Assembly (NCBI GenBank): GCA_900696515.1 | Contig: CAADGK010000015.1 | Coordinates: 124,001-188,000 of the forward strand | Direction: 5' to 3' | DNA length: 64,000 bases | Source of the DNA: an uncultured Nitrosospira sp. | GTDB taxonomy: Bacteria > Nitrospirota > Nitrospiria > Nitrospirales > Nitrospiraceae | Part shown: positions 1 to 64,000 of the stretch, piece after piece | Layout of the letters: each line of letters starts with the position of its first letter | Numbering within the stretch: position 1 is the stretch's first letter | Program-made: the position numbers and the translations under genes | The notes under the pieces: generated by a model | The model's database searches: none | What the model was told of the DNA's origin: nothing | Seen by the model: the letters and a program-made list of their open reading frames with translations, nothing else

Positions 1-1
1 C

Positions 2-313
2 ATGGGACGCGCCGACGGGGCCGGGCCTCATACGGTGGACAGTAGCCGAAAAAAAGCCTATACGGCCGCCAGCCTACGGCGCCCCACGAGTGAGCTGGGC
101 GATCTCCTTGCCAAAGTTCCCACGCTTCAAGCGCTTCGCGATATCAACGGCGAGGTTCTGATATTAGGCGGAGGGTTTCCCATCGAAATCGGCGGAGACG
201 TGGTCGGGGGAATCGGAGTCGGAGGAGCGCCGGGCACTCACCTGGATGATGCCTGTGCGCGGGGAGGTCTGGATGCGATCGGTGCGGCCTCCAAGGTTTC
301 GCCGGCCAAGTGA
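2..313 (+). CDS. HbpS/GlcG-type (DUF336) haem-binding-like protein, 5' truncated by the window edge
   Basis: The reading frame is open to the left edge, so the gene starts outside the window and only its last ~100 residues are visible. They follow the C-terminal half of the DUF336 family: a 'KKAYTAA' segment, a Ser/Leu-rich helix, then the Gly-rich GGGFPI and VVGGIGVGGAP segments and a closing DDACARGGLDAI helix. Members such as HbpS and GlcG bind haem or small ligands; many are exported. No N-terminal signal can be judged here. The next gene starts on a GTG overlapping this stop, which suggests co-transcription. The family call is firm; a specific role is not. Confidence 0.75.
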   Translation: MGRADGAGPHTVDSSRKKAYTAASLRRPTSELGDLLAKVPTLQALRDINGEVLILGGGFPIEIGGDVVGGIGVGGAPGTHLDDACARGGLDAIGAASKVSPAK

Positions 314-765
314 GACTTTCAGCATGGTTGATGACGTGGGGCGTCCTGTTGTCGGCCGCGGGGGGATGCAATAGTAATGTGCCCGAGACCGCGTCGCTCG
401 AACTCACATCGTTTCAGGTGCGAGTGGCTATTGTGAGAACGGCAACGGATCCCTTTCTGCAACGATTCACGCTCACGATGAATGTTCAAGGCCGAGGCGG
501 GTGTCGTTCCTCCACGGAACTGTTTCCGGATACGGGCTATGCCGGTCGGCGGAACGTCTATCTGGCGCCCAGAGACAGAGTGTATGTTGTTGGACAGTAT
601 GACGCTCGCATCATTGATCTTCAAAACTGTCAGACCAGCCTCTCTGAATTTCGCCATCTCGATCGAGATGTGATCTTTCTAGGAAGTTTCGACCAGGATC
701 AAGAAAAGCGCTGGAGGTATGTTTCCTCGCTCCAACGACCGGAATTGCCGTTTGAAAAACGGTAA
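310..765 (+). CDS. Hypothetical lipoprotein
   Basis: GTG start overlapping the stop of the preceding HbpS-like gene by 4 bp, so probably translationally coupled. The N-terminus (MRLSAWLMTWGVLLSAAGGC) is a lipoprotein signal with Cys20 as the likely lipidated residue. The remaining ~130 residues form a soluble, probably beta-rich domain with three further Cys that could pair in the periplasm. I do not recognise the family. The context suggests a partner of the upstream haem-binding-like protein, which is inference only. Confidence 0.6.
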   Translation: MRLSAWLMTWGVLLSAAGGCNSNVPETASLELTSFQVRVAIVRTATDPFLQRFTLTMNVQGRGGCRSSTELFPDTGYAGRRNVYLAPRDRVYVVGQYDARIIDLQNCQTSLSEFRHLDRDVIFLGSFDQDQEKRWRYVSSLQRPELPFEKR

Positions 766-873
766 GGACGACAGGCGTCATGGCTAGCTGTCTGTCCAGG
801 TGTCCCATGATCGTGATACGGATCGGTCTCCGGTACTCGACCCCCCTGGCCTGACTGCGAGCGACCGTGCCCT

Positions 874-1089
874 ATGCAGCAATCCATCATCGGTTACCAT
901 CAAGACGAACAGGGCGACTGGGTCGCCGATCTGACCTGTGGGCACGGACAACATGTTCGACATCATCCGCCGTTCTTCAACCGTCCATGGGTCCTCACTG
1001 CCGACGGACGCGAGCGGCATCTCGGTACGTTCCTGAACTGCAAGAAGTGTGAGGAGCCGGCCGACGCTCTTCCCCCCGCTTCATCCTGA
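874..1089 (+). CDS. DUF3565 family small protein
   Basis: 71 residues matching the DUF3565 pattern as I know it: an N-terminal GYHQDEQGDWVADL segment, CGHGQHVRHHPPF, then NRPWVL. Four Cys/His-rich positions (CGHGQH and the C-terminal CKKC pair) suggest a small zinc-binding fold. The family is common in proteobacteria and Nitrospirota and has no established function. A rival start in another frame at 867 gives an Arg/Thr-rich shadow and was not used. Confidence 0.7.
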   Translation: MQQSIIGYHQDEQGDWVADLTCGHGQHVRHHPPFFNRPWVLTADGRERHLGTFLNCKKCEEPADALPPASS

Positions 1090-1246
1090 CCTCCAGGAAA
1101 TTTCACGTTCTGCGCAGCGTCTGTCCAACGTAGTTCTGACCGCTCTCGACCTCGTGCAACCGTTCATTTTCTTGGTGGATGGCAGCCTTGGTGATACTGT
1201 AGGTCTGGGCCGTTTTCTCGATGTCCTGTCGGGAGAAAGGGAGAAT

Positions 1247-1876
1247 ATGCGCATGAGCACTGCCACACACACGTCGATGTCGACCGTCGACCGCCGATCC
1301 AGGTTCTTCGTGCATCGAATCCAACGGGGCTATGCGGCGTGGATCGGACTGTTGCTGTTTCTGTATTCGGCTCTGTTCTTTACCATGGCCTTCTACGGAG
1401 TTCATCTGAAGCCTGTCATTGCGCTTTACACGAGTGATGTATTGGAAGAACGCCAGGCTGCCGCGGAGGAGATGCTGGCGTTGAGCAAGACGGTATGGGT
1501 GGCGGTTCCGGTCCTCTTTTTTGGTTCGGTCATCTTCAGTCTTGTCGTGACCAGGCGTGTCGCCGGCCCGCTCTCTCGGTTGGACGAAAGTCTCCAGCAG
1601 TGGGCAAGAGGCAACCTTCGTTGGCGCATGCGCTTTCGTTCCAGCGACCGGTTGGATGAGTTGGCCGATAACGCCAATTGTGCCTTGGAGAACATTGAGC
1701 AGTCGTTCGACGAGATTCAGCATCAGGCGCGAGCCTTGCGGGAAGTGCTCCAGAAACTTGAGGAGATTGAGCCCGCGCGTGTGAAGGAAGCGCGAGAAGC
1801 TCTGGATGAGATCACCGGCACATTACAGCGATTTGATTTTCGAACAGCGGCCGCTGGGCCCGGAAGGATGTCATAG
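1247..1876 (+). CDS. Membrane protein with HAMP domain (sensor fragment-like)
   Basis: The frame is open from 1049, but the ATG at 1247 is preceded by the purine-rich stretch GGGAGAAAGGGAGAA and avoids a 66-residue extension overlapping the DUF3565 gene, so it is preferred (209 aa). It has two membrane helices (about residues 25-50 and 82-104) flanking a short periplasmic loop, then a HAMP-like linker (RRVAGPLSRLDESL...) and a C-terminal coiled coil ending without kinase, cyclase or methyl-acceptor domain. Stand-alone HAMP membrane proteins of this kind occur beside pilus genes. The stop overlaps the start of the prepilin gene by one base, implying an operon. Confidence 0.6.
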   Translation: MRMSTATHTSMSTVDRRSRFFVHRIQRGYAAWIGLLLFLYSALFFTMAFYGVHLKPVIALYTSDVLEERQAAAEEMLALSKTVWVAVPVLFFGSVIFSLVVTRRVAGPLSRLDESLQQWARGNLRWRMRFRSSDRLDELADNANCALENIEQSFDEIQHQARALREVLQKLEEIEPARVKEAREALDEITGTLQRFDFRTAAAGPGRMS

Positions 1877-2445
1877 TGCGCGTGGGAGGTCGGAACGATG
1901 GATTTACTTTGCTGGAAGTGCTGGTGGTTCTGGCGATACTGAGCATTCTGGCTGCGGCGGCGATGGTCTCGCACAGGCATTTTGTCAATAACGCCAGGGC
2001 AGTGGAGGCCGAAGTGGTCCTTGCGGAGATTCAGAGGTTGGAGACGCTCTACCATGTCAATCATGGGACCTATTCGGGTGATATTGCGGCGATCGGGCTG
2101 ACTCTCGTGCCGACGCTTAAGTATTACAAGGTCGAGGTACGGTTGGGTGACGGAGGTGCATCATTTCAAGCGGCTGCCATACCGCTCTCAGAAGAACAGA
2201 CGCAGCCGGCTCTCGTGCTGACCCATTCAAAAGACGGCACGACGATCCAGAAAGCGGATGTCGGAACACTGACCCGCCAGAGTCACGCGCTGAGTTCCCC
2301 GAGCGGGATGTCCTCCGGATCCGAAGGACAGGTGGAGATGAGTATGGGAACGCAGAGGAAAGCCAAGCAGGAGGATTGTCGGAAAGGGGGCGAAGCAACC
2401 GTTGCCGCGGACGGATTGCTCGATATGAATTTCTGTTTGAAATGA
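1876..2445 (+). CDS. Type IV prepilin-like protein (N-methylation motif)
   Basis: GTG start overlapping the preceding stop (TAG/GTG share one base). After a seven-residue leader comes DGFTLLEVLVVLAILSILAA, the canonical prepilin cleavage/N-methylation motif with Glu at mature position 5, followed by a long hydrophobic alpha-1 helix. The body (about 150 aa) has an HGTYSGDIAAIGL segment typical of type IV or type II pseudopilins. The C-terminal third is polar, with two Cys. No other type IV pilus or T2SS genes are adjacent, so this is an orphan prepilin operonic with the HAMP protein. The prepilin peptidase at 10348 belongs to the Tad family and need not process it. Confidence 0.75.
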   Translation: MRVGGRNDGFTLLEVLVVLAILSILAAAAMVSHRHFVNNARAVEAEVVLAEIQRLETLYHVNHGTYSGDIAAIGLTLVPTLKYYKVEVRLGDGGASFQAAAIPLSEEQTQPALVLTHSKDGTTIQKADVGTLTRQSHALSSPSGMSSGSEGQVEMSMGTQRKAKQEDCRKGGEATVAADGLLDMNFCLK

Positions 2446-2749
2446 TGTGACTGCTAGTCGCTGGTCATGCCCGGTCTGCCTTGCGTAGGATGAGCTCACC
2501 GTAGTCTCGTGTGAGATCTCTCATCAATCAATCACGAGCGACAAAGATATACGTAAATCGGGCCTCAGGATTTCATCTTCTCCCGCCCACGGAGAGAGGG
2601 GCGGGAGTCCTGTAAGAGTCGGACGAGGGAGTCGTGGTTTGTGGTTCATCGGCTCCTGTGTTCGGCGGATCCATTCTGACCTCTTGACAGAGCCGAAGCG
2701 TTTGTTTGACAACCGTGATCATACGACTCAACCGGATTGCGGGCCATCA
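2446..2749. other. Intergenic region between prepilin and ydbH
   Basis: About 300 bp without a convincing gene. It contains a strong hairpin (listed separately, 2580-2607) and otherwise no feature I can support. The ydbH promoter should lie in its right part, but no clear -35/-10 pair stood out. Confidence 0.4.
2580..2607 (+). terminator. Hairpin, probable terminator after the prepilin gene
   Basis: Perfect 9-bp inverted repeat CTCCCGCCC / GGGCGGGAG with a 10-nt loop. It lies about 135 bp after the prepilin stop and before ydbH. There is no long T tract after it, so intrinsic termination is plausible but unproven. Confidence 0.45.
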
Positions 2750-5539
2750 ATGTTGACGCAACGCTATCAAGTTGCCGTGCTGTTGGTTTTTGTTGTGTTG
2801 TGCGGCTGTTATCTCTTGTTGCCGCTGGGGGCCTCATATCTCTTGGCCGACGGACTCCGCGCGCATGGGTACAGTCACGTCATCCTTCAGATCGGGTATC
2901 CCGGCTGGACGCAGATGAAGATACCGGTCATTTCATTCCAGCAGGATCTGGGAGAAGAACGGCTCATGATCTCCCTGACGGATGCAGAGATTCACTATGA
3001 CCTGGGACAGCTGTTTCAAGGACGTACGAATCGTATCCTGCTCAAAGAGGTGGCCATTCATGTGCTGACCGTACAACCGATTGAGCCGGCTACCGAAGGA
3101 AAGAAAGAGGAAGAGAGTCATGAGGAAGAAGTGTCGCCGTGGAAACTGCTGACGGCGGGGGATCTGTTGCGGAGTCTTCCCATTCTCCCTTTCGGCGAGT
3201 TGCAGCTCGCGCATCTGACCGTGTTTCGCGAGCAGGCGACCGGGCCGCTCCGCAAAGTCACGATTGATGGAGAGCTGATCTCGATCGGCAATCAGATCCG
3301 CGGACATCTTTCATTTCGCGGGCAAGATACCGGCTCCTATGGTTTGGAACTGGCGGGAAATTCAGCGAGTACCTGGTCGGCCACTCTGTCTGCGAAGCGA
3401 TCACAGGCGTCTCCGATTGTCTCCTGGCAGTCCCGATCGCATCCGACTGATGGACCGGACATTCATGTCGACGGGCAACTTCGTATTGATATACAGGAGC
3501 TGGCTCCCTTTATCGCGCTGCTTGTACCGATCGGTCCGGAACTGGAGAAGGTCACGGGGCAGGTCGAACTCGATTGGGCAGGGGTTGCGTCGACACAGGC
3601 TGCGCTCGGATCGCTCTGGGAAGATACTCACACTCGTATAGAGGCTCAAGTCCGTGCCAATGTCACGCTTCCCGCGCTGAAAGGCGTGGCGAAAGACATT
3701 GCGGTGGCGTATGCGGGAACATTTGTCGGTAATGCCACACGGGCGGAGTGGGCGATGAACCCGGGCGTTCTCCTGAGCGCCACGGTGAATACGCAGCCTC
3801 GGCTTATTCCGGACGTGGTTCGAGTAATCCTCCCTCATGGGGATCAGCCGGTACGGATTGAGAACAAACACGTCGTGCGCGGGACGCTTTATTGGAAAGA
3901 AACTCCTATCCGCACAGTGACCCAAGGTCCGCTGCAAGTGACCTATGGCAGGGCGTCCGGGCCCGTGGTTGCCACGTTCGAAGCCACCAAGGCTGAAGCG
4001 CGCGGGAATGAATTGATCCTGGCGGAAGGGGTCTACCAGCTGGAAGGGTTGCTTCCCAGGGCGCTGACCGAGCGGCTGTCGGCAAAAGAGGCGGCAGGAG
4101 GTGTGCGAGGGACCGTACGGCTCGAACGGGCACATCTCGCGGGAGTGTTATTGCCACTATCCTCGCTGACCGTCAAACAGATCGGACAGGGGTCGGTTTT
4201 CGTTCCCGGTGCAACGCTCAATCTGTCCGAACCTTTGCATGTGGAATGTGATCTGATTCCGATACATTGTACCGGGGGACCGCTGGCCGCGACGATTCGG
4301 GCTCCTACGATGAGAATAGGCGGCCAAACCGTCACGATGAGGCAAGGGGCGCTCAGTGTCCGGGAGATGGAAACACGAGACAGGAACTGGACGGCCAGCG
4401 GGATGCTGGTGGCGGATGGGGTCCGGGTCGGTTCCGGAGGGGTGATTCCGGCACCAAGTCGTTGGGTCACACAGTTCTCGGCTGATCACACGACGATTGG
4501 GGCGGATCTGCAGATCGATCTTCCGATGTATGAAGGAATCATAACCGCCAGGGTTGAGCAGTCGCTCAGGACTCCCTACGGTATGTTGCATGGCACGATC
4601 GGTCCGGTCAAGTTTGATGGAGCCGAGCGACGGCTCAGCAGACTCACCAAAGCGGTTGGCTCATCGAGCGATCTTCTTGATGGAACCATCAGCGCCACGG
4701 CTGACGTGAGCTGGAATGAGGCGGACGGGAGCCCATCCAGCGGCATAAGGATGACCGCGGCTACCGCGCAGGTGACGGCGGAGAACCTGTCTGGATACTA
4801 TCATGACTACGGTCTGAGAGGATTGAGCACATCTATGGTGCTTCGTGCGGAGGGAACCGAGTCGATCATGGTGACTCAGCCGGCCCCTTTTTTTATGGAG
4901 GCCATCCAGAGCGGTGTGGATGTGACCAACATCAGGACTTCCTACCAGGGACGATGGAACTTGTCGGAGTCACTGCCGATCGTCGAGGTAAAAGAGTTTC
5001 GGTGTGAAATGTTCGGAGGGACGATTACGAGTCCTGGTCTTGTGGTAGACTTGGCGTCGCCCTCGTCCACGACAACCTTTTCCTTGCGGAATCTTGATCT
5101 TGCAAAGATTCTCAGCGTGGAACAACAGCGGGGGTTGCAGGGAACCGGCACGCTCAATGGGACGCTCCCGGTCACGATGACCCCGCGAGGCCTGGTGGTG
5201 GATAATGGCGTCATCGAGGCGCAGCCTCCCGGAGGGGTGATACGCCACCTCTCGATGGGGGATTCGTCAAAAGCACTTTCAGAGTCCGATCCGCATTTCC
5301 ATCTGGTCGGGCAGGCGCTGAATAATTTTCATTACAAGGTATTGCGCGTAGGGGTCAAGTACGGAGACACCGGCATGTTGGATCTAAGCGCCAGATTGGA
5401 GGGTCGGAATCCGGATCTAACACAGACCCCGCCCATTCACTTTAATCTTACGGTCCAAGAACACATTCCAACGCTTCTGAAAAGTCTTCGTCTGGTCGAA
5501 GATATTCAGGGGGCCATTGAGAGGAAATATAGACGATGA
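2750..5539 (+). CDS. ydbH: YdbH-like AsmA-superfamily intermembrane bridge protein
   Basis: 929 aa from the ATG at 2750, chosen because it places the single N-terminal membrane anchor (about residues 9-32) at the start; the frame is open further upstream but adds no plausible signal. The rest is long, beta-rich and repetitive, as expected for the bridge proteins related to AsmA, TamB and YhdP; it carries a Lys/Glu-rich insert near residue 115. YdbH in Escherichia coli is thought to work with YnbE and YdbL in phospholipid transport between inner and outer membrane. Here the next genes are a YnbE-like lipoprotein (overlapping ATGA) and a YdbL/DUF1318 protein, which strongly supports the call. 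Confidence 0.8.
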   Translation: MLTQRYQVAVLLVFVVLCGCYLLLPLGASYLLADGLRAHGYSHVILQIGYPGWTQMKIPVISFQQDLGEERLMISLTDAEIHYDLGQLFQGRTNRILLKEVAIHVLTVQPIEPATEGKKEEESHEEEVSPWKLLTAGDLLRSLPILPFGELQLAHLTVFREQATGPLRKVTIDGELISIGNQIRGHLSFRGQDTGSYGLELAGNSASTWSATLSAKRSQASPIVSWQSRSHPTDGPDIHVDGQLRIDIQELAPFIALLVPIGPELEKVTGQVELDWAGVASTQAALGSLWEDTHTRIEAQVRANVTLPALKGVAKDIAVAYAGTFVGNATRAEWAMNPGVLLSATVNTQPRLIPDVVRVILPHGDQPVRIENKHVVRGTLYWKETPIRTVTQGPLQVTYGRASGPVVATFEATKAEARGNELILAEGVYQLEGLLPRALTERLSAKEAAGGVRGTVRLERAHLAGVLLPLSSLTVKQIGQGSVFVPGATLNLSEPLHVECDLIPIHCTGGPLAATIRAPTMRIGGQTVTMRQGALSVREMETRDRNWTASGMLVADGVRVGSGGVIPAPSRWVTQFSADHTTIGADLQIDLPMYEGIITARVEQSLRTPYGMLHGTIGPVKFDGAERRLSRLTKAVGSSSDLLDGTISATADVSWNEADGSPSSGIRMTAATAQVTAENLSGYYHDYGLRGLSTSMVLRAEGTESIMVTQPAPFFMEAIQSGVDVTNIRTSYQGRWNLSESLPIVEVKEFRCEMFGGTITSPGLVVDLASPSSTTTFSLRNLDLAKILSVEQQRGLQGTGTLNGTLPVTMTPRGLVVDNGVIEAQPPGGVIRHLSMGDSSKALSESDPHFHLVGQALNNFHYKVLRVGVKYGDTGMLDLSARLEGRNPDLTQTPPIHFNLTVQEHIPTLLKSLRLVEDIQGAIERKYRR

Positions 5540-5766
5540 GGAACGTCGGAAGGCTGATCGTGGAGAAGCTCGTACGGGTACGCGGGCGACTGTGGATGAT
5601 CGCGATGCTCCTGGTGCTGTCAGCAGCCTGTACTCCGCGAGTGGAGGTGACGGCGACGGACAAGCCGATTACGATCAATCTCAACGTGAAGATCGACCAC
5701 GAAATCCGTGTCAAAGTCGACAAAGATTTGGATCAAGTCCTGTCGGACGACAGCGGACTGTTCTAG
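5536..5766 (+). CDS. ynbE: YnbE-like outer-membrane lipoprotein
   Basis: 76 aa; the start overlaps the ydbH stop in an ATGA arrangement, implying translational coupling. A lipoprotein signal ends at AAC (Cys32 in LVLSAACTPRVEV). The mature part, about 45 aa, is TPRVEVTATDKPITINLNV followed by a Lys/Asp-rich tail; the PITINLNVKI strand is the hallmark of YnbE. In the E. coli model YnbE forms a beta-stranded multimer that docks the C-terminal end of YdbH at the outer membrane. An internal start nearer the hydrophobic core (MIAML) is possible. Confidence 0.8.
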   Translation: MRNVGRLIVEKLVRVRGRLWMIAMLLVLSAACTPRVEVTATDKPITINLNVKIDHEIRVKVDKDLDQVLSDDSGLF

Positions 5767-5820
5767 CCAACATTATTCATGAACGCTTCTACTGCAACCG
5801 CCGATACGCCGCTGCGACAA

Positions 5821-5849
5821 GCCTGGCTGCGATTTCTCTGCAGCCAGGC
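5821..5849. repeat. Perfect inverted repeat (10-bp stem, 9-nt loop)
   Basis: GCCTGGCTGC at 5821-5830 and its exact reverse complement at 5840-5849. It lies 55 bp after ynbE. It could end the ydbH-ynbE transcript or be part of a palindromic intergenic repeat. Confidence 0.5.
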
Positions 5850-6030
5850 GGGCAGGCTCGCCCTTCGGGACCTCAACATACTGTTTCAAGTATGCCTCGG
5901 TCTCTCAGGGCTCCGCGTGCCCGTCTCGTATGGCGTCTTGGTGGTTTCGTTACGAACCGTCGTGAATAATATGGGCTAGTAAGCCGGGAATGTTGAAATG
6001 CGGTTGGTGATTATTCGACAAGGGTCTGAT

Positions 6031-6054
6031 GGGAACAGCGTGATAGCTGTTCCC
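6031..6054. terminator. Hairpin upstream of ydbL
   Basis: Perfect 9-bp stem GGGAACAGC / GCTGTTCCC with a 6-nt loop, ending 23 bp before the ydbL ATG. It may attenuate read-through or stabilise a processed ydbL message. It has no T tract. Confidence 0.4.
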
Positions 6055-6077
6055 TAAGCGACCAGGGGAGAAAAGAA

Positions 6078-6413
6078 ATGCGTATGCAGCGAACGGTAAT
6101 GATGTTCTGTATGCTGGTGCTGTGGGGAGTGGCTGGCGCGTCCGCGTGGGCCCTGTCTCTTGAAGAGGCCAAGGCGCAGGGAGTCGTCGGAGAAAAACGA
6201 GACGGCTATTTGGGAGCGGTCAATAACGCCAATCAGGAAGCTTTGGCATTGGTGCAGGATGTGAATCAGAAACGGCGTGACGCCTATGAGGGCATTGCAC
6301 GACGAAACCGCACCAACCTCCAGGCCGTAGAGACATTGGCCGGGGAAAAAGCGATCCAAAATACCAAGCCTGGGAATTACGTCGAAGGTCCCGGAGGGTG
6401 GACCAAAAAATAA
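6078..6413 (+). CDS. ydbL: YdbL-like periplasmic protein (DUF1318)
   Basis: 111 aa with a Sec signal (about residues 1-25, cleavage near ASA-WA). The mature sequence begins LSLEEAKAQGVVGEKRDGYLGAV, the classic DUF1318/YdbL start, and continues with an Asn/Lys-rich helical region (NQKRRDAYEGIARRN). YdbL in E. coli is proposed to be a chaperone-like periplasmic partner controlling YnbE-YdbH assembly. A good ribosome-binding site (AGGGGAGAAAAG) precedes the ATG. It is separated from ynbE by a 311-bp hairpin-rich gap, unlike a tight operon. Confidence 0.85.
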   Translation: MRMQRTVMMFCMLVLWGVAGASAWALSLEEAKAQGVVGEKRDGYLGAVNNANQEALALVQDVNQKRRDAYEGIARRNRTNLQAVETLAGEKAIQNTKPGNYVEGPGGWTKK

Positions 6414-6417
6414 CGAC

Positions 6418-7059
6418 TTATCCGTAGCGATCGTTCTCCCATGGGAAGGCGGTGTTCGAATACCCACGGACTTCCCAGAACCCTTTTTCATCCTTGTCGG
6501 AAAACGTAATCTCCTTCACCCACTTGGCCCCTTTCCAGGCATACCGTTTCGGGACGATAACCCGTACCGGTCCGCCATGGTCCCGGGAGAGTGGTTTGCC
6601 GTTCCAGCTATGGGCGAGCAGGACATCGGCGTCGTCACAGGCTTCGAGGGGGAGATTCGTTGTGTAATCGTCGTAGGACTTGAACAGGACAAATCGGGCA
6701 AGCGACAGCGGTTTCACCATGGCCATGAGATGTTTGAAGCTCACACCGTCCCAGTCATTGTCATACCGGCTCCAGGACGTGACACAGTGGAAATCCGACC
6801 GGTCTCTGACTTGGGGTTGAGCCATGAAGTGCTCCCACGTCCAGGTAACGGGGGTCGTGACAAATCCTCCGATGCTGAGACGCCATTCACTGAAAGGAAT
6901 CTCCGGTTTGAAGCCGAGGTCCAGCACGGGGAAATTCTCGACGAGGTGCTGGCCCGGTGGCAAGCGCTCATCTCCCTCATAAAAGACTTCACGCTCTTCT
7001 CCTCCTCGCCTGGCCCGAGCCCATTGTTCTTTGGTTTTAGTGAGCCGATGTTCTTCCAT
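6418..7059 (-). CDS. Sulfite-oxidase-like molybdopterin oxidoreductase (YuiH-type)
   Basis: 213 aa, about the usual length for the short cytoplasmic YuiH/'sulfite oxidase-like' proteins. The molybdenum-ligand Cys is Cys92 in FHCVTSWSRYDNDWDGV; the RLSIGG motif lies before it, and DHGGPVRVIVPKRYAWKGAKW, the cofactor-binding segment, after it. No Tat signal or dimerisation domain is present, so it is probably cytoplasmic. The gene converges tail-to-tail with ydbL (4 bp apart). The substrate is unknown. Confidence 0.85.
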   Translation of the reverse strand: MEEHRLTKTKEQWARARRGGEEREVFYEGDERLPPGQHLVENFPVLDLGFKPEIPFSEWRLSIGGFVTTPVTWTWEHFMAQPQVRDRSDFHCVTSWSRYDNDWDGVSFKHLMAMVKPLSLARFVLFKSYDDYTTNLPLEACDDADVLLAHSWNGKPLSRDHGGPVRVIVPKRYAWKGAKWVKEITFSDKDEKGFWEVRGYSNTAFPWENDRYG

Positions 7060-7115
7060 GGACCGGTCCTCCCAGGGAGAGAGTAGTCCAGCATGGCCGA
7101 ATCTTACAAGAGGGG

Positions 7116-8159
7116 TTATGACGAAGCGGGCTCTTTGAGGAGCGGATCGATGATGGCTTGAAAATCCGCAAGTGGTCGCGCTCCGACCAAGGGGCGTCCG
7201 TTAATGAAGAACGTCGGCGTACGGGTCACGCCAAGGTTCAGCCCGTCTTGCAGATCCTTCAACACCTCTGCTCGATAGCGGTGATCCTGCGCGCATGCGT
7301 TGAATGACGACTGCGACAGGCCCAGCGTGTCAGCGAGACCGGGAAAATTCCACGTGGCATCCGACGGCAGGCGGTTGAACAGGGCATCATGATAGTCCCA
7401 GAACCGGTGTTGTTCGGCAGCGCATTGTGCGGCTTCTGCGGCCGCCAAGGCCTGCTGATGATTCGGGCCGGGGAAGTCACGGTACACCAGCTTGAGTTTC
7501 CCAGGATAGAGTTGTAGCAGCTCCTTCAGGGTGGAGACTGCCCGTTGGCAGTAGGGACATTCAAAGTCAGAGAACTCGATGATCGTGACGGGAGCAGGAT
7601 CTGTCCCGGTCCAGGGATCGTCATCCGTACTAACCTGCAACACGGGTAGCTCTGGCTGGGGGAGCTTCACCTGGATGGTAGCCTGTCGCCGCAATTGGAC
7701 CAGGAGCGCCTGACGAATTCTCGACGCTTCGTCTGGGTGGCCTCCTGTCCCCGTTGCAGCACGTTGTTGAGAGGGCTGGGTTGCCCGGCGGATAGGACCA
7801 GGCAGGCCGGCAAGTCTGGCGACGGTTTCAGACTCGCTCGCTTTCTCAATAAGGATAGGAACGGTGATTCCTAATCTCGTCGCCTCAGCCGAGAGAAGTT
7901 CCTCATCGATGAGCCGTTGGATTGATTCATGCAGCAGCTTCGTCCGCTGCTCTTCTACTTGATGCAGGGGAAGAGCGATGGCCTGTTCGGCTTCTGCCAG
8001 TGTGATGGAGCGTGCCCCAACCATAGCGACCACCTGGGATTGTGTCTCCGAGACGAAGGACTGCCGGGAGACGGCTGGGTTGAAGGGGCCTGTCATAAAC
8101 AAGAAAATGGAGAGGCCGGCAAAGCCGCCGACTATTCCAGCGATCAATGGAATTCTCAC
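7116..8159 (-). CDS. DsbA-family thioredoxin-fold protein with SurA-like N-terminal region
   Basis: 347 aa. An N-terminal signal anchor (residues 6-23) is followed by a helical region (about 40-165) whose ITLAEAEQAI and RLIDEELLSAEA segments resemble the SurA/PpiC N-terminal chaperone fold. A DsbA-like domain follows, with the CPYC redox motif at Cys201-Cys204 (FSDFECPYCQRA) and the cis-Pro region at TRTPTFFINGRPL. Such fusions are envelope thiol oxidoreductases, as in DsbA/BdbD relatives. It lies 56 bp upstream of the molybdoenzyme on the same strand, so co-transcription is possible. No peptidyl-prolyl isomerase domain is seen. Confidence 0.8.
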   Translation of the reverse strand: MRIPLIAGIVGGFAGLSIFLFMTGPFNPAVSRQSFVSETQSQVVAMVGARSITLAEAEQAIALPLHQVEEQRTKLLHESIQRLIDEELLSAEATRLGITVPILIEKASESETVARLAGLPGPIRRATQPSQQRAATGTGGHPDEASRIRQALLVQLRRQATIQVKLPQPELPVLQVSTDDDPWTGTDPAPVTIIEFSDFECPYCQRAVSTLKELLQLYPGKLKLVYRDFPGPNHQQALAAAEAAQCAAEQHRFWDYHDALFNRLPSDATWNFPGLADTLGLSQSSFNACAQDHRYRAEVLKDLQDGLNLGVTRTPTFFINGRPLVGARPLADFQAIIDPLLKEPASS

Positions 8160-8441
8160 GACTCCCTCACGAATGATCTTTTGAAGGTAGCAAGAGGGGA
8201 ATAGAAATCCAGCAATTCCTGAGAACCGGATTCAGGAATGTAGTTATTCGATTTCATCCACATGAGTGGCTGGTTCACAGCGACAAGCTATAGGGTAAGC
8301 CCTCCCATGTATGGGCTGAATCAAGACAAGATCTTAGAACTGCAGCAGCTGTTTGAATCTTCGGAGTAGGACTTTAGCTGACCAGCAACCCTCCGCTATC
8401 CCATCTGATCGCTTCACGCTTCACCCTTCACGCATCTCCTA
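8160..8441. other. Intergenic region with simple TTCACGC repeats
   Basis: About 280 bp between two minus-strand genes. Near 8411-8432 it carries short direct repeats (CGCTTCACGCTTCACCCTTCACGC) similar to those near 46210. No gene is supported. Confidence 0.35.
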
Positions 8442-9446
8442 CTATGGGCAAGAGCCGCTGTCAGGCGTCTGGGATGCAACTCCTCCACTAGGAGTATTGG
8501 GGATGGCCTGGCGGGCGATTCGAAGGTTCTCCGAAGCCTTTTCATAATACTGCGGGTTGAGTTCAATGGCTTTCTCAAAACAGACCACCGCTTTCTTTGC
8601 GTGGTTGACGCCAAGAAGCGCAACCCCGAGGTTGTTATAGGCGCGTGGTTCATCCATCGCCTTTTTGAACGTGTTCAATGCATCGGCATAGCGTCGGCGC
8701 TGCACATAGGCGATACCAAGGTTGTTATAGAGCTTGGGAGACTGTGAGCCGGCTGCAACGGCCTGTTCGTAGGTATCAATGGCCGCATCGTAGTTGCCGC
8801 TCAGCGCGTAAGCGAGGCCGAGATTGTTCAAGACGTTTGGTTCGCGCAAGCGATGGCTCAAGGCGGTGTGGTAGGACGCGATGGCTTCGGCATGCCGTTT
8901 TTGTTGGTCGTACAGGAGGCCCAGAAGGTTATGGGCTTGCCAGCTAGAAGGATTCAATGTAATCGCCTTGGTCAAAGAAGCTTCAGCTTCCATGTGTTTC
9001 CCCTGTATCAGGTAGACCTGTCCAAGGCCTTCATGGACCGGCGCAGACTCTGGCCCTCTGGTCCGTAGCTCTTGAAAGTGCATCAGAGCCTGGTCAAGAA
9101 GACCCTGCTGTAAGAACACTTGAGCGAGCTTCAGACGAACTGGGTTGTGGGTGGGATTGACCTTCAAGGCCTTGTCATAGTGCAGGCTTGCCAAAGGATA
9201 GTTTCGGGTTTGCGCATCCAGGTCGCCCTTACGTTCATGTTCCTCAGCCGTGAGTTCGGGGGTGGAGGAGGTAGCGGCTTCGAGACGTTCCTGTTGTTGT
9301 TTCTGTTCATCCATCATCTTCCGATATTCGGTTGAATCAGCTGACGATGCTGCCTGATCCTTGGCTCCCCAGCAACCAGTGAGCGTGGCGGCTCCAATAG
9401 CAATCCAGACAGCCAATAAAAGCCTCAGAGTTTGTAACGATCTCAT
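8442..9446 (-). CDS. TPR lipoprotein (TadD/PilF-like)
   Basis: 334 aa with a lipoprotein signal ending LTGC (Cys25). After a Gln-rich linker, six or more tetratricopeptide repeats run from about residue 68 to 315 (for example AHNLLGLLYDQQKRHAEAIASY and YNNLGIAYVQRRRYADALNTF). TPR lipoproteins of this type, such as TadD and PilF, help secretin or pilus assembly at the outer membrane. It lies directly upstream of, and divergent to, the Tad locus, so a role as the TadD equivalent is a reasonable inference. The Ser/Gly/Pro tail is disordered. Confidence 0.7.
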   Translation of the reverse strand: MRSLQTLRLLLAVWIAIGAATLTGCWGAKDQAASSADSTEYRKMMDEQKQQQERLEAATSSTPELTAEEHERKGDLDAQTRNYPLASLHYDKALKVNPTHNPVRLKLAQVFLQQGLLDQALMHFQELRTRGPESAPVHEGLGQVYLIQGKHMEAEASLTKAITLNPSSWQAHNLLGLLYDQQKRHAEAIASYHTALSHRLREPNVLNNLGLAYALSGNYDAAIDTYEQAVAAGSQSPKLYNNLGIAYVQRRRYADALNTFKKAMDEPRAYNNLGVALLGVNHAKKAVVCFEKAIELNPQYYEKASENLRIARQAIPNTPSGGVASQTPDSGSCP

Positions 9447-9917
9447 CGCAGTCAGCCCCTTCGTGTGGACAGCATTTCTGTATGGTCAGCATGCCGTGAG
9501 GCTGGCCAACGGTCAAACAAAACCGAATTTCTCAAACCGCAGACATAAGGAAGACTCCTATTCACCATATCTGTTCAAGGGCAGGTTTCGCTCGCCTTCG
9601 ACGGTGCATGTCCCAATTCAGCCAGCAGGCGACATCACGCGCCTATCCACTGCAACGTTTGCCGAGGAGTTAGGTAAAGGTGGAGAAGGGGGTTAGACCA
9701 CTGCGCCTGTTCCTCTGTTGTTATAAGTATTTATACGAGACTTGCAATTCAGTTTCCATGTATGCCCTCCGAAAGAGGATTCTGAGTAACCCCTTTAGGT
9801 CGTAGGCGAAACAAAGGTTCCGTGGAATAGTTCCACCATGACGACGCGGCACTCACATCGAGCAAGTGTTCAGCGAAGTCAGACAGTAACCACTTATTAA
9901 CCAATTGGAGGTGTCAG
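9447..9917. promoter_or_regulatory. Divergent control region upstream of the Flp pilin genes
   Basis: 471 bp between the TPR gene and the first pilin. A possible promoter is CTGCGC, 17 bp, TATAAG (-10 at 9722-9727), about 190 bp upstream of the pilin start. Downstream, the leader includes a 6-bp stem at 9822-9836 (GTGGAA / TTCCAC) within a purine-rich stretch. A long structured 5' leader is possible. I do not recognise a known riboswitch and saw no convincing sigma-54 site. Confidence 0.3.
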
Positions 9918-10091
9918 ATGGTGAAGCACATTGTTCGGTTCATGAAGGAAGAGGATGGCGCCACTGCGGTGGAATACGGGCTGATGGTAGCCCTTATTGC
10001 GGCCGTCATCGTCGGTGTTGTTACAACCGTGGGCACCAGGACCCAAAATGCATTCACGACCGTGCAAAATGCGCTTCCTGCTGCCAGCTAA
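9918..10091 (+). CDS. Flp/Fap-type pilin (major candidate)
   Basis: 57 aa, starting at the ATG after a GGAGGTG ribosome-binding site. Reading: a 13-residue leader (MVKHIVRFMKEED), the Tad prepilin cleavage region GATAVEYGLMVALIAAVIVG with the Glu-Tyr pair of Flp pilins, and a short tail ending LPAAS. Flp pilins are cleaved by TadV/CpaA-type peptidases before the conserved Glu-Tyr region and assembled by the TadABC machine. It is the first gene of the locus, with a strong ribosome-binding site, so it is the likely major subunit. It is shorter than 60 aa and easily missed. Confidence 0.92.
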   Translation: MVKHIVRFMKEEDGATAVEYGLMVALIAAVIVGVVTTVGTRTQNAFTTVQNALPAAS

Positions 10092-10163
10092 TCAACTTGG
10101 GTGAGGTTGTGGCTGTCGCCCATACGGTGGGCGGCAGCCCAACCCCAAAAGGATGCCAGGAGC

Positions 10164-10328
10164 ATGAACAAGGAACAAGACACATTGCGGAATAACGAGG
10201 ATGGCGCCACCTCAATCGAGTATGCGCTCATTGCATCGTTGATCGCTGGGGTGATTGGTCTGACAGTGTCTGCGATCGGAGGGACCGTTCTCAATATGTT
10301 CACGATCGCTGCGGCGATGTTTCCTTGA
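10164..10328 (+). CDS. Second Flp/Fap-type pilin
   Basis: 54 aa from the ATG at 10164 (AGGATGCCAGGAGC upstream). It shares the DGAT(S)xEYALIASLIAGVIG core with the first pilin but differs in the tail (ending IAAAMFP). Two adjacent, divergent Flp genes are common in Tad loci, one often being minor or cell-surface specific. The frame is open upstream to 10101, but that extension overlaps non-coding spacer and lacks a ribosome-binding site. Confidence 0.9.
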   Translation: MNKEQDTLRNNEDGATSIEYALIASLIAGVIGLTVSAIGGTVLNMFTIAAAMFP

Positions 10329-10347
10329 ATTGGCTGAATAAGAGCCC

Positions 10348-10881
10348 ATGGAGCAATTGATGGAATTAACGCTGGTGCAATACCTACTACTGGCCTTCTT
10401 GGGCATAGCTGCGGTGGTTGATTTCCGCACCTATAGGATTCCCAATTGGCTGACGGGACCGGCGATTCTTGCTGGAATCACTCTCAATACGGTGACGATG
10501 CAATTCCCCGGACTCGTGTTCAGCCTTGAGGGGGCTGCAGTAGGGCTGAGTATGTTCGTCGTCTTGTATGTCTGTGGATGGATGGGGGCCGGAGACGTGA
10601 AGTTGTTTGCCGCAGTCGGGAGCTTTCTCGGTCCTTCCCAAACGATCTCGGCTGCCTTGATTATCGCCCTCGTTGGGGGCCTGTTGGCCTTCCTGGTGCT
10701 CGGTTTCCATCAAGGGTGGCGAAAGACGTGCTTGTGGTTCTGGTCTTATGTCCAAACGATGTTGTTGACAAGGTCGGCGCAGAGATTGACTCCAGAACAA
10801 GGCACGGCGCCCAAGGTGCCTTATGCTGTCGCGATTGGTCTTGGGACAATCGGATCTTACTGGTGGTATCCACTCGGGTAG
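10348..10881 (+). CDS. cpaA: Prepilin peptidase, A24A family (TadV/CpaA)
   Basis: 177 aa, the short peptidase-only form lacking the N-terminal methylase domain of PilD. The first catalytic Asp is in VVDFRTYRIPNWL (Asp25) and the second in the GxGD motif MGAGDVKLFA. About five membrane helices. It lies 19 bp after the second pilin, which it should cleave. A second in-frame ATG at 10360 is an alternative start. Confidence 0.9.
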   Translation: MEQLMELTLVQYLLLAFLGIAAVVDFRTYRIPNWLTGPAILAGITLNTVTMQFPGLVFSLEGAAVGLSMFVVLYVCGWMGAGDVKLFAAVGSFLGPSQTISAALIIALVGGLLAFLVLGFHQGWRKTCLWFWSYVQTMLLTRSAQRLTPEQGTAPKVPYAVAIGLGTIGSYWWYPLG

Positions 10882-10988
10882 AAAACGTGTGAGGTGGTGC
10901 TTGGGAAGAGGAGTGAGTAGGTTCAAGTCGGACCTATACCGTTTTTGACGAAAATCAAGGTGACATCTACACTTCAGGGAGGACCGTT

Positions 10989-11807
10989 ATGAAAAAGTAT
11001 CGTCCACAGCTCTTCTTTGCTGCCGCAGCGGTTATCGGATTGATAACCAGCTTCTTGGCGATGGACTGGCTGCGTAATGCAGAGTTTCGACGTGTGGCTG
11101 AGGCGGCCATTCCAGTCGTCTCTACTGCGGAAGTGGTTGTGGTCAAGGCCGACCTTGCATGGGGAACCAAACTGACTCCTGAGATGCTACAGGTTGTGAA
11201 CTATCCCGCAAGCGCATTGCCGGATGGCTACTATAAGAGTGTCGAGGATCTGAAGGACGCCGTGTTGCTGAATGATCTCAAAACGAACGAGGTCGTACTT
11301 CGATCGAAACTAGCCTCAGGCAAGGATGTCGGATCGGGGGTGGCGGCGGTGACTGATCCAATGAAACGAGCCATGTCGGTCAAAGTGGATGAAGTGATCG
11401 GAGTGTCCGGGTTCATTAAGCCGGGCGACCATGTCGATGTGATGGTCACGATCGATCAGGACTCAAAATCTCAGAACCCTGTCGCCAAGATGATTTTGGG
11501 AAATCTGAAAGTCCTTGCGGCCGGCATGCAATACGAAAAAAACGGTTCTGAGAAGGATCCGAAGCCGGTCCAGGTGATGACGCTTGAGGTGGATATTGAA
11601 GAAGCCGAGAAGTTGGCTCTGGCCTCGACCCAAGGGAAACTGCGCCTGGCCCTACGGAATCCGCTCAATAACGACAAGGTATTGACGAAGGGGGCCAATG
11701 TGGCATCGCTTCTGTCGTCTTTCCGCGCCAAGAGTACCCACGATGGCCAGCCAGAGTATCATGTGGAAGTCATCAAGGGCTCTGATCGTAAGCAAGTCAA
11801 ATTTTAA
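10989..11807 (+). CDS. cpaB: Flp pilus assembly protein CpaB (RcpC)
   Basis: 272 aa with an N-terminal signal anchor, then the SAF domain (about residues 44-115, VVVVKADLAWGTKLTPEML) and the RcpC/CpaB domain (VDEVIGVSGFIKPGDHVDVMVTI). It ends VEVIKGSDRKQVKF, the family's terminal motif. CpaB is a periplasmic/outer-membrane partner of the CpaC secretin. A strong ribosome-binding site (GGGAGGACC) precedes the ATG. The next gene begins 11 bp later and carries a related tail. Confidence 0.9.
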   Translation: MKKYRPQLFFAAAAVIGLITSFLAMDWLRNAEFRRVAEAAIPVVSTAEVVVVKADLAWGTKLTPEMLQVVNYPASALPDGYYKSVEDLKDAVLLNDLKTNEVVLRSKLASGKDVGSGVAAVTDPMKRAMSVKVDEVIGVSGFIKPGDHVDVMVTIDQDSKSQNPVAKMILGNLKVLAAGMQYEKNGSEKDPKPVQVMTLEVDIEEAEKLALASTQGKLRLALRNPLNNDKVLTKGANVASLLSSFRAKSTHDGQPEYHVEVIKGSDRKQVKF

Positions 11808-11818
11808 AAGGAATACCC

Positions 11819-12460
11819 ATGAAAACTATCGCGAGATCCAACTCCCAATATACGAATTGCGCTGCAATATGTGCGGCAATAATCATGGGTGTGGGCTTGT
11901 TATCTGGACAACCTCTGCTGGCTGGTCAGCATGCCCCGATGGTCTCGGCACAGGCCAGTCATAAGGCCCAGGGGTTGGACCTTGTGCTAGGCAAGTCCAC
12001 CGTCGTGACTGTGCCGGCATCAATCAAGAGGGCTTCGTTGGCTGATCCTGCGATTGCTGATGCCATCGTCCTCTCACCAAAGCAAATCTATGTGACCGGG
12101 AAAGCTTATGGATCAACCAATCTGATTCTGTGGGGAAAGGACGAAGAGGTCCTCGCGATTTTCGACCTGGAAGTGAGCGTTGATGTGGCCCGGCTTCAAT
12201 CTCAATTTAAACATTTCTTGCCGGACGAGACTAATCTGCATCCGGTGGGCAGCAACGACCATCTGACCCTTTCAGGCACTGTCTCGAGTCCGGCTAAACT
12301 GTCTCAGGCGCTGGCTCTGGCCGAAGCCTTTGCTCCCAAGAGGGTCATCAATCTTTTGAAAATCTATCCGGATGAACCAGGCACTGCCAGGCCAGGTGAG
12401 CTGAATCATGTGACGGTTGAGGTGATCCGAGGAACAGCAGTGAATGCGGTGAAGTTCTAA
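11819..12460 (+). CDS. CpaC-like N-domain protein without secretin pore, with CpaB-like tail
   Basis: 213 aa with a signal peptide. Residues ~55-115 and ~130-180 match the N-terminal pilus-formation and BON-like domains of the following CpaC (shared KRASLA, SPKQIYVTGK and LSGT segments). The protein stops before any secretin pore domain. Its last residues, VEVIRGTAVNAVKF, resemble the end of the preceding CpaB (VEVIKGSDRKQVKF). It looks like a duplicated secretin N-domain joined to a CpaB-type tail, perhaps a periplasmic adaptor of the secretin. Intact, with its own ribosome-binding site (AAAAGGAATA). Confidence 0.75.
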   Translation: MKTIARSNSQYTNCAAICAAIIMGVGLLSGQPLLAGQHAPMVSAQASHKAQGLDLVLGKSTVVTVPASIKRASLADPAIADAIVLSPKQIYVTGKAYGSTNLILWGKDEEVLAIFDLEVSVDVARLQSQFKHFLPDETNLHPVGSNDHLTLSGTVSSPAKLSQALALAEAFAPKRVINLLKIYPDEPGTARPGELNHVTVEVIRGTAVNAVKF

Positions 12461-12499
12461 TCAGGGGAACGTTGGCAAGAAGGCTGGAGGAATAAAGTG

Positions 12500-13945
12500 A
12501 TGAAACTACGTCATGCGATTACGGTTATGGGCTGTACCCTCACGATCTTAGCAGGACCTCAAGCGTTTGGGCAGGAGCGGGCTGCGGGAGCTGCGGAGCA
12601 GCGTGATATTCAGAAGCTCGAGTTGACCGTGGGCAAATCGAAGGTCTTGGATCTGCCACTGGCGATCAAACGAGCTTCATTGGCCAACCCGGATGTGGCC
12701 GACACCGTCGTGCTTTCGCCCACTCAGATTTATGTGACGGGGAAGACAACCGGCGTGACAAACATGACGCTCTGGAATGAGAGCGGCAAGATGGCGGGGA
12801 TGTACGACGTGGTGGTCGCCCCAGATGTGACCCGTCTCAAGGAGAATCTCCATAAGACCTTGCCGGATGAACACGGCATCCTAGTCACGTCCGACCATGA
12901 TCACATCACGCTTTCCGGCACTGCCTCAAGCTCCAATAGTCTGAACCGTGCATTGAGTATGGCTGAGGCCTATGCGCCGAAGAAGATAGTTAATGCCATG
13001 CAGGTCGGTGGTGTGCAACAGGTCATGCTGGAAGTGCGCGTGGCCGAGATGAATCGTGAGTTGATCAAGCGGCTTGGAGTCAACTTTACCGGGATTGGCA
13101 ACGATTTCTTCGGCCTGTCCATACTCGGTAATTTGACGAGCATCGCCAGCCTGGCCTACACGGGCGGGACGCCGGCAGTGGCGACGGGGATTACGCAGGC
13201 CATCCAAGGAGCGTTTGGATTCAATGCCGGAGGTACGACCTGGATTGGATTTATCGATGCGATGAAAGAAGAAAATCTGCTGAAAGTGCTGGCGAAGCCG
13301 ACGTTGATGGCGTTGAACGGACAGGAAGCCGCCTTTCTCGCCGGCGGCGAGTTTCCCATTCCTGTGCCTCAGACGTTTGGACTCGTCACGATCCAGTTTG
13401 AAAAATTCGGAGTGGGGTTGATCTTTACCCCAAACATCTTGGACAGCAAACACATCAGTCTGAATGTGGCGCCGGAAGTCTCCGAACTGGATTTCTCAAA
13501 TGCACTGCGCACGCAAGGGTTCACGGTTCCCGCCATTACAACCAGGCGTGCCTCGACGACGATTGAGCTGGCAGATGGGCAGAGTTTTGCCATCGGCGGG
13601 TTGTTGCGCGATAACGTCAAGGAATCGGTGAAAAAGGTGCCCTTCCTCGGCGAGATTCCGATCTTGGGCGCGTTGTTCCGAAGCAGCTCGTTTCAGAAAA
13701 ACGAAACGGAATTGGTGATCATCGTGACACCACATCTGGTGAAGCCGCTCGATCTGACGGCCCAAACGTTGCCAACGGACTATTATGTGGAGCCGAATGA
13801 CTTCGAGTTCTACGTGATGGGGTTTTCCGAGAAAGGCTATTTCGGGGGCAAGGCTGGACAGCGGTCGCCTGCGGCAGAGGTGTTATCGAATCGTATCAGT
13901 ATGGGCAGTGCGATGGAGGGTCGCGTCGGTCATTTGATGCCCTAG
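12500..13945 (+). CDS. cpaC: Secretin CpaC (RcpA) of the Tad pilus
   Basis: 481 aa. GTG at 12497 and ATG at 12500 are both in frame after GGAGG; the ATG is preferred. A signal peptide is followed by the N-terminal pilus-formation domain (about 45-115), a BON-like domain (125-170), then the secretin domain with hallmarks LNGQEAAFLAGGEFPIPVPQ, TTIELADGQSFAIGGLL and VPFLGEIPILGALF. It forms the outer-membrane channel for Flp pili. Length is typical. The C-terminal extension past the secretin domain (about 60 aa) is family-typical. Confidence 0.93.
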   Translation: MKLRHAITVMGCTLTILAGPQAFGQERAAGAAEQRDIQKLELTVGKSKVLDLPLAIKRASLANPDVADTVVLSPTQIYVTGKTTGVTNMTLWNESGKMAGMYDVVVAPDVTRLKENLHKTLPDEHGILVTSDHDHITLSGTASSSNSLNRALSMAEAYAPKKIVNAMQVGGVQQVMLEVRVAEMNRELIKRLGVNFTGIGNDFFGLSILGNLTSIASLAYTGGTPAVATGITQAIQGAFGFNAGGTTWIGFIDAMKEENLLKVLAKPTLMALNGQEAAFLAGGEFPIPVPQTFGLVTIQFEKFGVGLIFTPNILDSKHISLNVAPEVSELDFSNALRTQGFTVPAITTRRASTTIELADGQSFAIGGLLRDNVKESVKKVPFLGEIPILGALFRSSSFQKNETELVIIVTPHLVKPLDLTAQTLPTDYYVEPNDFEFYVMGFSEKGYFGGKAGQRSPAAEVLSNRISMGSAMEGRVGHLMP

Positions 13946-13990
13946 CGACATATCTCATTCGATGACTTTGAAAAGAAGAAGGAGAAAGCT

Positions 13991-14263
13991 ATGACTCGAT
14001 TCAAGGGGATCCTGATGGCGACAGTCGGGTTAATGATCGGGGCCTGTGCTCCGACCACGATCAGTCCGAATTGGGGAACGGCCTATCAACAGATGAGGGC
14101 AGGGCAAACCTTGAATCCAGTGGCCGGCGAACAACTCGACCCCGTCGAGGGCCAGGATGGAGTGGCCAATGCCACGGCGATGGGAACTTATCGGAAGAGC
14201 TTTGAAAAGCCTGAGGTTAACTTGCAGCGCTCTGTCGTCTCAAGCGGCGTGCGCACAAATTAA
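13991..14263 (+). CDS. Tad-locus small lipoprotein
   Basis: 90 aa; lipoprotein signal ending IGAC (Cys19). The mature part has WGTAYQQMRAGQTLNPVAGE, then LDPVEGQDGVAN and YRKSFEKP. This pattern recurs, as I recall it, in small lipoproteins placed next to CpaC and TadE in other Tad loci, where it may act as a pilotin or stabilise the secretin. Function not established. A strong ribosome-binding site (AGAAGGAGAAAG) precedes it. Confidence 0.65.
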   Translation: MTRFKGILMATVGLMIGACAPTTISPNWGTAYQQMRAGQTLNPVAGEQLDPVEGQDGVANATAMGTYRKSFEKPEVNLQRSVVSSGVRTN

Positions 14264-14281
14264 TAGAACAGGAATACCGAT

Positions 14282-14692
14282 ATGAAGAGACCTATCCGAA
14301 TGCTCAACGAGCGGGGCGCGTCGGCGGTTGAATTTGCCCTGTTGCTCCCACTGCTCATGATGATCCTATTCGGGATTATCGAGTTCGGCATGGCTCTCTA
14401 TCGGCAGGCGGTTTTGACGAATGCCAGCCGTGAAGGGGCGCGGCTTGGAATTGTCCAGTCTGTGCCTGCGATTACGAATGCTCAAATCAATACCAGGATC
14501 GATGCCTATTTGACGGCGGCCGGGATTGCCCCAGGGAGTGTGATTCGCGCTATATCACCAATCGTACCAGTCACAGGCACACCTGTAACGGTGACGCTCA
14601 CTCTTCCCTACACATTCGTGGTATTGCCAGGGCTCACGTCGATTACCCCGACGATCAATCTTGTAGCCTCAACGGCCATGAGCCATGAATGA
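14282..14692 (+). CDS. tadE: Pseudopilin TadE
   Basis: 136 aa. It starts with a short basic leader and the TadE motif RGASAVEFALLLPLLMMILFG with Glu in the prepilin-like cleavage region, then IEFGMALYRQAVLTNASREGAR, the family signature. TadE-like pseudopilins are processed by the TadV/CpaA peptidase and initiate Flp pilus assembly. It overlaps the next gene by 8 bp. Confidence 0.9.
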   Translation: MKRPIRMLNERGASAVEFALLLPLLMMILFGIIEFGMALYRQAVLTNASREGARLGIVQSVPAITNAQINTRIDAYLTAAGIAPGSVIRAISPIVPVTGTPVTVTLTLPYTFVVLPGLTSITPTINLVASTAMSHE

Positions 14693-15809
14693 CATGAAGA
14701 AGGTTCTGCCGGAGCAAATAATAGAGTCAGCCAGCTGTCGCCAGGCCGTATTGCATGATACGCGAGGCGCTGTGGCGGTGACGGTCGCCATCCTGATGGT
14801 GGTCTTGTTGTCATTCGGGGCCCTGGCGCTAGACATCAGCAATGCCATGATCGCGCGGAACGAGTTGCAGAACATAGCGGACGCATCGGCTTTGGCCGGT
14901 GCGAGGCAGCTGGGCTTGATTTATCAAGGTCTACCGCAAGGGACACCCTACACTACCTACGTACTCAGTGATCCAAGTGCCGTGGTCAGTGCTGCTACGA
15001 CCGTGGCCTTAGCCAATCAAGCGCGGCAGGTGGCGATTACCGTCAATGCCGCCGATATTGTGATCGGGGTGTGGAACTCCGGTCCTCGTACCTTGACCCC
15101 TGGAAACGTTGGTGCAACGGGGGTGCGGGTCACGGCTCGGAGGGACGGGGGAGCCAACGGGCCTGTGACGACATGGTTGGCTGGCATCATGGGCATCAGC
15201 AGCATGAATGTGGTTGCCACGGCGACCGCCGCTTTGACTGGATCTGGGACATTGGCTCCCGGGGAAGCGAATACGCCTTTCGGCCTTGATGAACTCATTT
15301 TCAATAACCCTGCCTATTGTGGAACGCCGATTAAGTTCTATCCGACCAATAGCCCTCCGACTGGTTGTGCCGGGTGGCATACGTTTCTGGAAAGCCCTCC
15401 GAACGCAGCCACCGAGAGGCGGATCGTCCAGGGGTTGAGCCCTAATCCGCCGACGTACATTACGCCACAGATTACTGCGGGACAGACTAGATTGGAGTAT
15501 ATCGGAGGGAACGTAGCTTCTGTTTTCCCTGACCTCATTAATCTCTACAATGCCAAGAAAGTTCCGGACGCTTCTTCTCCGAGCGGATATTGCTGGAATG
15601 TGACGGTGCCGGTGTATGCGAACCAGAACTGCGCCAATCCCAATACGCCGATCATGACTGTCGGCTTTGCCTCCGCCTGTGTCTGGCAAGTCCAGGGATC
15701 GCCAAACCATCAGATTGATGCCAGAGTAACCTGCGGAGAAGTTACGAATGGACAAGGTGGGGGAGGAAATTTTGGCACGTTGGGCAGCATTCCTGGGCTG
15801 GTCGAATAG
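14685..15809 (+). CDS. tadG: TadG-like pilus protein
   Basis: 374 aa. The N-terminal TadG domain has RGAVAVTVAILMVVLLSFGA followed by LALDISNAMIARNELQNIADASALAGA, the classic putative Flp-pilus-assembly TadG signature. The rest is a periplasmic domain rich in Asn, Pro and Thr, with several Cys (YCGT, GYCWN, QNCAN) likely forming disulfides. TadG proteins anchor or gate the pilus. It overlaps tadE by 8 bp. Confidence 0.88.
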   Translation: MNDMKKVLPEQIIESASCRQAVLHDTRGAVAVTVAILMVVLLSFGALALDISNAMIARNELQNIADASALAGARQLGLIYQGLPQGTPYTTYVLSDPSAVVSAATTVALANQARQVAITVNAADIVIGVWNSGPRTLTPGNVGATGVRVTARRDGGANGPVTTWLAGIMGISSMNVVATATAALTGSGTLAPGEANTPFGLDELIFNNPAYCGTPIKFYPTNSPPTGCAGWHTFLESPPNAATERRIVQGLSPNPPTYITPQITAGQTRLEYIGGNVASVFPDLINLYNAKKVPDASSPSGYCWNVTVPVYANQNCANPNTPIMTVGFASACVWQVQGSPNHQIDARVTCGEVTNGQGGGGNFGTLGSIPGLVE

Positions 15810-15845
15810 TCCGTACGGTGGTGGATGCAAGGAGGATCTGAGCGC

Positions 15846-17066
15846 ATGTCAGGATTTGTGACAGTATGGCTCGAATGTCGGAGTGATTCGGTTCGGCGTA
15901 TGTTTGAGGAATTGCTGGCTTCCCATCGGGCGTTCCTTATCAAGCAAACCGGTGGTCCTTCAACCGTCGATGTGGTCTGTGCGGAATTAGATGAAATCAA
16001 CCCCGAGCGCACGTTTGCTTCGATTAAGGGACTGTTGGAAAAGCATCCCGCCGTTGAAGTGTTGTTGACGTCCAGCGGGACGGATCCTCAGGTGATGTTA
16101 GAAGCCTTCCGTATCGGAATTAAAGAGTTTCTCCCTCAGCCGATGAACCGGAAGGAATTCGACGCAGCATTGAACCGGCTGAAAGAACGTCTCAAGTCGA
16201 AGGAAGGGCGTAGCAGCGCCAAGGGCGGAAAGATCGTCGCGTTTCTTGGCGCCAAGGGAGGCATTGGAACCAGCACTTTGGCCGTGAACTTGGCGATGAG
16301 TCTGCGACAGCTTAATCAAGAGAAGCAGGTTGCGCTGGTTGATTTGAATCTCGATGACAGCGACCTGCCTTTGTTCCTAGACCTTCAGCCTGGAAAGGGC
16401 TTCCGGGACCTTGCCCGTGATATTTCTAGGCTGGATGCGACATTTGTGCAGAGTCTTATGAGTAAGCACGAATCCGATCTGCATCTCCTCCAATCCGGTC
16501 TGACGGGAACGGAGAGGACCACGGGTGACTCGATTCCAGGTGGGGCCGCGCTGCATACCTTGGATGTCATGCGGTCGATGTACGACCATGTATTCGTCGA
16601 TTGCGGGCATAGCCTCAATCCGGAAACTCGTGAAACTCTGGATTTCGCCTCTCTGGTGGTGTTGGTCACGACCCTCAGCCTTCCTTCAATCCGCCGGGCA
16701 AAACAGTTTCTACACGTCATGAGGGATGCCGGGTTTGACCGAGAGAAGCTGATGATTGTGGTGAACCGCTATCAATCGGAAGATGCTGAATTGCTCCAAC
16801 ATGCGGAAGAGTTATTCGAGCAAAAAGTCGGCTGGTTGGTGCCGAACGACTATCCGATGGCCAGCAGTTCGCTAAACAAAGGTGTGCCGTTGACTGTACA
16901 CGCTCCTCGCGCCGCCCTGACGCAGTGGTATATGGGTCAGGCGGCAATATTAGCAGGAGATAAGCCGGTGAAATCTGCCGGAGCCGAGCTAGGCTTGGAG
17001 AGGAAGAATTCACTCCTCTCGCGCTACTGGGGAGGGTTGACCTTCTCGCCAAAGGCGAGAGGGTAG
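15846..17066 (+). CDS. cpaE: CpaE/TadZ pilus localisation ATPase
   Basis: 406 aa from the ATG at 15846, which has GGAGG ten bases upstream; the earlier in-frame ATG at 15825 adds only seven residues. The N-terminal receiver-like domain (about 1-115) seems to lack an obvious phospho-acceptor Asp, as in TadZ. The MinD/ParA-type ATPase has the deviant Walker [11 protein letters not shown] near residue 136, and [15 protein letters not shown]. CpaE/TadZ recruits the pilus machine to its polar site. Confidence 0.9.
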
Positions 17067-17110
17067 TTGCGGGCATCGGAGCTGCGGCGAATGAAGAAGG
17101 GAGCTCAATT

Positions 17111-18424
17111 GTGCTAAGCGCCAAACCGATTGATCAATCTACATCTCAGGCCTATTACGAAGAACTTAAGGCGAAGGTGCATCAACGCGTCATCGAACTG
17201 CTCGATCTGACGGTTGCCAGTACAATGGCGGAGGAGCAGCTCGCGCAGGAACTCACTCACCTGGTTGAGCAAATTTTACAGGATGGAAAAGTCGCGCTCA
17301 ATCAACGCGAGCGTGGGCAAATGGTGCAGGATATTCTGCACGAGGTCAATGGACTTGGTCCCCTTGAGCCGCTGCTGAAAGATCACACGATCAACGATAT
17401 CTTGGTGAACTCCCACAAGCAAGTCTATGTCGAGCGATATGGAAAGTTAGAACGAACCGCCGTCCGGTTTCGAGATGAGGCCCATCTTCGAAGAATTATC
17501 GAGCGTATCGTGGCGCGGATGGGCCGCCGGGTCGATGAGTCCTCTCCCATGGTGGACGCCAGATTGGCGGATGGGTCGCGTGTGAATGCCATTATTCCTC
17601 CCTGTGCGCTTGATGGCGCCTGTCTGTCGATCAGGAAATTCAGCAAGGATCCGCTGCAAGTCACCGACTTGATCGAGAAGCGCACGCTCACTCCTGAAAT
17701 CGCCGAACTTCTACGCGGAATCGTCCGGGCTCGACTCAATGTCCTCATCTCCGGTGGAACCGGCACCGGGAAAACGACGATTCTGAACATCCTGTCCGGG
17801 TTTATCCCGGTGACTGAGCGCATTGTGACGATCGAGGATGCGGCCGAGCTTCAGCTACGGCAGGATCATGTGGTCCGATTAGAGACCAGACCGGCCAATA
17901 TCGAAGGCAAGGGAGAGATTTCCCAACGCGATCTCGTGAAGAACGCGCTGCGTATGCGCCCCGACCGTATCGTCGTGGGCGAGGTGCGAGGTGCCGAAAC
18001 GGTGGACATGCTTCAGGCGATGAATACCGGCCACGATGGGTCGCTCACGACCGTTCATGCCAACTCTTCCCGCGATGCCTTAACCAGGATCGAGACGATG
18101 GTGGCTATGGCGGGATTCGACTTGCCGAGCAAGGCGCTTCGGCACTATATCTCCTCTGCCCTGAATGTGATCGTGCAATTGTCTCGTCTGTCCGATGGCT
18201 CGAGAAAAGTGGTGAGCGTACAGGAAGTGAGCGGCATGGAAGGTGAGGTGGTGACGATGCAGGAAATATTTAAGTTCGAGCAGACCGGCCTCGATCAAAA
18301 TGGGAGGGTCAAGGGGCGATTTCGAGCGACCGGCATCAGGCCAAAGTTTGCTGAAAAGTTTCAGGCGATGGGTATCCAAATTCCCCACGAACTGTTCGAT
18401 GCAACCAAGGTGTATGAATGCTGA
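17111..18424 (+). CDS. cpaF: Pilus assembly/retraction ATPase CpaF (TadA)
   Basis: 437 aa from GTG. Walker A GGTGTGKT at residues 215-222, an Asp box at [12 protein letters not shown], Walker B/His box in [16 protein letters not shown], and [14 protein letters not shown]. This is a secretion-type hexameric ATPase of the TadA/CpaF clade, which powers both extension and retraction of Tad pili. Its 3' end overlaps the tadB start by 7 bp. Confidence 0.95.
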
Positions 18425-19407
18425 CTCCATTGATTGCGATTGGCATCTTCGTCACCGTCATTCTCCTTTTCGAGGGGGGCTATTACTTTGTCCACTCCAG
18501 GTCGCGCGGCGCCCGCGATGAACAGCGAGTGAAAGAACGCCTGCAAAGCTGGACGGAACGCCGCTCGGATCTCAATGCAGCCTCGAACCTCGTTGTGAAG
18601 GAAACCTATAGTGAGATTCCCTGGTTCAACGCGCTGCTGGCCAAGCTGAAGGAACGACACTATGCGGCTCGGCTTGCCAAGCTCCATGATCAGGCGAAGG
18701 CACCCTATTCACTGGCTGTCTATGTGCTGGGCTCGGCGTTGCTGGCTGTTCTTGGTGCATTGTTGGGAAACAGAGCGGTCATTGGGCAGCCGTTCATTAT
18801 GCTTGGTTGTGCCGGCGTTGGAATGGCCGTGCCTTGGGGGTATCTCTATTATCGAAAGTGGCGCCGGCTTGGCGAGATTCAACGACAACTTCCAGATGCC
18901 CTTGAACTGATCGGAAGATCTCTCCGCGCCGGACATGCATTGTTCGTCGGTATGAAGATGGTCGGTGGTGAGATGCGGGACCCGATTGCAGGTGAATTCC
19001 AGCGGGGGTTCGACGAAATATCTATGGGGGTGTCCGTGCCAGAATCCCTGAGCCATATGGCCGACCGTGTTGATTTGATGGACGTGAAGTTCTTCGTCAC
19101 GTCCGTAAATATTCAACGTGAAACGGGCGGTAATTTGGCGGAGATCATCGACTCGCTGGGCCGGTTGATCAGGAAACGCTTTGAACTGAAAAACAAGATT
19201 CAAGCCTTAACTGCCGAAGGGCGCATCTCAGCCATCATCTTGATGTCGTTGCCGTTTGGCATGGCGTTGGTTCTCCATTTCATCAGTCCGGAATATTTGA
19301 CGCCGCTCTTTACCGACCCAATGGGTCAGGCGATGGTTGCTGGAGCAATAGGCATGATGATCCTCGGTGGTATTGTGATGAAGAAGATGATTGCCATCAA
19401 GGTGTAA
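18418..19407 (+). CDS. tadB: Inner-membrane platform protein TadB
   Basis: 329 aa. N-terminal membrane helix, two further helices (about 95-145), a T2SF/GspF domain with [19 protein letters not shown] and [20 protein letters not shown], and two C-terminal helices. TadB and TadC form the inner-membrane platform driven by CpaF. Overlaps cpaF, followed 16 bp later by tadC. Confidence 0.93.
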
Positions 19408-19422
19408 CAAAGGACAATCGCC

Positions 19423-20373
19423 ATGGATATGACATGGGTTATCAGTAGCCTGATCTTTATGATGGTGCTGCTCTGCAGTATGGGAGTCTACCTTGTCATC
19501 GGCTCGCGGGCGACGATGAATGTCATCAAACGCCGTGCCGAAGGTCAGGTTGGCGTTGCCGCTTCTGCCGATGAATCTATCAGCCTCAGTCTAAAAGACA
19601 AACTGCAGGCGTTGCTTAGGCGTCTTGGAGAGGCAAACAAGCCATCCAATGAATCGGACGTTTCGACCATCCGGGAAGCGCTCGTGACTGCCGGCTACAG
19701 GCATCCCCAAGCTCCGATCTTGTTCATGGGCGCCAAGCTCCTCTCCGGTATTCTGGTGCTGGGGATTGTGATATTACTTCCGGCGAGTCTATTGGGGTTC
19801 CCAACGGCGACTACTCAATTAGTGATGTATGTCGGCGCGACCTCAGCTGGATACTTCGTTCCGATGTTGTGGCTTCGCTATGCGATCAGCCAACGAAAGG
19901 ACAAAATCCAGGATGCCTTTCCTGATGCATTGGATCTCATGGTGGTCTGCGTCGAGGCCGGATTAGGCTTGGATGCGGCGATCAGCCGTGTGAGCAGCGA
20001 AATCCGGTTTGCCCATCGGGAATTGGCGGAAGAGTTTCATCTGGTGTCACTCGAACTGCGCACCGGTTTGTCACGCACCGAGGCGCTCAAGAATCTGAGC
20101 CGCCGTATCGATCTAGAAGAGGTCAGCAGCTTGGTTGCCTTGTTGGTCCAGACGGATAAGTTCGGGACGAGCATCGGGCAATCGTTGCGTGTCCATTCCG
20201 ATTCGATGAGGGTCAATCGGCAGCTCCGTGCGGAGGAATTAGCAGCCAAGATACCGGTCAAAATCCTCTTCCCTTTAGTATGTTTCATCTTCCCAAGTGT
20301 GTTTGTGGTCATCGTCGGACCCGCAGCGATAAAAATTGCCAGGACGCTGCTACCTTCACTGGGTGGCCCATAA
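19423..20373 (+). CDS. tadC: Inner-membrane platform protein TadC
   Basis: 316 aa. Same architecture as TadB, with the GspF-type domain segments FPDALDLMVVCVEAGLGLDAAI and VALLVQTDKFGTSIGQSLRV. It partners TadB. The toroid-protein gene begins 10 bp after its stop, apparently in the same transcript. Confidence 0.93.
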   Translation: MDMTWVISSLIFMMVLLCSMGVYLVIGSRATMNVIKRRAEGQVGVAASADESISLSLKDKLQALLRRLGEANKPSNESDVSTIREALVTAGYRHPQAPILFMGAKLLSGILVLGIVILLPASLLGFPTATTQLVMYVGATSAGYFVPMLWLRYAISQRKDKIQDAFPDALDLMVVCVEAGLGLDAAISRVSSEIRFAHRELAEEFHLVSLELRTGLSRTEALKNLSRRIDLEEVSSLVALLVQTDKFGTSIGQSLRVHSDSMRVNRQLRAEELAAKIPVKILFPLVCFIFPSVFVVIVGPAAIKIARTLLPSLGGP

Positions 20374-20382
20374 GTTGAACTC

Positions 20383-21312
20383 TTGTTACTGAAACATCCT
20401 CAACTCGTCGGTGCGGTGAAACTACTTGAATCCCGCACGTTGCCTGAAGGTGGATTCCCCGCCAAGGGTGGCGATCCATTTCGCAGTGATGCCACTGCAT
20501 GGGCTATCTTGGCAATAAGCCGGTCTGTGCCCAACCATCCTCTAGTGGATCCGGCAAGGGATCGATTGGCGACCGCGCAGGGCCATGATGGTCGGGTCTC
20601 GATGAGCAAGGAGCATGAGGAGGCTTTTTGGCCGACTGCTCTCAGTGTTCTTGCCTGGCATGGGTCTCAAGCCCACGAGCCTCACTATGGTCTGGGAATT
20701 CAGTTCCTTCTCAAAACCATGGGGCGCCATTGGAGCAAGATACCCGATGCTCCAACGGGGCATGATCCCAGTATTCCAGGATGGCCATGGATTGACGGCA
20801 CGCACTCATGGATCGAGCCTACAGTGCTGAGCGTACTGGCGTTGCGGGTAGCAGGGCATGGCCGGCATGATCGTGTCCTCGAAGGTGTTCGGATGATGCT
20901 CGACCGTCAGCTACCTCACGGGGGATGGAATTACGGAAATACGACGGTGTATGGGCGAGAGCTTCATCCCATGCCGGAGAGCACAGGTGCTGCCCTGTCC
21001 GGCTTGGCAGGCCAGGTTGAGCAGGGAACTGTCGCTCAAAGCCTCGACTATCTTCAGGATGAGGTCGATCGGTTACGCACGCCGATCTCTCTTGGGTGGG
21101 GTTTGCTTGGTCTTGCGGCCTGGGACCGCTGGCCGTCGAACGGCGGGGCCTTGGTCGATCGCTGTTTGAGAAGTCAAGCGCGCTACGGTGAATACGATAC
21201 GTCGGCGCTTTGTCTGCTTCTCCTCGCTGCAGTAGAAGGGGACACCGATGCGAAGAACACTATTTTCCCACGTGCGGCTCGTCAGCACCTATCGGTAGCT
21301 CGTTCTTATTGA
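20383..21312 (+). CDS. Prenyltransferase/terpene-cyclase-like alpha/alpha-toroid protein
   Basis: 309 aa from TTG, 10 bp after tadC; no strong ribosome-binding site. Repeated motifs TLPEGGFPAKGGDPF, WPWIDGTHSWIEPTVLSVLAL, QLPHGGWNYGNTT and ISLGWGLLGLAAWDRW match the repeats of squalene-hopene cyclases and protein prenyltransferase beta subunits. Neither a DxDD cyclase motif nor a zinc site is clear, so catalysis is doubtful. It has no signal peptide. The position at the end of a Tad operon is unusual; it may be a binding protein. Confidence 0.65.
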   Translation: MLLKHPQLVGAVKLLESRTLPEGGFPAKGGDPFRSDATAWAILAISRSVPNHPLVDPARDRLATAQGHDGRVSMSKEHEEAFWPTALSVLAWHGSQAHEPHYGLGIQFLLKTMGRHWSKIPDAPTGHDPSIPGWPWIDGTHSWIEPTVLSVLALRVAGHGRHDRVLEGVRMMLDRQLPHGGWNYGNTTVYGRELHPMPESTGAALSGLAGQVEQGTVAQSLDYLQDEVDRLRTPISLGWGLLGLAAWDRWPSNGGALVDRCLRSQARYGEYDTSALCLLLLAAVEGDTDAKNTIFPRAARQHLSVARSY

Positions 21313-21320
21313 GAGGTATT

Positions 21321-22346
21321 GTGTCCAATCATTCGGAGCAGAAATCGATAGGAGGCCTTACACGCCGTGATCTGCTTCGCGCAGGGGCAGCAGGCCTCTT
21401 GCTCAGCTCAGGATTGCTCCTGATCCCGAAACGGTATTTTCGCATGCCGCAAGAGGCCCAGACATTTGTGACCAAGGTGGCGCACTACCAATTGGATATT
21501 GCCGATGCGATTACTAGAGGGGTTCGGGAGCTGGGTGTCTTGTCTGGAGAATTGAGGGGTAAGCGCATTCTCCTCAAACCGAACTTGGTTGAAACCGCCT
21601 CAGGAGCGCCGCACATCAACACACACCCGTTGGTTCTCCGGGGCACGATCGAAGCGTTTCTTCGGCTGGGGGCCGCTACGGTCATGGTTGCCGAGGGGCC
21701 AGGTCATCGCCGTGATACGCTAGCGGTGTACGAAGAATCTGGTCTCGCGGATGTGCTGACTGAAGATCGTATCCGGTTTCACGACCTTAATTACATTACG
21801 GGATACGAGGTGCCGAATGCCGGCCGCCAGTCTTCGATGCGGACGCTGACGTTTCCCGCCCTCTTCAAGGAAGTGGATTGGATCGTGTCTGTTGCGAAGA
21901 TGAAGACTCATCATTGGGCCGGAGTGACGCTCTCGATGAAGAACTTGTTCGGAGTTATGCCGGGCATTTACTACGGGTGGCCGAAGAATGTGCTGCACCA
22001 TGTGGGAATTGAAAATTCGATTCTTGACATTAACGCGACATTGAAACCGCACTTTGCCATTGTTGATGGTATTGTTGGGATGCAGGGCGATGGGCCGATC
22101 ATGGGTGATCCCAAACAAGCCGGTGTCCTCGTGATGGGACGAAACCTTCCTGCTGTGGATGCGACCTGTTGCCGCATCATGGGCATCGATCCCTATAAAG
22201 TTTCCTACCTGGAGCAAGTCGACAATTGGTTGGGACCTATCGGCAAAAGCTCGATCGTGCAGCGTGGCGAGGCAATTGCGACCGTTCGAACGAACTTCGA
22301 ACTGATCGATACGATTCCGGCTCAACAGGGGATACGGCTCATATGA
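21321..22346 (+). CDS. DUF362 domain protein with Tat-like signal
   Basis: 341 aa from GTG at 21321 (GAGAGG upstream). The frame is open further left but overlaps the toroid gene. The N-terminus has LTRRDLLRAGAAGLLLSSGLLL, a twin-arginine signal. The DUF362 core follows: ILLKPNLVE near residue 80, VAKMKTHHWAGVTLSMKNLFG, and DGIVGMQGDGP. DUF362 proteins often carry Fe-S clusters, but no ferredoxin-type Cys motif is seen here, only isolated Cys. The downstream small gene overlaps by ATGA, so the two are coupled. Confidence 0.85.
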   Translation: MSNHSEQKSIGGLTRRDLLRAGAAGLLLSSGLLLIPKRYFRMPQEAQTFVTKVAHYQLDIADAITRGVRELGVLSGELRGKRILLKPNLVETASGAPHINTHPLVLRGTIEAFLRLGAATVMVAEGPGHRRDTLAVYEESGLADVLTEDRIRFHDLNYITGYEVPNAGRQSSMRTLTFPALFKEVDWIVSVAKMKTHHWAGVTLSMKNLFGVMPGIYYGWPKNVLHHVGIENSILDINATLKPHFAIVDGIVGMQGDGPIMGDPKQAGVLVMGRNLPAVDATCCRIMGIDPYKVSYLEQVDNWLGPIGKSSIVQRGEAIATVRTNFELIDTIPAQQGIRLI

Positions 22347-22678
22347 AACAATGTATGGTGATGATTCTGCTCGTGTTGCTATTGTGCCCAGGCGCTGGAT
22401 ACTCAGCGGAGCCTGAGCCACCTGCCCAGGTACAAGATCCGAAGTTATACGATCACTATCGCTCCTTAAAACAGATGCAAGAAAGTTTAGCCGGCCGCTC
22501 TCTTGAAGAACAGACTCGTCTTCAACCGCACCTTCAGCGGGCAGAGCAGCTGGCATGTGACCGACTGAAACGCGAACAACGGGAGCTGGTGCCGAAAGAG
22601 GAATATCGTCGTCAAGGAGGTGACGAATTCCTGATTTTTGTCCTTCAGTTCGAACAGCATTGTCAGACGGTCAAATAG
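22343..22678 (+). CDS. Small secreted helical protein, hypothetical
   Basis: 111 aa; starts in an ATGA overlap with the DUF362 stop. Signal peptide of about 24 residues (ending YSAEP). The mature helical part has LYDHYRSLKQMQESLAGRSL, then Arg/Glu-rich repeats and KEEYRRQGGDEFL. No family recognised. A truncated second copy without signal peptide lies 240 bp downstream. Confidence 0.65.
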   Translation: MKQCMVMILLVLLLCPGAGYSAEPEPPAQVQDPKLYDHYRSLKQMQESLAGRSLEEQTRLQPHLQRAEQLACDRLKREQRELVPKEEYRRQGGDEFLIFVLQFEQHCQTVK

Positions 22679-22918
22679 GAACAGCGAAGCGATGGGTGCT
22701 GTTTACGCTCTCACCAAAAATTGATATTGAGATAGGTCCTGGAACGATTGCAATCCAGTCGGCTGGTTTCTCTCGGGCGACATTCTCCTCGGCATCTCCT
22801 TAGTATTCTCAACGAGAACCGGTCTCCGGGCCGGACGCCTAAATAAACCATTGGCAAGAGTACAAGTCGGCATTCACTTGAAAATGGTCATTGAATAGGG
22901 ACCTTCCAGCACTCACGT
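22679..22918. other. Non-coding spacer between the gene and its truncated copy
   Basis: 240 bp with no supportable gene or clear hairpin. It separates the complete gene from its 5'-truncated duplicate. Confidence 0.35.
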
Positions 22919-23203
22919 TTGGAGTATCTGGCCACGGAGCTTGACACGCAACCTGCGCAGCAGGAACCACGGCTCTACGACCATTACCTCGCGTTAAAGC
23001 AGATGCAGGAAAGCTTGGCCGGTCGTTCGTTGGAAGAACAGGCTCGATTACAGCCGCAGATCGATCGTGCGGAACAGAAAGCCTATGAACAGGTCCGGCG
23101 GGAACGAGAAGAGCGGGTGCCGAAAGAAGACTATCGCCGGCAGGGTGGTGACCAATTTCTCGTGTTCGCGCAACAGCTCGAGCAATATTGCCTCTCGCGT
23201 TAG
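22919..23203 (+). pseudogene. 5'-truncated duplicate of the preceding secreted-protein gene
   Basis: The translated block from LYDHYLALKQMQESLAGRSL to the end is clearly paralogous to 22343-22678 (shared LAGRSLEEQ, RLQP, AEQ, VPKE.YRRQGGD). The copy has no signal peptide; its only start is a TTG without a ribosome-binding site, and similarity begins about 14 residues in. Codon third positions differ widely, so the duplication is not recent or was imported. It may be a cytoplasmic variant, but a remnant is more likely. A toxin-antitoxin pair follows 130 bp later. Confidence 0.55.
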
Positions 23204-23290
23204 CCTCTTTCCTCTGATTCCTCATTCTTGAGTTATGCCGGAACGGTGTCGTCGCAAGTGAAGCTTGCCGCAAACCGGCCTGCATGGTAG

Positions 23291-23321
23291 CATGTATACA
23301 CATGTATCTACATCATACATG
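23291..23321. promoter_or_regulatory. Putative operator of the AbrB/VapC pair
   Basis: CATGTAT at 23291-23297 and again at 23301-23307, with the inverted ATACATG at 23315-23321, just before the antitoxin ribosome-binding site (GGGGAGG). An AT-rich dyad here fits autoregulation by an AbrB/MazE-type antitoxin. Confidence 0.55.
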
Positions 23322-23335
23322 TTGGGGAGGCTACG

Positions 23336-23584
23336 ATGCGATTGCAACTGGCAAGATGGGGTAACAGTCTTGCAGTTCGCCTGCCGAAGGAATGCACCAG
23401 GGTTGCCGGTCTGCGCGAAGGAGATCAGGTGGAGGCGGTGATTACACAGAAAGGCACTATTACGTTGATGCCGGACAAAATGTTCAAGAAGACCGTGTTT
23501 CTCGCCCGCCTTGCAAAATTGCATGCGTCCATGAAGATGACGAAGCCCATTGTTGAGAAAATGCGGCGAGAGGCTCGATATTGA
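23336..23584 (+). CDS. AbrB/MazE-family antitoxin
   Basis: 82 aa. The N-terminus MRLQLARWGNSLAVRLPKEC followed by GLREGDQVEAVI is the SpoVT/AbrB swapped-hairpin DNA-binding fold of MazE/VapB antitoxins. The C-terminal tail (about residues 45-82) should bind the toxin. It ends overlapping the toxin start. An operator-like dyad lies upstream. Confidence 0.88.
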   Translation: MRLQLARWGNSLAVRLPKECTRVAGLREGDQVEAVITQKGTITLMPDKMFKKTVFLARLAKLHASMKMTKPIVEKMRREARY

Positions 23585-24006
23585 TCGTCTATGTCGATAC
23601 GAGTGTCCTAGTGGCATTGCTGACAGTCGAGCCCAAAACGAAAGATGTCATGGCGTGGTATGCCGGGCTGCGGGAAGTGCCGTATTGTGCTGATTGGTTG
23701 TTGACGGAGTTTTCCAGCGCCATCTCGATCAAGTTACGGACGAAACAACTGACCGATGCCCAAGTCAAGCTTGTTCGAAAGGAATTCAACCTGCTTATTG
23801 CGGGGGGGCTCCGGCTCGTTCCTGTGAGTAGGGCTGCATTCAAGCAGGCGGCAGAGCTGGTCAAACAGCATCGGTTTGGTCTAAGTGCGGGAGATTCGTT
23901 GCATCTTGCTTCGGCGCTGGAGTTGGGCGCGAGCCACATAGCCACCTTGGATGGCACATTGGTAAAAAACGCGAAGCGCATGGGATTAGAGCAAATTATG
24001 TTGTGA
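23581..24006 (+). CDS. vapC: VapC-type PIN-domain toxin
   Basis: 141 aa from TTG overlapping the antitoxin stop. PIN-domain acidic residues are visible: Asp6 in VYVDTSVLVALL, Glu in LLTEFSSAIS, and Asp in GLSAGDSLHLASALELGA; ATLDG supplies the fourth. VapC toxins are RNases that cut tRNA or rRNA. Intact, so probably a functional pair. Confidence 0.9.
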   Translation: MIVYVDTSVLVALLTVEPKTKDVMAWYAGLREVPYCADWLLTEFSSAISIKLRTKQLTDAQVKLVRKEFNLLIAGGLRLVPVSRAAFKQAAELVKQHRFGLSAGDSLHLASALELGASHIATLDGTLVKNAKRMGLEQIML

Positions 24007-24134
24007 TGCCTCTATCATTCCAGCGTGTCTGCCTCCGCTACCATCCCCTTATCCTCCCAGTCACTGTAAGAAAGTGGATCACTTTGCGACCAAACCAATA
24101 GCGGGTGACATTGACAGTCAGCGGAGGAGGTCCC

Positions 24135-24872
24135 ATGATACACCAGGATGCCGTTATGACCACAGAAGTTTCCAACCAGGCCGGAACCGGCAATACCTAT
24201 ACCGGCAAGGCTCTCATTGCCGTGGCAATCGCTTTGGCCATCGGCGCATTCTTCTATTTTGATCTCGGGCGATTCCTGTCGCTCACGGCATTGAAGGAGA
24301 ACCGGGATAGCCTGATGGCCTTCACGGATGCCAACTTCGGCGCAGCGGTCGGCATCTTTATCCTGACCTATGTGGTGGTGGCCGGCCTGTCCCTGCCGGG
24401 TGCCGTGATTCTTACGTTGGCCGGTGGTTTTTTGTTCGGCGGGATCTTGGCGACGCTGTTCATTAATATCGGCGCGACGACCGGAGCGACGCTCGCCTTT
24501 CTCGCTGCGCGGTATCTGTTGAGGGATACGGTCGAGCAGAAGTTCGGGAAGTGGATGGGACCATTCCAAGAGGGCTTTGCGAAGAATGCCTTCAGTTATC
24601 TCTTGACGCTACGGCTGATTCCGCTCTTTCCATTTTTTATCGTCAATCTGGTCTCAGGTCTCACACGTGTCAATGTCGGAACGTACATGCTTGCCACGGC
24701 GATAGGCATCATTCCCGGGTCGTTTGTCTACGCCTATGCGGGACGTCAGCTGGGGACGATCAGCTCGCTGAGAGAAATCGCATCTCCCAATGTCATCGGC
24801 GCCTTTGTCCTGTTGGGACTGTTGGCGCTGGCGCCGGTTGTGTATAAGCGGTTTGTTTCCAAAACAGCGTGA
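24135..24872 (+). CDS. TVP38/TMEM64 (DedA-like) membrane protein
   Basis: 245 aa from the ATG at 24135 with GGAGGAGG just upstream; ATG at 24105 is also in frame but lacks one. Six or so membrane helices and the SNARE-associated/VTT signature GGFLFGGILATLFINIGATTGA, with LRLIPLFPFFIVNLVSGLT. Family members are lipid scramblase or transporter candidates. TVP38 genes commonly sit beside MerA-like flavoproteins, as here (the next main gene), though a small antitoxin gene on the other strand lies between. Confidence 0.88.
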   Translation: MIHQDAVMTTEVSNQAGTGNTYTGKALIAVAIALAIGAFFYFDLGRFLSLTALKENRDSLMAFTDANFGAAVGIFILTYVVVAGLSLPGAVILTLAGGFLFGGILATLFINIGATTGATLAFLAARYLLRDTVEQKFGKWMGPFQEGFAKNAFSYLLTLRLIPLFPFFIVNLVSGLTRVNVGTYMLATAIGIIPGSFVYAYAGRQLGTISSLREIASPNVIGAFVLLGLLALAPVVYKRFVSKTA

Positions 24873-24998
24873 CCATACCACAGGTATTGTGAGGCACAGG
24901 CCATCTACAACCGTGCAATGGAATGGAGGTGTCGCTGGATAGGTGCGGAGCAGATACACTGAGCATGTCGAGAAGCAGCGGGGGGCATCGCTGCAAAG

Positions 24999-25280
24999 CT
25001 ATGCAGCCAGGATTCGCTTCATACGTTTCACTTCTCGCTCCAAGTGATCTAATCTCGATTCCAGAGTGGCTCGGTTTGTGAGTCCTTTCTTTAGCGTACG
25101 GCTTACCAGTCCTTGGTAGGACACACCTGTCCGCCGTGAGACTTCCTTGAGCGCATGAAGGCTCTTTGTATCGATTGTGACGGTGATCTTCACTGCTTTT
25201 TCTCGTGCCAACGAAGCCCGCAAGCGTGCCGTGGCGGTTTCATCTACCGTAAGATCATCGAGCTTTGGTTCGCGCATCAT
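24999..25280 (-). CDS. Ribbon-helix-helix (CopG-like) antitoxin, orphan
   Basis: 93 aa. VKITVTIDTKSLHALKEVSR forms the beta-strand and first helix of a ribbon-helix-helix fold, followed by TGVSYQGLVSRTLKKGL. The C-terminal basic helix (DHLEREVKRMKRIL) could be a coiled coil. It resembles BrnA/CopG antitoxins. No toxin gene is adjacent, so it is an orphan or acts as a plain regulator. Its own start is preceded by GGAGGG. Confidence 0.65.
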   Translation of the reverse strand: MMREPKLDDLTVDETATARLRASLAREKAVKITVTIDTKSLHALKEVSRRTGVSYQGLVSRTLKKGLTNRATLESRLDHLEREVKRMKRILAA

Positions 25281-25443
25281 ATACCCTCCGAAACTTCCGC
25301 CAGCTGGCCGATCCGATAATGCGAATCTTGCCGCCTCGTTTCATAACCCGTTAGTCCCATCGCGACATTCTGTAAGACTTGAAGGTTTGGACTGACAAAC
25401 AGCCAAGCGGTTTATCTCATTGACAGTTCGACGAGAGGTTACC

Positions 25444-27042
25444 ATGATACGGATGCGTGACACGAACGGGGAGAAAGCTGAAACCATGAGCCGGCATGAG
25501 GAGAGTCTAGTGTTTCCCGACGACGAGTACAATCAAGAGCTCATCGCCAATGTGCATCCGGCCGATTGGGTCAATCCCGAGCCGAGAGGCCGGTACAACA
25601 TCGTGGTGGTTGGAGCGGGAACGGCCGGTCTGATCACCGCCGTCGTAGGCGCGAGCCTCGGGGCCAAAGTGGCGCTGATCGAAAAGCATCTGATGGGCGG
25701 GGATTGTCTGAACGTCGGGTGTGTGCCGTCCAAAGGCATCATCCGAGCCGCGAGGGCCTGGGCTGATTTGAGAAAGGCGACAGAGTTCGGCCTCTCGATT
25801 CCCCCCGGCGTGACGTACGATTTTGGCGCCGTCATGGCACGCATGAGAAAACTGCGGGCCCGCATCAGCCAAAACGATTCCGCTCAGCGGTATACGAAAC
25901 TTGGCGTGGATGTCTATATCGGCAGCGGGCGGTTTCTTGGAACCGACCGGATCCAAGTGGAAGGGCCGGCAGGTGATCGGCAGCTGACCTTTGCCAGAGC
26001 GGCGGTTTGTACCGGGGCCAGAGCATCGGTGCCGACGATTCCTGGATTGCAGGAAGCCGGGTACCGCACGAATGAAACAGTCTTTTCCCTCACGGAGCTG
26101 CCACAAAGGCTGGGGGTCATCGGCGCAGGACCGATCGGCTGCGAGCTGGCGCAAGCCTTTGCCCGTTTCGGGAGCCACGTGTATCTGATCGAAGCCACGC
26201 ACGGCATCATGCCGAATGAAGATCGCGATGCTGCGGAGATCGTCGAGCAGCAGATGATTCGGGATGGTGTGACGCTCCTCTGCTGCGGGAAAGACCTGCG
26301 AGTCGAGAGGGTCGAAGGCGGGAAACGGCTGATCCTCGACTCGCATGATCGGCAGTATGACGTGACGGTCGATGAAATCCTTGTCGGGGTGGGACGGCTT
26401 CCGAACGTGGAACGAATCGGGCTGGAAGCAGCCGGCGTCACGTATGACACGAGGGGGATTCAGGTGAACGGCAGGTTACAGACCACGAATCCCAAGGTAT
26501 TCGCCGCCGGCGATGTCTGCTCTCGGTACAAATTCACCCATGCGGCCGATGCCATGGCCCAGATCGTGATTCAGAACGCGTTGTTCCCGCATCCATTGGG
26601 TGTGGGTTATGCCGACGCGGAGTCTTTGAACATGCCCTGGTGCACCTTTACCGAGCCGGAGGTCGCACATGTAGGGCTGTACGAGAAAGATGCCAAGGAG
26701 AAGGGGCTGGACGTTGAAACGTACACATACAAGCTCGACGAAGTGGATCGGGCGATCTTGGATGGAGAGGAAGAAGGGTTTGCACGCGTGCACATTCAAA
26801 AGGGAACGGACAAGATTCTCGGGGCAACGATCGTCGCGGCCCATGCCGGCGATTTGATCAATGAATTTTCCGTGGCGATGAAGGCGGGAGCCGGCGCCAA
26901 AACCATCGCCGGGACAATCCATCCGTATCCGACTCAGGCTGAAGTGAACAAGAAGGTCATCAATCTGTGGCGCAAGGCACACTTCTCACAAGGCACGAAG
27001 AATCTCTTGGTGAAGCTGTTTTCCTGGATGAGAAGAGGATGA
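25444..27042 (+). CDS. MerA-like FAD-dependent disulfide oxidoreductase
   Basis: 532 aa from the ATG at 25444 (GAGAGGTTACC upstream). An N-terminal ~50 residues precede the FAD Rossmann motif GAGTAG (about 57-62). The redox pair is GGDCLNVGCVPSK, Cys88 and Cys93. The NAD-binding motif is VIGAGPIGCELAQAFARFG; the C-terminal dimer domain has HPYPTQAE. MerA's N-terminal HMA domain and C-terminal Cys pair are absent, so mercury reduction is not indicated; such proteins often accompany TVP38. The stop is overlapped by a possible ATG of the DUF3047 frame. Confidence 0.88.
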   Translation: MIRMRDTNGEKAETMSRHEESLVFPDDEYNQELIANVHPADWVNPEPRGRYNIVVVGAGTAGLITAVVGASLGAKVALIEKHLMGGDCLNVGCVPSKGIIRAARAWADLRKATEFGLSIPPGVTYDFGAVMARMRKLRARISQNDSAQRYTKLGVDVYIGSGRFLGTDRIQVEGPAGDRQLTFARAAVCTGARASVPTIPGLQEAGYRTNETVFSLTELPQRLGVIGAGPIGCELAQAFARFGSHVYLIEATHGIMPNEDRDAAEIVEQQMIRDGVTLLCCGKDLRVERVEGGKRLILDSHDRQYDVTVDEILVGVGRLPNVERIGLEAAGVTYDTRGIQVNGRLQTTNPKVFAAGDVCSRYKFTHAADAMAQIVIQNALFPHPLGVGYADAESLNMPWCTFTEPEVAHVGLYEKDAKEKGLDVETYTYKLDEVDRAILDGEEEGFARVHIQKGTDKILGATIVAAHAGDLINEFSVAMKAGAGAKTIAGTIHPYPTQAEVNKKVINLWRKAHFSQGTKNLLVKLFSWMRRG

Positions 27043-27065
27043 AGGGAATGGGGTGGGGAGAACTT

Positions 27066-27836
27066 ATGAAGATTCTGGTCCTGACCGGTGTATGGGCGGT
27101 CATATGGCTGCTGGGCACTCCAGACGGTCTCCGGGCAGAGAGCGGGACTGTACTTGAGGTGGGGAAGTTTTCCGCAAGTGAACCGGGCACCAGTTTGCCC
27201 GATGGCTGGAAGCCCCTGACCTTCAAGAAGATCCCGAAGCTGACGACGTACGAACTGGTGAAGGACCAGGCACAGGTCGTCGTCAAGGCCGTAAGCGATG
27301 CATCAGCATCCGGCTTGACCAAGGAGGTCAGGATCGATCCGAAGGAATTTCCGATCGTGCGATGGCGCTGGAAGGTCGAGAATGTACTCCAGAAGAGCGA
27401 CGCCACCAGAAAAGACGGGGACGACTATCCGGCCCGGCTTTACATAACCTTTGAATATGATCCAGACAAGGTCGGTTTCGGCAAGAAGCTCAAGTACAAG
27501 GCGGGCCAGGCGTTGTTCGGAGATATTCCGATCGGAGCCATCAATTACGTGTGGGAAACTAGGACACCCGTCGGGGCGATTCTCGACAATGCGTACACGG
27601 ATTTCGTCAAAATGGTGGTGGTTGAGAGCGGGCCGCACAAACTCAGCGCCTGGATCGAGGAGTCCCGTAACATCTACGAGGATTACAAGAAGGCCTTCGG
27701 AGAAGAGCCGCCGATAATCAACGGCATTGCCATCATGAGCGATACGGATAATACGAAGGAACGAGCCACCGCCTACTACGGGGATATCACCTTCGTCAAA
27801 TCCGCAGAGACTCGGGTGAATGCCTCAGCCAAATAA
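27066..27836 (+). CDS. DUF3047 secreted protein
   Basis: 256 aa from ATG 27066, chosen for GGGGAGAAC upstream; the ATG at 27039 is an alternative. Signal peptide about 1-26. The DUF3047 core has VVKAVSDASASGLTKEVRID, FPIVRWRWKVENVL and DDYPARLYITFEYD, and ends with ATAYYGDITFVK. The fold is probably jelly-roll, periplasmic. The role is unknown. It is operonic with the flavoprotein (24 bp apart). Confidence 0.85.
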   Translation: MKILVLTGVWAVIWLLGTPDGLRAESGTVLEVGKFSASEPGTSLPDGWKPLTFKKIPKLTTYELVKDQAQVVVKAVSDASASGLTKEVRIDPKEFPIVRWRWKVENVLQKSDATRKDGDDYPARLYITFEYDPDKVGFGKKLKYKAGQALFGDIPIGAINYVWETRTPVGAILDNAYTDFVKMVVVESGPHKLSAWIEESRNIYEDYKKAFGEEPPIINGIAIMSDTDNTKERATAYYGDITFVKSAETRVNASAK

Positions 27837-27860
27837 TCAGCACCAGCCAGGCATCCCAGC

Positions 27861-28262
27861 CTATTGAATGGAGTTCGCGAAGCCGTCCCGGGTGATTTCA
27901 ACGCGGACCCGGTCGCCGACTTTCTTCTGCCCGCGCAGGTGTTTGGTGTCCCGACTGACGTAGAGGTGAACCTGGTTGCCTTCGTAATCTTCCACGATAT
28001 ACAGGTCGCCCTTGATCCGTGTGACCGTTCCGCCGATGGTCTTCCAGGCCGGACCGGGCCGAGGAGTCGACTGACTGGGGCGTGAGAGGGTATAGGCGCT
28101 CGTCATGGAGTCATCCGGCTCTGAGGAAACCGACCCGGAAGACGGAGCCGCCGGATGTCTCTTGTCTGCTGAGCCTGCCGAGGTGACGGATGGGGAATTC
28201 ACTGCCAGGATGATCAGACCGCCGATCACAGCTGAAAGGAGCCGCTTGTGAGAGATGCGCAT
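27861..28262 (-). CDS. Secreted small OB-fold-like protein
   Basis: 133 aa from ATG 28262, which has GGAGGAGG upstream; an earlier in-frame start at 28286 lacks it. A signal peptide and Ser/Pro-rich linker lead to a 60-residue beta domain (TIGGTVTRIKGDLYIVEDYE ... KKVGDRVRVEIT) like small OB-fold or DUF5666-type modules. Function unknown. Converges with the DUF3047 gene. Confidence 0.6.
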   Translation of the reverse strand: MRISHKRLLSAVIGGLIILAVNSPSVTSAGSADKRHPAAPSSGSVSSEPDDSMTSAYTLSRPSQSTPRPGPAWKTIGGTVTRIKGDLYIVEDYEGNQVHLYVSRDTKHLRGQKKVGDRVRVEITRDGFANSIQ

Positions 28263-28350
28263 CGGGTGCCTCCTCCTCAACACCATGTGTAGATAGGGCC
28301 ATTGTGCAATAACGGAATTACATGTCGAGAGAAAATTGAAAATGCTAGGG

Positions 28351-28534
28351 AGGATGCTGAAAAAGTCCGCCAGCGGCGTTCTCGCATTGCTCAGAGGCTC
28401 AACGTAGGAAAGGCGAAGGCAAAGTGCCTATCCGCTCGCATGTAATCGAAGCGAGCGGTTCAAGCGAAGCTTGGTATGTACCTCCTCACCTCTTCGCTCG
28501 CTGCGGCCTTGCTGGCTGACATTTTGAGCATCCT
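28351..28534. repeat. MITE-like palindromic intergenic repeat, copy 1
   Basis: 184 bp beginning AGGATGCTGAAAAAG and ending TTTTGAGCATCCT, which are imperfect terminal inverted repeats. The first ~30 bp and last ~45 bp match copy 2 at 55556-55709 almost exactly; the middle differs in length. No coding capacity. No clear target duplication was found. I associate repeats of this type with Nitrospira genomes. Confidence 0.7.
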
Positions 28535-28589
28535 CAAATTACTGTCGTATATGTGCCGCATGGAATATCCCTGCTAATCAAGATTTCCT

Positions 28590-29648
28590 ATGTTGATACG
28601 GATTGAACGATCACAACCGAGCACGGTGGAGCGAGGCGCCGGACCGGTGTCGGAGCACCCGGGGCGACCAGGTCTCGTTCGCTCGCTCTGGGGCGGGTTG
28701 AGGAATCTGGCTGTACGCCGTCCGTTGTTGGCCGTATTTCAGGTGAACCTGCGCTGTAATTCTTCTTGCGGGTATTGCAATCTGCCCTTGAATGCGGGTC
28801 GCTACGAAATGTCGCGGGAGGAAATCCGGACGGTCTTCGCCGGGCTCTATCACGACGGGCTGCGGGTGGTCTTTGTGCAAGGGGGGGAGCCCTTACTCCG
28901 TCGAGATCTTGTCGCTGTCCTTCAAGACTTGCACGAGATAGGGCTCCATCTGACGGTGATTACGAACGGCACCAAATTGACCGTTCCGCTCGTGACGCAA
29001 TTCGATGACCTCGGGATTTCCCTCTCGATCAGCCTCGATACGTTGAATCCCGCCGCATATGAACGGATTCGTGGCGCGGATCAGCTTGAGGCCGTCCTCG
29101 CGGGTGTCGATCTCCTGCGGCACTATCGCCATCCGAAGTTCCTGACCTGCATCGTCAGTGAGGCGAATCGTGAAGACGTGACGGAGGTCGTGGCGTTCGC
29201 TCGGCAGCGAGGATTCTTGCCGGTCGTCGGTGCGTACCATTGGGACGTGGGGCTATACGGCAAGCAGGATGAAACCTTGATGTACGACCGGCAACAGGCC
29301 CGATTGGTCTTTGAACAGCTGCTGGAACAAGACCTGCTCCCTCCGGGCTATTGCCGGCAATACGCAACGGACACTGTCACCTGGCTCGGCGGCGGGACAC
29401 TCGCGCCCTGTGATGCGGGAGGGTACAGCATTGCGATCGACGCCTCGGGGAATGTGGCGCCCTGCCTCTCGCTTCCTTCCGTCGGCAATCTGCGCGAGTC
29501 GTCGCTCAGTGACATATTGTCGAGATTCGATCGACGGTCGATACAGTGCTGCTCCGATCACTCGTCATGCAATCGGGTGGACGGGCGGGTGATCGGGTCG
29601 GTGCTCAGGCATCCGATCGCGGCATGGCAGACTCCGGTGTCATGGTGA
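28590..29648 (+). CDS. Radical SAM/SPASM-like protein
   Basis: 352 aa. The radical SAM cluster motif is CNSSCGYC (about residues 56-63), followed by FVQGGEPLLRRDL. The C-terminal region is Cys-rich (CDAGG, APCLSLP, QCCSDHSSC), fitting a SPASM-type extra Fe-S site. MoaA/PqqE-like proteins of this sort modify peptides or small molecules; the substrate is unknown. The stop overlaps the start of the DUF547 gene. Not ArsS-like in its Cys motif. Confidence 0.8.
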   Translation: MLIRIERSQPSTVERGAGPVSEHPGRPGLVRSLWGGLRNLAVRRPLLAVFQVNLRCNSSCGYCNLPLNAGRYEMSREEIRTVFAGLYHDGLRVVFVQGGEPLLRRDLVAVLQDLHEIGLHLTVITNGTKLTVPLVTQFDDLGISLSISLDTLNPAAYERIRGADQLEAVLAGVDLLRHYRHPKFLTCIVSEANREDVTEVVAFARQRGFLPVVGAYHWDVGLYGKQDETLMYDRQQARLVFEQLLEQDLLPPGYCRQYATDTVTWLGGGTLAPCDAGGYSIAIDASGNVAPCLSLPSVGNLRESSLSDILSRFDRRSIQCCSDHSSCNRVDGRVIGSVLRHPIAAWQTPVSW

Positions 29649-30460
29649 TACGGAGGAGACCGTTCCGAATGTGGATGGTGCTCGGGATCGCGGTGATGCT
29701 CACGGCCTGTTCCACGGTTCCGACGTCGTTTCGTCCCAAGGAACCTCTTCGTCCGGAGGAAGTCTCACATCGATTGCTCGGGCAGGTCTTGGCGTCACAC
29801 GTCAAGGATGGTGTCGTCGACTATCCGGCCGTTCACAGGGACGATCGTTTTCCGGCCTATCTTGCACAGTTGGACCGGGTGGATCCCGAGGCGCTGGCCA
29901 CGCGCCGGGAGCGGCTGGCGTTCTGGATCAATGCCTATAACGCCTTCGCCGTGCAAGGTATCCTGGATCACTATTCGCCGGCGAGCCTGGTCGGACGCTA
30001 TCGCTATTTCATCGGGCGGGACTATCGGGTGGGCGGAGCCGCCATCAACCTCTATGATCTCGAACGGCAGATTCTGATCAAACAGTTTCACGAGCCGTTG
30101 ATCCATTTCGCCATCGTGTGCGCGTCCGCGTCCTGTCCCAAGCTCCAGCCCTGGTCCTATGAGCCGGATCAGCTCACGGTGCAGTTGGACCGTGCGGCCA
30201 GGGAGTTCATCAATGATCCCGCTCGCAATCGGTTCGACCGCAAGAACAAAGTGGCATCCCTCTCAATGATCTTCAAATGGTTCGAGGAGGATTTCACGAG
30301 GGCGGCTGGTTCGGTTGTCTCCTATATCACCCGCTATGTGAACGATCCTGAACTGGTCCAGGACCTGATGCAGTCGGACTATCGGATCGAGTATCTCGAG
30401 TACGATTGGAGTTTGAACGGCCTTCCACCAGAGGAGTACACCCATGCTGGTCAGTCATGA
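29642..30460 (+). CDS. DUF547 lipoprotein
   Basis: 272 aa from ATG 29642, giving the basic n-region MVIRRRPFR before a lipobox ending LTAC; ATG 29669 has a better-spaced GGAGGAG but loses that basic region. The DUF547 core shows FWINAYNAFAVQGILDHY, the transglutaminase-like IHFAIVCASASCPKLQPW, and FKWFEEDF. The Cys (CASASC) and His could form a papain-like catalytic pair. Overlaps both neighbours, so it is within an operon. Confidence 0.85.
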   Translation: MVIRRRPFRMWMVLGIAVMLTACSTVPTSFRPKEPLRPEEVSHRLLGQVLASHVKDGVVDYPAVHRDDRFPAYLAQLDRVDPEALATRRERLAFWINAYNAFAVQGILDHYSPASLVGRYRYFIGRDYRVGGAAINLYDLERQILIKQFHEPLIHFAIVCASASCPKLQPWSYEPDQLTVQLDRAAREFINDPARNRFDRKNKVASLSMIFKWFEEDFTRAAGSVVSYITRYVNDPELVQDLMQSDYRIEYLEYDWSLNGLPPEEYTHAGQS

Positions 30461-31130
30461 TGAGAGGGAGCCCATCGCCAGGCTCTTGACGTTTTTAGAA
30501 CATGGCGAACGGATGGCCCATGACTGCGCCAAGGCGCAAGCTGGGTTATCGGATGATGACGGGACAAGGAAATTTTTGCTGAGCCAGGCCAAACAAGAGG
30601 CGATGCACGCGCGGGTCTTTCAGGTCGCCGTTGCCTGGCTGGCCCCCAAGCATCTCGGAGACGAACCGTTTCTGCCCGCTTTGGAAGAGTATCGGGCAAT
30701 TCTGGACGAGGCCCTGGCGCGGCGGGATCTCACGGAGACGTTTCTGGCCGAGCAAGTCGTACTTGAAGGATTAGGCGAAGCCATCCTGACTCGCATTGAA
30801 CAGGGCTTGGCGAAGCGGGCGGCGCCGTTCGGACGGCTCCGGCGGGTCCTGCTGCATCAGGAGGAAGCGCACCATGGATTCGGCCGACGCCAGCTGGAGC
30901 GCGCCATTGAACGTGGTGAGACCGATGTGACGGACCTCAATCAACGGGCACAACGGTACCTGTCCTTGACGGACGCCATGGTCTTCACCCTCTGTGACCT
31001 GTTCGACAGCATCGATGAAGACGCCACGGCCTGGGCACAGGACGTGCGGACCTTCTTGCCGGATTGGTGTGTGATAAGCGATCAGCTGTCAGCAGACAGT
31101 CGTCAGCCCTTCAGCACAGGATGTCTGTGA
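30444..31130 (+). CDS. Ferritin-like diiron protein
   Basis: 228 aa, overlapping DUF547 by 17 bp. Four-helix-bundle iron-ligand patterns are visible: LEHGERMAHD, KQEAMHARVF (ExxH), EQVVLEGLGEA, and LHQEEAHHGFG (ExxH). No signal peptide. The last ~20 residues (SDQLSADSRQPFSTGCL) are encoded by a low-complexity CAGC/TCAG-rich segment similar to an intergenic repeat, suggesting 3' end invasion. Confidence 0.8.
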   Translation: MLVSHDEREPIARLLTFLEHGERMAHDCAKAQAGLSDDDGTRKFLLSQAKQEAMHARVFQVAVAWLAPKHLGDEPFLPALEEYRAILDEALARRDLTETFLAEQVVLEGLGEAILTRIEQGLAKRAAPFGRLRRVLLHQEEAHHGFGRRQLERAIERGETDVTDLNQRAQRYLSLTDAMVFTLCDLFDSIDEDATAWAQDVRTFLPDWCVISDQLSADSRQPFSTGCL

Positions 31131-31138
31131 GCTGATCG

Positions 31139-31843
31139 ATGATTTCTGTCATCATCCCGACGTACAATGAAGAAAAGGCGTTGCCGAACACGCTCCAGGC
31201 CTTGTTTGCGCAGCCGGGCTCATTCGAAACCCTCCTCGTCGACGGCGGCAGTACCGACCGGACGCGAGCAATCGCCAAAGAGTCAGCACTCAGTCCTCAG
31301 TCCTCAGTACTCAGCACTGTACGTTGTCTCACCGCCCCCAAAGGTCGCGCCTCCCAAATGAACGCCGGGGCCAAGCAGGCGAACGGCGAATGGCTGCTCT
31401 TTCTCCATGCTGATACGATCTTGCCGGACAGGGCGATTCAACTATTGAATGAGATGGAGGCGGATCAATCGATTCAGGCCGGCGGATTCATGCACCGGTT
31501 TTCCGGCGACGACTGGCGGCTGAAGTTCATTTCCTTTTTGGATAATTTCCGCTGCACCCGCAGCCGGATTATCTATGGTGATCAGGCCCTCTTCGTCCGG
31601 CGAAACCTGTTTGAACAATTGGGCGGGTTTCCCGATCAGCCGATTCTGGAAGACGTTGCCTTCTGTGAACGGCTCATCAAGGTCGCAAACCCGCTCCTGC
31701 TTTCTCCCCCGGTCATCACCGACGCCAGAAAGTTCATCAAGATGGGCATCTGGCGGAGCTTCATCCGTGTGCTCCTCATCATCCTCCATGTCGAATATCG
31801 CCTGCCGGTGCTGCCTCGAACATTTTTTCAAGATGTGCGGTAA
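31139..31843 (+). CDS. TIGR04283-type glycosyltransferase
   Basis: 234 aa GT2-fold glycosyltransferase with ISVIIPTYNEEKALPNTL, LLVDGGSTDRT, HADT, and IYGDQALFVRR, matching the family named for arsenosugar-type clusters. A 13-residue Ser-rich insertion near residue 51 (SALSPQSSVLSTV) is encoded by a tandem CTCAGT repeat. The C-terminal coding block 31719-31843 reappears twice downstream. Downstream of a ferritin-like gene, in the same operon. Confidence 0.85.
   Translation: MISVIIPTYNEEKALPNTLQALFAQPGSFETLLVDGGSTDRTRAIAKESALSPQSSVLSTVRCLTAPKGRASQMNAGAKQANGEWLLFLHADTILPDRAIQLLNEMEADQSIQAGGFMHRFSGDDWRLKFISFLDNFRCTRSRIIYGDQALFVRRNLFEQLGGFPDQPILEDVAFCERLIKVANPLLLSPPVITDARKFIKMGIWRSFIRVLLIILHVEYRLPVLPRTFFQDVR
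31281..31321 (+). repeat. CTCAGT-type tandem repeat inside the glycosyltransferase gene
   Basis: About 41 bp of degenerate 7- to 8-bp units (CACTCAGT, CCTCAGT, CCTCAGT, ACTCAGC). It keeps the reading frame and encodes a Ser-rich loop. A similar CAG/TCAGC-rich stretch lies at 31081-31120 in the end of the ferritin-like gene. Confidence 0.6.
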
Positions 31844-31845
31844 GG
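31719..31845 (+). repeat. Glycosyltransferase 3'-end repeat, copy 1 (in the intact gene)
   Basis: 127 bp ending with the gene's stop codon plus two bases (TAAGG). It differs from copy 2 (32924-33050) at only 4 positions by my alignment. The whole segment lies in the intact gene. Confidence 0.9.
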
Positions 31846-32092
31846 CTCACGCTCAAGTCTGGGATGCTACTGGTTGCCGGTCTTTTAACAGCTTGTTAGT
31901 GAGCCGGAAACAAGCCTGATGGTCGCCACGGGCTGCGGTGGCGCAATGCTGTCGTGAGGCTTACAGAGAGAGGAAGATCCGGTAGGTGAAAGGTTTCAGC
32001 GCCATCTTGAGGACGTGCGGTCTGTGTGAAGCGTTCGCACAGAGGGACAGGCCTGATTGCTCCATGCGACGATTGCATCACCACGGATACGG

Positions 32093-32395
32093 TCAATAGT
32101 TCACGAGTGCCCGCCGGACCGCTTCGGGCTCACGGTCAATCACCAGCAGATAGGCGCGCGCCGCCCCGCTGGGAATGGCTCGGCCTTGCTCCCATTGCTG
32201 CACGGTCCGAAAGCTGAACCCATACTGTTCGGCAAATTCGCTCTGACTCATGCCGACTTTCTTCCGAATGCGGGCCACATCAATCTCGTGAGGGACATGG
32301 ATTACCGAGCGGTGTGGTTTTCCGTTGACCCATGCGAGTGCTTTCTTGGCACTCACGATCATACGCCGCCCTGCCGATGGGGTGCGTGTCTTCAT
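32093..32395 (-). CDS. XRE-family helix-turn-helix antitoxin (HigA-like)
   Basis: 100 aa from ATG 32395; GTG 32398 is also in frame and overlaps the toxin stop. The HTH is VARIRKKVGMSQSEFAEQYG followed by FRTVQQWEQGRAIPSGAARA. The position after a RelE-like toxin fits the reversed HigB-HigA order. It should bind and neutralise the toxin and repress the operon. Confidence 0.85.
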   Translation of the reverse strand: MKTRTPSAGRRMIVSAKKALAWVNGKPHRSVIHVPHEIDVARIRKKVGMSQSEFAEQYGFSFRTVQQWEQGRAIPSGAARAYLLVIDREPEAVRRALVNY

Positions 32396-32739
32396 CACGT
32401 CCTCTTCCTGCGATAGGCTGCTGCCAGCGCGCCCAAGGTGTCCTTAAACTCGTTCCGCTCGGCCTGTGTCAGGTCAACCCGTTCATTCTTCGCAAATACA
32501 TTGAGGAGAAACACCGGAATATCCGTTCCACTGAAAAACGTGATCACCCGATATCCTCCACGTTTGCCTTTGCCTTGTCCCGCGAACCGTACTTTTCTTG
32601 CACCGCCGGTCCCCTTTATTTCATCCCCAGCTTCAGGATGACCGGCAAGATACTCGACGATAGCCATCCGTTCCTGTTCCGAAAGACCGGCTCGCTTTGC
32701 ATCCTTCAAGTACTCTTCGGTTTCGATCACAGTCTGCAC
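32395..32739 (-). CDS. RelE/HigB-like type II toxin
   Basis: 114 aa from GTG 32739, chosen because homologues as I know them begin [19 protein letters not shown]; the frame is open further but has no support. Family segments: [29 protein letters not shown], and [14 protein letters not shown]. Ribosome-dependent mRNA interferase fold. It overlaps the antitoxin. A TTGACA-17-TATGGT promoter lies immediately upstream. Confidence 0.85.
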
Positions 32740-32745
32740 GAGAGA

Positions 32746-32774
32746 ACCATACGTTAAGTGCGTATAGCTGTCAA
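32746..32774 (-). promoter_or_regulatory. Promoter of the RelE/XRE toxin-antitoxin pair
   Basis: Minus strand: -35 TTGACA (32774-32769), 17-bp spacer, -10 TATGGT (32751-32746). The -10 ends six bases before the toxin GTG, so the transcript may be leaderless or nearly so. Confidence 0.55.
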
Positions 32775-32923
32775 CAGACGCTCGTCTGTGAGCCACGTTG
32801 GGTTGGCGGCTTCCGTTCCCAACTTCAGGGGATCACCATGTGTGTAGCTTGTAGCGGGTACGCGAGTTGTGCCGTTTGATTGGGTGTTGAACGCAGTGCC
32901 TATAATCTAGGCATCCGTTGTGG

Positions 32924-33050
32924 CCGACGCCAGAAAGTTCATCAAGATGGGCATCTGGCGGAGTTTCATCCGTGTGCTGCTCATCATCCTCCACGTCGAA
33001 TATCGCCTGCCGGTGCTGCCTCGAACATTTTTTCAAGACGTGCGGTAAGG
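32924..33050 (+). repeat. Glycosyltransferase 3'-end repeat, copy 2
   Basis: 127 bp, 4 mismatches to copy 1, including the stop codon; only the 3' end is present, with no start. It lies after the RelE/XRE cassette. Differences are at codon third positions or silent. Confidence 0.9.
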
Positions 33051-33226
33051 TCCTTGCCCGACTGGCAGCGAACGAGAGCAACATGGATGCGCCCCGTACT
33101 ACTTTGACATCGAAGGGGGCATCCTGACGGGATGAGTCGCGGAGATCATCAGCGGTCCACCGTTCCAAGCGCCCCTCGACCTGAACAACGACGTTCAAAA
33201 GCGATTTGATCATCGCGCTGATGTGA

Positions 33227-33245
33227 TGTACACTTATGGTGTACA
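33227..33245. promoter_or_regulatory. Operator-like perfect dyad before the Phd/VapC pair
   Basis: TGTACAC at 33227-33233, spacer TTATG, GTGTACA at 33239-33245. It lies just before the antitoxin ribosome-binding site (AGAGGAGG). Fits autoregulation by the antitoxin-toxin complex. Confidence 0.65.
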
Positions 33246-33257
33246 GAGGAGGCACTC

Positions 33258-33494
33258 ATGGGATCTGTCAATGTCAAGGAGACACGCCGCTTGTTAAAAT
33301 CACTCCTCGATCGTGCTGAGGCGGGTGAAACCATTACCATCGCGCGACGGGGTGAAGTGGTCGCGAGGCTCGTTCCTCCGTTCCGGCCTCCTCGCCGACT
33401 CCCGTCGCTCCGTCTGTTACGGCACTCGATAAAGAAGAAAGGCCGCTCCTTGAGTCAGATCGTGGTGGACTCGCGGCTGGATGAGCGCGCGTGA
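33258..33494 (+). CDS. Phd/YefM-type antitoxin
   Basis: 78 aa. N-terminal NVKETRRLLKSLLDRAEAGE then TITIARRGEVVARLVP, the Phd/YefM DNA-binding fold. The C-terminal basic tail (RLLRHSIKKKGRS) should bind the PIN toxin. Its stop overlaps the toxin start. Confidence 0.9.
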   Translation: MGSVNVKETRRLLKSLLDRAEAGETITIARRGEVVARLVPPFRPPRRLPSLRLLRHSIKKKGRSLSQIVVDSRLDERA

Positions 33495-33931
33495 GCGTCT
33501 ATATTGATACCAGCGTCCTTGCCGCGTACTACTGCCCGGAACCGCTGAGTCTCGTTGCGGAGCACACCCTCCGACGTCACAACTCTCCAATAATCAGCGA
33601 ACTCACGCAGGTCGAATTCGTTTCTGCCGTTTCACGAAAGGTCCGAGAAAAGACCTTGCCGTACGAAAGTGCCGCGAGACTGCTGGCCCAATTCGAAGCG
33701 CATGTCGAGGACGGGTACTATGAAGTCCTCTCGTTGAAGCCACGAGACTATCGTCTGGCCAAGTCTTGGTTGGGACAGCTTAAAGGAACGCTCAGAATGC
33801 TTGATGCTCTGCATCTAGCCGTGGCTGTGGCCGCTGCTGGATCAATCGTCACAGCCGATCGCCGACTCGCAGCCGAAGCCCGAAGATTGGGTGTGCCGAT
33901 GAAACTGCTCACCGTGGGGCGTACGCGGTAA
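33491..33931 (+). CDS. vapC: VapC-type PIN-domain toxin
   Basis: 146 aa from GTG overlapping the antitoxin. PIN residues: Asp6 in VYIDTSVLAAYY, Glu in ELTQVEFVSAVS, Asp in RMLDALHLAVAVA, and Asp in VTADRRLAAEA. An RNase toxin. Different from the VapC at 23581 in sequence. Confidence 0.9.
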   Translation: MSVYIDTSVLAAYYCPEPLSLVAEHTLRRHNSPIISELTQVEFVSAVSRKVREKTLPYESAARLLAQFEAHVEDGYYEVLSLKPRDYRLAKSWLGQLKGTLRMLDALHLAVAVAAAGSIVTADRRLAAEARRLGVPMKLLTVGRTR

Positions 33932-34029
33932 CGTGCCGGAACGCTTTTCGTCGACGCGTCAGCAGCGTATTGGGGAAACGGCATCGAGCGCGGATCCGAA
34001 CCCTCAATGGACAATAGAATCCGGGATCG

Positions 34030-34125
34030 CTGGCGGAGCTTCATCCGCGTGCTGCTGATCATCCTCCACGTTGAATATCGCCTGCCGGTGCTGCCGCGAA
34101 CATTTTTCAAAGACGTGCGGTAAGG
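34030..34125 (+). repeat. Glycosyltransferase 3'-end repeat, copy 3
   Basis: 96 bp aligning with the last 96 bp of copies 1 and 2, about 9 mismatches to copy 1, with the stop codon kept. Changes are mostly silent (one gives Lys for Gln). It follows the Phd/VapC cassette. Confidence 0.88.
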
Positions 34126-34199
34126 GTACTGCTTAGTGGTAGTTGGGCAGAGGCCTGTTGAAATGGGAGAGGAATTAGTTTTGCGAGAGGGAAGGCAGG

Positions 34200-34227
34200 A
34201 GCGTGGCCCGCGTTCGCGGGCCACGCT
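34200..34227. terminator. Terminator hairpin after the CCP-like gene
   Basis: AGCGTGGCCCGCG / CGCGGGCCACGCT, perfect 13-bp inverted repeat with a tiny loop, between copy 3 and the convergent end of the CCP-like gene. Bidirectional use is possible; T tracts are short. Confidence 0.6.
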
Positions 34228-34244
34228 CGGGAACGATCATGTGA

Positions 34245-36707
34245 TCAATTCACGTTTGGTGCTGGCACCATACTACAGCGTTTCGAGAAGTCATGACGCT
34301 CTGGTTCTACTCCATTCAGAGTAGGTGGAGTTTGCTCTGGATCTGGACGACCTAATGTTTCCACAAACGTCAAGATGCTACTCGCATGCCCCCCTGCACC
34401 GACCGCCGGGAGGTCGACAAGTATTGTTGCATTCCCTTGCGCCGTGTTATGGCCGTGCGGCAAGCAGAGCTGAGGATGATCGAACGGCGCTTCTTCTTTG
34501 GCCACACGAGGGTCCGTCAGGGCCTCCAAGAAGGCGATTACGTCGTTGACTTCTTCTGGCCTGATCACTCCGGCTGTGATTTCCGCGTCGAAGTCCACTT
34601 GTCCGATGAGGCATCTATTCCGATTGTTGTTGCGGCAGTTGTCTGGATTGAAGGCCAGGTTGAAGTGGCCGCCGAGATTATAGAAATCAATCACTTCACT
34701 GATGCTTTTCTTCGACCCATTGTGCATATAGGGGCCGGTGAGAGTGAGATTGCGCAGCCCCGGGGTCTTGAACGACCCGCGGATTGCCATATGTTCGTTC
34801 GCATTGAGCGGACGACAGCCGTTCCCATTGACGACGCCAAGGGCTTGGCCCCGTCCTCCAGGGGCACAGGCCACTGTAATGGCAAAGGGTAGTGGAGAGA
34901 GATTCGTCGAAGAGGTGGGAAGCATCAGCTTTCCGGAGAGCAGGAGGTCATTATTGATCTGGTTAACAACGGAGTTAGTACCACGCAGGATTTCCTGCGC
35001 CAACATGCCGAACGAGAAAGGTACATTCTTGTCAGTTCGGTTAAAGATGGACAGATCATCCGCCGTCGGACGGACACCGATATTGTAGAAGCCCGTATCG
35101 TAGGCGGCCCTAGTTCCGTCTCCCATCAGCATGCGCTCGGCAAGGGCGACGGGAGGCACCGGAACCCCAGCTATTGCTGCTTCAAGCGCTGGGTCCCCGA
35201 ATCCGGTCAAATGGCTGACACTGGCAGATGTCATTTCACTGCCGAAATGGCAGGCTGAGCAACTGGCTCGGCCAGACAGAAAGACGGCCAGCCCGCGTTC
35301 AACTGCAGTGCCTGTGCCAGGCTGTGCGCCGTTGAGACCTGCCAAGAGAATATCTACCGGCGTCCGATCCGGGATCAACGTCGCTTCATAGGCTTGCACC
35401 GCTAGGCCAAAGAACAAGGCAAAATTGCTCCTCATGAGGTTAATATCCACGTTACCGTTCCCATCACCCCAGAACTTTTCTTGAAACACATCTTTAATGA
35501 GGTCGATATAGGAGATGTTCAACCCGAACCCGGATGAAGACCTGAGGTTTAACCCCGGTCTAACTCCCTTCCCCAGCGTCCCCGTCCCGGTCCCCAATAC
35601 ACTGTCTGTCAGCGCAATTGCCTGCCGATCGAGCGGTATAAATCCTGGTGTTGGAGGTACCGCTGACGGATCAGGCAGTGGCCTCAAGACTTTTGCGGCA
35701 ATGTGCTGGAACTCGCGAGTGGAGAGCGACATCTCAAAGTCGCTCAATAGCGGGCCCACGGCTTGCGAGGCCGCCGAGCTGAAGGGAATCATGACCTGGA
35801 GCGTGCCGCCACCAGTCGTGTTCACTTTCACACCGGGGTCGAGCATGCCGAAGGGATTCACGCCGTTAAAGAAGAGATTGGCGCGGCCGTCCCAAAAGTT
35901 TCGCAGATTAAATATGGCGCCAATGGCAGACGGTGAATTTCTCGGAGGCACGCGGCGCACTGTGAGTCCATTAGGCGTGTTGAAAGTTTCCGGGTCTGGT
36001 CCGGCGGTGGTGTTGCCATTTTCCACTCGACCAATGGGGTTGGTGAATGGAGCAAATGTCCCCATGTGGACACCCTGCGAGCTGACGATGTCGTTATTGC
36101 CAAAGTTTGGACCGGTCGCTGTGTTGACGGGAAAGGGGAAGTCTCCTACTCGTAATGTGTCGTTTGGGCCAATACCACCAAAAAAGTTCGGAAGAGGGTT
36201 CTTATCAGGGGCGGGCGTAAGATTTGGGTCATCTGGGCTGATGGCGTTCTTAAGTGCAAGTTGCGAGGTGGCATGCACGCGCTTCAAGCCCGGGTTCTTC
36301 TGGTTCTTGATGCGATTGTCCGCCCCGGCGTGGAAGTGGCAGGAGGCGCAGGCCTGCACGCCATCGCTGCCGATTTGCATCTCCCAGAATAAGGCCTTGC
36401 CCAACGCAATGAGCACATCTTGTCGGTGTCTTCCTCCTATTTGCCCTGGTCCTGGTTGGGTAATGGGGAAGCCAGCAGCAGTCCATGTTCCGCAATTACC
36501 GCCTAGCCCAGCGCCGGAACAATCCAATAGTCCCAGTGTATTGACATCCGGCACTGTCACAGCGCTGAGTGGCGGGGGAACGTGGGGAACTTCGACCGGA
36601 GCGGGGGCTTGCGCCGCAGCGATACCGGCCGTCATGGCCAGGGCTGTGACGCCGGTGAGGAGCACCCGCCAACTCTTCTTGGCGGTGAGTGATGTGTGTG
36701 GACCCAT
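34245..36707 (-). CDS. Long MauG/cytochrome c peroxidase-like di-haem protein
   Basis: 820 aa with a signal peptide (cleavage near AAAQA). Two haem c motifs: CASCH at 120-124 and CSACH at 483-487. The family signature TGPYMHNGS is at 658-665. Normal CCP/MauG proteins are about 330-400 aa, so this belongs to a long clade with large insertions. Acts in the periplasm, reducing peroxide or carrying out MauG-type oxidation. It heads the copper/haem island. The 5' region has a dyad and a TATAAG -10. Confidence 0.85.
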   Translation of the reverse strand: MGPHTSLTAKKSWRVLLTGVTALAMTAGIAAAQAPAPVEVPHVPPPLSAVTVPDVNTLGLLDCSGAGLGGNCGTWTAAGFPITQPGPGQIGGRHRQDVLIALGKALFWEMQIGSDGVQACASCHFHAGADNRIKNQKNPGLKRVHATSQLALKNAISPDDPNLTPAPDKNPLPNFFGGIGPNDTLRVGDFPFPVNTATGPNFGNNDIVSSQGVHMGTFAPFTNPIGRVENGNTTAGPDPETFNTPNGLTVRRVPPRNSPSAIGAIFNLRNFWDGRANLFFNGVNPFGMLDPGVKVNTTGGGTLQVMIPFSSAASQAVGPLLSDFEMSLSTREFQHIAAKVLRPLPDPSAVPPTPGFIPLDRQAIALTDSVLGTGTGTLGKGVRPGLNLRSSSGFGLNISYIDLIKDVFQEKFWGDGNGNVDINLMRSNFALFFGLAVQAYEATLIPDRTPVDILLAGLNGAQPGTGTAVERGLAVFLSGRASCSACHFGSEMTSASVSHLTGFGDPALEAAIAGVPVPPVALAERMLMGDGTRAAYDTGFYNIGVRPTADDLSIFNRTDKNVPFSFGMLAQEILRGTNSVVNQINNDLLLSGKLMLPTSSTNLSPLPFAITVACAPGGRGQALGVVNGNGCRPLNANEHMAIRGSFKTPGLRNLTLTGPYMHNGSKKSISEVIDFYNLGGHFNLAFNPDNCRNNNRNRCLIGQVDFDAEITAGVIRPEEVNDVIAFLEALTDPRVAKEEAPFDHPQLCLPHGHNTAQGNATILVDLPAVGAGGHASSILTFVETLGRPDPEQTPPTLNGVEPERHDFSKRCSMVPAPNVN

Positions 36708-37144
36708 ATGGCCTCCTGTTGTATCTGCTGGATGGATGATCCAGCGTGAGAATCTTCTGATGGTGCGCGACGCTTATACCAAATGCTCATGGGGTTCTGT
36801 CTACACCCTCTTTCGTAGGTACGTATGCCATACTATGCGGTATACACGTAATTATGTGCGGTTGAATGGATCGCAATCTCATTGATGGGAGAAGCGATTG
36901 TGAGTTGGCTTGTTGTTATTGCCCGAGTGATTTCTGTGCGCAAAAAAGATTCCTCGCACGTGCGCGTCAGCATGTACATCGATATCCTAATGCATCACAT
37001 GTCCGAATATAACGGAACGCGCATTGCTTCATAAATTGTGGATTGCCTCTACTCTCATCGTGATTTCTTCGATAAACCCCGCACATTTGGTCCCGGATCC
37101 CCGGCACGTTCGTGCCGGGGATCCGGGAGAACCCGCCATCCGCC
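36708..37144. promoter_or_regulatory. Control region between CCP-like gene and multicopper oxidase 1
   Basis: 437 bp. For the minus-strand CCP gene: dyad GCTGGAT-GGATG-ATCCAGC at 36727-36745, 20 bp before the start, and a TATAAG -10 at 36773-36778 read on the minus strand. The stretch 36810-36890 is AT-rich and palindromic in part. The oxidase terminator is at 37091-37128. Confidence 0.4.
37091..37128. terminator. Terminator-like perfect hairpin after multicopper oxidase 1
   Basis: An 18-bp perfect inverted repeat (arms 37091-37108 and 37111-37128) separated by TT. It lies 16 bp beyond the oxidase stop (minus strand). A related CCCGGCAC hairpin follows oxidase 2. Confidence 0.65.
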
Positions 37145-39370
37145 CTATGACGCGGGTGGAGTGGAACATCCAGACGGACCTGACCCGCTGGAATTAGGCC
37201 TGATGGTGAAGCCGAACATCATGGCGTGGTCTTCATGGGACAAGTTGTGGCAATGGACCACGTACTTGCCGGTGAATGTTCTGAAGTTTCGGTAGAAGGT
37301 CACGGATTCACCCCCCTGTAGCGAGACGACATCCTCGCGCGCAACATCGCCTCCCTGTGCTGGTTGCCCGTCCCTGGAGACAATCTGGTGCTCCTCCTGG
37401 TGGATGTGGATCGGATGGGTCCAGCCGCCGCCTTCGTTCACAAAGGTCCAGAGCTCGGCCTGGCCTACGGTCACATCGGCTTCATTTCGGTCGTGATCGA
37501 ACGGTCGACCATTAATGGTCCAGATATGCTCTCCCCCCGCGTTTTCTTTGTTAAACCGAAACACCCTGTTCGGCACGTTGAGGTCCCATGTCGGCAGGTC
37601 CCGCAATCGAACCGGCAGATTGGCAGGACCCGCTTCGCCCGAGGGAGGATCCCCTTCGATCTCAAATTTCAACACCGGCACGCAATAGTTCGCATCGAAC
37701 CCCCGGTCCCGCGGTTCTGTGAGCTTGCGGCCATCCAACATCTGCGCGATGTTCGATAGGTAGATCACGTCTCCAATTTTGGTCAGGGCTCCATCCTGGT
37801 ACTGCGTAAAATCGATGACTACTTCCCGGCGCTTGGCCGGCCAGATCACGATGGAATCGCGGACGAGCGGAGCGGGCAGCAGCCCCCCGTCGCTCGCGAT
37901 CTGTGTGAAGCGCATGCACTGTTGCCCGAGCGCGTTTCGGCCCCGGCGGTCGACAAAGTTGTATTGGCCCTGCTGTCCGGGAGCCGCCGCCACCCCGACC
38001 AGCACATTTCCTGCCGCATCTTTTTGCTCTCGCATCAGCTTGAACTCATACTGCCGCGCGATGGAGGCATCGAGAAACCGGAATCGGTACTTTCGCCGCT
38101 TGACTTTCAGCACCGGGCAGGCCTTCCCATTGACGGTAAACACGTCCCCGACAAAGCCGTTGTCGGGAAAATGTTTAAAGAAGGTTCTCCCGTACAAGTC
38201 CGGTCGAGGAACTCCGCAGCCGCCCACCTGGTGGAAGTCCTGATGAGGCGTCACGCCGTCGTCGAGCCGGCAGTCGAAAAAGACCAACGGGATGTCATAG
38301 TCCACCTTGAAGGTGTTCCCATCGGGTCTTCGGACACCGGGCAAGCTGGGCACCTCACTACTTTCCTGGCCGGGATCCAGGACCGGATCGTAGATCGGGT
38401 AAAGGCCCACCAGCCCCTTGTACACATTGGCGCCGGTATGGTCCATCCGGTGATCGTGGAACCAGAGAAATGATTGCTTTTCCCGATCGTCGCCGCCGGC
38501 GGGCCAGTTCAGATAGAGATTCTCCACCCATTCCCCCGGTTTGTAGGCACAGGGTTTGTGGAAGGGATTGCCGTCGCTCTCCGGCGCGGTATGGCCGTTG
38601 TGCAGGTGGGTGAGAAACGCCCGGTCAGGAGCTCCGAAATCCGGGACGGGAGCCGGGTCAGCTGATCCGAGGTCATTCTCAAAACGCACCAGACAGGGAT
38701 GGTCATACTCGGCGTTGATCATCGGGCCGGGGAACGTTCCATTGAATCCCCAAATCGTGCTGGCCGGTAAGGTCACCTTTTGTTCAGAATCCGGGGTGAC
38801 CGTCGGAGGTGTGACAACGCCTCCTGCTGCATTGATGGGCACCGCCTTGAGGTTGGTGAAGTGATGTTGACCTACTTGCAAGTTGATGCGGTAATACTTC
38901 GTAGTGGCAATCGATCCGTGGTAGTTCGGCAGTGGCGGGTCGCAAAGCTTATTGCCGTTGCTATCGAACGTGACACGGATGCCGTCGACTCCCACCTGAT
39001 GGGTATCGACTTGCTGGGAGTCATTCTTGTTGCCTCCATACGGCGGGGTAAAACCACTCGTGTTGGTCTCGGGTTGTAAGGGGGTGGGTGGTAAAATTTC
39101 TTCCGTGAATGCATCGAAATCTCCGATACCACGCTTGACCGTGAAGGTGGTGTTTTTGCCCTTCGTCACTCGATTCGTTCGCCCGCCGATCAACGGACTG
39201 GTCGGATAAACCTCTGTGGTCGCCTGACATTGGCCCGCTGGGTTATTGTCAGGGCAATGGGCCAGCACCTCCTGCAGGGCACCAGGGCCGAGCATGGCCG
39301 CGCCTCCGGTCGCGAGTCCTACCTTCAACACGTCTCGCCGGCTCACGTGTGTTGCATCGTCGTCGCTCAT
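37145..39370 (-). CDS. Multicopper oxidase 1 (CotA/bilirubin-oxidase-like, Tat-exported)
   Basis: 741 aa. Tat signal SRRDVLKVG near residue 10. Copper sites: THLHNGHTAPESDG (254-267), WFHDHRMDHTG (303-313), THPIHIHQEEH near residue 660, and YVVHCHNLSHEDHAMM with HCH at 706-708, so all four copper-ligand regions are present. A CotA-type enzyme oxidising metal ions or phenolics with O2. Ribosome-binding site GGGAGGGG. Long 5' leader of about 300 nt from a TATAAG -10 at 39678-39683. Confidence 0.92.
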   Translation of the reverse strand: MSDDDATHVSRRDVLKVGLATGGAAMLGPGALQEVLAHCPDNNPAGQCQATTEVYPTSPLIGGRTNRVTKGKNTTFTVKRGIGDFDAFTEEILPPTPLQPETNTSGFTPPYGGNKNDSQQVDTHQVGVDGIRVTFDSNGNKLCDPPLPNYHGSIATTKYYRINLQVGQHHFTNLKAVPINAAGGVVTPPTVTPDSEQKVTLPASTIWGFNGTFPGPMINAEYDHPCLVRFENDLGSADPAPVPDFGAPDRAFLTHLHNGHTAPESDGNPFHKPCAYKPGEWVENLYLNWPAGGDDREKQSFLWFHDHRMDHTGANVYKGLVGLYPIYDPVLDPGQESSEVPSLPGVRRPDGNTFKVDYDIPLVFFDCRLDDGVTPHQDFHQVGGCGVPRPDLYGRTFFKHFPDNGFVGDVFTVNGKACPVLKVKRRKYRFRFLDASIARQYEFKLMREQKDAAGNVLVGVAAAPGQQGQYNFVDRRGRNALGQQCMRFTQIASDGGLLPAPLVRDSIVIWPAKRREVVIDFTQYQDGALTKIGDVIYLSNIAQMLDGRKLTEPRDRGFDANYCVPVLKFEIEGDPPSGEAGPANLPVRLRDLPTWDLNVPNRVFRFNKENAGGEHIWTINGRPFDHDRNEADVTVGQAELWTFVNEGGGWTHPIHIHQEEHQIVSRDGQPAQGGDVAREDVVSLQGGESVTFYRNFRTFTGKYVVHCHNLSHEDHAMMFGFTIRPNSSGSGPSGCSTPPAS

Positions 39371-39810
39371 GGTTCTTCTTACCCCTCCCTTGTCAATATC
39401 AACATGTTCATGAATGGCGCACGCCGGCCCTGGCGCCTCCTCCTGCTCTCGTGGCTCTTGCTGGACGTTGTGGTCCGACTACAGACCTCCTTCCCTCGCC
39501 AGGCGTTGGCTGCCTGGGCTCACGGACCCTGCGTCCCGCGCGGATAGATAAAGACGGTTCTGTTGCTGGATTGATGCTGATGGCTCGTGCTGTTCTCTCG
39601 TATGCGTACATGGTCGTCAGAACGTAATTGAGTGAGGATCGTCTGAATGCACCATATGGGATACATGCGGGGCGAAGCTTATACCTGAGTGTATGGAGTA
39701 ATGCAACTATTTAACAGAGGATGAGGTCTGTAAAGGAAAGTATTCCAAATTGTTATCTGGCAAGCACGTGAATCGTGTGTGGGGATCGGGCGTTTGCGAT
39801 GTGAGATGAC

Positions 39811-39828
39811 TGTCCAAATATATGGACA
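39811..39828. promoter_or_regulatory. TGTCCA-N6-TGGACA dyad upstream of oxidase 1
   Basis: Perfect 6-6-6 dyad. The same arrangement recurs at 42871-42888 and, with one mismatch, at 46907-46924, all in control regions of copper-protein genes. Confidence 0.5.
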
Positions 39829-40059
39829 CCGCTTGTCAGTGAGGATGACGTGTGTCGCGCGGTGTCCTGTCGACCCTGTTCATGTGAGCGGCTTTTGATG
39901 AAAACGGAATATGCGCTTGCTGGCTCTTGACTCGGAGGGATAGATCTTCATGTTCAACAGTTCATAGTGGTTTCGAATGGGTTGGATCGTGTCGTGTGTG
40001 TGAGGTGAGGAGGGTGTCGGCCGCCGTCTCGATGGCCGTGAGGAGCCGGACTCGCGCAC

Positions 40060-40096
40060 CCGGGTCCCCGGCACGGATGTGCCGGGAATCCGGGGT
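40060..40096. terminator. Terminator-like hairpin after multicopper oxidase 2
   Basis: CCCGGCAC / GTGCCGGG core stem (40067-40074 and 40079-40086) with imperfect flanks, resembling the hairpin after oxidase 1. It lies 16 bp beyond the oxidase 2 stop. Confidence 0.5.
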
Positions 40097-40111
40097 TGCG
40101 TGTCACACTCG

Positions 40112-42229
40112 TTACGGTTGGATCTCCCAGCCGAACATCATCGCATGGTCTTCATGGGCCAAGTTGTGGCAGTGCACCACGTACTTGCCGGTAAACGTTC
40201 GGAAGTTCCGGTAGAAGGTCACGGACTCACTGCCTTCCAGTGCGACGACGTCTTCCCGTGAACGGTCGTCCGGGTGAGCCGCATCCGGTACGGGCTTGTT
40301 CTTTCGAGAGACGATTTGGTGTTCCTCTTGGTGGATATGGATCGGATGGGTCCAGCCGCCGCCCGCGTTCTCAAAGGTCCAGAGCTCGGGTTGGCCTCGT
40401 TTGACAAAGGCTTCCATCCGATTGTGATCAAACGGTCTCCCGTTGATGGTCCACAGCAGTTCGCCGCCGACTCCCTGTTTATTGAACTTGAAGACCCGAC
40501 GGCGGAGTTTCGTGAGGTCTGGCAGTTCCGGCAACTGGCGCAGCGGCCGGTCCAGGGGCGGCATCACACTCGCATCCGGCGCATCCTCGTCGATGACGAA
40601 TTTCAGGACGGGGACACAGTAATTCGGATCAAAGCCCCCCGATCCCGGCGTGGTGCGTTTCCGTCCGTCGAGCATTTGAAGGGTATTCGCAAGGTAGAGT
40701 ACATCGCCAATGTCCGGTACGCTTCCGTCCATGTATCGGCTGAAGTCGATGATCACTTCGCGACGCTTGGCCGGCCAGACTTCGATGGAGTTGCGGTCGA
40801 TGGGGAAGGGGAGCAGCCCGCCGTCGGAGGCAATTTGCCTGAACCGCATGCACTGTTGTCCGAGCGTGTTCTTGCCGGTGCCGTCGATAAAATTGTATTG
40901 CCCCTGCTGACCAGGGCGGGCTCCGACCGTGCCTTGCATCAGTTTGAACTCATATTGCCGTGCGATCGAGGCATCCAGGAATCGGAAGCGATACTTTCTG
41001 CGTTTGACATGCAACACCGGATAGGCGACGCCGTTGACCGTGAAGACGTCCCCGACAAAGCCCTTGTCAGGGAAATGTTTGAAGAAGGTTTTTCCCCACC
41101 ATTCCGGGTGGGTTTCGTCACAGCCGACGTGGTAATCCCGATGGCGGGTGACGCCGTCGTCCAACCGGCAATCGTAAAAGGCCAGCGGAATGTCATACTG
41201 GACATCAAACGAGCCATCGCCGTTCTCCCTGCGAACACCAGGCAGACGAAGTCCCCTGGTTTCATCTCCGGGATCCAGGACCGGATCATAAATCGGATAG
41301 AGGCCGACCAGCCCCTTGTAAACATTGGCGCCGGTATGGTCCATCCGGTGGTCGTGGAACCAGTAGAAAGACTGTTTTTCGTTCGGATCGGCGTCACAGG
41401 CCCAGTTCAGATAGAGATTCTGCGCCCACTGCCCTGGTCCATAGGCACAGGGCTTGTGGAACGGGTTGCCGTCGCTCTCCGGCGCCGTATGTCCATTGTG
41501 GAGGTGGGTCAGGAACCCCCGATCCGGCGCGCCGAAGTTCTGGGAGTCGAGACCGTGATCGTCGCCCAGCAGATTCCGAAAGTGTACCAGACAAGGCTTG
41601 CCATATTCGGCGTTGATCATCGGGCCGGGGAACTGCCCGTTGAACCCCCAGATCGTGCTGGGCGGCAACTTCAACCGGCCGATGCTGCTTTGCCCTGGGG
41701 CTCGGACCACATTGCCCGTGGCGTTGATGGGAACGACATGTTCGGTGGTGAAGTCATGGGGAGCCACCTGCAAGTTGATTTCGTAATACCGGCAGTCCGC
41801 GATCGTGGCGTGATAGTTGGGCAAGGAGCTCCCGTCCTTGCGCTTGCCGTCTACCCCGACCTGATGTTCATCTATGCCATCGGAGTCTTGTTTAGTGCCG
41901 GCGTAGGGCGCCGCATATTGCGGCACGGGGCGTAAGGCGGTGGGAACCGGCAGCTCTTGCGAAAAGGCGTCAAAATCTCCGGCGAGCCGAGACACCACGT
42001 TCACCGTCCTGCCGAGCACCGTCGTTTGGACGATCCGTCCGCCGATCAGCGGACTGGTCGGAAACGTTTCCCTCGCCTTCCCGCATGAGGTCATCGCTGA
42101 ACTGTCGTAGCAGGATGCAGCTAAGGCGTCCCCGATGATTCCCTGGCTGATCATGGCCGCGCCTCCGGTCACGAGCCCTGCTTTCAGCATGTCTCTCCGG
42201 CTCACCTGTGTTAATTCGTCGTCACTCAT
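40112..42229 (-). CDS. Multicopper oxidase 2 (paralogue of oxidase 1)
   Basis: 705 aa from ATG 42229, preceded by AGAGGAG; the frame is open to 42379 but the extra 50 residues are unlike a signal. Tat motif SRRDMLKAG. Copper sites: THLHNGHTAPESDG, WFHDHRMDHTG, THPIHIHQEEH, and VVHCHNLAHEDHAMM. Clearly duplicated from a common ancestor with oxidase 1. Leader of about 300 nt from TTGCGC-17-TATAAG (-10 at 42533-42528). Confidence 0.92.
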   Translation of the reverse strand: MSDDELTQVSRRDMLKAGLVTGGAAMISQGIIGDALAASCYDSSAMTSCGKARETFPTSPLIGGRIVQTTVLGRTVNVVSRLAGDFDAFSQELPVPTALRPVPQYAAPYAGTKQDSDGIDEHQVGVDGKRKDGSSLPNYHATIADCRYYEINLQVAPHDFTTEHVVPINATGNVVRAPGQSSIGRLKLPPSTIWGFNGQFPGPMINAEYGKPCLVHFRNLLGDDHGLDSQNFGAPDRGFLTHLHNGHTAPESDGNPFHKPCAYGPGQWAQNLYLNWACDADPNEKQSFYWFHDHRMDHTGANVYKGLVGLYPIYDPVLDPGDETRGLRLPGVRRENGDGSFDVQYDIPLAFYDCRLDDGVTRHRDYHVGCDETHPEWWGKTFFKHFPDKGFVGDVFTVNGVAYPVLHVKRRKYRFRFLDASIARQYEFKLMQGTVGARPGQQGQYNFIDGTGKNTLGQQCMRFRQIASDGGLLPFPIDRNSIEVWPAKRREVIIDFSRYMDGSVPDIGDVLYLANTLQMLDGRKRTTPGSGGFDPNYCVPVLKFVIDEDAPDASVMPPLDRPLRQLPELPDLTKLRRRVFKFNKQGVGGELLWTINGRPFDHNRMEAFVKRGQPELWTFENAGGGWTHPIHIHQEEHQIVSRKNKPVPDAAHPDDRSREDVVALEGSESVTFYRNFRTFTGKYVVHCHNLAHEDHAMMFGWEIQP

Positions 42230-42655
42230 GATTGTTCGCGCTCCTCTTGTTATGACTGTCAATAGGTTCATAGGTACGCTGGTCCGAGAGCCTCCTACGC
42301 GCGTGCGTCTCTCGTCGGAATGTGTGATCCGGCGACACCTCCTTTCATCGTCGGGCGTTGGCGGCTTCGGTGATTGCACTCTGCGTATCGTGTGGATTCA
42401 TCCTGATTCTGTCGTCCGGTGTGTGACTCTCGTCGAGCCTATCGAGTCGTTCTCTTTCAGCGGATCATCGCCGGTTCAGTGGATAGAGGACTGTGAGAAC
42501 AGCCTTTGCGGTGTTCATCGGGATGACCTTATACTCTAAGTCGTAGCGGGGCGCAAGAGTTTTAATGGATGTATTTTAAATGGTTGTTAGGAAACGGTTA
42601 GCCACGTGCAGGGGAATCACATTCCCGACTTGAGGGATCGAGGTGAAGGGTGGGG

Positions 42656-42689
42656 TGAATCGTTTTCGATACGGTATCGATTTAGATAC
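42656..42689. promoter_or_regulatory. Tandem 17-bp dyads, copper-island site 1
   Basis: Two adjacent units, TGAATCGTTTTCGATAC and GGTATCGATTTAGATAC, each an imperfect inverted repeat (GWATC ... GATAC). The same 34-bp arrangement appears at 43607-43640 and 46703-46736. The site is about 430 bp upstream of the oxidase 2 start. Confidence 0.65.
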
Positions 42690-42870
42690 AGCGCTGTCTC
42701 TCTGGGGGAGATCATGCTCTTCTCAGGATGGTGATCTCGCCCCGGACGACTGATGAGACGACTCCCACTCCATCGAGAAACGCATGTGCTATCAGAGGAT
42801 TCCAGATGGAGAGAGGGTGACGAATGCTATCGATCCGTTGGCGACGACCTGTCCTCTATTGAAAATGGAC

Positions 42871-42888
42871 TGTCCAAGGATATGGACA
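42871..42888. promoter_or_regulatory. TGTCCA-N6-TGGACA dyad, second site
   Basis: TGTCCA-AGGATA-TGGACA, a perfect dyad with the same spacing as 39811-39828. Confidence 0.5.
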
Positions 42889-43006
42889 GGAGAGGGCTGG
42901 ATCCGAGTGGAGCCGGGTATCTCAGGCAGGATACATGGTTCCAGAAAGTCCGGATGATGATGGAGGTTCAACGAGCGGAGGCGGAACACCAGAGTGTGGC
43001 CGGTAG

Positions 43007-43495
43007 TTAGTCGACATCCTCCCGCTCGGTCCAGAAGGGGTCGAGCGTCACGGCAGTCGGTTCCTGCAGGGAGGGATCCTCTTCACCCGTGTCGGTGACA
43101 GCCGACTCGATCGGCGCCGCACCGGCCGTGGCCGTTCCTCCGTCCACCGGTTGATCTCCGGCGCGCGCCTCGGGAGTCATGCTCGGACCGGTGGGAACCG
43201 GAACAGGCACAGGTCTCGCTGATTCTCTTGCCATTTGAGCCGGCTGGTCTTGAGGGAGCCGATCGTCGAAGCTGAAGCGAAATCCGTCCGGACTCACACG
43301 ACGCTCCTGGTCCTGACCGGCCCACGGCAGAGCGGCGACTGCGCCGGGCGATGTGGTCGTGCGCCGGGGCGGAATCGGAGGCGGATGATCCGCAGGCGAC
43401 CGGTTCGGTCAACAGGGCGCACGCGGCAGCCACAAGGCCCAACTGCCGCCTCTCTGTACAGAATAGCTGATAGACCGGAGTTCCCCTTGTCATAA
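43007..43495 (-). pseudogene. Possible frameshifted secreted-protein gene
   Basis: One minus-strand frame (up to about 43495) encodes a lipoprotein-like signal, RRQLGLVAAACALLTEPVAC. Another, from 43410 to 43007, encodes a Pro/Thr-rich body (TTTSPGAVAALPWAG, then FSFDDRLPQDQP). Neither frame alone makes a sensible protein, but a shift around 43380-43410 would join them. The 96-residue part 43007-43297 has its own GTG. Low confidence; two short non-genes are also possible. Confidence 0.3.
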
Positions 43496-44063
43496 ATCAC
43501 GAATTCCACTGGTCCATCGGCATCGTGTGAAGCCCCACGGCTTGATCCATCCTCTGTGGCAGACCACTGCGGAGGACGGGCAGCCATGGCTTCCTGCGTA
43601 GGTGGGTGAATCCTTTTGGATTCTGCATGGTTTTGGATACAGTTCCTCCCCATTTCGCTCACCACTACCTGTTCGACGTGTATTTCTAGACCATATTTCT
43701 TACTCATTACAAATGAAGTAATAGAGAATTCTCTCGCTGCAGCAGAGAGTTACATGGCGTATGGGCTCTGTGACGGTCAGATTAGGTGGGGAGCGTGGTC
43801 AAAATTTTTGTACGGTTTGCATTGGTACATAAATTGCTTTTGCTCATGTCGGATCGAACCAGAGACTGCTCCCGCACCGCTGATGCCGGTTTGCGGCAAG
43901 GGGTGTGCGCTCGGGATTCGAGGTCGCCAGGGATCTCAATGACGACCGGAAAAACTTAATTTATTCTTAGAGCGCAAATATTGCCTTTCTCGCCTACCTT
44001 TGGTAGACGGACAGTGTGCTCTGATCAGTGCCGTATTCATACACATCTTGAGGAGGTTACGGA
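43496..44063. promoter_or_regulatory. Control region upstream of cupredoxin-propeller gene 1
   Basis: 568 bp. It holds the second tandem 17-bp dyad (43607-43640), an AT-rich stretch around 43800-43835 with a possible TTGTAC/CATAAA promoter, and a small TACCTTTGGTAG palindrome near 43996. The start has an AGGAGG ribosome-binding site. Confidence 0.4.
43607..43640. promoter_or_regulatory. Tandem 17-bp dyads, copper-island site 2
   Basis: TGAATCCTTTTGGATTC followed directly by TGCATGGTTTTGGATAC. The first is a perfect GAATC/GATTC dyad. About 420 bp upstream of cupredoxin-propeller gene 1. Confidence 0.65.
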
Positions 44064-45926
44064 ATGGGAAAGAAAGTACTGCTCGTTGTGCGAGCATGCA
44101 TAATCCTGGCAGTCACCGTCGTGATCGGGTCATTCGTCGACCCGGCACAGGCGAAGGATCCACGGGTCGAATTTGAATTGACCGATGAGCCGGGGGCATG
44201 GTTCCGGATCAAGGATAGCGGCGGGTCGCTGGCGGTCGCGACTCCAGGAACTGAAGTGCGGTTCAGCGGCAAGTCCAATACGGTCCATACCCGCACCAGC
44301 CTGATTTTCCCGACCGGTGCGGCGAACATGCCGTTTGATACGGAACCACGAAAGGGTTCGGACGAAGTGGTGCTTCGTACGCCCGGGCTGTACGTGTTTA
44401 CCTGCAAAATCCACCCGTATATGTTCGGGGCGGTGATCGTGGATGATCCGGCCACAGCGGGGCTTGATCTGGGTGAGAATATTTCACTGGTCAATGGCAT
44501 TCAGGTGCCGACGGCCAGTGATCTTGCCGTGCGCCTCTTGCGCACGTTCTTCATCGCGACGAACCCTGCCAATTGGAAAGATTACAGTGTGGGGGGAGAC
44601 TGGCACGTTTCCTATCCGGCAGTCACCGTACGAGTCACTGGAGGACTCACACTCACGATTGATGACGCGATGGCGGCCTTTGGCTTAGCAAACAATACTC
44701 CAAAGGAGGCTCTTTTCAATCCCGCAGGCACTGTTGGTGAGGTCTGGGTCGACACGCAGTTTGAGAAGACCAGCGGGAAGAGCAAGCCTGGAACGGCCAC
44801 AGCGGTCAACGGTAGTGATTGGACATTGCGTCGAAAAGTGGCCCTCCCAGGGATCAATATGAATAACCCCCACAATATGTGGACGGATCGAAACCAAAAT
44901 CTGATCTATCAGACGCAGTGGTTTGACAGTAAACTGACGGTCTTCAATCGATTGACTGGTGCCTTGTTGAATAACATCTCGGTTGGTGAATCTCCTTCTC
45001 ATGTGATGACCAGGGTGGATACCGATCAACTCCATGTGGCGTTGAACGGTTCGCCTGACAATGACTCGGTGGTTGAGCTTAGGCCACTGGCTGCCGGAAT
45101 TCAGCGACGCATCAATATCGGCCGTGGGAATCCGCATGCCCATTGGATGGGTCATGACGGGAAGTTGATGGTAACGCCTAATGCGTTCTCGGCAGACAGC
45201 ACGCAATACAACTTCGACGGTGATGTTGTAGAGGCTATTCTTCCGGCCGGGGCTCTTCCGATTGCGACCGGCATGACGCCTGATTCGAAATTCACCTATG
45301 TGGCGAGCCTGCTGAACAGCACCATCACGGTGATTGATACCCAGTCGAAGTCAGTCGTGACAACCATTAATCTACTGGAGAGATATGATCCACTGGGAGG
45401 TTGTCCTGGTTCAGCTTTCTATCAAGGACTTCCTGGAAAAGATTGTTCGTTTGTTGGTGCCTTGCCGATCCAGACTCCGGTCAGTCCAGATGGAAAGAAC
45501 ATGGTTACAGCCAATACACTCAGCGGCACGATCACGGTCGTGGATATTGCCACGAATACCGTTGTGAAAACGTTGCCCTGTGATCCCGGTTGCCATGGTG
45601 TGCAGTACGGCGCTAAGCAGGGTGGCGGTTACTATGCCTATGTTTCCAGCAAGTTTTCTAATGCCTTAATCGTTGTGGATCCCGATATTGATGGCGATGG
45701 GAATCCGAACGATGCGGATATTGTGGGGCGTATCTTGCTGGCGGGTACTGCTGCATCCGATGATACCGTCACAAGCCTTGCAGGCATGGGTGGGCAAGGG
45801 ATTCTCACTATCCCTGTGGTCTACAACGGGTGGGTGCAGAAGCTGCCTCAGAATTGGGCATGCCAACTATCGGGTGAGCAACTGAACCCGATCGGTGCGG
45901 CTGTCACTCCACCGGCCTGTCCCTAA
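44064..45926 (+). CDS. Cupredoxin-beta-propeller protein 1
   Basis: 620 aa with signal peptide (cleavage near AQA-KD, ~30). A cupredoxin domain (about 33-128) has His75, Cys114, His117 and Met120 (FTCKIHPYM), a complete type-1 copper set. A long domain (250-610) with YVTN/NHL-like blades follows, keeping His270 (NNPHNMW), His313 (PSHVMT), His324, His358/360 (PHAHWMG) and His511 (CDPGCHGV). These His recur in the paralogue at 47765. Nitrous oxide reductase has propeller then cupredoxin; here the order is reversed. Strong AGGAGG site. Function unknown; periplasmic electron transfer or copper binding is inferred. Confidence 0.82.
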   Translation: MGKKVLLVVRACIILAVTVVIGSFVDPAQAKDPRVEFELTDEPGAWFRIKDSGGSLAVATPGTEVRFSGKSNTVHTRTSLIFPTGAANMPFDTEPRKGSDEVVLRTPGLYVFTCKIHPYMFGAVIVDDPATAGLDLGENISLVNGIQVPTASDLAVRLLRTFFIATNPANWKDYSVGGDWHVSYPAVTVRVTGGLTLTIDDAMAAFGLANNTPKEALFNPAGTVGEVWVDTQFEKTSGKSKPGTATAVNGSDWTLRRKVALPGINMNNPHNMWTDRNQNLIYQTQWFDSKLTVFNRLTGALLNNISVGESPSHVMTRVDTDQLHVALNGSPDNDSVVELRPLAAGIQRRINIGRGNPHAHWMGHDGKLMVTPNAFSADSTQYNFDGDVVEAILPAGALPIATGMTPDSKFTYVASLLNSTITVIDTQSKSVVTTINLLERYDPLGGCPGSAFYQGLPGKDCSFVGALPIQTPVSPDGKNMVTANTLSGTITVVDIATNTVVKTLPCDPGCHGVQYGAKQGGGYYAYVSSKFSNALIVVDPDIDGDGNPNDADIVGRILLAGTAASDDTVTSLAGMGGQGILTIPVVYNGWVQKLPQNWACQLSGEQLNPIGAAVTPPACP

Positions 45927-45978
45927 GGTCGTGAGCAGTCTGTCGGCAGCGAGTCCTGCTGCCGGAGAGGACTGATTC

Positions 45979-46009
45979 AGTCCCGCCTGGGTGCAACCTA
46001 GGCGGGACT
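45979..46009 (+). terminator. Terminator hairpin after cupredoxin-propeller gene 1
   Basis: AGTCCCGCCT / AGGCGGGACT perfect 10-bp stem (45979-45988, 46000-46009), loop of 11 nt, followed by CTTCCTT. A smaller CGGCAG/CTGCCG stem precedes it. Confidence 0.65.
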
Positions 46010-46213
46010 CTTCCTTCAGCTCGCCAAGAAATGTCCCGAAGCATGGTTTGTTTGTTCTTCCTGCGCTCAATTCTTCTCTCGATCCTTCATTACCGCGTCA
46101 ATAGGTGTCCTCTTCTCGGCTGGTCATTGCCCGTGATGAGTTGTTGTGACTGATCGGTAGGGCATCTTGTCCCGTGAAGCGTATTTCGTTCCGGATCACG
46201 GCGCTTTACGCTT

Positions 46214-46258
46214 CACCGTTCAACAGGCTCACGGTCCTGAGCAAAGTCGAAGGGCGAG
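46214..46258. repeat. Palindromic intergenic repeat (GGCTCACGGTCCTGAGC type)
   Basis: Contains TTCAACAGGCTCA and TGAGCAAAGTCGAA, partly complementary arms around ACGGTCC. I recall very similar palindromes scattered between genes in several genomes. No second copy found here. Confidence 0.4.
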
Positions 46259-46380
46259 CAACGTTTCACGCTTTATGAACGACGTATCGTGAGGAGCTGG
46301 AGGTCCGAGGCTTGAAGCGTGAGCTGTCTGCCTCCAACCTCCTACTTCCCACTCCCAACTTCAGCCATCCGTTCCTCTAC

Positions 46381-46542
46381 GGTCTCACCGCGATCGGGGC
46401 GCGGCGTGCCCGGAATTTGGCCAGGATGGGCGCCAGGATTTCATGTGCGTCGGGAGAGGTGAGCGACTCTTGCAGCTTCAGCAGTTTCTCCTCCGTCATC
46501 GACTCTAGGCTCACCAAGGCTTCTCCCGCCCGATAGCGGACC
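46381..46542 (-). pseudogene. 3'-end copy of the HEAT-repeat gene
   Basis: 162 bp, about 8 mismatches to 50037-50198, same orientation, with a stop codon (TAG instead of TAA) at the matching place. Only the last ~53 codons are present. It lies 3.5 kb from the intact gene. Confidence 0.88.
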
Positions 46543-46702
46543 GATTACTAGTCAGCGCGGAGCAGCTTAGAAAGCTTGTTAAAGGCTGACATGTGATCCG
46601 CTCGTTATGAGTCCCAGATCAGTTCAGTGAGATCGGACAAGAACGTGAGCCAAAATTTTCTCGTCGAGAAAACACTCTCTTACCTACAGATGAAAGCGCT
46701 CG

Positions 46703-46736
46703 TGAATCTTTTTAGATACTGAATCTATTTAGATAC
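46703..46736. promoter_or_regulatory. Tandem 17-bp dyads, copper-island site 3
   Basis: TGAATCTTTTTAGATAC followed directly by TGAATCTATTTAGATAC. Only one base differs between the two units. It lies 380 bp before the lipoprotein gene leading cupredoxin-propeller 2. Confidence 0.65.
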
Positions 46737-46906
46737 ATATCGCATAGATGGATGGGAGGAGGTTCTCACAACAACATCGTCTCATCACTGGATCCATGGT
46801 CGGACAACGATGCATGAGCGTATGAAATGCTTGTCCTGGAGCGATCTATCACATGTGGGCGAGATTACGAAACAGCAGAGGTTGATGCACTCCGTTAGGA
46901 GCGTAC

Positions 46907-46924
46907 TGTCTAGTCGGTTGGACA
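46907..46924. promoter_or_regulatory. TGTCTA-N6-TGGACA dyad, third site
   Basis: TGTCTA-GTCGGT-TGGACA; one mismatch from the perfect dyads at 39811 and 42871. Confidence 0.4.
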
Positions 46925-47113
46925 TTTCTTGATGGAATGTTACTTGCGTTCAAATTCATGGAAGAGAAGTACGCAAGTGTACAGAGCCATAACGTAGTTG
47001 AACAATTAAGTTGTGTCAGTGTGTAAAAAAGCAACTGCCTCTCATCTTGATCCTCTCAGCACGTTGAACCTCTCAGTACCACGCAAGGTATCCTGTGGAG
47101 GGGGAAGTGTGTC

Positions 47114-47641
47114 GTGGTGACGAAGGAGTGTTCCCGCAGCATCGGGCAGGATCACAAATCGGCTATGCAAATCGATCGCTTCATTAAGAAAGTGTTTTTG
47201 ATGATTGTGGTTCTGTGCGGAGGTTGCGGTCCGTCCGTCCCCGATGGAGCAGTGAGCGGGTCGTCTCCATCGCCGATCAGCGCCGGTCAGGTCGAGCGAA
47301 CAGGCAATCCTCCTTCGTCGACGATCAGTCGTGTGACGACGTCTCCGAATAGGGTTGAAAACGAATCAAGTAGGGCGGCAGCTGCTGAACGGGCAGATGA
47401 TCGCTCTTCTCCGTCTCAGCCGTCTATTCCTCAGTCCATTGCGAAGGAGCTCAGTTCCCCGGATGCCCGAGACCGGTATCGAGCATTGGACCACTGGGAA
47501 GCCAGGAACAGCAAGATGCCGCTGGATCCAGTGTTTGAAGCGATGGAGGATGACGATCCAGCCGTGCGGGCCAAAGCCACGGCGATTGTGGAGCAATATT
47601 GGGCAAGGGAGCAGGAGCGGGAGAAAGGGCGGAACAACTAA
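47114..47641 (+). CDS. Hypothetical lipoprotein with HEAT-like C-terminus
   Basis: 175 aa from GTG 47114, with GGAGGGGG upstream; ATG 47165 is an alternative that shortens the n-region. Lipobox ends LCGGC near residue 38. A Ser/Pro-rich linker (about 42-105) leads to a helical segment (RDRYRALDHWEARNSKMPLD ... DDDPAVRAKATAIVEQYW) like a HEAT repeat. It precedes cupredoxin-propeller 2 and may anchor or assist it. Confidence 0.6.
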   Translation: MVTKECSRSIGQDHKSAMQIDRFIKKVFLMIVVLCGGCGPSVPDGAVSGSSPSPISAGQVERTGNPPSSTISRVTTSPNRVENESSRAAAAERADDRSSPSQPSIPQSIAKELSSPDARDRYRALDHWEARNSKMPLDPVFEAMEDDDPAVRAKATAIVEQYWAREQEREKGRNN

Positions 47642-47764
47642 GTAACGGGTCGGAGAAAGGAGCTTCGTATCTGGCTATTCTTGATTCAGTGCAGTGCGTG
47701 TTCGAGAAGTGTTACGGAGACTGGTTCAAAGTCGTGTGAAGTAGTTGTCAAACAAGGAGGCGTC

Positions 47765-49870
47765 ATGAAACTCAGTCGTGTATTACCCCTGGCGGCAGGA
47801 TTGCTGTTGGGAGCGAGTCAAGGTGTGTTTGCGGACGTGACCTTTACCGTCAGCGACACGCCGGGTCACTGGTTTGATGCAGGTGATGCGTGGGACCTTA
47901 AGGACAATGCCGGGAATAAACTTGGTGGCAGGTCGCTGGCTGTGATTGCTCCCGGCCAGGCCGTGCATTTCATACAGAACGATGCGCAAAAAGCTATGGA
48001 AAGCTATCACACCATTACCAATTTGGTGTGGCCAACGGCTGCGAATGGGCCGGTGGGGCCTATGGGTATCGAAGAGGCGGCGAATAAGAATGATCACCAC
48101 GTCACCCTTACTACGCCCGGTCTCTATGTCTGGGTATGCAAGCTTCATCCTTATATGCTCGGTGCGGTCATTGTGGACAATTCAGCCACCACGAGCACTG
48201 CCGCTTCAGATCCCACGAATGCATTTAACGGGGCTTCATTCGATCTGGGGGATCAGAATGGCGACCTGAGTCTCTTAGGGGCGGATGCGGTCGCTCTTCT
48301 CCAGGGCACACCGGGGAAAATCACGGTTAAAGACACGAGTGATGTTGCGGCTCGCCTCCTCCGTGCCTTCTTCATCGTGACGAACCCTGGAAACTGGAAG
48401 GATTATCGGAAGGCCAATTTGCCGTCTCCACAGAACATCTACCAGCCGGTTTATCCTAATGTGCCGGTCCATGCCAACGGCGGACCGGTATCAGTCGATT
48501 TGAAAACGTATCTCTTAGGGAAGGACTATGACGGCGGGGTGATCGAAGCACAGCACAAGCCAAGCCAGAACGGCATCGGCGAGGTTTGGGTGGATACAGC
48601 CTATGAATTGACGGGTGGAAAGCCGGAGCAGTTCCCTGGGACGATGACTGTGGTGTCGGCAACCAGCTGGGATGTCAAGCGGAAGATTGCGTTGCCCGAG
48701 CAGAAGATGAATAATGGCCACAACTTTTGGACCAGCCACGATCAAAACGAGATCTATCAAACCGAGTGGCATGGCAATAGCGTTTATGTGATCAATCGTC
48801 AAAACGGGAAGCTGATTCAGGAAATTGATCTCGTTAATGGACCGGAAGTCCAAGATCCCAAATTCAACGGTCAAACATGCCATGACCCGGCACACGCCAT
48901 GACGCGGGTGGACACGCAGCAACTGCATGTGGGGTGCAATGGTGACAATGCGGTCGTGGAGTTCGACCGAGATCCCACCACAGGCAGGCTGAGCATCAGT
49001 CGGTTTATTCCAATGTCTCAAGGAGGCTCACAGACGCAGCCTCATGCCCACTGGATGGGCTTTGATGGAAAGTCGATGATTACCCCTAACTCAAATACGG
49101 GGGACTCGACCCTATTTAGTTTCACCGCAGATACGATCTTGCGCAAAGAAACCACCGGAGGATTGCCCATCGCAACCGGCATGATGCCGGATTCGAGCAT
49201 CAACTATGTCTCTAACTACTTGGGAGACACGATTTCGGTCATGTGTGGTCAGTATCCACCCGTATCTGGGCCATATGCAGGTTGTGTTCCAGGAACGAAT
49301 CTCAAGAACATCAATTTGCTGAAGGGCTATAACCCAGGCGATGGTACCAACGGTGGTTTGATTCCCGGGGGAGTGGCGAAAGGACCCTACGGAGGGTTCT
49401 CGGTGCAAACTCCTGTCAGTCCTGATGGGAAGTTCGTGATTCAGGGTAATACGTTCAGCGGAACAATTACCATTATTAGAACTGCGAAGGACAATAACGA
49501 TTCATCTACGCGCGATGAAATCGTCAGGAGCATTCCCTGCGATCCCGGCTGCCATGGCGTGAACTTCGGCGCCAAGAAGGGCGGCGGGTACTATGCCTAT
49601 GTCACCAGCAAGTTTGCCAATCGGCTGATCGTGTTGGACTATGATCCGAACAACGACGGTAATGCGAACGATGCCGTCATTGCCGGTGCAGTGGTGTTGG
49701 CGAAAGACAATGTGCCGAAGGATGACCAGATTATCGGCAACAGGGGGATGGGTGCCCAGGGTGTCATGGCCGTACCCAATATCTATAACGGCTGGGTACA
49801 GCAGCTCCCCAATGGCTACAAGGCTCAGCTTACCAGGGAACAGCGAAATCCAATCGGGCCGCTTCCTTGA
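47765..49870 (+). CDS. Cupredoxin-beta-propeller protein 2
   Basis: 701 aa from ATG 47765, with AAGGAGG upstream; the frame extends back to 47681 without support. Signal peptide about 1-22. Cupredoxin ligands: His82, Cys125, His128, Met131 (WVCKLHPYM). The propeller keeps the same His as paralogue 1: His319 (NNGHNFW), His377 (PAHAMT), His388, His427/429 (PHAHWMG) and CDPGCHGV. Inserted loops make it about 80 residues longer. It may form a copper enzyme or electron carrier; the exact chemistry is unknown. Confidence 0.82.
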   Translation: MKLSRVLPLAAGLLLGASQGVFADVTFTVSDTPGHWFDAGDAWDLKDNAGNKLGGRSLAVIAPGQAVHFIQNDAQKAMESYHTITNLVWPTAANGPVGPMGIEEAANKNDHHVTLTTPGLYVWVCKLHPYMLGAVIVDNSATTSTAASDPTNAFNGASFDLGDQNGDLSLLGADAVALLQGTPGKITVKDTSDVAARLLRAFFIVTNPGNWKDYRKANLPSPQNIYQPVYPNVPVHANGGPVSVDLKTYLLGKDYDGGVIEAQHKPSQNGIGEVWVDTAYELTGGKPEQFPGTMTVVSATSWDVKRKIALPEQKMNNGHNFWTSHDQNEIYQTEWHGNSVYVINRQNGKLIQEIDLVNGPEVQDPKFNGQTCHDPAHAMTRVDTQQLHVGCNGDNAVVEFDRDPTTGRLSISRFIPMSQGGSQTQPHAHWMGFDGKSMITPNSNTGDSTLFSFTADTILRKETTGGLPIATGMMPDSSINYVSNYLGDTISVMCGQYPPVSGPYAGCVPGTNLKNINLLKGYNPGDGTNGGLIPGGVAKGPYGGFSVQTPVSPDGKFVIQGNTFSGTITIIRTAKDNNDSSTRDEIVRSIPCDPGCHGVNFGAKKGGGYYAYVTSKFANRLIVLDYDPNNDGNANDAVIAGAVVLAKDNVPKDDQIIGNRGMGAQGVMAVPNIYNGWVQQLPNGYKAQLTREQRNPIGPLP

Positions 49871-49911
49871 GTATGAAATAAGCGGCTTAGCCGAATACGT
49901 GAGAGAGGTCG

Positions 49912-49942
49912 CGATGGCAACAGCTTGACGCTGTTGCCATCG
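49912..49942. terminator. Terminator-like hairpin after cupredoxin-propeller gene 2
   Basis: Perfect 13-bp stem CGATGGCAACAGC / GCTGTTGCCATCG with a 5-nt loop. Between convergent genes; no T tract. Confidence 0.6.
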
Positions 49943-50032
49943 GGGCTGCAAGTATTTCCCGCGCACTCATGTTATGCAGGTGCATCGGATGTTGGAGTGA
50001 TGGCAAAGAATATGGCTGCAGGAACGATGTAG

Positions 50033-51157
50033 TTAAGGCCTCACCGCGATCGGGGCGCGGCGTGCCCTGAATTTGGCCAGGATGGGCGCCAGGATTTCAT
50101 GCGCGTCGGGCGAGGTGAGCGACTCTTGAAGCCTCAGCAGTTTCTCTTCCGTCATCGACTCTAGACTCACCAAGGCTTCTCCCGCCCGATAGCGGACCCA
50201 CCATTGTTCGTCGTTGAACAGGGCGATCAGCCGGTCCTCATCCTCGACGGTTCCCAATTTCCCCAGCGCGGTTGCGGCTTGCACGCGGACATACCAGGCG
50301 TCATGAGACAAATGACGACGGACGAGCGGGAGGTCCTCCTGGGCTCGAAATTCGCCCAATACGAAGAGGCAGGCCGCCAGCATGTTGGGCGGGGGGAGGC
50401 GATCGGAGATAAATTGTCTGAGGAGCGGGAGGCCTCGTGGGCTGCGTGTCGCCGGCAGGTAGCGAATCAGTCTGGGCCCGATATTCGGATTGCCCTGAAT
50501 CGCGGCGGTGACCAGGGTTTCTGCCGCAGCATCGCGCCCCGCGGTCTTCAGCATTGCCATCACATTGATCGGAGACCAGTCGGCACGGTGGCCGAGAATG
50601 GGTACAAGGAGCGGGAGCGCCGCTTTCGGATCAATGTTGAGTAGGGCCTGTGCCGCATGAAAGGCCAGGAAAGAATTGTGGTGGTTTAGCAAGGGACTGA
50701 TGAGAGTCCAGGCCGATCGTTCCTGTAAACGTCCCAATGTGACCAGGCCGAGAATCCGTTGACTCAGCAGGCGAGACTGTAGGAGTTCTGTTGCACGGTG
50801 AGGACTACCGACGGTCCGGGCGACTCGCACGAGGGGAGCGGTGATTGTCTCAGGGAGGAACTCGTAGGATCGATTCCAGAGATAGAGAAAGATCACGTGA
50901 TCGCGGGGAGTCAGTGCCGGAAGGGGAGGCAGTGATTCATTGATGGATTGTGCGAGGAGCGGGCCCCACTCATGCGTGATGCGTTGTTGTCGACGTTGAT
51001 CTGCCTGACGGTTCCGACGGAACAGCAGAATGGATAGCAAGAGGATGGGAATCATGCAGCCGACCGCGACCGCGCTCATGTACCACAGGTCATATGAGAG
51101 GTGGGCACCGCCGAGAGCCAGCAACGGATTCTCCCTTACGGCATGGGTGGCGTTCAC
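50033..51157 (-). CDS. Membrane-anchored HEAT-repeat protein
   Basis: 374 aa. One membrane helix (about 25-45) followed by a basic segment and HEAT-like helical repeats (LVTLGRLQERSAWTLISPLL, VQAATALGKLGTVEDEDRLI, VRYRAGEALVSL). Part of an exopolysaccharide gene set; likely a scaffold or regulator of the synthase. The start overlaps the YaiO-like gene stop. Its last 162 bp have a second copy at 46381-46542. Confidence 0.75.
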   Translation of the reverse strand: MNATHAVRENPLLALGGAHLSYDLWYMSAVAVGCMIPILLLSILLFRRNRQADQRRQQRITHEWGPLLAQSINESLPPLPALTPRDHVIFLYLWNRSYEFLPETITAPLVRVARTVGSPHRATELLQSRLLSQRILGLVTLGRLQERSAWTLISPLLNHHNSFLAFHAAQALLNIDPKAALPLLVPILGHRADWSPINVMAMLKTAGRDAAAETLVTAAIQGNPNIGPRLIRYLPATRSPRGLPLLRQFISDRLPPPNMLAACLFVLGEFRAQEDLPLVRRHLSHDAWYVRVQAATALGKLGTVEDEDRLIALFNDEQWWVRYRAGEALVSLESMTEEKLLRLQESLTSPDAHEILAPILAKFRARRAPIAVRP

Positions 51158-52482
51158 CAGTGATAGAGGATGCTGAAACCGCCCCCGCGTCTGGTATAGA
51201 GCGCTCCCCGGTCTTCATCATAGCCGGTGACTTCCAGGGAGACCCGATCGGTGACGGGAAGGATGATGCCACCTTGGATCGTCCGGCTACCCACGCGGGT
51301 CACATCCTGGGCCGCGACGATCCGTTCGCCGGACGTGCCGAATGAACCGGAGACAAAGATCTGCAGTCGATTGGTGGGGCGCCAGGTTAGCCTGGACGAG
51401 AGGGTGATGGCGCCGGTCACAGGGACGTAGTACAGCTTTTCGGTGAGCCAGAGATTGAACGGCAGAAAGATCGTCAACCCCGGACTCAGCAAGTGGATAT
51501 CGTCCGTTTTGTACGAGAGGTAACGGTAGCCGACGGAGGCCTCGAGCCTCGTGAGCAGGGGATGCATCAGGCCGAGCCCCTGGGAGACCTCGCCCGCAAA
51601 TGAATATTGTGGCGAAAAGTCCGGGTTGACCGTTCCCTGTGCGGCGAGGTACCCCCAGGCTTTGCGCCACAAGGGGCTGTAGCCCTCAGCCGACAACACC
51701 GTGTCATGAAAGCCGAATCGGTTGATCGGTTCAACCCGTGCAATCACCGTTTGCGCGCCGATGGACTTCGCGACTTCAAACAGCAGATCCCGTTCATCCT
51801 GAATCCCGCGTGAATAAGCAAACTGGCCGTACCCGACCTTGAGATAATCCCGAAACGGCAACCGAATGGTCGTATCGCGTAGGCCCAGCGGGGCCTGCGG
51901 TGAGGCGTCGAGGAGCGCCGTGATCTCCCGCAGGCGAATCGCAATCGTCTCATCGCCGGTCAGCTGATACAGACGGGTATATTGCGTGACGGCTTCCCGG
52001 TGGGCTCCGCTCCAGAAGAGGGTGTCGGCCAATCCCCGCAGGGCCTCGCGATTCGTCCCATCCTGTAGCAGTACGTCCTGATACTGCCGGATTGCCGCGT
52101 CGTACTGCTTGTGCCACGACAGCACCCGTGCCAACGCGGTGTGCACGTCGAGATCAGCCGGATGCCGCTGGAGAATCTCGCGGTAGAGGCTGATGGCTTC
52201 TGTATGGGCCCCTTGCCATGACAGCAGTTTGGCGAGTGCGGCTCGGATCTCGTCGTTCTCCGGGTCTTGTTCAAACAGGGTGCGGTAGATGGCAATTGCA
52301 TCGCCATAGCGCTGGGCCTGTTCAAATTGTGTGGCTTGCTCCAGCAATGATCGTGTTGACGGCTCATCGGCAGCATGAATCGATTGAGATCCAAGCAGGC
52401 AGAGCATCCAAGCAAGGCTCCAGATGATCGGCAGAGGTGGGCGACTCATGGTTGATCGTGCTGAAGCCTGGTGCGTCGTCAT
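51154..52482 (-). CDS. YaiO-like outer-membrane barrel with TPR domain
   Basis: 442 aa from ATG 52482, one base after the preceding stop; ATG 52449 gives a tighter signal peptide. TPRs (about 50-170) with repeated LAKLLSWQGAHTEAISLYRE-type units, then a beta-barrel (about 200-442) ending in an aromatic-terminated strand (FSILYHW). YaiO proteins help export or modify polysaccharides across the outer membrane. Operonic with the HEAT and GH-like genes. Confidence 0.82.
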   Translation of the reverse strand: MTTHQASARSTMSRPPLPIIWSLAWMLCLLGSQSIHAADEPSTRSLLEQATQFEQAQRYGDAIAIYRTLFEQDPENDEIRAALAKLLSWQGAHTEAISLYREILQRHPADLDVHTALARVLSWHKQYDAAIRQYQDVLLQDGTNREALRGLADTLFWSGAHREAVTQYTRLYQLTGDETIAIRLREITALLDASPQAPLGLRDTTIRLPFRDYLKVGYGQFAYSRGIQDERDLLFEVAKSIGAQTVIARVEPINRFGFHDTVLSAEGYSPLWRKAWGYLAAQGTVNPDFSPQYSFAGEVSQGLGLMHPLLTRLEASVGYRYLSYKTDDIHLLSPGLTIFLPFNLWLTEKLYYVPVTGAITLSSRLTWRPTNRLQIFVSGSFGTSGERIVAAQDVTRVGSRTIQGGIILPVTDRVSLEVTGYDEDRGALYTRRGGGFSILYHW

Positions 52483-52483
52483 C

Positions 52484-54106
52484 TTACTGTGTGAGCGCCA
52501 GATAGCCGGGCAGATCATGAATCACGAGTCCTGAAAAACTGGAGTGGCGAATTTCTCGGAACAGGTCCGTGATCATGCGCTGCACCTCTTGCTTGGTGTG
52601 CCCTGTGAATGAAATTTTTTCCGGGCGTACCATCGTCCGATGATGAATGCGAAACCACATCGGTTGATTCTTCTCCGGCCATTCCTCTTTGGCAGCGGGC
52701 TCTAAGGTCAAGGTTCGTCGGGTTGGGTCGAGCAGGCCGTCCGCCAAGGCGGCTCGGGGTTCTCGTTTCAAGACGACATGCCGTTCCGGGAGCAGCTTCG
52801 TGGTTTCCAGGGCGAGCCAAACCGGGACATGGTTCAATGCGCCGTACCGGAGAATGTCGTCGCTGATGGCGATCACTTCATCCCTATCGGTTCGATAGCT
52901 CATGACGGCCACTTCATCGACTCGATCCATGACCGAGAAGGCAACGGGCCGATGTCGGTGTATCGTTGAGGCGAACCAGAAGGGAATCACCATGGACAGG
53001 GTTGTTCGTCCGCGCAAGGCAGCGGCGACACGGTCGATGGTGTCCATATAGCGGTCAAGGATCGTATCGTCCTCGGGAAAGCCCTCCAAGAGGTAGGGTT
53101 CGATATCCAATTGCACGCCGGGCAATCCCTGACTTCCCACCAGTGCCAGCAGCCGGTTCAATTTGGCGATCAGCGGCGCGGCATGATCGATCATGTCCGG
53201 AGCCCCGTCGAGCGCGAAGAGATCAATATGTGCCGACTTCGTCACCGCGAATAGTCGTGCATAGGCCGCCCAGAGTTCGTCCGAGTCGCGCACGTCAGGC
53301 AGTTGCAGCAAGATCCGTCGGCAGCGCTGCTCCCGGCAGGCCGTGACCAAGCCCGTGGGATCTTGTATCGCCGCGCGATAGTCCCAATACCAAAATGCCG
53401 TTGAAGGGGTCGCACGGGGAGCGGAGTCCGATCCCGCGAAGGCGAATTCCTCGAGCGTCACATCGGCATCAGTTTCGCTGACGAGTCGAACCTCGGTGAG
53501 TTGCCGGAAGTCGAGGCGTTTCGCAAGCGGGGCGAGGGGAATCTCCAGAGAGAATCGGCCGATGAGCCGTTCGGTTGCGGCCTGGGCCTGCCGTGGTCCG
53601 GTCAGCGCGTCGATCAATTGAATCGTCAGAGGACTTGAGGTCGTCCCGCGTATGCGGAGCGTGTCAAACGACAATCCATCCAAACTCTTAGCGGCTGACT
53701 GCAGCGACCACGTCACTCCGCAGGGGGCCATTCCCCGGCGAGCAATCAGCAGGTGAAGCGGATGAACTTGACTCAACTGCGTCGCCTGGCACGCGGCATT
53801 CGGTTGCCAGATTCCGGTCTGCGTCAGCAGGTCGAATCGGTTGCCTGCTGGTCGGCGAGAGGAAAGAACAAATGAATTGGCCGGCTGCCGTCCTCGCACT
53901 ATAATTTGGGGAATCGGTTGAGAACCGGCATAGACCAATTCGATTTCCTCGACCTCGGTCAGTGAACCCTGTCCGGGAATCACCAGCTCTTGGGTGAGGG
54001 CCATGGAAGGCCAGAGCCACCCCGCAAGGACGATCACACAGGCGGCCACTCGCCGCTGCAGCCGGTTCGGGGGAACGTACTCAGGGAGCGAGCCGGCAGG
54101 TCTCAC
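52484..54106 (-). CDS. Secreted putative glycan-active TIM-barrel-like protein
   Basis: 540 aa from GTG 54106 (GGCGGAG upstream); ATG 54163 would overlap the divergent synthase. Signal peptide about 16-35. An N-terminal beta domain is followed by a region (about 260-480) with AFWYWDYRAAI, GVQLDIEPYLL and VDEVAVMSYRTDRDE, resembling barrel hydrolases where DIEP and Tyr-Arg lie at strand ends. I cannot assign a family. Likely trims or modifies the exopolysaccharide. Confidence 0.6.
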   Translation of the reverse strand: MRPAGSLPEYVPPNRLQRRVAACVIVLAGWLWPSMALTQELVIPGQGSLTEVEEIELVYAGSQPIPQIIVRGRQPANSFVLSSRRPAGNRFDLLTQTGIWQPNAACQATQLSQVHPLHLLIARRGMAPCGVTWSLQSAAKSLDGLSFDTLRIRGTTSSPLTIQLIDALTGPRQAQAATERLIGRFSLEIPLAPLAKRLDFRQLTEVRLVSETDADVTLEEFAFAGSDSAPRATPSTAFWYWDYRAAIQDPTGLVTACREQRCRRILLQLPDVRDSDELWAAYARLFAVTKSAHIDLFALDGAPDMIDHAAPLIAKLNRLLALVGSQGLPGVQLDIEPYLLEGFPEDDTILDRYMDTIDRVAAALRGRTTLSMVIPFWFASTIHRHRPVAFSVMDRVDEVAVMSYRTDRDEVIAISDDILRYGALNHVPVWLALETTKLLPERHVVLKREPRAALADGLLDPTRRTLTLEPAAKEEWPEKNQPMWFRIHHRTMVRPEKISFTGHTKQEVQRMITDLFREIRHSSFSGLVIHDLPGYLALTQ

Positions 54107-54126
54107 GACTCCGCCTCGGATCACGG

Positions 54127-55554
54127 ATGACCTTCGAAACGATCTACGGTGTCTCTCAGGCATTATTTCTACTGTATTTGGTTGCCCTAACGGGTGGGTA
54201 CTTACTCCTCAACGCCATTTCGATCTTCTCGCTTCGGCGGTACTTTGAAGAGCGCATGGGGGAGCAGTTCCCGCAAGCGTTCACCGGGTATGAGCCTCAA
54301 ATCAGCATCATCGTGCCAGCATATAACGAAGCCGCCACAATCGCGAGTTCTATTCAATCTTTGTTACAGCTTCGATACCCCGAATATGAAATCATCGTGG
54401 TCAACGACGGATCCACGGACGACACGATCGAGGTGCTGCGGCGGGCGTTCGAACTGAAACCCTTTCCCGAGGCCTACGGTCGCGACTTGCCGACCCGGCC
54501 GATTCGAGCGACCTACCACTCCTCGATCTACGCCAACGTCCGTGTGATCGACAAGGACAACGGCGGGAAAGCCGATTCGCTGAATGCCGGTATCAATCTG
54601 TCGGTCTATCCCCTGTTCTGCTGTATCGACGCGGACTCGGTGTTGGCGCAGGACAGTCTCTACCGCGTGGTGCAACCGTTTTTGTTCGACCACCGCACCG
54701 TCGCCTGTGGCGGCACCATCCGCGTCGCCAACGGCTGTTCCGTGGAAGCCGGGCTGTTGAAACAGGTGGGACTGCCGTCGAGCCTGCTGGCGCTGCTTCA
54801 AACCGTGGAATATCTCCGCGCGTTCTTGTCCGGCCGGCAGGGATGGTCCCCCATGAATGCGATGCTGATCATCTCCGGCGCGTTCGGACTCTTCCGAAAG
54901 GAGGCGGTGCTGAAGGTCGGCGGGTATCGCACGGCCACGATCGGCGAGGATATGGAATTGGTGGTGCGCCTCCATCACCATTACCGGGTGACCGGCATGC
55001 CGTACCGCATTACCTATGTGCCGGATCCGGTCTGTTGGACCGAGGTGCCGGAAGATTATCGCACGCTCAGGAATCAGCGCATTCGCTGGCAGCGCGGACT
55101 CTGCGACAGCCTCGCGGGGCACTTCGAACTCTGCTGCCATCCGAAGGGAGGCGCCGTCGGCTGGCTGGCCTTTCCCTTCATGGTGGTCTTTGAATGGTTT
55201 GGACCGGCCTTTGAAATAATCGGGTACCTGTTGCTGATGATCGGCTTGGGGTTGGGATTGGTCTCGTTTCAGATCTGGATGCTCTGTGTCTGTGTTGCGA
55301 TCGGGCTTGGCATTATCCTGTCTTTGAGCGCCCTACTGATGGAGGAAATGACATTTCATCTGTACCAGCGGCCGTCGGATCTGCTCAAGCTCGTCATGAT
55401 TGCCGTGATCGAAAACTTTGGCTACCGGCAGCTCAATTCCTACTGGAAGTTGATCGGTTTGATTCGGTGGATCCGGGGTACGAAGGCGGAATGGGGCAAC
55501 ATGATTCGATCGGCTTCATGGCAGTCCCCGCAGGCCCGTCCCGGAAAACCGTAA
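54127..55554 (+). CDS. GT2 polysaccharide synthase (PgaC/BcsA-like)
   Basis: 475 aa. N-terminal membrane helix, then GT2 motifs VNDGSTDD (92-99), DADS (168-171), GED (273-275) and QRIRW (317-321), which together are those of processive beta-glycan synthases. C-terminal helices (about 340-430). Synthesises poly-N-acetylglucosamine, cellulose or alginate-like chains; the product cannot be decided. Starts 20 bp from the divergent GH-like gene, so promoters must overlap. Confidence 0.9.
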   Translation: MTFETIYGVSQALFLLYLVALTGGYLLLNAISIFSLRRYFEERMGEQFPQAFTGYEPQISIIVPAYNEAATIASSIQSLLQLRYPEYEIIVVNDGSTDDTIEVLRRAFELKPFPEAYGRDLPTRPIRATYHSSIYANVRVIDKDNGGKADSLNAGINLSVYPLFCCIDADSVLAQDSLYRVVQPFLFDHRTVACGGTIRVANGCSVEAGLLKQVGLPSSLLALLQTVEYLRAFLSGRQGWSPMNAMLIISGAFGLFRKEAVLKVGGYRTATIGEDMELVVRLHHHYRVTGMPYRITYVPDPVCWTEVPEDYRTLRNQRIRWQRGLCDSLAGHFELCCHPKGGAVGWLAFPFMVVFEWFGPAFEIIGYLLLMIGLGLGLVSFQIWMLCVCVAIGLGIILSLSALLMEEMTFHLYQRPSDLLKLVMIAVIENFGYRQLNSYWKLIGLIRWIRGTKAEWGNMIRSASWQSPQARPGKP

Positions 55555-55555
55555 C

Positions 55556-55709
55556 AGGATGCTGAAAAAGTCCGCCAGCGGCGTTCCCTGCCTTCGCCGG
55601 AGCGGCTTCGCGCAGGCAGGTCGCATCGATCAGGGGCTCAACGTACCGAAGCGTACGCTTCGCCTCTTCACTCGCTGCGGCCTTGCTGGACGGCCATTTT
55701 GAGCATCCT
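55556..55709. repeat. MITE-like palindromic intergenic repeat, copy 2
   Basis: 154 bp; starts AGGATGCTGAAAAAG one base after the synthase stop and ends TTTTGAGCATCCT. Shares both ends with copy 1 (28351-28534). The middle has a GC-rich hairpin (CCTGCC ... GGCAGG). A TTTTTCCACAGCCTGC segment near 55772 may belong to a related element. Confidence 0.7.
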
Positions 55710-56001
55710 GCATGGTTATCTGATCTCATCGGAGAGGTGGAGATTTGTCAAGGGCGAAGGAGCTCAGCGAGTTTTTCCACAGCCTGCTAAGCGAGGCGCT
55801 GGTTCCAGTATGACCCGATAGGGATTCACTGTTCAGAAACGCTTGATCTTACAAGGGTAACTTAGGTTCCGCCCATTCGCTCTCTTCCCGGAGCAACTCG
55901 TTCTCAGACTCCTGTTTACTTCTTGCTTTCTCCTCCGTCTAACCCATCAGCGACGATGAGAAGAGTGGGTGGATGCCAACTATTTACCGAAGGAACACGC
56001 T
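55710..56001. other. Intergenic region before the DUF5666 lipoprotein gene
   Basis: About 290 bp after the repeat, without a gene. It probably contains the lipoprotein gene's promoter, but no clear boxes were seen. Confidence 0.35.
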
Positions 56002-57444
56002 ATGGCAACGTTAGTAACTTCACGATGGATCTTTAGTCTGATGGGCATGATGGGACTCGCAGCTCTTTTGACCGCTTGCGGCAGTGACGGGGCGCCTTCC
56101 GTGTCGGCCAGTGGCTCGGGAAGCGGGTCAGGCAGCGGCTCCGCTTCGGCGTCGGGGACGATCACCGGCTTCGGGAGCGTCATCGTCAACGGCAAACGGT
56201 TCGACACGAGCAGCTCGTCGTTCACCGTCGACGGCCAATCCGGGAGCCAAGGCGATCTCAAGATCGGGATGACCGTGACGGTCAACGGCTCGTTCAACGG
56301 GGAGCAACGGTCGGCGAGCGCCGTGCTTCAGAAGGATGCGGTCGAGGGACTCGTGCAATCGGTAGCGGCGGACGGTCTCAGTCTGATCGTCATGGGGCAA
56401 ACGGTGCTGGTCGACAACACCACGGTGATCGATGACAACATCCCGGGCCGGAATCTGCAGAACCTCGTGTCCGGCACCGATCACGTCGAAGTGAACGGTC
56501 ACATCCGTTCCAACGGTGTCATCCAGGCGACGTTCATCGAAAAGAAACCGGCCAATGTCACGCCGGAGGTGCGTGGTTTCGTCACGAACCATAGCGATGG
56601 GGCGAAGACGTTCCAGCTCGGTGCCCTCACGGTGAACTATGCGACGGCGTTGATCAGCGATATGCCTGCCCCGAGCGGCGGTAATTGGAACGGCCTCTTG
56701 GTGGAGGCAAAGGGGACCCTGTTTACGGCTGCCACGACGACGCTCACCGCCACCAAAGTCGAACCGGATAACCGGGGAGTGGGGAATCGAGTTGATGAAT
56801 TCGAAGTCGAGGGCTACGTCACGCAGGTGCATGGTCCGGGTGACTTCGTCATCGGCAATACCCGGGTGCAGACGACCGCGAGCACAGAGTTCCGAGGCGG
56901 CGCGATCGATGAGATCGTGGTGGGCGCCAAGCTGTCGGCCGAAGGCCGATGGGAGAACGGGGTCCTCCTCGCCAAACACGTCAAGTTTCACCAGAGCGTC
57001 AGGCTGGAGGGCGATATCCAGACCGTTGCCGGGAGTTCCATCACGATCACGGGGCTGCCCGGCGTGACCGTGACCGTGAATGGTCAGACGGAGTTCAAAG
57101 ACGGCAGCCTCGGCAACCTGTCTCACGGCGACCATATTCGGGTTCGCGGCCGGCTGAACGGCACCGATTCGATGCTGGCCACGCTGGTCGAACTGAGAGC
57201 ATCCGATAACGACGTCGATCTGCAGGGGCCGGTGCAAGCGGTCTCGAATCAGACGCTCACGATTCTCGGTCTGGCGATCAACACGGCAGGCATCAGTGAT
57301 GGAAACTTTGAAGGTCTCACTGATCAATCGATCGGACGTACGGCTTTCTTCAACGCCGTGCGGGTCGGAACGGTGGTCAAGATAAAGGGAGAACTCCTGT
57401 CCAACGGCACGGTGATCTGGGACGAGGCGGAGTTAGAGGATTAA
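56002..57444 (+). CDS. DUF5666-repeat lipoprotein
   Basis: 480 aa from ATG 56002 (AAGGAACACGCT upstream). Lipobox ends LTAC; a Ser/Gly linker follows. Repeated OB-like DUF5666 units with GTITGFGSVIVNGKRFD, VEGLVQSVAADGLSLIV, GYVTQVHGPGDFVIGNTRVQ and LEGDIQTVAGSSITITGLPG. A surface or periplasmic protein of unknown role; family members are common in metal- and polymer-related contexts. Confidence 0.85.
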   Translation: MATLVTSRWIFSLMGMMGLAALLTACGSDGAPSVSASGSGSGSGSGSASASGTITGFGSVIVNGKRFDTSSSSFTVDGQSGSQGDLKIGMTVTVNGSFNGEQRSASAVLQKDAVEGLVQSVAADGLSLIVMGQTVLVDNTTVIDDNIPGRNLQNLVSGTDHVEVNGHIRSNGVIQATFIEKKPANVTPEVRGFVTNHSDGAKTFQLGALTVNYATALISDMPAPSGGNWNGLLVEAKGTLFTAATTTLTATKVEPDNRGVGNRVDEFEVEGYVTQVHGPGDFVIGNTRVQTTASTEFRGGAIDEIVVGAKLSAEGRWENGVLLAKHVKFHQSVRLEGDIQTVAGSSITITGLPGVTVTVNGQTEFKDGSLGNLSHGDHIRVRGRLNGTDSMLATLVELRASDNDVDLQGPVQAVSNQTLTILGLAINTAGISDGNFEGLTDQSIGRTAFFNAVRVGTVVKIKGELLSNGTVIWDEAELED

Positions 57445-57510
57445 GTTGGAGTCTCTCCGTCGGCAGGTTACATTGAGTCGATACGAGTATCGCGGAAAAG
57501 GAGCGTCATC

Positions 57511-58104
57511 ATGAAGCAAACCAGGTGGAAAGATATCATGCTGGGGTCCCTTGCCGGGTTGTCGCTCTTGGTCGCGCCGGCTGTGGGGCAGGTGCACAGT
57601 GCCACGGAGGAGCCCGCCGTACGGATGGACAATCGGGGGCCTGGGTCGTTCAACAGCGGCCACGGTTCTTTCAACAGCGGCCCAGGGTCCGTGAACAGCG
57701 GGCGGGATGAAGGTCAGCACAGGGGGGGGCATGGCCACGATGTTGCGCAGGCCCACGAGGATAGCCGCCAGGATGATCGACGATTAGACCGGAGGGAAGA
57801 CCGTCGTCTTGATCGACGAGAAGATCGTCGGGAGGATCGACAGGCTGATCGCCGAGACGATCAGCGATCCAATTCAGGCGGTGAACTCCGAGGACTTGAT
57901 CGGGCGGATCATGTCGCGGGGGACCATGGCCGTGAAGGACGAGAGCATGCCCGCGAAGTCCAGATGGATCGCCTGAACAGGCCGGAAAGACTTGAGCGGT
58001 CCGATCGACTCGAGAGACCGGACCGACCAGACCGACCCGAAAGACCAGACCGACCAGATAGACCGGAAAGACCGGACAGGCCGGAGCGGTCAGGTCGGAA
58101 CTAG
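57511..58104 (+). CDS. Secreted Arg/Asp/Pro repeat protein
   Basis: 197 aa with a signal peptide (to about 30). FNSGHGSFNSGPGSVNSG repeats are followed by a charged DRREDRR block (about 85-120) and a C-terminal RP(D/E) tripeptide array (about 155-193). Strongly biased and probably disordered; related arrays appear at 61007-61963. Function unknown; binding to an anionic exopolysaccharide would fit, as inference. Confidence 0.65.
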   Translation: MKQTRWKDIMLGSLAGLSLLVAPAVGQVHSATEEPAVRMDNRGPGSFNSGHGSFNSGPGSVNSGRDEGQHRGGHGHDVAQAHEDSRQDDRRLDRREDRRLDRREDRREDRQADRRDDQRSNSGGELRGLDRADHVAGDHGREGREHAREVQMDRLNRPERLERSDRLERPDRPDRPERPDRPDRPERPDRPERSGRN

Positions 58105-58136
58105 CGTATTCTTGTTCATATCATCGTCGTAGGCCG

Positions 58137-58171
58137 ACGGCGCCGGGATTGTCTCGGCGCCGTTCTGTTTT
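58137..58171 (+). terminator. Rho-independent terminator after the Arg/Asp/Pro repeat gene
   Basis: ACGGCGCCG / CGGCGCCGT 9-bp stem with a 9-nt loop followed by TCTGTTTT. The best intrinsic terminator in the window. Confidence 0.75.
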
Positions 58172-58248
58172 GAGTCAACCGTGTCTTCCGGCTATCATGA
58201 TACTCATTCACGTACGGATTGGTCGTGCAGAAAGGGATGGTGAACGGG

Positions 58249-59157
58249 ATGCGACGGCGGACAGTATTCGTGCCGGTGATGGCAACGCTCTTGGCATTGT
58301 GGGGAAGCAGCGCACTTGCGACCGATAAGGAGAAGAACGATCCACAACAACGCACCCCGGCAGAACGCCACTGGCAGATCGGATTGACGCCGAGCTTTTC
58401 GAGCGGGAATTTCGGTACCGACACCACGAGTAGCTTTGTGTACGCTCCCGTGTCGATTCGCCGGCTGTTTCGGGACGGAGATGTGACGGTGGTGATCCCG
58501 TTCGTCTCCGTCACCAGTAACGGCGCGGCAACCCTCGTGGGTGGCCAGCCGACTCCGGCGGCGGGGGGCGGCTGTTTCCGGAACGGAGGAACGGAGTTCC
58601 GTTTTGACAAACCAGAATGTGTGGCCTCGCTCAACGCCGGTCAAGGCGTTACGACAGGGCAGAAGGAGACCCATTCCGGTCTTGGGGACATCATTCTGAG
58701 AGGACGGTATTATATTGTGGAGGAACGGGACTATGTGCCGCTCATTGCGCTGACGGCTCGGATGAAGCTGCCGACCGCCAGCGCGGGACAAGGACTCGGC
58801 ACCGGCGCGTTCGATCACGGATACGGCGTGGAGTTGTCCAAACTATTCGGGGAAAAGTGGATCGGCTTCCTCGACGGCGGCTACAACTTCATCGGTGACC
58901 CGGACGGACGGGAACTGCGCAACCAATATTGGTATGACGTGGGAGGGGGGTACTACGTCACGAAACGATTCTTGGTAAGCGCCTATTACGAGGAGTATCG
59001 TTCCTTAGTCACCGACCTCGTGAATATCAGAGACTTCTTTTTTGCGTTCAATTATAAGGCCACGGACGCCTGGCGATTCAACGGAGGCGTGACGGTCGGT
59101 GTGTCGAACAGCGCTCCGGACTATGCCCTGTCGCTCGGCACCAGTTACCGGTTTTAG
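58249..59157 (+). CDS. Outer-membrane beta-barrel protein (transporter-like)
   Basis: 302 aa from ATG 58249 for a clean signal peptide (MRRRTVFVPVMATLLALWG); ATG 58237 and GTG 58219 are alternatives. About 12 amphipathic strands and a terminal Phe (SLGTSYRF). Resembles MetA/phenol-pathway type barrel proteins. One likely disulfide (GGCFRN ... PECV). Role unknown. Confidence 0.7.
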   Translation: MRRRTVFVPVMATLLALWGSSALATDKEKNDPQQRTPAERHWQIGLTPSFSSGNFGTDTTSSFVYAPVSIRRLFRDGDVTVVIPFVSVTSNGAATLVGGQPTPAAGGGCFRNGGTEFRFDKPECVASLNAGQGVTTGQKETHSGLGDIILRGRYYIVEERDYVPLIALTARMKLPTASAGQGLGTGAFDHGYGVELSKLFGEKWIGFLDGGYNFIGDPDGRELRNQYWYDVGGGYYVTKRFLVSAYYEEYRSLVTDLVNIRDFFFAFNYKATDAWRFNGGVTVGVSNSAPDYALSLGTSYRF

Positions 59158-59271
59158 CCGATTTCTTCCTTTCGAGCCTGTTTACGAGGCCCTGTGCGAC
59201 ACGTCTAATGAAACAGGTAGGTACAGGCAGGCGGTCCTGTGGCATCGGACCAGACTAACCGGAGTCGGAAC

Positions 59272-59853
59272 ATGCCACCGGATCAGTCAGTAGCAGCCGA
59301 TGACGCGCAATTGGTTGTCCGTAGCCTCAAGCAGGATCATGAGGCGTTCGGACAGTTGATCGATCGGCATGCCTCCAGGATCATCACTCTTGCCTATCGC
59401 ATGGTGGGCGATCGTGCCGAAGCGGAGGACCTGGCGCAAGAGGCGTTTCTGACCGCGTTTAAAGCGCTGCCGACGTTTCGTGCGGACGCGAAGTTTTCGA
59501 CCTGGCTGTATCGGATCGCCGCCAACAAGTGCAAAGACTGGTTGCGGACCAAGCGGCCGGGGATGGGACAACAGGACGTTGACATCGATGAGTCGCTCGA
59601 TGGACAGGTGGCGGATGAACAGACGCCCGAGCGGCTTCTGTCGCAACAACAGGTAGGCCGGGAGTTGGAACAGGCGATTCTTCGATTGCCGCCGCTCTAT
59701 CGGGAAGCCTTTGTGCTGAAACATGTCGAAGGACTCAGTTACGAGGAGATGGAAGCGATCCTCGGCGTACAGGGCGATACGCTCAAGATGCGAGTCTATA
59801 AAGGGCGGCTGCAACTCAGTCGGGAACTTGCGGCGCTGAACCCGGCGCAGTAA
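59272..59853 (+). CDS. ECF-type sigma factor
   Basis: 193 aa from ATG 59272; the frame is open to 59239 (GTG). Sigma region 2 has RMVGDRAEAEDLAQEAFLTA and KFSTWLYRIAANKCKDWLR; region 4 has LPPLYREAFVLKHVEGLSYE then EMEAILGVQGDTLKMRVYKG. No sensor domain of its own. Followed 22 bp later by an anti-sigma-like membrane protein. Confidence 0.9.
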   Translation: MPPDQSVAADDAQLVVRSLKQDHEAFGQLIDRHASRIITLAYRMVGDRAEAEDLAQEAFLTAFKALPTFRADAKFSTWLYRIAANKCKDWLRTKRPGMGQQDVDIDESLDGQVADEQTPERLLSQQQVGRELEQAILRLPPLYREAFVLKHVEGLSYEEMEAILGVQGDTLKMRVYKGRLQLSRELAALNPAQ

Positions 59854-59875
59854 GTCGTGGCGAGACGGTGACTCT

Positions 59876-60556
59876 ATGAACGACCAAGAACTCCTGATTC
59901 AGCGTTTTCTGGATCATGATCTCACGCCTGACGAACGGGTGGCCTTTTTGCGAGCCGTTGATGCTGATGCCACATTGCGCCGGCATTGGCTCAATCTGGA
60001 AACTGTGGTGACGGAAACGGCCCACTTGCCGAGGCTGGCTCCGTCACCACGGTTCCTGAGCGAGTTGAAAACTCGGATTGTTTCCACGGTTCCAAGCTGG
60101 TGGGCGCGTTGGTGGACGGCTGTCACCGCACCACGAACGCTGGAGTGGAATTTCGCCGGCGCGGTGGCCGCAGCCTGTGTCGTGATTGTGGCCGCGGCTG
60201 GGCTGTTGTCGGCGAGGCCGGAACGAGTCGTGGAGGTGCCGGTCGCGGTGGCGCCGACGCAGACGATTGCCGCAGGCCTGAAACAGGAGCCGACGGTGTT
60301 TGTCCGGCTTGTCCTCCTGCAGCCGGGCGCACGATCGGTGTCCGTCGCCGGCGACTTCAACGGATGGAACCCGGCGCACACACCCTTGGAACGGTCGGAT
60401 GGCGGCATGTGGACTGCCACGATTCCCCTCAAACCGGGCCGGTATCAATATATGTTCGTCATCGACGGCAAACAATGGATTGCTGATCCGCTGGCGGCGG
60501 AAGCCGAGACAGATGGGTTTGGCGCACGGAATGCGGTGCTGGATGTCGACATCTAA
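59876..60556 (+). CDS. Anti-sigma-like membrane protein with CBM48-type domain
   Basis: 226 aa. N-terminal ~70 residues (MNDQELLIQRFLDHDLTPDE) are typical of anti-sigma cytoplasmic domains but lack the zinc HxxxCxxC motif. A membrane helix lies at about 92-112. The periplasmic C-terminus (about 139-226) is an AMPK/CBM48-type fold: SVSVAGDFNGWNPAHTPLER, MWTATIPLKPGRYQYMFVID and WIADP. A glycan-sensing anti-sigma would fit the neighbouring exopolysaccharide genes. Confidence 0.78.
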   Translation: MNDQELLIQRFLDHDLTPDERVAFLRAVDADATLRRHWLNLETVVTETAHLPRLAPSPRFLSELKTRIVSTVPSWWARWWTAVTAPRTLEWNFAGAVAAACVVIVAAAGLLSARPERVVEVPVAVAPTQTIAAGLKQEPTVFVRLVLLQPGARSVSVAGDFNGWNPAHTPLERSDGGMWTATIPLKPGRYQYMFVIDGKQWIADPLAAEAETDGFGARNAVLDVDI

Positions 60557-60609
60557 TTTCCGTCAAAGGTCCCTTGCAACGGGCCTAGTCTGTCTGTACT
60601 CTCCCGAGG

Positions 60610-60999
60610 ATGGGGACCGGACTGAAGGCGATCGGCCGCGTATTTCGGACGGCGCTCGTCGTGACCATGCTGCTGTATGGCGTTGGGGCCTGCGCCACGC
60701 CTCCCGCGATGAAACCGAGCCTGCCTGCGCCGTTGGCCGGAGCGGTGCGTTTCACGGTGGCCGTCCCCGGAGCCACTCGGGTCTTTCTTGTGGGATCGTT
60801 CAACCAATGGGCCACCGAGGCCACACCGATGGCGAGGGTGGATGGGGCCTCACTCTGGTCGGTCGATGTGCCGCTGGCTGAGGGCGAACATACGTTCATG
60901 TATCTGATCGATGGAATCCGATGGATGACGCCGCCGCAGGCGGAGGACTTCGTGACGGACGACTTCGGGCAACTCAACGGCGTGGTGATCGTACGGTAA
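60610..60999 (+). CDS. CBM48-type lipoprotein
   Basis: 129 aa with a lipobox ending VGAC (Cys28). The mature domain, about 90 aa, is another AMPK/CBM48-type fold: TRVFLVGSFNQWATEATPM, LWSVDVPLAEGEHTFMYLID, IRWMTPPQAEDF. Paralogous to the C-terminus of the preceding anti-sigma-like protein. Probably binds glycan at the outer membrane. Confidence 0.75.
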   Translation: MGTGLKAIGRVFRTALVVTMLLYGVGACATPPAMKPSLPAPLAGAVRFTVAVPGATRVFLVGSFNQWATEATPMARVDGASLWSVDVPLAEGEHTFMYLIDGIRWMTPPQAEDFVTDDFGQLNGVVIVR

Positions 61000-61006
61000 G
61001 CAGACG

Positions 61007-61963
61007 ATGAGGACGCGAATCGATAAAGCGATGGGGGTGCTGATCGTCATGGCGGCGGTGGCGGCTCCCCAGGTCTGGGCCGAACCGATCACGGCGCAGG
61101 ATCGGGACGCGATCACGCGGCTTGGGTCGTCACAGGGGCGTTCGGAGAGCGAGATCACTCCCTTGCTTGACCATGTCAGCAAGGCCGGTGAGCGTGGGCT
61201 TCCCACTGAATCATTGCTGAACAAGGTGCGCGAAGGGCTTGCGAAAGGGGTTGAACCCAAGCGGATCGATCCGGTGCTCCGACAGATGACGTCCCGGCTC
61301 GAGTCGGCTCACGAGGTGCTGCAGGAGGCTGGTTCTCGCGGCATGGAGGAGGGGAATCGTCAACGCGCGATCGAAACCATGGCGGAAGCGCTCTCGCGCG
61401 GAGCCACGGCGGATGAAGTGCGGGAGCTGAGCCGACTCTCGCAAGACGGCCGCCATAAGTCGACGCAGGAAGAGCTCGCAGCCGGCGCCAAAAGCCTGGC
61501 GGTGATGAAAGAGGGCCGAGTGCCCTCGAAAGACGGAGCGGCATTGGTCGGGGAGGGTATGAAGCAAGGCTACCGCGCATCCGAACTTCTGGATCTCAGC
61601 CGGGAAGTGAAACGGCGTGGATCGGACTTTGAAGAAGGGCGTGCGAGCCTCAACACCCTTCGCGAACAGGTGAGCCGTGGGGAGCGGGGTGATCGGCTTT
61701 TCAAGGACGGGGATCGCAGCGGCTCCGGTGGCGGCGATCGAGGGGATCGGGGAGGACGGGACCGTCGGGACGATTCGTCACGAGATCGATCGGAACGTCA
61801 CGACCGTGATCGTTCCGGGGGAGGTGATCGATCGGATCGCGTCGATCGTCCCGACAAAGTCGAGCGCCCTGATCGCCCTGAGAAAGGCGATCGCCTGGAG
61901 CGACCGGACAGACTCGACCGACCGGATCGTTCCGATCATTCCGGCAGCGGGCGCGATCGCTGA
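61007..61963 (+). CDS. Secreted helical protein with RPD-type tail
   Basis: 318 aa, signal peptide about 1-25. Helical repeats of roughly 35-40 residues (LLNKVREGLAKGVEPKRIDP, TMAEALSRGATADEVRELS, LVGEGMKQGYRASELLDLS) span ~35-210, then a disordered charged tail (about 240-318) with RPDKVERPDRPEKGDRLERP. Begins 8 bp after the CBM48 gene. Unknown function. Confidence 0.65.
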   Translation: MRTRIDKAMGVLIVMAAVAAPQVWAEPITAQDRDAITRLGSSQGRSESEITPLLDHVSKAGERGLPTESLLNKVREGLAKGVEPKRIDPVLRQMTSRLESAHEVLQEAGSRGMEEGNRQRAIETMAEALSRGATADEVRELSRLSQDGRHKSTQEELAAGAKSLAVMKEGRVPSKDGAALVGEGMKQGYRASELLDLSREVKRRGSDFEEGRASLNTLREQVSRGERGDRLFKDGDRSGSGGGDRGDRGGRDRRDDSSRDRSERHDRDRSGGGDRSDRVDRPDKVERPDRPEKGDRLERPDRLDRPDRSDHSGSGRDR

Positions 61964-62104
61964 TTCCTGGGTGCCATTCCTTCCGCACGAAACCCGCAAA
62001 GAGTGGATCTTTCTTGCCTGACTTGATACACCAAGCCAAGAGGTTGTGCGCCGTCATCGGCGTCCGAGCGTGCTTGGACGGTGCTGCCGATCGAGGAGGG
62101 ACTG

Positions 62105-62431
62105 ATGAAGGGCATACTCATCGCGGCCGGCTGGATGATCGTACTGGTCAACAGCATGGCCTTTGCTCAGCCTGAGACGCCGGCGACCGATCATGGGCAG
62201 ATCAGTCAAGAGGATTGGATCGAGCGCAGCTTTGATCGGGGATCACTCGGTCGTCCGGAAGCAGGTCAGCCCGATCGTACACCAGCGGGTATCGATCGCG
62301 TGGAGGGCCTGGCCAAAGTCGATAGGGTGCTGAAACGAAAAGAAGCGGCGCGGACCGGCGCGGCAAAACAGCACGCGCCTCGGCCCATCGTGCGGGAACA
62401 GCCTGCTCGCCAGGGCGCCGAGCGTCGCTGA
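62105..62431 (+). CDS. Small secreted protein, Arg/Pro/Asp-rich
   Basis: 108 aa from ATG 62105 (GAGGAGGG upstream). Signal peptide ending FAQPE. Mature part is polar, with SFDRGSLGRPEAGQPDRTPA, similar in flavour to the RPD arrays of the neighbouring genes. No family recognised. Confidence 0.6.
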   Translation: MKGILIAAGWMIVLVNSMAFAQPETPATDHGQISQEDWIERSFDRGSLGRPEAGQPDRTPAGIDRVEGLAKVDRVLKRKEAARTGAAKQHAPRPIVREQPARQGAERR

Positions 62432-62505
62432 GTCACCATCCACGGTTGTCTGCTGTTCCGTCGATTTCCACGTGCGTCTGCCAGATGAAAAGTCGAATGC
62501 GTTGA

Positions 62506-63954
62506 TCAATAGAAGTTGTACCGCAAGAGGACGCTGGCCAAAAACGCTCCGTCGTGCCACGATTCGGTAAAGGCTTTCCCGGGGAAGAAATACCCAAGGA
62601 TAAACTTGGTTTGCAAGTGAGGGATGCCTTGATAGCCCACGACAAGGTCAACCTCGCTGCCGATGTGTTTGCTGAGTCCTGTCGGATCCGTGTCAAGGTC
62701 GGATCCGCCGATGCGTTTCGAGACATGGTCTTGCAGGTAATAGTGATAGACCAGGTCAAAGGAGGTCTTAGACAATGGTTTGATCCCTACGCCACCGGTA
62801 AAGACCATGAGATTGGTCAGTCTGGGATCCAAGACCTCGCCGTAGTATTTGAAGCGTGCGACACCGTTTAATTTGTCGGAATTGCCTTGAAAGCCGGTTT
62901 GTCGAAATTGCGAATCAACGTTGTCGTTGGGGTTACTGTCTCCTGTCCCATAGGCGTAGCCGATGGTGAGGGAGGGTTCCCACTTCCGGTCGAAAACCTG
63001 CGTGAGCCCGACGTCGATCGCCTCGCCTCGAATGCGCTGTCCTCCGTCTGAGCCACGGACCGCGGCAGTTTGCAGCCAGTATTTGAGGTTGTCGAAGAGC
63101 CGTCCGCCCGATTGGAGACCGAACGTGATGGGTTGGGCCGTCCCGAGCCGTTGCTGATCCTGATAGAGCGCAAACAGGCCGATATGGTTTTTCTTGCCGA
63201 ACTTGTAGTCGGCATAGGCGTAATAATTGACGAACCCTTCCTCATCTTCTTCGCCTTCCCGTCTCAAGAGGTTTCTCTGGACCAGATTCAGCTGGCTGAC
63301 CGACAGTTCCAGCGAAAATCGTTCATACTGGTAGCCAAGCCTGATCGCATCCATGTTTTCATTGAACAGCCACCGCCTCGAGTCGATGAAACGCTGCCGG
63401 CCGAGTTGGAGCTTGGCTCCCGGTACGACGTTTTTGACCGTGAGAAAGGCGAGGTTCATGTTGAGTTCCGTCGTCTGTGACTGGTCATCGATTTCTTCCA
63501 CCCTGACGGGGATTTCAAGCTTAGGGTTCACGTAGAGCTGGAGATATTGATTCGGTTCGTATGAAAACGCCGGCGCAAAGACAGGTGTCAACTTGCTGTC
63601 GGCTTCGCCGAGCGTGGAGCCGAGGCGATAGTTCCGATTCGTATCTCCTTCGAGGGAGACGTAGCCGCCGACGAATAGATTTCGGCCGATGGGGATCGTC
63701 GCTCTCGGCGGCGCGTTTTGATCGAAGGGCTCCGCGACCTGAGGCGGCGGCTGTCCGTTCGTGGCGCTGTAGGTCGGCAGTACCGGACCATTTCCCGCCG
63801 GCATGTCTGTCGATGACGGCGATGCCGGGGCGGCAGTCCCGTTGGTGGTTTCTGGGTCGGCCCACGCGGAAGTTGCAAGCCAGATGAGGCAGGCAACCGT
63901 GAAAAGTGCAAGAGCGCATATTGTGCCGATTCGTTTGTGCCGCAGGGACTTCAT
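62506..63954 (-). CDS. AlgE-like alginate-export family outer-membrane protein
   Basis: 482 aa with signal peptide (to about 32, SAWADP). A Pro/Thr/Ser linker is followed by a barrel with TELNMNLAFLTVKNVVPGAKLQLGRQRFIDSR, YKFGKKNHIGLFALYQDQ, and a terminal strand (VLLRYNFY). The LGRQ.F.D.RR pattern fits the alginate_exp family. Probably exports or admits anionic polysaccharide. It is convergent with the preceding small gene. Confidence 0.8.
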   Translation of the reverse strand: MKSLRHKRIGTICALALFTVACLIWLATSAWADPETTNGTAAPASPSSTDMPAGNGPVLPTYSATNGQPPPQVAEPFDQNAPPRATIPIGRNLFVGGYVSLEGDTNRNYRLGSTLGEADSKLTPVFAPAFSYEPNQYLQLYVNPKLEIPVRVEEIDDQSQTTELNMNLAFLTVKNVVPGAKLQLGRQRFIDSRRWLFNENMDAIRLGYQYERFSLELSVSQLNLVQRNLLRREGEEDEEGFVNYYAYADYKFGKKNHIGLFALYQDQQRLGTAQPITFGLQSGGRLFDNLKYWLQTAAVRGSDGGQRIRGEAIDVGLTQVFDRKWEPSLTIGYAYGTGDSNPNDNVDSQFRQTGFQGNSDKLNGVARFKYYGEVLDPRLTNLMVFTGGVGIKPLSKTSFDLVYHYYLQDHVSKRIGGSDLDTDPTGLSKHIGSEVDLVVGYQGIPHLQTKFILGYFFPGKAFTESWHDGAFLASVLLRYNFY

Positions 63955-64000
63955 GGTGTTGTGTGATGGTCTAAGGTATTCGGAGGTTACGTCGGGTTTC
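63955..64000. other. Upstream edge of the AlgE-like gene
   Basis: Only 46 bp remain before the window ends; no complete feature can be seen. Confidence 0.4.

Follow-up and report, generated by a model that had tools for sequence, protein, structure and literature searches.

NtrC-type sigma-54 activators act from enhancers in which two dimer sites precede a -24/-12 promoter. These sites are dyads of about 16-17 bp in tandem, their arms separated by one helical turn; NtrC sites themselves read GCACC-N5-GGTGC. A related system is PrsK/PrsR, a kinase and an NtrC-like regulator with the same phylogenetic profile, for which the available part of Haft et al. (2006, PMC1569441) describes a 17-nt motif that in some cases is repeated and that precedes the sigma-54 promoter of exported-protein genes. 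The PEP-CTERM upstream motif given in the same part ends in TTTACA, has a mean spacer of 62.8 nt and occurs in Proteobacteria only. For the sigma-54 regulons of Desulfovibrio vulgaris, the accessible part of PMC4641369 predicts the inverted repeat yGTCA-N6-TGACr for one activator and gives tGGcacg/tTGCt as the -24/-12 consensus; the strings GATAC and GTATC are absent from its main text.

The window, by which we mean the whole stretch of 64,000 nucleotides analysed, holds three tandem pairs of 16-bp dyads (GWATC-N6-GATWC) with a period of 17 bp. These have the architecture of NtrC-type enhancers, and the genome contains RpoN (PF04552 at C5:29905-30387) as well as a candidate regulator that combines a receiver, an AAA+ and a Fis-type HTH domain. 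The differences from NtrC lie in the arm sequence, in stacking at exactly 17 bp and in the score of the regulator (435.2 bits against a TIGR01818 cut-off of 558.6). The regulatory logic is the same as in the available description of PrsK/PrsR (PMC1569441), but the regulator reaches 393.6 bits against a TIGR02915 cut-off of 502.6, and our consensus from 94 oriented sites does not end in TTTACA and has its -24/-12 element about 75-240 bp off. A PrsR/PEP-CTERM box was thus ruled out by regulator score and motif. The D. vulgaris repeat, as predicted in the part of PMC4641369 at hand, has the same 6-bp gap but differs in arm sequence and organism. Judging from sequence comparison, we consider the 34-bp pairs to be probable enhancers (UAS) of an NtrC-type sigma-54 two-component regulator encoded at C11:35331-36854, governing a Nitrospira regulon, with a probability of roughly 0.78.

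Tandem dyads of the window and their neighbours

The three pairs lie at 42656-42689, 43607-43640 and 46703-46736, with units starting at 42656/42673, 43607/43624 and 46703/46720. An earlier note on this DNA had described six units in exact 17-bp tandem, and the motif scan confirmed them: the dyad consensus, at up to three mismatches, had nine matches in the window against 1.23 expected and a maximum of five in 100 shuffles, and six of the nine were these units. That they share one orientation, as was also claimed, means little because the units are near-palindromes. The second unit of pair 1 (T, GAATCGTTTTCGATAC, G, GTATCGATTTAGATAC) has three mismatches to the consensus of the note, yet forms a perfect GTATC-N6-GATAC dyad. 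In pair 2 the second unit is degenerate (TGCATGGTTTTGGATAC, two mismatches), and pair 3 consists of two near-perfect units.

Neighbouring target ORFs were defined by a simple ORF rule, with no gene caller. The target of pair 1 is uncertain; a multicopper oxidase on the reverse strand (40112-42379; PF07731, PF07732; 755 aa as the longest ORF) is a possible one by position only. This longest ORF lies 277 bp from the pair, and its Tat motif occupies residues 59-76, so translation may in fact begin further in, at a greater distance from the pair. Pair 2 is a candidate enhancer of the forward-strand gene 44064-45926, 423 bp away in its longest ORF, which codes for a 620-aa protein combining a cupredoxin-like part, recognised by eye from the sequence, with a YNCE-like beta-propeller (PF21783); four relatives likewise have a dyad pair in front of their related genes. 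Pair 3, kept upstream of the relatives' genes, is a candidate enhancer of a forward-strand unit whose first gene encodes a HEAT-repeat protein of 175 aa (47114-47641, 377 bp from the pair as the longest ORF). The second encodes a propeller-family protein of 729 aa (47681-49870), which falls into one blastp cluster with the product of 44064-45926. Measured to the longest ORFs, the proposed spacing of about 380-430 bp to an oxidase or cupredoxin-propeller ORF holds for pair 2 but not for the 277 bp of pair 1, and at pair 3 a fitting distance leads to the HEAT-repeat ORF, with the propeller ORF only second.

Two of the three pairs have -24/-12 elements nearby. Candidate sigma-54 promoters on the forward strand are TGGTACATAAATTGCT at 43823-43838, 182 bp after pair 2 (13.1 bits), and TGGAATGTTACTTGCG at 46933-46948, 196 bp after pair 3 (11.2 bits); no clear element was found on either side of pair 1.

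Distribution of the sites, promoter elements and targets

Scanning the whole genome for the 34-bp pattern, a check that the earlier note had suggested, gave a small set of about ten sites, nearly all intergenic. The tandem pattern occurred at seven places with no mismatch, one with one and three with two, and the reversed control pattern at none, while about 17 single dyads would be expected by chance according to our estimate. One place with two mismatches, C55:4398 beside a transposase-like gene, was taken as a chance match; the same sequence occurs once in genome G027. Across the genus, tandem sites with at most one mismatch were present in 33 of 79 genomes and the reversed pattern in 0 of 79, and the consensus is GWATCnwwwwnGATWC nGWATCnwwwwnGATWC. 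Among exact stretches found in GTDB genomes, 49 of 60 belonged to Nitrospira/Nitrospirota.

Merging overlapping arrays reduced 89 to 85, a set that includes loci fetched around the regulator (L129-L151), so that regulator and TonB target counts are raised. Such arrays might instead be a dispersed repeat or the end of a mobile element with no regulatory role, and many do lie near contig ends, beside repeated DNA (10 of 39 exact sites of relatives within 700 bp). But the copies have their dyad arms in common and not their flanks, which form 79 unrelated groups, and the sites co-occur with one regulator. Scattering through coding regions, named beforehand as the mark of a repeat, was not seen: only 5 of the 85 arrays lie within an ORF of at least 200 aa, against 75% of background. 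We regard this reading as largely refuted and very improbable.

Elements of the -24/-12 type scoring at least 9 bits accompany 54 of the 85 arrays, against 11.5 expected with a matrix set by hand from the sigma-54 consensus; 31 arrays, among them window pair 1 and those at the propeller genes of four relatives, have none at this threshold. An earlier count by flank group used the best-scoring members, which favoured the claim, and was repeated with one random member per homologous group, giving 28 of 76 against 5 expected. The distances from array to element are 75-239 bp; their helical phasing is weak (p 0.02, with no sharp 10.5-bp peak). Once elements appeared this far away, a plain operator of the MerR, XRE or C-protein type was dropped. 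The suggestion that the pairs are operators for one regulator thus survives as regards regulatory sites and a regulator outside the window, but they look like distal sigma-54 enhancers and not promoter-proximal operators.

Genus-wide, the targets comprise TonB receptors, multicopper oxidases, cupredoxin-propellers and response regulators, together with adhesin-like, RTX/SpaA-fold and other exported proteins. The 59 adjacent proteins from the pattern-found loci and three weaker sites of the own genome include 10 TonB receptors, 8 propeller proteins and 5 each of HEAT proteins, LuxR-type regulators and multicopper oxidases. In the Pfam scan of adjacent proteins L053:6616-7179 matched PEP-CTERM.

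A candidate regulator and its kinase

That the regulator is not encoded in the window was borne out by a six-frame search, which found no sigma-54 activator motif there. A regulator gene near one of the sites was also to be looked for, and co-occurrence and linkage picked C11:35331-36854, whose neighbours code for a histidine kinase and TonB receptors. Its orthologs (E<=1e-220) occur in 32 of 79 genus genomes; among 175 family genomes the count is 32, within one of 22 genera. Sites and regulator were both present in 30 of the 79 genomes, sites only in 3, the regulator only in 2 and neither in 44 (phi 0.87, Fisher p 4e-16), phylogenetic non-independence being addressed through a single usable control gene. 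This control, an activator of like frequency (31/79), gave 17/16/14/32 (phi 0.21, p 0.07); a second, L090, was uninformative, being present in 72 of 79 genomes. The exceptions are G010 and G020, which have the regulator without tandem sites, and G027, G034 and G055, which have sites without a full-length regulator, the gene being split in G034.

The own genome has 24 PF00158 loci, and the tandem site occurs solely at that of the regulator (matrix score 35.3 against at most -7.6). A variant pair, GTCTACAAAAnGATTCnGTATCnAATTnGATTC, is the best-conserved stretch upstream of the regulator and lies just before it in 10 of 24 regulator loci, the own one included; after 11 non-Nitrospira loci had been dropped, a -24/-12-like element of at least 7 bits was found 92-94 bp downstream of it in six of the ten and 124-163 bp downstream in the remaining four. 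In 7 of 23 fetched regulator loci the stretch examined held no tandem site.

Another protein could bind the sites, either the paralogous activator C39:152014 or the site-adjoining LuxR-type response regulators, which we think unlikely. The HTH of paralog L087 (NQTKAAESLKLQRTYLARLLKHQKV) is very similar to that of the regulator (NQTKAAELLGLQRTYLTRLLRQRGV) in the recognition helix, and paralogs of 50-61% identity, present in most genus genomes, could account for G027 and G055 having sites. Yet across the genus the sites are much less widespread than these paralog groups, and the paralog's own locus is without one. The five LuxR-type proteins among the 59, several of them divergent from TonB receptors, resemble targets: in L044 a -24/-12-like element of 13.4 bits lies on the LuxR side, and L054, L058 and L071 have weaker ones there. 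We know of no LuxR-type proteins that act at sigma-54 promoters.

A different question is raised by the GAFTGA motif. TyrR- and HupR-type proteins, in which it is broken, work as repressors or sigma-70 regulators, and the own copy of the regulator has GAYIGA in place of GAYTGA, a change at the threonine that contacts sigma-54. The regulator might then bind the pairs without sigma-54 at many targets, as the lack of a -24/-12 element at window pair 1 and at four relatives' propeller promoters would allow. Against this, GAYTGA is kept in all 22 other orthologs examined and -24/-12 elements are strongly enriched at the usual enhancer distance; we hold this mode to be quite improbable.

Of 24 regulator loci, 23 have a kinase gene adjoining that of the regulator. 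The model of the kinase's sensor region has a PAS/Cache-type fold, matching 4ywz (Z 13.3, rmsd 2.9, 141 aligned) and CitA 2j80 (Z 11.0, rmsd 2.9, 118 aligned). Copper sensing by the kinase may occur, but neither this generic match nor the alignment supports it, inspection by eye having noted no conserved metal-ligand cluster in this region.

For the enhancer reading we infer the following course. A dimer of the NtrC-family response regulator would bind each 16-bp dyad, and two or three such dimers in a stack with a 17-bp period would seed an AAA+ oligomer, prompted by phosphorylation of the regulator by the neighbouring PAS/Cache-type sensor kinase. The oligomer would have sigma-54 RNA polymerase as its target, activating it from a distance of about 75-240 bp at a -24/-12 promoter. 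Besides its own gene, the regulator would in this way control a regulon of outer-membrane or exported proteins, TonB receptors, multicopper oxidases and cupredoxin-propellers among them, and the system would be limited to part of the genus Nitrospira.

Copper and the biology of Nitrospira

The window pairs had been attributed to the control of a copper island. Multicopper oxidases and cupredoxin proteins are indeed among the targets, but so are TonB receptors, response regulators and adhesin-like or other exported proteins, and for this reason "copper operator" is too narrow a label; the regulon is probably not one for copper alone. None of the computational tests showed a copper signal. Tentatively, and as less likely than not, we suggest a genus-restricted two-component sigma-54 system whose site sequence would differ from that of every activator described so far. 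It may link exported copper oxidases and cupredoxin-propellers with TonB-dependent uptake, as a dedicated switch for scavenging metals or ligands in nitrifiers, its signal perhaps being a small molecule or metal complex at the periplasmic Cache-like domain.

Nitrospira play a central part in nitrification but are difficult to grow in culture, and to our knowledge regulation in them is little mapped. With the site, candidate regulator, kinase and promoter type named together, the whole regulon becomes testable by expression data or one binding assay. In the parts of the open-licence literature available to us, including PMC1569441, PMC3162934, PMC4641369 and PMC13374858, there is no earlier account of the motif or the regulon. 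According to the available part of a 2026 paper (PMC13374858), the niche of comammox Nitrospira is tied to the supply of copper. Competition for metals may turn on the targets found here, which are copper proteins and uptake proteins of the cell surface.

Anatomy and distribution of the tandem site

The three 34-bp elements at 42656-42689, 43607-43640 and 46703-46736 (pairs 1, 2 and 3) are real and lie where the earlier note had placed them. Each consists of two 16-bp dyads, GWATC-N6-GATWC, with a 1-base spacer and a period of 17. The TTTT core described in that note characterises these three elements, whereas AATT or ATTT is frequent elsewhere, and the dyad units are therefore near-palindromes. 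In 94 oriented sites the arms are near-invariant and the core is A/T-rich. Arrays of three dyads with the same 17-bp period, consistent with stacked dimers, were detected in five genomes (G061:C10:190002, G068:C207:14172, G060:C3:39280, G027:C365:582 and G006:C31:6151).

A scan of the 4.585 Mb of the own genome, in 144 contigs, gave seven tandem matches without mismatch, one with one and three with two, and the same pattern read backwards, used as control, gave none. Besides the three in the window, the matches lie at C28:38827, C39:170763, C39:183707, C39:191456, C56:184784, C44:25311, C11:36957 and C55:4398, the last probably by chance. Among all 79 genomes of the genus Nitrospira, 33 carry a site that deviates from the pattern in no more than one position, and none carries the control pattern. 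The exact pattern occurs in 60 stretches of the GTDB genome collection, 49 of them Nitrospira or Nitrospirota records; the other 11 are isolated occurrences in unrelated organisms, not far from the approximately 4 chance matches that we estimate for 257 Gb. From the named relatives it is inferred that the genome to which the window belongs is likewise a Nitrospira. Only 5 of 85 distinct arrays fall inside an ORF of at least 200 aa, against 75% of the surrounding DNA. Ten of 39 exact sites in relatives (L039-L074) lie less than 700 bp from a contig end, as does the own C28 site, which suggests that repeats, for instance TonB receptor genes in multiple copies, adjoin the sites.

The candidate regulator gene

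The earlier note had proposed to look for a conserved regulator gene near a site, and a candidate lies at C11:35331-36854, outside the window. It encodes a candidate NtrC-family sigma-54 activator and is the only one of the 24 activator loci in the own genome (PF00158 matches) with a tandem site. This site precedes the gene by about 100 bp and is a variant with one outer arm altered (GTCTAC). Ten of 24 regulator loci have the variant pair immediately upstream of the gene, and it is the most conserved block of the upstream region in the seven loci that were aligned. In 23 of the 24, a histidine kinase (at least 55% identity) adjoins the regulator; 17 contain a TonB receptor of the same family, which in one case is represented by fragments alone. 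The kinase sensor region has a predicted PAS/Cache fold (mean pLDDT 74), and the model matches WalK (4ywz; Z 13.3, rmsd 2.9, 141 aligned).

Full-length orthologs (at least 72% identity) are cleanly separated from paralogs (at most 61%). They were detected in 32 of the 79 genomes; across the whole family (175 genomes, 22 genera) the count stays at 32 genomes, all of this one genus. Thirty genomes have both sites and regulator, three sites only, two the regulator only and 44 neither (phi 0.87). Shared ancestry alone hardly makes such a match, because an equally frequent control activator (31 of 79 genomes) gives corresponding counts of 17, 16, 14 and 32 (phi 0.21). The exceptions are G034, where the regulator gene is split; G020, a genome 67% complete; G010, where, close to the end of a contig, one dyad and then half of a second precede a TonB receptor; and G027 and G055, with sites and no regulator.

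The own regulator reads GAYIGA (L017, ~6045-6062, minus strand) where 22 of 22 other orthologs examined read GAYTGA, a threonine-to-isoleucine change in the sigma-54 contact loop. Judged from sequence, this counts against full function in the source strain, with a possible impairment of the regulator unless the reading is an assembly error. A paralogous sigma-54 activator (C39:152014-153381, L087) has a recognition helix very similar to that of the regulator, and its contig also bears three sites.

Promoter elements and candidate targets

The own genome encodes RpoN, and -24/-12 elements (GG-N10-GC) recur beside the arrays, often of TGGAATGAAACTGGCA or TGGAATGAAATTTGCT type and 149-173 bp away. 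An element of at least 9 bits lies 60-264 bp away, on one side or the other, at 54 of 85 arrays, whereas random windows drawn from these loci give an expectation of 11.5. With one random member per homologous flank group the count is 28 of 76 against 5 expected, also with GC-matched controls. In the window, candidate elements lie 182 bp downstream of pair 2 (TGGTACATAAATTGCT) and 196 bp downstream of pair 3 (TGGAATGTTACTTGCG); pair 1 has a convincing one on neither side. In four relatives, the orthologs of the cupredoxin-propeller gene after pair 2 (44064-45926) also lack a convincing element, and the dyad pair is conserved there nonetheless.

The 59 adjacent proteins include ten TonB receptors, eight cupredoxin-propellers and five each of HEAT proteins, LuxR-type response regulators and multicopper oxidases; the rest are DUF928, SpaA-fold and RTX/DUF4347 proteins, histidine kinases, one PEP-CTERM protein and single cases (Pfam). 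The 108 candidate targets of the 85 arrays, a set enriched for regulator loci through the way of fetching, which affects these counts, include 28 TonB receptors, the regulator itself (12), 11 LuxR-type regulators and nine multicopper oxidases. The TonB receptor matches no curated substrate family in NCBIfam (best 205.5 bits, cut-off 645).

In several genomes (L054:6012, L058:7358, L071:6042) a common site lies between divergent genes for a LuxR-type response regulator and a TonB receptor, a possible regulatory cascade. Related short ORFs lie just upstream of the site in the propeller unit (window 43083-43493, minus strand, apparently broken into two frames) and in a MauG-like unit (L016:6426-7028, minus strand). 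The propeller itself weakly resembles the NCBIfam models 'clade III lactonase-type nitrous-oxide reductase' (49.7 bits, cut-off 700) and hydrazine synthase beta. A DUF928 gene has a site with TTATTC core at L046:6614 and L014:5707, and in both cases the same element, AGGAATGAATTATGCT, lies at a distance of 129 bp; this arrangement is kept even in G055, which has no regulator and where a paralog may serve the site.

Proposed mechanism and known systems

By analogy, the site is built like an NtrC-type enhancer. Each dyad would be bound by a Fis-type HTH dimer, with two, sometimes three, dimers side by side; phosphorylation would lead to AAA+ oligomerisation, and looping of the DNA would let the activator reach and activate the sigma-54 polymerase.

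The same logic is known from NtrC regulons and from PrsK/PrsR and the PEP-CTERM motif (PMC1569441). The regulator scores below the cut-offs of both the NtrC and the PrsR models, and the PrsR motif differs in sequence from the dyad site. No description of the site or its regulon was found in the open-licence literature.

Follow-up and report, generated by a model that had tools for sequence, protein, structure and literature searches.

A Nitrospira bacterium seems to gain genes repeatedly by recombination at gene ends, without a dedicated recombinase

Introduction

How does the 3' end of a core gene come to stand a second time behind a block of foreign-looking genes? This question is raised by a stretch of 64,000 nucleotides of contig C15 (the window) from a nitrite-oxidizing Nitrospira bacterium, in which the end of a HEAT-repeat gene is found on both sides of a copper-protein gene unit. 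Half of the gene-acquisition hotspots of bacteria are devoid of mobile elements (Oliveira et al., 2017; PMC5635113). At such hotspots, the course of a single gene-adding event is mostly inferred from statistics.

Anatomy of the repeat and its cargo

Self-BLAST of the window revealed that the 3' end of the HEAT gene (50034-50198) recurs at 46378-46542 with 94.5% identity (E 1e-68), a value which rules out a chance origin. With the stop codons, the repeat comprises 166 bp, 46377-46542 (TAG) versus 50033-50198 (TAA), and 10 differences. The first-pass annotation had described 162 bp, about 8 mismatches and a kept stop; the repeat and both stops proved real, while length and mismatch count are revised here. 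The copy (HEAT') is homologous exactly up to the stop codon, and at its opposite border, 46542, the homology breaks off abruptly. Position 46543-50032, the 3.49 kb between the direct copies, holds a tandem operator-like motif as well as the lipoprotein gene and cupredoxin-propeller 2 that had been reported there. The features of this region are:

44064-45926, plus strand: cupredoxin-propeller 1, older cargo, adjoining HEAT in one-cargo relatives
46377-46542, minus strand: HEAT', 166-bp copy of the HEAT 3' end including TAG, with a syntenic counterpart in genomes G011 and G075
46543-50032, plus strand: inserted cargo (operator, lipoprotein gene, cupredoxin-propeller 2, terminator hairpin), missing between propeller 1 and HEAT in G006, G075, G027 and G100
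46704-46735, plus strand: operator-like motif, GAATCNNTTTAGATA twice, 17 bp apart, about 400 bp upstream of the lipoprotein gene
47114-47641, plus strand: lipoprotein gene, ORF of 175 aa, start probably ATG 47165, weak HEAT_2 similarity
47765-49870, plus strand: cupredoxin-propeller 2, 701 aa, N-terminal cupredoxin domain NirK/pseudoazurin-like, C-terminal beta-propeller
49912-49942, no strand: perfect 13-bp inverted repeat, terminator-like, between propeller 2 and HEAT at their convergent stops
50033-51157, minus strand: HEAT-repeat gene, full length, 374 aa, last quarter mosaic and probably imported

The pair of lipoprotein gene and propeller 2 was found at other sites, beside regulators, in four other Nitrospira genomes (G061, G069, G003, G007), and the motif GAATCNNTTTAGATA is common to the units of G061, G069 and G007. 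Operator, lipoprotein gene and propeller 2 form one unit. The motif also occurs in relatives in the promoters of propeller 1 and of MCO-propeller X, and it was the only match when the upstream junction (46543-46700) was searched in relatives. For the two cargo genes no phage-family match was found. Among 79 congeners, mostly drafts, none featured the lipoprotein-propeller 2 pair directly behind HEAT as a donor would. A local tandem duplication of propeller and HEAT end was ruled out for propeller 2, which is only about 40% identical to propeller 1 and has its relatives elsewhere, together with the lipoprotein gene.

Sites in related genomes

The comparison genomes were mostly drafts, with one genome per species. 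On the other side, the interval is bounded by a second core gene:

31139-31843, plus strand: glycosyltransferase gene GT (TIGR04283), core gene at the other border of the hotspot, convergent to HEAT

Depending on the genome, GT and HEAT enclose 0, 1, 2 or more cargo blocks. In G013 and G088 the site is empty, the two genes being convergent neighbours with about 120 bp between their stops, and in G006, G075, G027 and G100 only propeller 1 is present, directly before HEAT. Because empty and one-cargo sites exist in relatives, the HEAT repeat is best read as the mark of an insertion behind a resident gene, as initially proposed together with the empty site that should be found. The GT-HEAT interval is a gene-acquisition hotspot in Nitrospira, and it is free of mobility genes as far as the search for tyrosine and serine recombinases on contig C15 extends.

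Genome G011 features the order propeller 1-HEAT'-MCO-propeller X-HEAT. Its spacer between propeller 1 and HEAT' aligns end to end with the spacer between propeller 1 and HEAT of G075 (84.5% over 381 bp), and the HEAT fragment occupies the ancestral HEAT position beside propeller 1. The same decayed fragment is held by G032. Both genomes share an older, independent insertion with another cargo and another breakpoint, of which a decaying HEAT end next to propeller 1 is left. From the synteny of G011 and G075, a polarity also suggests itself for the window: HEAT' is probably the resident's earlier HEAT terminus beside propeller 1, and the arrangement suggests that the full gene bears an imported end.

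Recurrence at other gene ends

The first-pass annotation had pointed to a parallel at a toxin-antitoxin locus. This was borne out: the last 125 bp or so of GT recur twice (32924-33050 and 33999-34125), and toxin-antitoxin pairs sit between GT and its 3'-end copies:

32924-33050, plus strand: GT', GT 3'-end copy, about 125 bp to the stop, following a RelE/HTH toxin-antitoxin pair
33999-34125, plus strand: GT'', GT 3'-end copy with the last approximately 94 bp homologous, following a Phd/PIN toxin-antitoxin pair

Moreover, contig C56 of G102 carries GT end-peroxidase-MCO at an ectopic place, with the same spacer as in the window, where GT'' forms this junction. Because this junction recurs there, the GT end appears to travel with the cargo. 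The unit's presence at two places would also suit small circles of cargo plus 100-250 bp of a core-gene end, integrated by RecA through a single (Campbell) crossover at the end of the resident gene. Such circles would yield the same product in one homologous step and could be released by the direct repeats, but for RecA to recombine efficiently, 100-250 bp is a short stretch, and a source of the circles is required, so that this origin is regarded as quite unlikely.

A scan of 1.0 of the 4.6 Mb of the genome yielded five copies of four gene ends, all of them 3' ends in direct orientation, downstream of the gene and ending within 11 bp of the stop, and no comparable case of a 5' end. The presumed generality, formerly based on two gene ends, is thereby extended. 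Outside controls were 250 kb of E. coli, with one IS30 remnant, and 0.4 Mb of G024, which contained no non-paralogous 3'-end case but only paralogous repeats and two short 5'-end matches. Overall, the bacterium seems to acquire genes time and again through recombination at gene ends, with no dedicated recombinase involved.

The breakpoints vary in their distance from the stop, with 166 and 141 bp at HEAT and 125, 94 and at least 264 bp at GT. No fixed crossover point was found, the borders differing between insertions at the same gene. This bears on the possibility that the loci are what remains of integrase-bearing, e14/icd-type elements, which enter site-specifically, restore the gene by an alternative 3' end and displace the old end beyond their far border, the integrase having been lost or acting in trans. 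The tandem accretion seen at GT is a typical island trait, and 27 tyrosine and 7 serine recombinase matches exist elsewhere in the genome. However, a site-specific crossover would leave one border, the cargo consists of only one or two operons, and the two cargo genes considered here are without a phage-family match. Besides, the 251-kb contig C15 holds no tyrosine or serine recombinase, in agreement with the original description, and near the Csm6 locus there is only a 140-aa piece 57 kb away. An e14/icd-type origin is therefore unlikely. No tRNA was found near the HEAT repeat.

Two alleles rather than a decayed copy

Nine of the ten differences between the HEAT ends are synonymous (P 1e-4 under neutral decay). 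Likewise, 4/4 and 8/9 changes are synonymous in the GT-end copies, as are 7/8 in the MATE end copy and 23/28 codons in the Csm6 end copy. Because the HEAT ends differ almost only synonymously, they are best interpreted as alleles of two functional HEAT genes and not as an original with a duplicate that has decayed; this reading also holds for both GT-end copies and for the two further gene ends from the 1.0-Mb scan. Self-copying followed by decay, or gene conversion, was ruled out as a candidate by the codon-position bias. If the insertion had duplicated a long target site of the resident itself, or if gene conversion had taken place between the copies, this would explain that they are mutually the closest sequences. 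Nevertheless, a self-copy would decay irrespective of codon position, and a target-site duplication is not expected to end at the stop codon every time; these explanations are strongly disfavoured and highly improbable.

Two full genes in one genome would diverge synonymously as well, for instance after an old tandem duplication of the whole gene in which one copy was later deleted down to its 3' end. Still, no genome seen contains an intact HEAT or GT duplicate at the site, and five independent truncations sparing only 3' ends are hardly to be expected. The G011 fragment, moreover, stands in the ancestral HEAT position, and the propellers (about 40% identical) are far more diverged than the HEAT ends (94.5%). 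Such a history is very unlikely.

An origin of the two HEAT ends in different strains, as first suggested, is supported by their synonymous-only divergence, but HEAT' groups with no other sampled strain. A pairing with another strain's HEAT gene did not appear: the nearest sequence to HEAT' is the HEAT end of its own host (94.5%, compared with at most 88% for others). A tree built from the terminal 165 bp unites the two window copies (99% support) and the G011 and G032 fragments (100%); its deeper nodes are mostly weak, and the segment is too short for donors to be resolved. As HEAT' and the full end are mutually closest, the donor would have to be an unsampled close relative.

Both flanking core genes, HEAT and GT, feature mosaic identity profiles, which point to homologous recombination. 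The synonymous identity of the window HEAT to most propeller-bearing genomes amounts to 62-67% in codons 276-374 and 40-59% before; genomes with no propeller seen beside HEAT exhibit no rise (56, 44 and 44% before, 43, 40 and 39% after). Between the window and G027, the nucleotide identity of HEAT jumps from 45-65% to 80-89%. The mosaic 3' quarter would fit a homologous anchor. The higher 3' conservation of HEAT is partly a matter of protein constraint, since amino-acid identity also rises in G003.

Proposed mechanism

Our main reading, to which we assign a probability of roughly 55%, is that imported DNA found a homologous anchor in the resident gene's 3' end and was joined illegitimately at its other side, at a recombination hotspot of a known kind. 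The cargo would arrive on DNA from a related cell whose own version of the core gene precedes different genes. One incoming end would recombine homologously inside the 3' portion of the resident core gene, and the other would join without extended homology within the last 100-250 bp of that gene. The product would comprise, in this order, an intact core gene with the donor-allele 3' end, the new cargo, the resident's old 3' end and the older neighbour (propeller 1), with the old end remaining as a short untranslated scar. Such insertions could survive because nothing is lost and the core gene is kept whole, and repeated rounds would stack newer cargo beside it. We infer the order of crossovers, RecA-type anchoring, uptake (e.g., by transformation) and the assignment of the donor's copy. 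The genome contains ComEC and DprA and lacks Ku. At 46542, the presumed illegitimate junction carries no diagnostic sequence, the donor sequence flanking 46543 not having been found in the relatives.

A more far-reaching idea, speculative and unlikely, is that Nitrospira hosts mobile cassettes without a recombinase, which would borrow the coding 3' end from a resident gene as their arm for landing and repair, circulate as cargo plus gene end and stack behind core genes.

Relation to known systems

The integrase-independent hotspots of Oliveira et al. (2017; PMC5635113) are similar in the turnover of cargo between fixed core genes, the missing integrase in the interval, the mosaic flanking core genes and a host with competence genes. 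However, they swap cargo by double recombination in both flanks, whereas the Nitrospira locus adds cargo on one side and leaves a gene-end scar; single events therefore become readable and can be ordered.

As summarized in PMC6379469 and PMC2973815, e14 at icd of E. coli (Hill et al., 1989) likewise provides an alternative target 3' end of about 165 bp, with the old end beyond the cargo and nearly all differences synonymous. The window shares the direct duplication of the target 3' end, one copy of which completes the gene, and features neither an integrase gene in the element nor a single fixed crossover site. In these accounts e14 is a 15-kb prophage with site-specific integration, whereas the cargo in Nitrospira is small, non-phage and without recombinase, and the crossover is variable. 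Insertion with long target duplication (Nobusato et al., 2000, as outlined in PMC1643837 and PMC4978471) also places selfish or accessory genes between long direct target repeats without a recombinase. There, Helicobacter restriction-modification genes are concerned and the target itself is duplicated; the Nitrospira copies are 3' ends of genes, and their synonymous-only divergence indicates two alleles and not one duplicated target sequence. Homology-facilitated illegitimate recombination in transformation (de Vries and Wackernagel, 2002; Prudhomme et al., 2002; as described in PMC2884548) combines one homologous anchor with one illegitimate junction, as proposed here for Nitrospira. According to this description it was shown in the laboratory in other genera, in contrast to the Nitrospira case, which is deduced from natural sequences and retains the resident gene end.

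Gene-end scars with synonymous divergence offer a simple sequence test which finds and orders single additive events, is usable in uncultured organisms and hints at the resident copy. Among the cargo in Nitrospira are copper redox proteins, multicopper oxidases and toxin-antitoxin pairs.

A HEAT gene end repeated around a copper-protein unit

The 3'-terminal 166 bp of HEAT, a HEAT-repeat gene, are repeated 3.66 kb downstream of its stop with 10 differences, which bears out the repeat with conserved stop codon described in the first-pass annotation (there 162 bp and about 8 mismatches). Each copy is terminated by a stop codon, and homology stops at that codon. Between the copies lie a doubled motif, a lipoprotein gene and a gene whose 701-aa product combines a cupredoxin domain with a beta-propeller (propeller 2). 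HEAT and a glycosyltransferase gene (GT, TIGR04283) are convergent core genes bounding an acquisition hotspot.

31139-31843, GT, glycosyltransferase gene
46377-46542, minus strand, 166-bp copy of the HEAT 3' end (HEAT fragment), in the orientation of HEAT
46704-46735, doubled motif GAATCNNTTTAGATA with 17-bp spacing, between the HEAT copies
50033-51157, minus strand, full-length HEAT, 374 aa

Nine of the 10 differences are synonymous, eight of the 10 lying at third positions, while a synonymous share of about 29% would be expected for a fragment that arose as a copy of the gene and drifted afterwards (P 1e-4 for the observed share), which speaks strongly against a copy followed by decay. Likewise, GT differs from its two downstream copies by 4/4 and 8/9 synonymous changes. 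Such almost purely synonymous divergence implies that the two copies evolved at the ends of functional genes, presumably in different cells, before they came to lie side by side. This supports the possibility raised earlier that the HEAT ends stem from different strains.

Empty and filled sites in relatives

Downstream of HEAT, the Nitrospira genomes compared feature zero, one or two propeller blocks. In G013 and G088, GT and HEAT are convergent neighbours with stops about 120 bp apart, a fully empty site, and in G006, G027, G075 and G100 only propeller 1, another cupredoxin-propeller gene, lies between them. The single HEAT end in all six genomes is what had been predicted for an insertion, and the empty sites speak against an ancestral unit with fragment in all relatives. 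G011 shows the order GT, propeller 1, HEAT fragment, multicopper oxidase (MCO), propeller X (another propeller), HEAT. Over its full length, the G011 spacer between propeller 1 and the fragment can be aligned to the spacer that separates propeller 1 from HEAT in G075 (84.5% of 381 bp). The fragment thus occupies the former place of the HEAT end; judged from this alignment, it represents the former end of the resident's gene, the new block having entered between this old end and the remainder of HEAT. The same fragment occurs in G032, decaying and interrupted by a repeat, and both old fragments have decayed since insertion. The window event is independent of that in G011: cargo and breakpoint (166 vs 141 bp) differ, and it is young, with 94.5% identity between HEAT end and fragment vs 77% for the older event.

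Origin of the cargo

In G061, G069, G003 and G007, lipoprotein and propeller 2 genes occur as a conserved pair surrounded by regulator genes; no HEAT gene was present within the stretches examined. GAATCNNTTTAGATA lies about 400 bp upstream of the pair in the window and also precedes it in G061, G069 and G007. The block is therefore a transcription unit of its own that derives from a different genomic context. In many Nitrospira genomes, the doubled motif with 17-bp spacing precedes propeller 1, MCO-propeller X and lipoprotein-propeller 2 units (besides the window: L028 8341-8372, L099 9282-9332, L029 2662, L089 1183) and resembles the operator of a single regulon.

Exchange of core-gene ends among species

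Compared to most propeller-bearing genomes, the synonymous identity of the window HEAT is 40-59% in codons 1-275 and 62-67% in codons 276-374. No 3' rise was found where no propeller was seen beside HEAT (G003 56 to 43%, its contig ending soon after HEAT; YR-XLJ-1 44 to 40%; G013 44 to 39%). Against G027, nucleotide identity changes from 45-65% to 80-89% near codon 265, and the synonymous identity of the close pair G011/G006 is 90% before this 3' stretch but 72% within it. GT is mosaic as well, e.g., G027 and G006 are identical over the first 26 codons. HEAT and GT ends are thus exchanged among species together with the genes behind them. Protein constraint also shapes the HEAT profile, as shown by amino-acid identity to the window, which rises at the 3' end of the G003 gene, too. 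On contig C56 of G102, a fragment comprising at least 264 bp of the GT 3' end, with its last 125 bp 90% identical to the window GT, precedes the spacer, peroxidase and MCO also seen in the window; the GT gene of this genome lies on another contig. A core-gene end has thus resided, joined to its cargo as a single segment, at two different chromosomal locations. Further GT 3'-end fragments without an adjoining full GT were observed in G031, G066, G078 and G081 (L118, L119, L120, L121), two of them beside propeller 1 remnants.

Recurrence and possible mechanism

Scanning 1.00 Mb of G000, the draft Nitrospira genome in which the window occupies contig C15, 124001-188000, for partial gene-end repeats within 30-40 kb revealed five non-paralogous 3'-end copies of four genes, i.e., HEAT, GT (two), a MATE transporter and a Csm6-like gene, extending the at least two independent gene ends claimed for the window. 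All five are direct and downstream, none inverted, and 5'-end matches occurred only between paralogues or as repeats within a gene.

Contig C15 (the contig of the window), 101859-101944 and 111820-111905 (L162), 86-bp MATE 3'-end repeat, 10 kb downstream
Contig C56 of G000, 138320-138558 and 139820-140057 (L175, L176), 239-bp Csm6-like 3'-end repeat, 1.5 kb downstream

The MATE copies enclose an MMPL transporter operon, two MarR-like regulators and an IS30-like transposase, the Csm6-like copies a PemK/MazF toxin gene; both pairs differ mostly synonymously (7/8 and 23/28 codons). As small controls, 250 kb of E. coli yielded one IS30 remnant and 0.4 Mb of Nitrospira G024 no non-paralogous 3'-end copy, only paralogous repeats and two short 5'-end matches.

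As previously proposed, insertion would proceed without a recombinase: none of tyrosine or serine type was found on contig C15, the rest of the genome giving 27 tyrosine and 7 serine recombinase matches. An e14/icd-type element that lost its integrase, or a circle integrating by one crossover, are the main rivals, both compatible with the anatomy alone; icd ends similarly differ by ten synonymous and two non-synonymous changes over about 163 bp, as described in PMC6379469 and PMC2973815. Where one gene received several insertions, the fragment borders vary; G000 encodes ComEC and DprA and lacks Ku. In the mechanism favored here, DNA of a relative would recombine homologously within the 3' part of a core gene, its other end being joined illegitimately within the last 100-250 bp of the resident gene. 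Since a join further out would remove resident genes and one at a 5' end would cut the gene off from its promoter, survival would favor exactly this 3'-end anatomy. Element-free hotspots whose flanking core genes undergo homologous recombination have been described (PMC5635113), and Helicobacter restriction-modification genes are known to lie between long direct repeats (PMC1643837, PMC4978471). As far as our search reached, what is new is the allele-type gene-end scar, from which individual additive events can be read; such scars occur several times in one Nitrospira genome.

Further features of the hotspot

Short direct matches 27 kb apart flank the hotspot (28351-28534 and 55556-55709; 31 bp identical, 50 bp at 90%). 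Two adjacent paralogous MCOs with about 72% nucleotide identity (37145-39370 and 40112-42379, minus strand) follow a di-haem peroxidase. Propeller 1 (44064-45926) features sub-threshold similarity to models of lactonase-type nitrous-oxide reductase and hydrazine synthase beta and is possibly a copper redox enzyme.
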